10,771 nt of DNA from Deltaproteobacteria bacterium (GTDB lineage: Bacteria; Desulfobacterota; DSM-4660; Desulfatiglandales; Desulfatiglandaceae), in the NCBI GenBank assembly GCA_019314425.1, contig JAFCZI010000049.1, positions 1-10,771 of the forward strand, given 5' to 3'. Of this stretch, positions 1 through 10,771 are shown piece after piece. Positions within the stretch are counted from its first letter, which is position 1. Every line of letters starts with the position of its first letter. The notes below the pieces were generated by a model. That model was not told the origin of the DNA and did no database searches. It worked only from the letters and a program-made list of their open reading frames with translations. The position numbers and the translations under genes are program-made.

Positions 1-3
1 TGT

Positions 4-19
4 CATGCTGTTATACCTC
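4..19 (-). promoter_or_regulatory. Possible start of a further minus-strand gene at the window edge
   Basis: On the minus strand a GAGG (16-19) lies 9 nt before an ATG (4-6). This could be the ribosome binding site and start of the next gene downstream of the SPL-like gene. Only the start codon and one further codon fall inside the window, so neither a product nor a real reading frame can be judged. Confidence 0.2.
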
Positions 20-50
20 GTTTTAATTTAAGGCTGAACCATCTGTAGAT

Positions 51-94
51 AGATTCGTAACTTTCTACGACGCCATCAAGACTAGCGCAGTCTT
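51..94. repeat. Small inverted repeats in the 3' flank of the SPL-like gene
   Basis: Two short palindromes lie side by side. TCGTA and TACGA flank a 6-nt spacer (ACTTTC) at about 55-70. AAGACT (78-83) and AGTCTT (89-94) flank AGCGC. Neither is followed by a T-run in the minus direction, so neither is a convincing terminator. The first, with the CATCAAG that follows it, resembles a short repeat (ACTTTTTACGA...CATCAA) that I recall between genes in Desulfobacterales; that is memory, not a search. The 136 bases before the SPL-like stop hold no other supported feature apart from the possible edge start. Confidence 0.3.
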
Positions 95-136
95 ATCTTT
101 CAACCGACACCTTTTAGCATATATCTCGATGGATTA

Positions 137-1210
137 CTACTTAAAAATCTGGACGACCCGATCATCGAGAAACCCCTTGAGACCCTCTGAGTCTCTAGGT
201 GACCCACCCATGCTTTTCCGCCAAACTTCATCCGATTCCATGCAAAGGTAAAGCCCCAAATCGGGATACCATTGTTCCAGATTCTGCCGCATGAAACGAT
301 AGAGCTCAATCCGAATGGGCTTAAAATAACGGGTCTTGCCGTCGAGACCCGTGATAAATTCTCCATCCAGGATTGCCGTTCCGGGATGTCGTTTTCTGAT
401 AATGGGTTTCAAGTCCGGCATGAACCTGAGAGAGCCCATGCTGATCCAGATAATTCCGTGGGGTCTCAGATACCGGTCCATGAGGTCAATGGTTTTCAGA
501 TATCCTTCCCGCCAGCCCTTATGGGGAATCAGGGGATCAAAGTGGAAACTCACCACAAACCCTTCTTCCTGGCATCGCCTCGCCGCTTCAAGCCTTTGCT
601 TGAGCGTTGCAGCCCCCTTTTCTTCCGTCGCGGAAATAAGTGGGCTGTTGAGGGACCAGGAAACAATGATGCGGTCTCTGTACGGGGAGGCAATCAAGCC
701 GTCTATCTGGTTGGTTTTGGTTTTGAATTCCAAAACAGCATTTTTTCTCTCCGAGAAAGGCTGCATCAGAATATCGGTCCAGCGGGTGAGGGAATCCAGC
801 GCAAGACTGTCCGCGAATTCTCCGGTTCCCACACGGACAATCCGGTCCGGGTCCCGGTCGATAAACGCCAGAATTGGCGCCAGTTTTTCTTCCAGGTTAA
901 CGTGAATCCTTAAATAGGGTTGGTGCAGGAAATAGGATTGAAGAATACAATAGCTGCAATCCAGAGGACAATTGGTCGCCACATTGAGGATTTGATATCC
1001 GCAGCAGATATACTCTTTCGTCCCCGGGCAGGGCTTGAGGAATGCCCCTTTATAGGAAAGCAGGTGCAACGTATCCTTTCCCATGCTTTCGGTTGGGCCC
1101 AGCGGTTCCGCGAATACCGCATGGGGAACGCGTCCCATGATTCGCTTGCTCATGGGGATTTTTTTTGAGGCCTCTTCCACGATGGCATTTTTGATATGAA
1201 GATTGGCCAT
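137..1210 (-). CDS. SPL-family (spore photoproduct lyase-like) radical SAM protein
   Basis: This 357-residue protein has the radical SAM motif CPLDCSYC (C81, C85, C88), which should bind a 4Fe-4S cluster and cleave S-adenosylmethionine. It is preceded by CPGTKEYICCGYQ (61-73), typical of this SPL-like family as I remember it. The family is named for the enzyme that repairs spore photoproduct in DNA. In Bacillus subtilis SPL the hydrogen donor Cys141 lies 44 residues after the last cluster cysteine. The matching stretch here, VGTGEFADS (127-135), has no cysteine. This and the non-sporulating host argue against authentic SPL activity, and the substrate is unknown. The ATG overlaps the stop of the ParB-like gene by one base (TAATG), so translation is probably coupled. 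The region before this ATG has only a weak Shine-Dalgarno. The family call is firm; the reaction is not known. Confidence 0.88.
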   Translation of the reverse strand: MANLHIKNAIVEEASKKIPMSKRIMGRVPHAVFAEPLGPTESMGKDTLHLLSYKGAFLKPCPGTKEYICCGYQILNVATNCPLDCSYCILQSYFLHQPYLRIHVNLEEKLAPILAFIDRDPDRIVRVGTGEFADSLALDSLTRWTDILMQPFSERKNAVLEFKTKTNQIDGLIASPYRDRIIVSWSLNSPLISATEEKGAATLKQRLEAARRCQEEGFVVSFHFDPLIPHKGWREGYLKTIDLMDRYLRPHGIIWISMGSLRFMPDLKPIIRKRHPGTAILDGEFITGLDGKTRYFKPIRIELYRFMRQNLEQWYPDLGLYLCMESDEVWRKSMGGSPRDSEGLKGFLDDRVVQIFK

Positions 1211-2208
1211 TAAACGCTTTTATCCCAAGGATCTTCAAGTGTTACGAGCCCTTCTTTTTTTACCAGGATCAGGAGTTTTCCCATCAAATCGTTTCCATTT
1301 TCAAAAGAGATCTCAAGTTTGTAATGCGGGCCTTCAAAAAAAGGGGGTGGCGTTATCTGGTAACCTGCCGGAAGCGCCAGTTTTTCCACCATGCGTCGGA
1401 AACCTTTTTCAGCCTTCACCAGACGGGGCAGCCGCCTGGACCGCAGAAGGGTGATGAGCGCTCTGGCTTTCTGGGGACTGTTCATTTGCTCGTTATCGCA
1501 AATATCCGTCAACTCAGGGTCATCCAGTAATCGTGCAATGGCATTGTTTTCAATATGCGACAGATCATGAATGAACTCAATAAATTGCGTCTGCTGGTTC
1601 TTGCTGAATTTGATGACGGAAAAATAACGGCAGAATTCCTCTCGATCTACTGAATCCATTTCCAGCAACAGCTTAGCCGCCTTTGTTGACAGCTCCCCGC
1701 TGGCGAGCAGGTCTTTGGCGGGACGCTCAAACGCTGTTTCAATTTGCATAAAAAGGTGAAGGGTTTCTTCGTGTGAGGGCAAATCAAAGAGCGGCATGAA
1801 GGTTTTAATCGCCTCTTTTCCGGGAATCCATTCCAACAGACGTGCCAGGGCCATGCCCTTTTCCACAGGGTTAAAGTCCCTGAGGGTCAGGTTTTCATAC
1901 AGGTTGATCAGCAGGCATTCGCGAGGCGGCGTTTCGGGCGGCAGAACCCGGCACGGGATATGCGTCTCACCCAGTGTCTTTAAGGCCCTTATCCTTCGAA
2001 AGCCTGCAACCACCGAAAATTCAATTTCTCCCCCCCCCTCCCCTTTTTTGACCAGGATCGGCGGGTTGATCAGACCGATTCTGCGGATGGACTCCGCCAG
2101 GGGTGCTGTGTCAAATCCATAGCTCATGCAGTAGGGGCCCGGTGAATCATCGATTTGATTCAGATTGACCGATTGTGGCAATATCTCGACTATTTTGAGT
2201 CTGTCCAT
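1210..2208 (-). CDS. ParB N-terminal domain protein, coupled to the SPL-like gene
   Basis: This 332-residue protein is ParB-like at its N-terminus. LAESIRRIGLINPPILV (37-53) resembles ParB box I, and VVAGFRRIRALKTLG (66-80) resembles box II, the nucleotide-binding GxRR segment of ParB CTPases. ENLTLRDFNPVEKGMA (105-120) follows. The middle (about 160-185) recalls the ParB helix-turn-helix region but is degenerate. The C-terminus (about 285-325) is a separate small domain I do not recognise. The gene is not next to parA, so chromosome partitioning is unlikely; a DNA-binding or CTP-switch role is inference. I chose ATG 2208 because CAGG stands 8 nt upstream and the ParB domain starts at once. 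An in-frame ATG at 2244 lies inside the inserted 110-bp palindrome and would add 12 foreign residues. Nine consecutive Gs encode part of GEGGGE (56-61). Confidence 0.85.
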   Translation of the reverse strand: MDRLKIVEILPQSVNLNQIDDSPGPYCMSYGFDTAPLAESIRRIGLINPPILVKKGEGGGEIEFSVVAGFRRIRALKTLGETHIPCRVLPPETPPRECLLINLYENLTLRDFNPVEKGMALARLLEWIPGKEAIKTFMPLFDLPSHEETLHLFMQIETAFERPAKDLLASGELSTKAAKLLLEMDSVDREEFCRYFSVIKFSKNQQTQFIEFIHDLSHIENNAIARLLDDPELTDICDNEQMNSPQKARALITLLRSRRLPRLVKAEKGFRRMVEKLALPAGYQITPPPFFEGPHYKLEISFENGNDLMGKLLILVKKEGLVTLEDPWDKSV

Positions 2209-2212
2209 GTGA

Positions 2213-2338
2213 AATACCTGGTAAATATTCGGCCAGCACCCCATCTTCGCCTATTTTTGCCTGCTCACATAGCATTAGTATGCTACGCAGTCCCAAATAG
2301 ACGAATATGAAGCACTGGCCAAACATTTACAATACCTG
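2213..2338. mobile_element. 110-bp MITE-like palindrome with 8-bp target duplication
   Basis: The element spans 2221-2330 and is flanked by exact 8-bp direct repeats AATACCTG (2213-2220 and 2331-2338). It starts GTAAATATTCGGCCAG and ends CTGGCCAAACATTTAC. Pairing base i with base 4551-i over the outer 44 positions gives 33 Watson-Crick pairs. The centre adds a CTGC/GCAG-anchored 6-bp stem, TAGCAT/ATGCTA, around a TAGT loop, with a bulge of about 4 nt on one side. It has no coding capacity, so a transposase would have to act in trans. GTAA termini and 8-bp duplications are described for the IS66 family, which makes an IS66-type transposase the best guess; no IS66 gene is in the window. Removing the element and one repeat restores a 14-nt gap between the murJ stop and the ParB-like start. 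Confidence 0.8.
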
Positions 2339-2340
2339 TA

Positions 2341-3930
2341 TCATTTGGTGCGCTTTATGCCAAGCATAGCCGAAACTGCGCTAATCTCTCGGCATCCCAT
2401 TAAACGGACTACGAGAAAGTACACGACAATGCCGATTAAAACAAGGGCTGAAAGGCACAGTATTTTTTTTGAGAGCGCATCGGTGGCGGTGGTGTAAAAC
2501 CATTTGCTGTGACAAATGAAAACAATGGCCCCCATCACCAGGGTGGCGGCGACGGATTTAGCAACGGATTTAAGAACCGGTCCCGCATGGATGAATGATC
2601 CTTTTTTCCGAAGAAAAAGGGCCAACAGCCCGAATTGAACAGTGGAAGCAACCGACAATGCCAGGGCAAGCCCTGCGTGTTTCATGGGACCCATGAGCAC
2701 AAGGCTCAAAATGATATTAACCCCCACCGAAATGATGGCCACCTTCACCGGTGTTTTTGTGTCCTGGAGGGCATAAAATGCGGCGATCAGCACCCGCATG
2801 CCGGAAAAGGCCCAGAGGCCAACGGTGTAACAAATAAGGGCATCCGTTGTCATGGCTGAAGAATCAGCGCCAAAGGCACCCCTTTCGAACAGCAGCACCA
2901 CAATGGGTTTTCCCAGGATAAGCAGGCCAGCAGTTGCCGGCAGCACAATAAAAAATACAAGACTCAAGCCGTGGTCCAGCGTTTTTTGAAACTGCGCATG
3001 GTCCTTCCGGGCGGCGTCACCAGACAGAGACGGGAGAGCCGCCGTGGCGATGGCAATGGCAAAAATGCCCAAGGGAAACTGAACCAGCCGGTCGGCGTAA
3101 TATAGCCACGAAACGCTCCCTTCCTTTAGAAATGACGCCAACAAGGTTCCCACAAACTGATTGAATTGATACACCGCCGAACCGAATACTGCGGGCAACA
3201 TGAGCCAGCCAATGCGTTTAACCGCCGGATGAAATGGTTTCCATTTCGGAAAAAGCCTCAATCCCGCGCCATACACCCAGGGGATCTGCAGCGCCACCTG
3301 CAAAACGCCACCCAGGATAACCCCCATGGCCACCCCCACAATGGGTTCATCACAGTGAGGAGAAATGAAACAGGCCGCGCCGATGATGCCCACATTCAGT
3401 AAAATGGGCGCGGCGGCGGGTGCTGCAAAATGGCGCAGGGAATTGAGCACCCCCATAAAAAACGCCACCATACCGATAAAAAAAATGTAGGGAAAGGTTA
3501 TGCGAGTGAGGAGAACCGTCAGATCATACTTAACGCCCGAACTTCCGAAACCAAAGGCCTGAATTTTTACGATGACGGGGGAAAAAAGGACGCCCAGGAC
3601 TGTGACGAGTGCCAGGATCAGGGACAGTATTGTGAACACAATTCTGGCCAGTTCAAACGCATCCTCCTTGCTTTTAAGTGTTAAATACTCTGTAAAAACA
3701 GGGATGAATGCAATGGTCAGGGAGCCTTCCGCAAAAAGACGTCGCAGCAGATTTGGAATGCGAAGGGCCACGAAAAATGCATCCGCCGCCATGCCCGATC
3801 CAAAAAGCGTGGCCATCACCATGTCGCGCGCAAGCCCCAGGATACGGCTCAGAAGCGTAAAAAACGCAATGACGCCCGCAGCGCTGATGATATTTTTTTT
3901 CTCAGGCTTATACAATGTGTTCAAGAGCAA
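2341..3930 (-). CDS. murJ: Lipid II flippase MurJ
   Basis: MurJ (MviN, MOP superfamily) moves the peptidoglycan precursor lipid II across the inner membrane. The 529 residues are hydrophobic throughout, fitting the family's 14 membrane segments. Diagnostic stretches are SRILGLARD (28-36), ADAFFVALRIPNLLRRLFAE (49-68) and YYADRLVQFPLGIF (277-290). The last holds the Asp-Arg pair that matches the essential D269/R270 region of E. coli MurJ. The start is TTG at 3930, with AAGG 7 nt upstream; another TTG lies two codons further in. It is the first gene of a minus-strand unit with the ParB-like and SPL-like genes and is divergent from rpsT. Its Shine-Dalgarno region overlaps the -35 box of the rpsT promoter on the other strand. 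Confidence 0.96.
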   Translation of the reverse strand: MLLNTLYKPEKKNIISAAGVIAFFTLLSRILGLARDMVMATLFGSGMAADAFFVALRIPNLLRRLFAEGSLTIAFIPVFTEYLTLKSKEDAFELARIVFTILSLILALVTVLGVLFSPVIVKIQAFGFGSSGVKYDLTVLLTRITFPYIFFIGMVAFFMGVLNSLRHFAAPAAAPILLNVGIIGAACFISPHCDEPIVGVAMGVILGGVLQVALQIPWVYGAGLRLFPKWKPFHPAVKRIGWLMLPAVFGSAVYQFNQFVGTLLASFLKEGSVSWLYYADRLVQFPLGIFAIAIATAALPSLSGDAARKDHAQFQKTLDHGLSLVFFIVLPATAGLLILGKPIVVLLFERGAFGADSSAMTTDALICYTVGLWAFSGMRVLIAAFYALQDTKTPVKVAIISVGVNIILSLVLMGPMKHAGLALALSVASTVQFGLLALFLRKKGSFIHAGPVLKSVAKSVAATLVMGAIVFICHSKWFYTTATDALSKKILCLSALVLIGIVVYFLVVRLMGCREISAVSAMLGIKRTK

Positions 3931-3939
3931 TAAAAAACC

Positions 3940-3967
3940 TTGACAAATAAAATAAATTAGCTACAAT
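3940..3967 (+). promoter_or_regulatory. Sigma-70 promoter of rpsT
   Basis: TTGACA (3940-3945) and TACAAT (3962-3967) are separated by 16 bp of AT-rich DNA. The -35 box is perfect and the -10 box is one base from TATAAT. Transcription should begin near 3974, giving an rpsT leader of about 80 nt. That leader contains a weak CGGGT/ACCCG stem (4004-4008/4026-4030) and the palindrome GGTTAACC (4030-4037). Strength of this order suits a ribosomal protein gene. Confidence 0.8.
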
Positions 3968-3983
3968 TACTTGTTTAATTCAA
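3954..3983 (-). promoter_or_regulatory. Weak candidate promoter for murJ
   Basis: Read on the minus strand, TTGAAT (3978-3983) and TAATTT (3954-3959) are 18 bp apart, with the murJ TTG start about 25 nt beyond. Both boxes match the consensus poorly. The site lies over the opposing rpsT promoter, so the two could compete. I found no better candidate between murJ and rpsT. Confidence 0.25.
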
Positions 3984-4055
3984 ACCGTTTGTCACGGAAA
4001 AATCGGGTGTCAAAAATATTGAGTTACCCGGTTAACCACTTCAAGGAGGCTCAGC

Positions 4056-4331
4056 TTGGCGAACCATAAATCTGCCCTTAAGAGGGCAAAGCAAAATGAG
4101 ATTCAAAGGATTCGAAACAAAGGGTACAAAACCAGGGTGAAAAAGGCTGTCAAAGAGGTCAGAACCGCCCTCACCGAAAATACACCGGCCCAGGCAAAAG
4201 AGACGCTTGTCAATGCTATTTCCCTTATTCAGAAAGCTGCCTCAAAGGGTGTCATTCACAAGAATCAAGCCGCGAGAAAAGTCTCCAGACTGACACTTCA
4301 GGTCAACAAGTTGTCCGAAAACGAATCCTAA
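4056..4331 (+). CDS. rpsT: 30S ribosomal protein S20
   Basis: S20 is a primary 16S rRNA-binding protein of the small subunit. The 91 residues are highly basic and helical, beginning MANHKSALKRAKQNEIQRIR, and the length is close to the 87 residues of E. coli S20. The start is TTG, with a strong AAGGAGG (4043-4049) 6 nt upstream. E. coli rpsT also starts with UUG, where the weak start is linked to autoregulation; the same may hold here. It stands alone on the plus strand under its own strong promoter, divergent from murJ and convergent with holA. Confidence 0.97.
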   Translation: MANHKSALKRAKQNEIQRIRNKGYKTRVKKAVKEVRTALTENTPAQAKETLVNAISLIQKAASKGVIHKNQAARKVSRLTLQVNKLSENES

Positions 4332-4474
4332 ATAGTGCCCGAACGGAAACTGTCTTTTTCACCAATCTCTGCGTCATATAAAAATTTTAATCCTCGAAAT
4401 ATTCAATATATTCCTGTGGTTAAAGTTTTGATCTTCCTTGACCTTGACGAAAAATCCTAGTTTTCGTTCAGACA
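4332..4474. terminator. Convergent rpsT/holA intergenic region with a weak bidirectional hairpin
   Basis: These 143 bases separate two converging genes. ACGAAAA (4447-4453) and TTTTCGT (4461-4467) can form a 7-bp AT-rich stem with a 7-nt loop in either strand, but no clear T-run follows. Just after rpsT, ACGG-AAA-CTGT followed by CTTTTT (about 4342-4358) is a minimal hairpin plus T-run, weak at 4 bp. Neither is a textbook intrinsic terminator, and nothing else is recognisable here. Confidence 0.25.
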
Positions 4475-5473
4475 CTAAAGAGACAATACGAAGTTTTCAA
4501 GGACCAAGCGTGCCTGAGATCCCGACTTCAGGCGCCCGTCCGCCTGGTAAAGCAGCAATAGCGCTTTTTCCAGATCTTTTTCCTGCCAGCGCCGCGCCTG
4601 ATCGAGAACTTTGCTGAGTACAAACCCGGGGATACCCAGTTTTTTCGCCATTTCTGCCTTTGGGATTCGTTTGGATGCAAATTCCCTGGTCTGGAATATG
4701 ATGCGGAGTTGGCGGGTCAACATACCGATAATGCCAAAAGCAGCGTCTCTCCCCTCTTCTTCCAGATAGCGGTTCAAGATGGACAGCGATTGTGCCCTTC
4801 GACGCTGCGAAATGTTATCCATCAGTTCAAATATCGTATACATCCTGCTGAATATACTTAATTCTTTTATTTCGTTAACGCCAATTTCTTTGCTGCCATG
4901 ACGAAGGTACAGCTTTTCAAGTTCCGTATGAAGTGTCCGGGAGCGGTTACCGACAATCTCCTGAAGGTGACGGCAAGCTTCCATCCTGATATTCAGACCC
5001 ATCTCCCGTGCTGCGGCCTTTATCCAGGGCAACGCCTGACGGTCGTTCAGCTCCCTGAAATTCACGGCCTGGCCAAGTTTTTTGACACTGCTGAAAAACT
5101 TCAACCGAAAATCGGGTTTGAGTGCCACAAAAATCATACAGGTGGTGTCCACCGGCTTTTCGAGATAGTGGATCAAGACCTCCAGATCAGAAGCAGCCAT
5201 GCGGTCCGTGCGCCGGACGATGATGAGACGGTTTGAAGATAAAAACGGCATCGACCGCGCCGCATCCAGGATATCACCCGGGTTGACACTGCTGTCGCCA
5301 TCAAAAACCTGAGAGTTGAGGTCCCTTGCCGACTCAGGAATAAATGTTTCGCGGATTTGCTTCAGAATTTTTTCAAGCTTAAAATCGTCAGGACCGTAGA
5401 AAAGATACACCGGTTTAAGACGGCCCCCTTTGAGATGGGTCAAAACAGCTTCCGGCGCTATTTCAACAGGCAT
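4475..5473 (-). CDS. holA: DNA polymerase III delta subunit
   Basis: HolA is the clamp-loader subunit that opens the beta sliding clamp. The 332 residues compare with 343 in E. coli. The N-terminal AAA+-like part contains KPVYLFYGPDDFKLEKIL (20-37), the degenerate nucleotide-binding segment usual for delta, then SSNRLIIVRRTDRM (79-92). The C-terminal collar domain ends with LLLLYQADGRLKSGSQ, a typical HolA signature. The ATG overlaps the lptE stop by one base (TGATG), and GGGAAG stands 6 nt upstream. It is the last gene of the ribBA-to-holA operon. The lptE-holA pairing is common in Proteobacteria. Confidence 0.95.
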   Translation of the reverse strand: MPVEIAPEAVLTHLKGGRLKPVYLFYGPDDFKLEKILKQIRETFIPESARDLNSQVFDGDSSVNPGDILDAARSMPFLSSNRLIIVRRTDRMAASDLEVLIHYLEKPVDTTCMIFVALKPDFRLKFFSSVKKLGQAVNFRELNDRQALPWIKAAAREMGLNIRMEACRHLQEIVGNRSRTLHTELEKLYLRHGSKEIGVNEIKELSIFSRMYTIFELMDNISQRRRAQSLSILNRYLEEEGRDAAFGIIGMLTRQLRIIFQTREFASKRIPKAEMAKKLGIPGFVLSKVLDQARRWQEKDLEKALLLLYQADGRLKSGSQARLVLENFVLSL

Positions 5474-6009
5474 CAGAATCTTCCCATGGTTTTAAGGTAG
5501 ATCTTTTCAGCCAACAACTGTGCGATTTTCTTGGTGGCCCGCCGCTGGTTATACTCGGTTTTCAGGAGATCCGAATCCACCGCAAAAGAAGCCTTCTCTT
5601 CCATGTTCGGATCATTCCATATGATCTTTCCGGTTGTTGTATCCACGAGTTTTGCTTGAAGCTTGATTTTCAGCCACCTGGAGCTGGTTACATCAAAGGT
5701 GTTGTCCGTTACCCGGTAGCTCAGCGGTTCGGTCTTGATGTTGGTAACCTTTCCAATTAAAACCGCCGCAGCTTTTTCTTTTGAAACCAACGGGACCTGG
5801 GAATGACTGATAAATTCCCGACGGATCATCTTGGTAAAATCCCCTTCAAAGCCGATATTGGAAGAAGGACTTTCCATGAGCGGAATCGCCATGCTGGGAA
5901 TGCTGATGTGCATGGGTTGTCCGGTTGCCTGAAGCTGGTAACCGCAACCGGAGGACAGAATTAGCCAAAACAGCATCAGCAACGTCCGTAAACGGTTATT
6001 TGTATCCAT
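5473..6009 (-). CDS. lptE: LPS-assembly lipoprotein LptE
   Basis: LptE plugs the LptD barrel and helps insert lipopolysaccharide into the outer leaflet. From ATG 6009 the protein has 178 residues. It begins with a signal peptide (MDTNNRLR, then a hydrophobic stretch) and a lipobox-like LSSGC at 18-22, so Cys22 should be lipidated. CGYQL directly after is the family hallmark. HISIPSMAIPLMES and the late region on conversion and stabilisation of strands fit the LptE fold. A GTG at 6021 in the same frame would overlap the leuS stop (GTGA) and add four residues, MIVI. Neither start has a strong Shine-Dalgarno; I prefer 6009 because it gives a normal signal-peptide n-region. Translation is probably coupled to the upstream synthetase. 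The presence of LptE implies an LPS outer membrane. Confidence 0.88.
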   Translation of the reverse strand: MDTNNRLRTLLMLFWLILSSGCGYQLQATGQPMHISIPSMAIPLMESPSSNIGFEGDFTKMIRREFISHSQVPLVSKEKAAAVLIGKVTNIKTEPLSYRVTDNTFDVTSSRWLKIKLQAKLVDTTTGKIIWNDPNMEEKASFAVDSDLLKTEYNQRRATKKIAQLLAEKIYLKTMGRF

Positions 6010-6017
6010 TATTACTA

Positions 6018-9000
6018 TCACACCACCATATTTACCAGTTTCTTCTGTACCACGATAATACGCCTTACGGGCTTCCCTTTTACATGGCGCTGAACTTTTT
6101 CATCTGCCAGGGCAAGGGCCTCAATTTCCTTATCACTGCTTGAAGCGGGCACCTCAATCCGGCTTCGCACCTTGCCGTTTACCTGAAGGATGATCAGCTT
6201 TTTCTCGGTTTTGAGCGCATTTTCATCATAACCCGGCCAGGGAACATTCAGAACCCCTTCATAACCCATCATTTCCCAGAGTTCATCGGCGATATGGGGA
6301 ACTACCGGGGAGAGTAAAATGATCGTAGTTTCAACAGCCTTACGGACAACTGACCACGCAACGAGGTTCTTATCACCTTTGGCATTCAGAAATTGATTGG
6401 TTTCATTAACCAGTTCCATGACCGCTGAAATCGCCGTGTTGAAGTGAAACCGGTTTTCAATGTCACTGGTGACTCGCTTGATGGTTTCGTGGGTTTTCCG
6501 GTGGACGGATTTGATCAGTTCCGTAAGTTCGGTTTTTCCATCGTAGACCTTAACCTTTTCCAGTTCCCCAAGGTGGTCAACCACCAGTCGCCACACCCTT
6601 TGAAGGAACCTGTGGGAACCATCAACCCCCTGTTCACTCCATTCCAGATCCTTGTCGGGCGGGGATGCAAACAAACAGAACATTCGAACCGTATCGGCGC
6701 CGTAACGGTCGATCAACTCTTGAGGATCCACCACATTTTTCTTGGATTTTGACATCTTTACGATATTCCCGTCGGTCACTTTCGCCCCACACCGGGTACA
6801 TCGGCCTTCCACCACCTCCTTTGGATAGAGAAAACCATGTTCAGGACAGGTCTGAGTCGCTTTGCAGACCATACCCTGGGTCAGGAGATTGGTAAACGGC
6901 TCCTTTATCTTGATATGCCCCAGATCTTTCAGTACCCGCGTGTAAAAACGAGAATAAAGCAGATGTAAAATGGCATGCTCAATGCCGCCGATGTATTGGT
7001 CCACGGGCAACCAGTAATCCACCCGTTCCGGATCCAGAGGGCCTTCCCTGTAATCGGGGCACGCGTATCGGTTAAAATACCATGAAGACTCTACAAAAGT
7101 GTCCATGGTGTCCGTTTCACGCTTGGCCTTACGATTGCATTTAGGGCAGGTGGTTTCGGTAAAGGACGGTTCAAATGGCAACGGAGATCCCCCATTGGGC
7201 CGCATGTCCAGATCCAGCGGCAGTACCACGGGCAGATCTTCTTTGTTAACCGGAACAATACCGCATTTTTCACAATGGATCATGGGAATGGGCGTTCCCC
7301 AGTAACGCTGCCGCGAAATACCCCAGTCCCTGATGCGATAATTCACGGTTTTATGACCGACACCCTGTGCCTCAAGATAATCGGCAATGCTGTCCAGGGC
7401 TTCGATATTGCCCTGTCCATTGAAAGGCCCCGAGTTTACCAGAATGCCCCGGTCCACAAAAGCCTGGTTCATCGCTGCTTCGTCCAGATCGGAATCCTCG
7501 GGTTTAATGACCACCCGAAGCTTCAAGCCGTATTTCCGGGCAAACTCGAAATCCCTCTGATCGTGCGTGGGAACCGCCATGATGGCGCCGGTCCCGTAGT
7601 CAAAAAGAACAAAATTGGCCACAAAGATGGGGATCTCCTCACGGGTCACCGGATTCAGGCAGTGTCTCCCCGTAAAAACCCCTTCTTTGGCAGTAACCTC
7701 GGAGGTTCGCACAAAGCGGTCCATTTTCAGGGTACGGTCCACGAAATCAATGACCTCGTTTTCCTGGGGTAATCCTTTGATGATTTCCCTCACCATGGGG
7801 TGCTCAGGCGCCAAACACATGAATGTGGCGCCATAGAGTGTATCCTGGCGGGTAGTAAAAACTTCGATGGGATCTTCTGCGCCCACCATGGGAAATTGGA
7901 TGGCAGCGCCATGGCTTTTTCCGATCCAGTTTTTCTGCATGCTCATGACCCGATCCGGCCAGCCGGGAAGTTTTTCACAGTATTCGAGCATGTCACCAGC
8001 ATAATCGGTGATTTTGAGGAACCAGCTGTTCATCTCCTTGATGGCCACTTCCTGTTCAGGATGTCGCCAGCAGCAACCCTCTTCAACCTGCTCATTGGCC
8101 AAAACCGTCTGGCATTTTTCACACCAGTTCACATGGGTTTTTTTACGATAGGCCAGGCCCTTTTCATACATTTCGAGAAAGACCAATTGCTCCCATCGAT
8201 AATACTCGGGATCACAGGTAGCCAGTTCTCGATCCCAGTCATAACTGAACCCCATGCGCTTTAGCTGGGTTTTCATGGCGTCGATATTCTCATAAGTCCA
8301 TCGCGCCGGATGGGTGTTATTTTCGATGGCCGCGTTTTCCGCCGGCATGCCGAATGCGTCCCAGCCCATTGGGTGCAGCACGTTTTTTCCGGACATCTTT
8401 TTGTATCTGGCTACCACGTCGCCGATGGTGTAATTTCTCACATGGCCGATATGTATTTTACCGGAGGGGTAGGGAAACATTTCCAGGAGATAGTATTTTT
8501 TCTTTGAAGGGTCTTCTTTCGCCTTGAAAATACCGGTCTTTTCCCAATGGGCCTGCCACCTGGGTTCCAATTCCAGCGGATTATATTTCATGTTTCTTTT
8601 TCCTATGCTGTCAGGTTCCTTCGTATCAAATGTTTTTTCATCCCTTCCGGCCGTTGCAGCCCCTTTGGCGGAAGCGGCTTGACTATCCAGGGTGTTGTAA
8701 ATTTTGTCCAGCACACCGTTGATGTACCGGCTGGAATCTTCGCTGCCGAATTTTTTTCCGATTTCAACAGCTTCGTCCAGGGACACTCTGGGGGGGATTT
8801 CCTCCAGGAACATCATCTCATAGGCCGCCAGCCTGAGAATGCTTCGGTCCAAGCGGGCCATTCGTTCCAATCGCCAGTGTTTTGATGAACGACTGATGAC
8901 CCTATCCAGATCAGATTTCTTATCACAGACACCCCGCACCAGCACCCTGGAGAAATCCGTCACGGATTCAGCCATCTCCAAATTTTCGCCAATGAGACGA

Positions 9001-9098
9001 AATGCTTCCAGCGGATCATTATCGCTGAATTCCAAATGAAAAAGGACCTGAACAGCGAGTTCGCGGGCCTTTCTTCGTTCCCCTGTAAGATGTTTCAT
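6018..9098 (-). CDS. leuS: NusB-leucyl-tRNA synthetase in-frame fusion
   Basis: One uninterrupted frame of 1026 residues from ATG 9098 encodes two proteins that are normally separate. Residues 1-136 are NusB, the antitermination factor that binds boxA RNA with S10. A linker of about 33 residues rich in Ala, Lys, Asp and Gly follows. Then comes a complete class I leucyl-tRNA synthetase of 857 residues beginning [13 protein letters not shown] (E. coli: 860). In LeuS numbering, HIGH is at 47-50 and KMSKS at 612-616. The CP1 editing domain ([12 protein letters not shown]), zinc-type cysteine pairs and the C-terminal domain ending [10 protein letters not shown] are all present. I chose ATG 9098 because CAGGAA stands just upstream; a TTG at 9110 is the only earlier start. 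LeuS may also start internally at 8591. Its stop overlaps or abuts lptE. Confidence 0.9.
8589..8608 (-). promoter_or_regulatory. Candidate internal start and ribosome binding site for LeuS
   Basis: An ATG (8589-8591) sits exactly where a normal LeuS begins. AGGA lies 9 nt upstream in an A-rich stretch (AGGAAAAAGAAAC). Free LeuS could therefore be made alongside the fusion protein. The site may be the surviving leuS initiation region from a time when nusB had its own stop codon. Confidence 0.5.
8691..9098 (-). other. nusB: NusB domain of the fusion (transcription antitermination factor)
   Basis: This is the first part of the fused frame, about 136 residues against 139 in E. coli NusB, so a full domain. 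[17 protein letters not shown] near the start and [15 protein letters not shown] followed by [18 protein letters not shown] are strong NusB signatures. [16 protein letters not shown] closes the domain. No stop codon follows in frame. ribH directly upstream, 28 nt away, gives the usual ribH-nusB order. Confidence 0.88.
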
Positions 9099-9126
9099 GG
9101 TTTCCTGCAATGTCAGGGGTTGATGA

Positions 9127-9594
9127 TCACGTCATGTCTTTGAACAGACTGACCATTTCAATGGCAGCCATCGCCGACTCAAACCCTTTGTTTCCGGCTT
9201 TTGATCCAGCACGTTCGATGGCTTGTTCAATATTGTCCGTGGTCAAAACGCCAAAAGAAATGGGAATGCCCGTGTCCAGAGACACGCTGGCAATACCTTT
9301 ACTAACCTCATTGGCCACATAGTCGAAATGGGAGGTAGCTCCCCTGATGACGGCGCCCACACAGATGATGGCGTCATATCGGTTGCTCATAGCCAGCTTC
9401 TTGGCCACAACCGGCATTTCAAAAGCGCCGGGAACCCAGCAGACCGTGATGTCTTTCTTTGAAGCGTCGTGCCGGACCAGCGCATCGATGGCGCCTTCCA
9501 TTAATTTTCTTGAAATAAACTCGTTAAAACGGCTCGAAATAATCGCGAACCGCATCCCCTTTGCTATCAGTTGACCTTCTATAACGTTGACCAT
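9127..9594 (-). CDS. ribH: 6,7-dimethyl-8-ribityllumazine synthase
   Basis: RibH condenses 5-amino-6-ribitylaminouracil with dihydroxybutanone phosphate, the penultimate step of riboflavin synthesis. The 155 residues are full length. SRFNEFI (21-27) holds the aromatic residue that stacks on the substrate, VPGAFEMP (54-61) lines the site, and [13 protein letters not shown] (81-93) carries the catalytic histidine H89. [20 protein letters not shown] (115-134) is the usual C-terminal signature. I chose ATG 9594 because GGAGG (9602-9606) stands 7 nt upstream; an in-frame ATG at 9627 would put the start in the REP repeat. ribBA lies upstream and nusB 28 nt downstream, a widespread arrangement. Confidence 0.96.
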
Positions 9595-9617
9595 AGGTGG
9601 TCCTCCATTAATTGATC

Positions 9618-9674
9618 GGGCAAACACACAGGTTCGCCCCTACGTGTTGGGCAACCACAAGGGATTGCCCCTAC
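9618..9674 (-). repeat. Tandem pair of REP palindromes between ribBA and ribH
   Basis: Two 26-nt units in the same orientation (9649-9674 and 9618-9643) are separated by 5 nt, a 31-nt period. On the minus strand each reads GTAG, an 8-bp stem arm, a 6-nt loop and the second arm: GGGCAATC/GGTTGCCC in one, GGGCGAAC/GTTTGCCC in the other. The units match at 21 of 26 positions. GTAG followed by an imperfect palindrome is the layout of REPs mobilised by RAYT transposases (REP-associated Y1 enzymes). Each stem has one G-U pair that forms only in the minus, transcribed strand. The TAG of the first unit (9671-9673) is the ribBA stop codon. Confidence 0.8.
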
Positions 9675-10771
9675 GCAATGCCCACTTTATCTAAGAGATG
9701 CCCTAGTTTCTGACATTTGGTGGACAGATATCGGATGTTTTCCGGTTTGGGGACGCATTCGATGGGGACCCTGCCGGTCACCTTCAATCCATAACCCTCA
9801 AGGCCGACAATTTTTTGGGGATTATTGGTAATCAATTTCATTTTTCGGACACCCAGGGCCACAAGAATCTGTGCCCCAACACCATAATCCCGCAAATCCG
9901 CAGCGAACCCGAGCTCCTCATTGGCTTCAACCGTGTCAAAACCCTGGTCCTGAAGGGCATACGCTTTCAGTTTGTTGGCCAAGCCAATCCCCCGGCCCTC
10001 CTGTTGAAGATAAAGGACAACGCCCCGGCCCTCTTCCTGAACCATACTCATGGCGGTTTTCAATTGTTCGCCGCAATCGCAGCGATAGGAATTGAAAACA
10101 TCGCCCGTCAAGCATCCCGAATGAACCCGAACCAGGATGTCCATATCCGAAACGATGTCCCCTTTGACCAGGGCCAAGTGCTCATAGTCGTCGATGTCAT
10201 TGACAAATGCAATGGCTCTGAAGTCTCCGTAGGGCGTGCAAAGGGTCGTTTCATCACCTCGCTGGACAAACGACTCCGTCCGCATCCGGTAGGAAGTAAC
10301 ATCAGCGACCGAGGCAATTTTGAGTTCGTGCTCTTTGGCGAAGGCTTTAAGGTCCGGAAGCCTGGCCATGGTGCCATCCTCTTTCATTATGCCGCAGATA
10401 ACCGCAGCTGGCTTATAACCCGCAATCCGTGACAGATCAACAGACCCCTCTGTCTGGCCGGTTCTGAACAGGACCCCTCCCCTTCTGGCACGCAATGGAA
10501 AGATAAACCCCGGTTGAATCAAATCTTCCGGCCCTGCATCATCGGCAACAGCGGTCAAAACAGTGTGCGCCCGGTCAGCGGCGCCCATTCCGGAACGCAT
10601 CTCCTGCGCAGCGGCAATGGAGACGGTAAAGGCCGTCTTGTAAGGTGACCGGTTGTCCTGAACCATCTGCTTGAGGCCCAGCTTTTCCACGAGGGGGGGG
10701 GCCAGGGCCAAACAGATCAGACCACGCCCATATCGGGACATGAAATTAATGGCTTCCGGCGTGATCTTTTC
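9671..10771 (-). CDS. ribBA: Bifunctional DHBP synthase/GTP cyclohydrolase II (RibBA), 5' end missing
   Basis: The frame stays open to the window edge; 366 residues are visible, beginning EKITPEAINF, with perhaps 35-45 missing. The N-terminal half is 3,4-dihydroxy-2-butanone-4-phosphate synthase and the C-terminal half is GTP cyclohydrolase II. The latter looks intact, with zinc ligands C220, C231 and C233, YLQQEGRGIGL (254-264) and ADLRDYGVGAQIL (291-303). The former is odd. Against E. coli RibB, H153 aligns with Q106 (TGQTEGSVD) and E174 with G127 (VICGIM). SIAAA and SGMGAADRA also differ from the SIDA and TTGISAADRA I recall. DHBP synthase activity is therefore doubtful. The protein ends normally (KLGHLLDKVGIA) at a TAG inside a REP unit. 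Nine consecutive Cs encode APPL near residues 24-27. Confidence 0.93.
   Translation of the reverse strand, partial: EKITPEAINFMSRYGRGLICLALAPPLVEKLGLKQMVQDNRSPYKTAFTVSIAAAQEMRSGMGAADRAHTVLTAVADDAGPEDLIQPGFIFPLRARRGGVLFRTGQTEGSVDLSRIAGYKPAAVICGIMKEDGTMARLPDLKAFAKEHELKIASVADVTSYRMRTESFVQRGDETTLCTPYGDFRAIAFVNDIDDYEHLALVKGDIVSDMDILVRVHSGCLTGDVFNSYRCDCGEQLKTAMSMVQEEGRGVVLYLQQEGRGIGLANKLKAYALQDQGFDTVEANEELGFAADLRDYGVGAQILVALGVRKMKLITNNPQKIVGLEGYGLKVTGRVPIECVPKPENIRYLSTKCQKLGHLLDKVGIA

Follow-up and report, generated by a model that had tools for sequence, protein, structure and literature searches.

One reading frame for NusB and LeuS

The window, a 10,771-nt stretch of contig JAFCZI010000049.1 from a deltaproteobacterial assembly (GCA_019314425.1), contains a single open frame of 1026 codons that runs on the minus strand from an ATG at 9098 to a TGA at 6018-6020 (Table 1). 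A TTG four codons 5' of this ATG stretches the mechanically called ORF to 9110. The predicted fused chain has a mass, calculated from the sequence, of 117.8 kDa. Its N-terminal part matches the NusB model TIGR01951 over profile positions 1-130 of 131 (140.3 bits; cut-off 88.35) and can be aligned to solved NusB structures in the PDB (10 distinct sequences). The remainder matches the LeuS model TIGR00396 over positions 1-842 of 843 (1123.2 bits; cut-off 548.4). A Pfam search was concordant, returning NusB followed by LeuS with its editing and anticodon-binding domains, and the editing domain PF13603 scored 232 bits. What we take to be the HIGH (aa 216-219) and KMSKS (aa 781-785) catalytic motifs of LeuS are invariant or nearly so in the alignment. 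A preliminary description of this DNA had proposed that NusB and LeuS share one stop-free frame of 1026 residues and are joined by a 33-residue tether. The TIGR01951, TIGR00396 and Pfam matches bear out the shared frame, and the interval between the domain matches (aa 137-169) has the proposed length.

Table 1. Features of the fused frame and its flanks
Feature	Coordinates	Strand	Remarks
Fused nusB-leuS reading frame	6018..9098	-	1026 aa, ATG to TGA
NusB domain	8691..9080	-	TIGR01951, aa 7-136
Linker	8592..8690	-	33 residues, aa 137-169; fast evolving, stop-free
Complete LeuS	6021..8591	-	TIGR00396, aa 172-1026; editing domain PF13603, aa 389-576
Internal ATG, Met170	8589..8591	-	Inferred ancestral leuS start codon
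AGGA, Shine-Dalgarno-like, embedded	8601..8604	-	9 nt 5' of internal leuS ATG
AGGA ahead of nusB ATG	9103..9106	-	From sequence
ribH, lumazine synthase	9127..9627	-	Directly 5' of fusion
Small protein gene	5473..6021	-	Overlaps leuS end; no NCBIfam match

Beyond ribH, the 5' side also holds a ribBA gene that is truncated by the window edge. On the 3' side lie a small gene (5473..6021), which we guess from its position to be LptE-like, then holA, rpsT on the opposite strand, and murJ. Elsewhere in the window, a gene at 1210-2244(-) encodes a weakly ParB/Noc-like protein and is directly followed by one at 137-1210(-) whose product weakly matches spore photoproduct lyase, each match falling below its curated cut-off.

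Conservation and distribution of the fusion

The source genome is fragmented (80% complete, 475 contigs), and an assembly or sequencing artefact could have deleted a stop codon or frameshifted the linker. We examined five genomes of the genus, namely the window genome (G000) and G001-G004, which correspond to AUK313, BH30, MASpbin.1 (hereafter MASpbin1) and strain NaphS2, a cultured sulfate reducer. All five carry a stop-free fused frame, NaphS2 (L085) among them; in G001 the frame breaks off after aa 583, where the contig ends, and its next part lies on another contig. Some fused clusters come from long contigs (P0011 and P0014; 2.1 and 8.2 Mb). An unfused close relative, which the preliminary description had named as evidence against a fusion, was found neither in the five genus genomes nor inside the fused clade described below (best 120 proteins). 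With the same in-frame join in five separate genus genomes and in a clade of 20 clusters, an indel error is contradicted by the relatives and is extremely improbable. Because this join recurs in independent genomes that form a clade, it is a true gene fusion conserved by descent.

In the window genome, at 80% completeness, we found no second NusB above the family cut-off and no second close match to LeuS. Its other LeuS-type matches (24-39%) we attribute to further class I synthetases. Its other NusB-type match is weak and lies in a 451-residue frame that we take to be RsmB; each of the five genus genomes has one such extra weak match, in a frame of 449-451 residues. RsmB methylates 16S rRNA and begins with a NusB-like domain. 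It resembles the fusion in placing a NusB-type domain at the N-terminus of a larger RNA-acting protein, but its partner is a methyltransferase and it is encoded by a separate frame in each genus genome. RsmB-type NCBIfam models match the fused frame more weakly than does TIGR01951.

To see how far the fusion extends, we analysed the best 120 of 7998 matches in a protein search. Both NusB and LeuS domains are present in 22 of these 120 proteins (P0001-P0020, P0032 and P0040). When the NusB part served as the query, restricted to proteins of 0.55-1.75x the query length, 21 of the 23 matches were NusB-LeuS, including the window itself. The proteins P0017, P0020, P0032 and P0040, in their predicted form, start within NusB. 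A LeuS tree built from 99 rows recovers P0001-P0020 as monophyletic (SH-aLRT 97, quick method), and their sister is P0021, a LeuS of 858 residues. FastTree on all 120 proteins likewise places P0001-P0020 on one side of a branch with support of 99 and zero unfused rows within. P0032/P0040 and G073, a genome from another family of the phylum, are placed elsewhere in the 99-row tree, where the starred branches force three changes; in the 120-protein tree, which is without G073, the fusion label needs two. Uniting P0001-P0020 with P0032/P0040 was rejected by the AU test (p 1.35e-5), which argues that the P0032/P0040 fusion is separate from that of the window clade. The AU test covered P0032/P0040; G073 sits on a long branch joined to a second long branch in the tree. 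G073 is the sole genome of its family in the sample, and P0124 and P0125 (975 and 972 aa) carry the same fusion. These data indicate that the fusion was most likely fixed once in the ancestor of the window lineage and that it was fixed again in at least one, and probably two, other lineages.

Searches at the DNA level gave a narrow distribution. Among 46 genomes of the family, a stop-free match spanning both genes occurs in five, which are exactly the genus; six more genomes have a spanning match that contains one or two stops. In the phylum sample of 395 genomes, where spanning matches rank high in the match list, stop-free spanning matches occur in two genomes among the matches listed, the window genome and G073. 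An apparent RibH-NusB-LeuS triple frame in G073 (ORF of 1140 aa) was set aside since RibH has its own stop. Long frames in the leuS region of G057, G028 and G006 proved to be separate genes (L104, L108, L112), and the DNA around leuS in six further long-frame stretches (L105, L110, L111, L113, L114, L115) contained no NusB match.

Gene order and the internal leuS start

We compared the fusion with 26 loci from the best-scoring relatives in the family and order (L012-L037). Both genes are readable in 25 of these, and in all 25 leuS follows nusB on the same strand, with a gap of -11 to 761 nt. The gap is one-gene-sized (645-761 nt) in nine loci (L021-L023, L026-L028, L031, L033 and L035). These relatives have the same proteins in the same order and on the same strand as the fusion, and in 10 of the 25 loci the two genes share a reading frame. 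They differ in that one or more stops intervene, whereas none does in the window. Where the neighbours are already in frame, loss of one or a few stops would suffice for fusion.

Other enzymes, too, are found in frame with NusB. The partner is an AMP-ligase in P0122, a CCA-adding-type protein in P0123 and P0126, and a FolD-type protein in P0127. In each case an enzyme is likewise joined to NusB by an open frame, but the partners differ, and these putative fusions are represented by one or two clusters each. Such joins suggest that the NusB C-terminus is tolerant of fusion, and they point to gene order rather than function as the driver.

Within the linker, the best-conserved stretch reads ATA GGA AAA, then two variable codons, then ATG; in NaphS2, ACA replaces ATA. 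The GGA, AAA and ATG codons are identical across the five genomes, while the preceding linker codons are 26-86% conserved. We infer that this stretch holds the ribosome-binding site and start codon of the ancestral leuS. An obligate single product would have no internal LeuS start, yet the ATG at 8591 and the AGGA 9 nt upstream of it are kept in all five genus genomes, so the genus probably makes free LeuS beside the fusion. The suggestion in the preliminary description that fusion fixes the NusB:LeuS ratio thus finds no support in this genus.

Of the codons in this stretch, ATA is little used in the genus frames (3-6 of 54-59 Ile). The window and BH30 use GGA as a minor codon (10 of 62 and 8 of 63 Gly), but MASpbin1 and NaphS2 do not (15 of 53 and 16 of 60 Gly). 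The internal leuS site has a duplex energy of -4.2 to -4.4, comparable with nusB's own site in three genus genomes (-4.2 to -4.3) and better than it in the other two (+0.6). By this measure, though, it ranks only 4th to 10th among 26-35 in-frame ATGs. Runs of three fully identical codons were found in 14 of 245 comparable windows (conserved-residue triplets in four genomes). Given the middling rank and the equally identical windows, conservation of the start site is only suggestive. As a separate observation, the two genomes with +0.6, MASpbin1 (L084) and NaphS2 (L085), show nothing recognisable as a ribosome-binding site ahead of the nusB ATG, and translation of nusB there may depend on coupling to ribH.

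The internal start is less evident in the other lineages. The linker of P0032/P0040 reads IGGQSLSSKYNP, without a Met at the place of the leuS start. Among the G073-type fusions, G073 itself has two Met residues at this place and P0124 one, but P0125 none. The two ATGs near LeuS in G073 have weak sites (-1.8 and +0.7), and its nusB ATG scores +1.2. Barring a non-ATG start, LeuS in P0032/P0040 and P0125 may be made only as a fusion; if it is, then fused LeuS works.

We also compared selection on each part of the frame, using six pairs from four genus genomes. Fused NusB has a dN/dS of 0.11-0.13, rising to about 0.23-0.24 in the very close pair MASpbin1/NaphS2, and fused LeuS has 0.07 (0.08 in that pair). 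Separate-gene values in relatives are 0.05-0.25 for NusB (14 pairs) and 0.04-0.12 for LeuS (13 of 14 pairs where defined). Judged by these ratios, both fused parts are under ordinary purifying selection, and since they fall in the separate-gene range, NusB and LeuS appear to be kept as working proteins. The linker gave 0.16-0.82 in five of six pairs and was undefined in one (30 codons, wide error). Its length is near-constant in most fused members, and the linker alignment contains no conserved motif beyond the leuS start site.

Origin and meaning of the fused frame

We favour an explanation that is probably correct, in which a tolerated stop loss, a persistent internal start and repeated fixation account for the fusion, without selected coupling of rRNA transcription to charging. 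Originally, nusB and leuS would have been neighbours 3' of ribH. Loss of the in-frame nusB stop would have let the frame read across the old intergenic stretch into leuS, such that initiation at nusB yields a 118-kDa NusB-LeuS chain in which both domains would work as usual, held by a flexible tether. In the genus, the former ribosome-binding site and ATG of leuS would allow the same mRNA to give a free LeuS of 857 residues as well. All NusB would then be tethered to LeuS, while LeuS would exist in fused and free forms, and the fusion would be tolerated, with no selection for a coupling of rRNA transcription to leucine charging. Two findings run counter to tolerated loss: the same partner recurs, and the internal Met is missing from P0032/P0040 and P0125. 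Both would fit a selected fusion too.

A selected bifunctional protein could act in two ways. The tether could take LeuS to nascent rRNA or S10 at the antitermination complex, or NusB supply or activity could answer to the state of leucine or leucyl-tRNA. NusB works with NusE (S10) on BoxA of rRNA, according to PMC4807359, so a fused LeuS would reach rRNA operons. Leucine charging may possibly be linked in function to rRNA transcription. Fusion of the identical pair in separate lineages, zero unfused rows inside the 20-member clade and near-constant linker length in most members all speak for selection, as does the prospect that LeuS is fusion-only where the internal Met is absent (P0032/P0040, P0125) or its sites are weak (G073: -1.8, +0.7). 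However, the linker lacks a conserved motif except at the leuS start site, that start is retained in the genus, NusB joins unrelated enzymes as well, and gene order by itself provides the opportunity. We therefore consider selection for a bifunctional protein unlikely. The fuller proposal, that a selected NusB-LeuS evolved up to three times and brings LeuS to the rRNA antitermination complex, letting leucine charging and rRNA synthesis each signal the state of the other, is more doubtful still. For a check of boxA we looked for 16S rRNA genes, but none of the five genus genomes gave a match, even the one listed as 98% complete; the missing 16S is perhaps unassembled or withheld.

The frame could also be open and still give mostly separate proteins, if the tether were proteolysed or if slippage at an A-run released NusB. 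An A6 run at 8638-8633 does lie within the linker, whose sequence is unconstrained, but the run is absent from the linkers of the other four genus genomes, and the linker alignment contains no conserved cleavage motif. Slippage at this run was rejected for that lack of conservation, and we doubt that the frame yields mostly separate proteins. Coupling is possible but is not needed under tolerated stop loss.

In the material it covered, our literature search found no published report of a NusB-LeuS fusion and no known aminoacyl-tRNA synthetase fusion with NusB as the partner. A report on Mycoplasma penetrans MetRS (PMC13215547) describes a synthetase with an extra domain, as here. In the main text of the NaphS2 genome paper (PMC2988823), "NusB", "leucyl" and "tRNA synthetase" have 0 occurrences. 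Six fused entries carry a source name (P0004, P0013, P0016, P0032, P0040 and P0121), and all six are labelled only as leucyl-tRNA synthetase or leucine--tRNA ligase. Naming as LeuS alone explains why NusB can go unnamed in such genomes.

NusB-LeuS is a genuine, conserved and recurrent gene fusion. A lineage with a cultured member, NaphS2, joins two core information-processing proteins that are normally separate, and the same join arose elsewhere. An operon boundary has collapsed into a single frame in which the former start site is still present, and the recurrent joins are natural replicates for asking whether repeated fusion means function.
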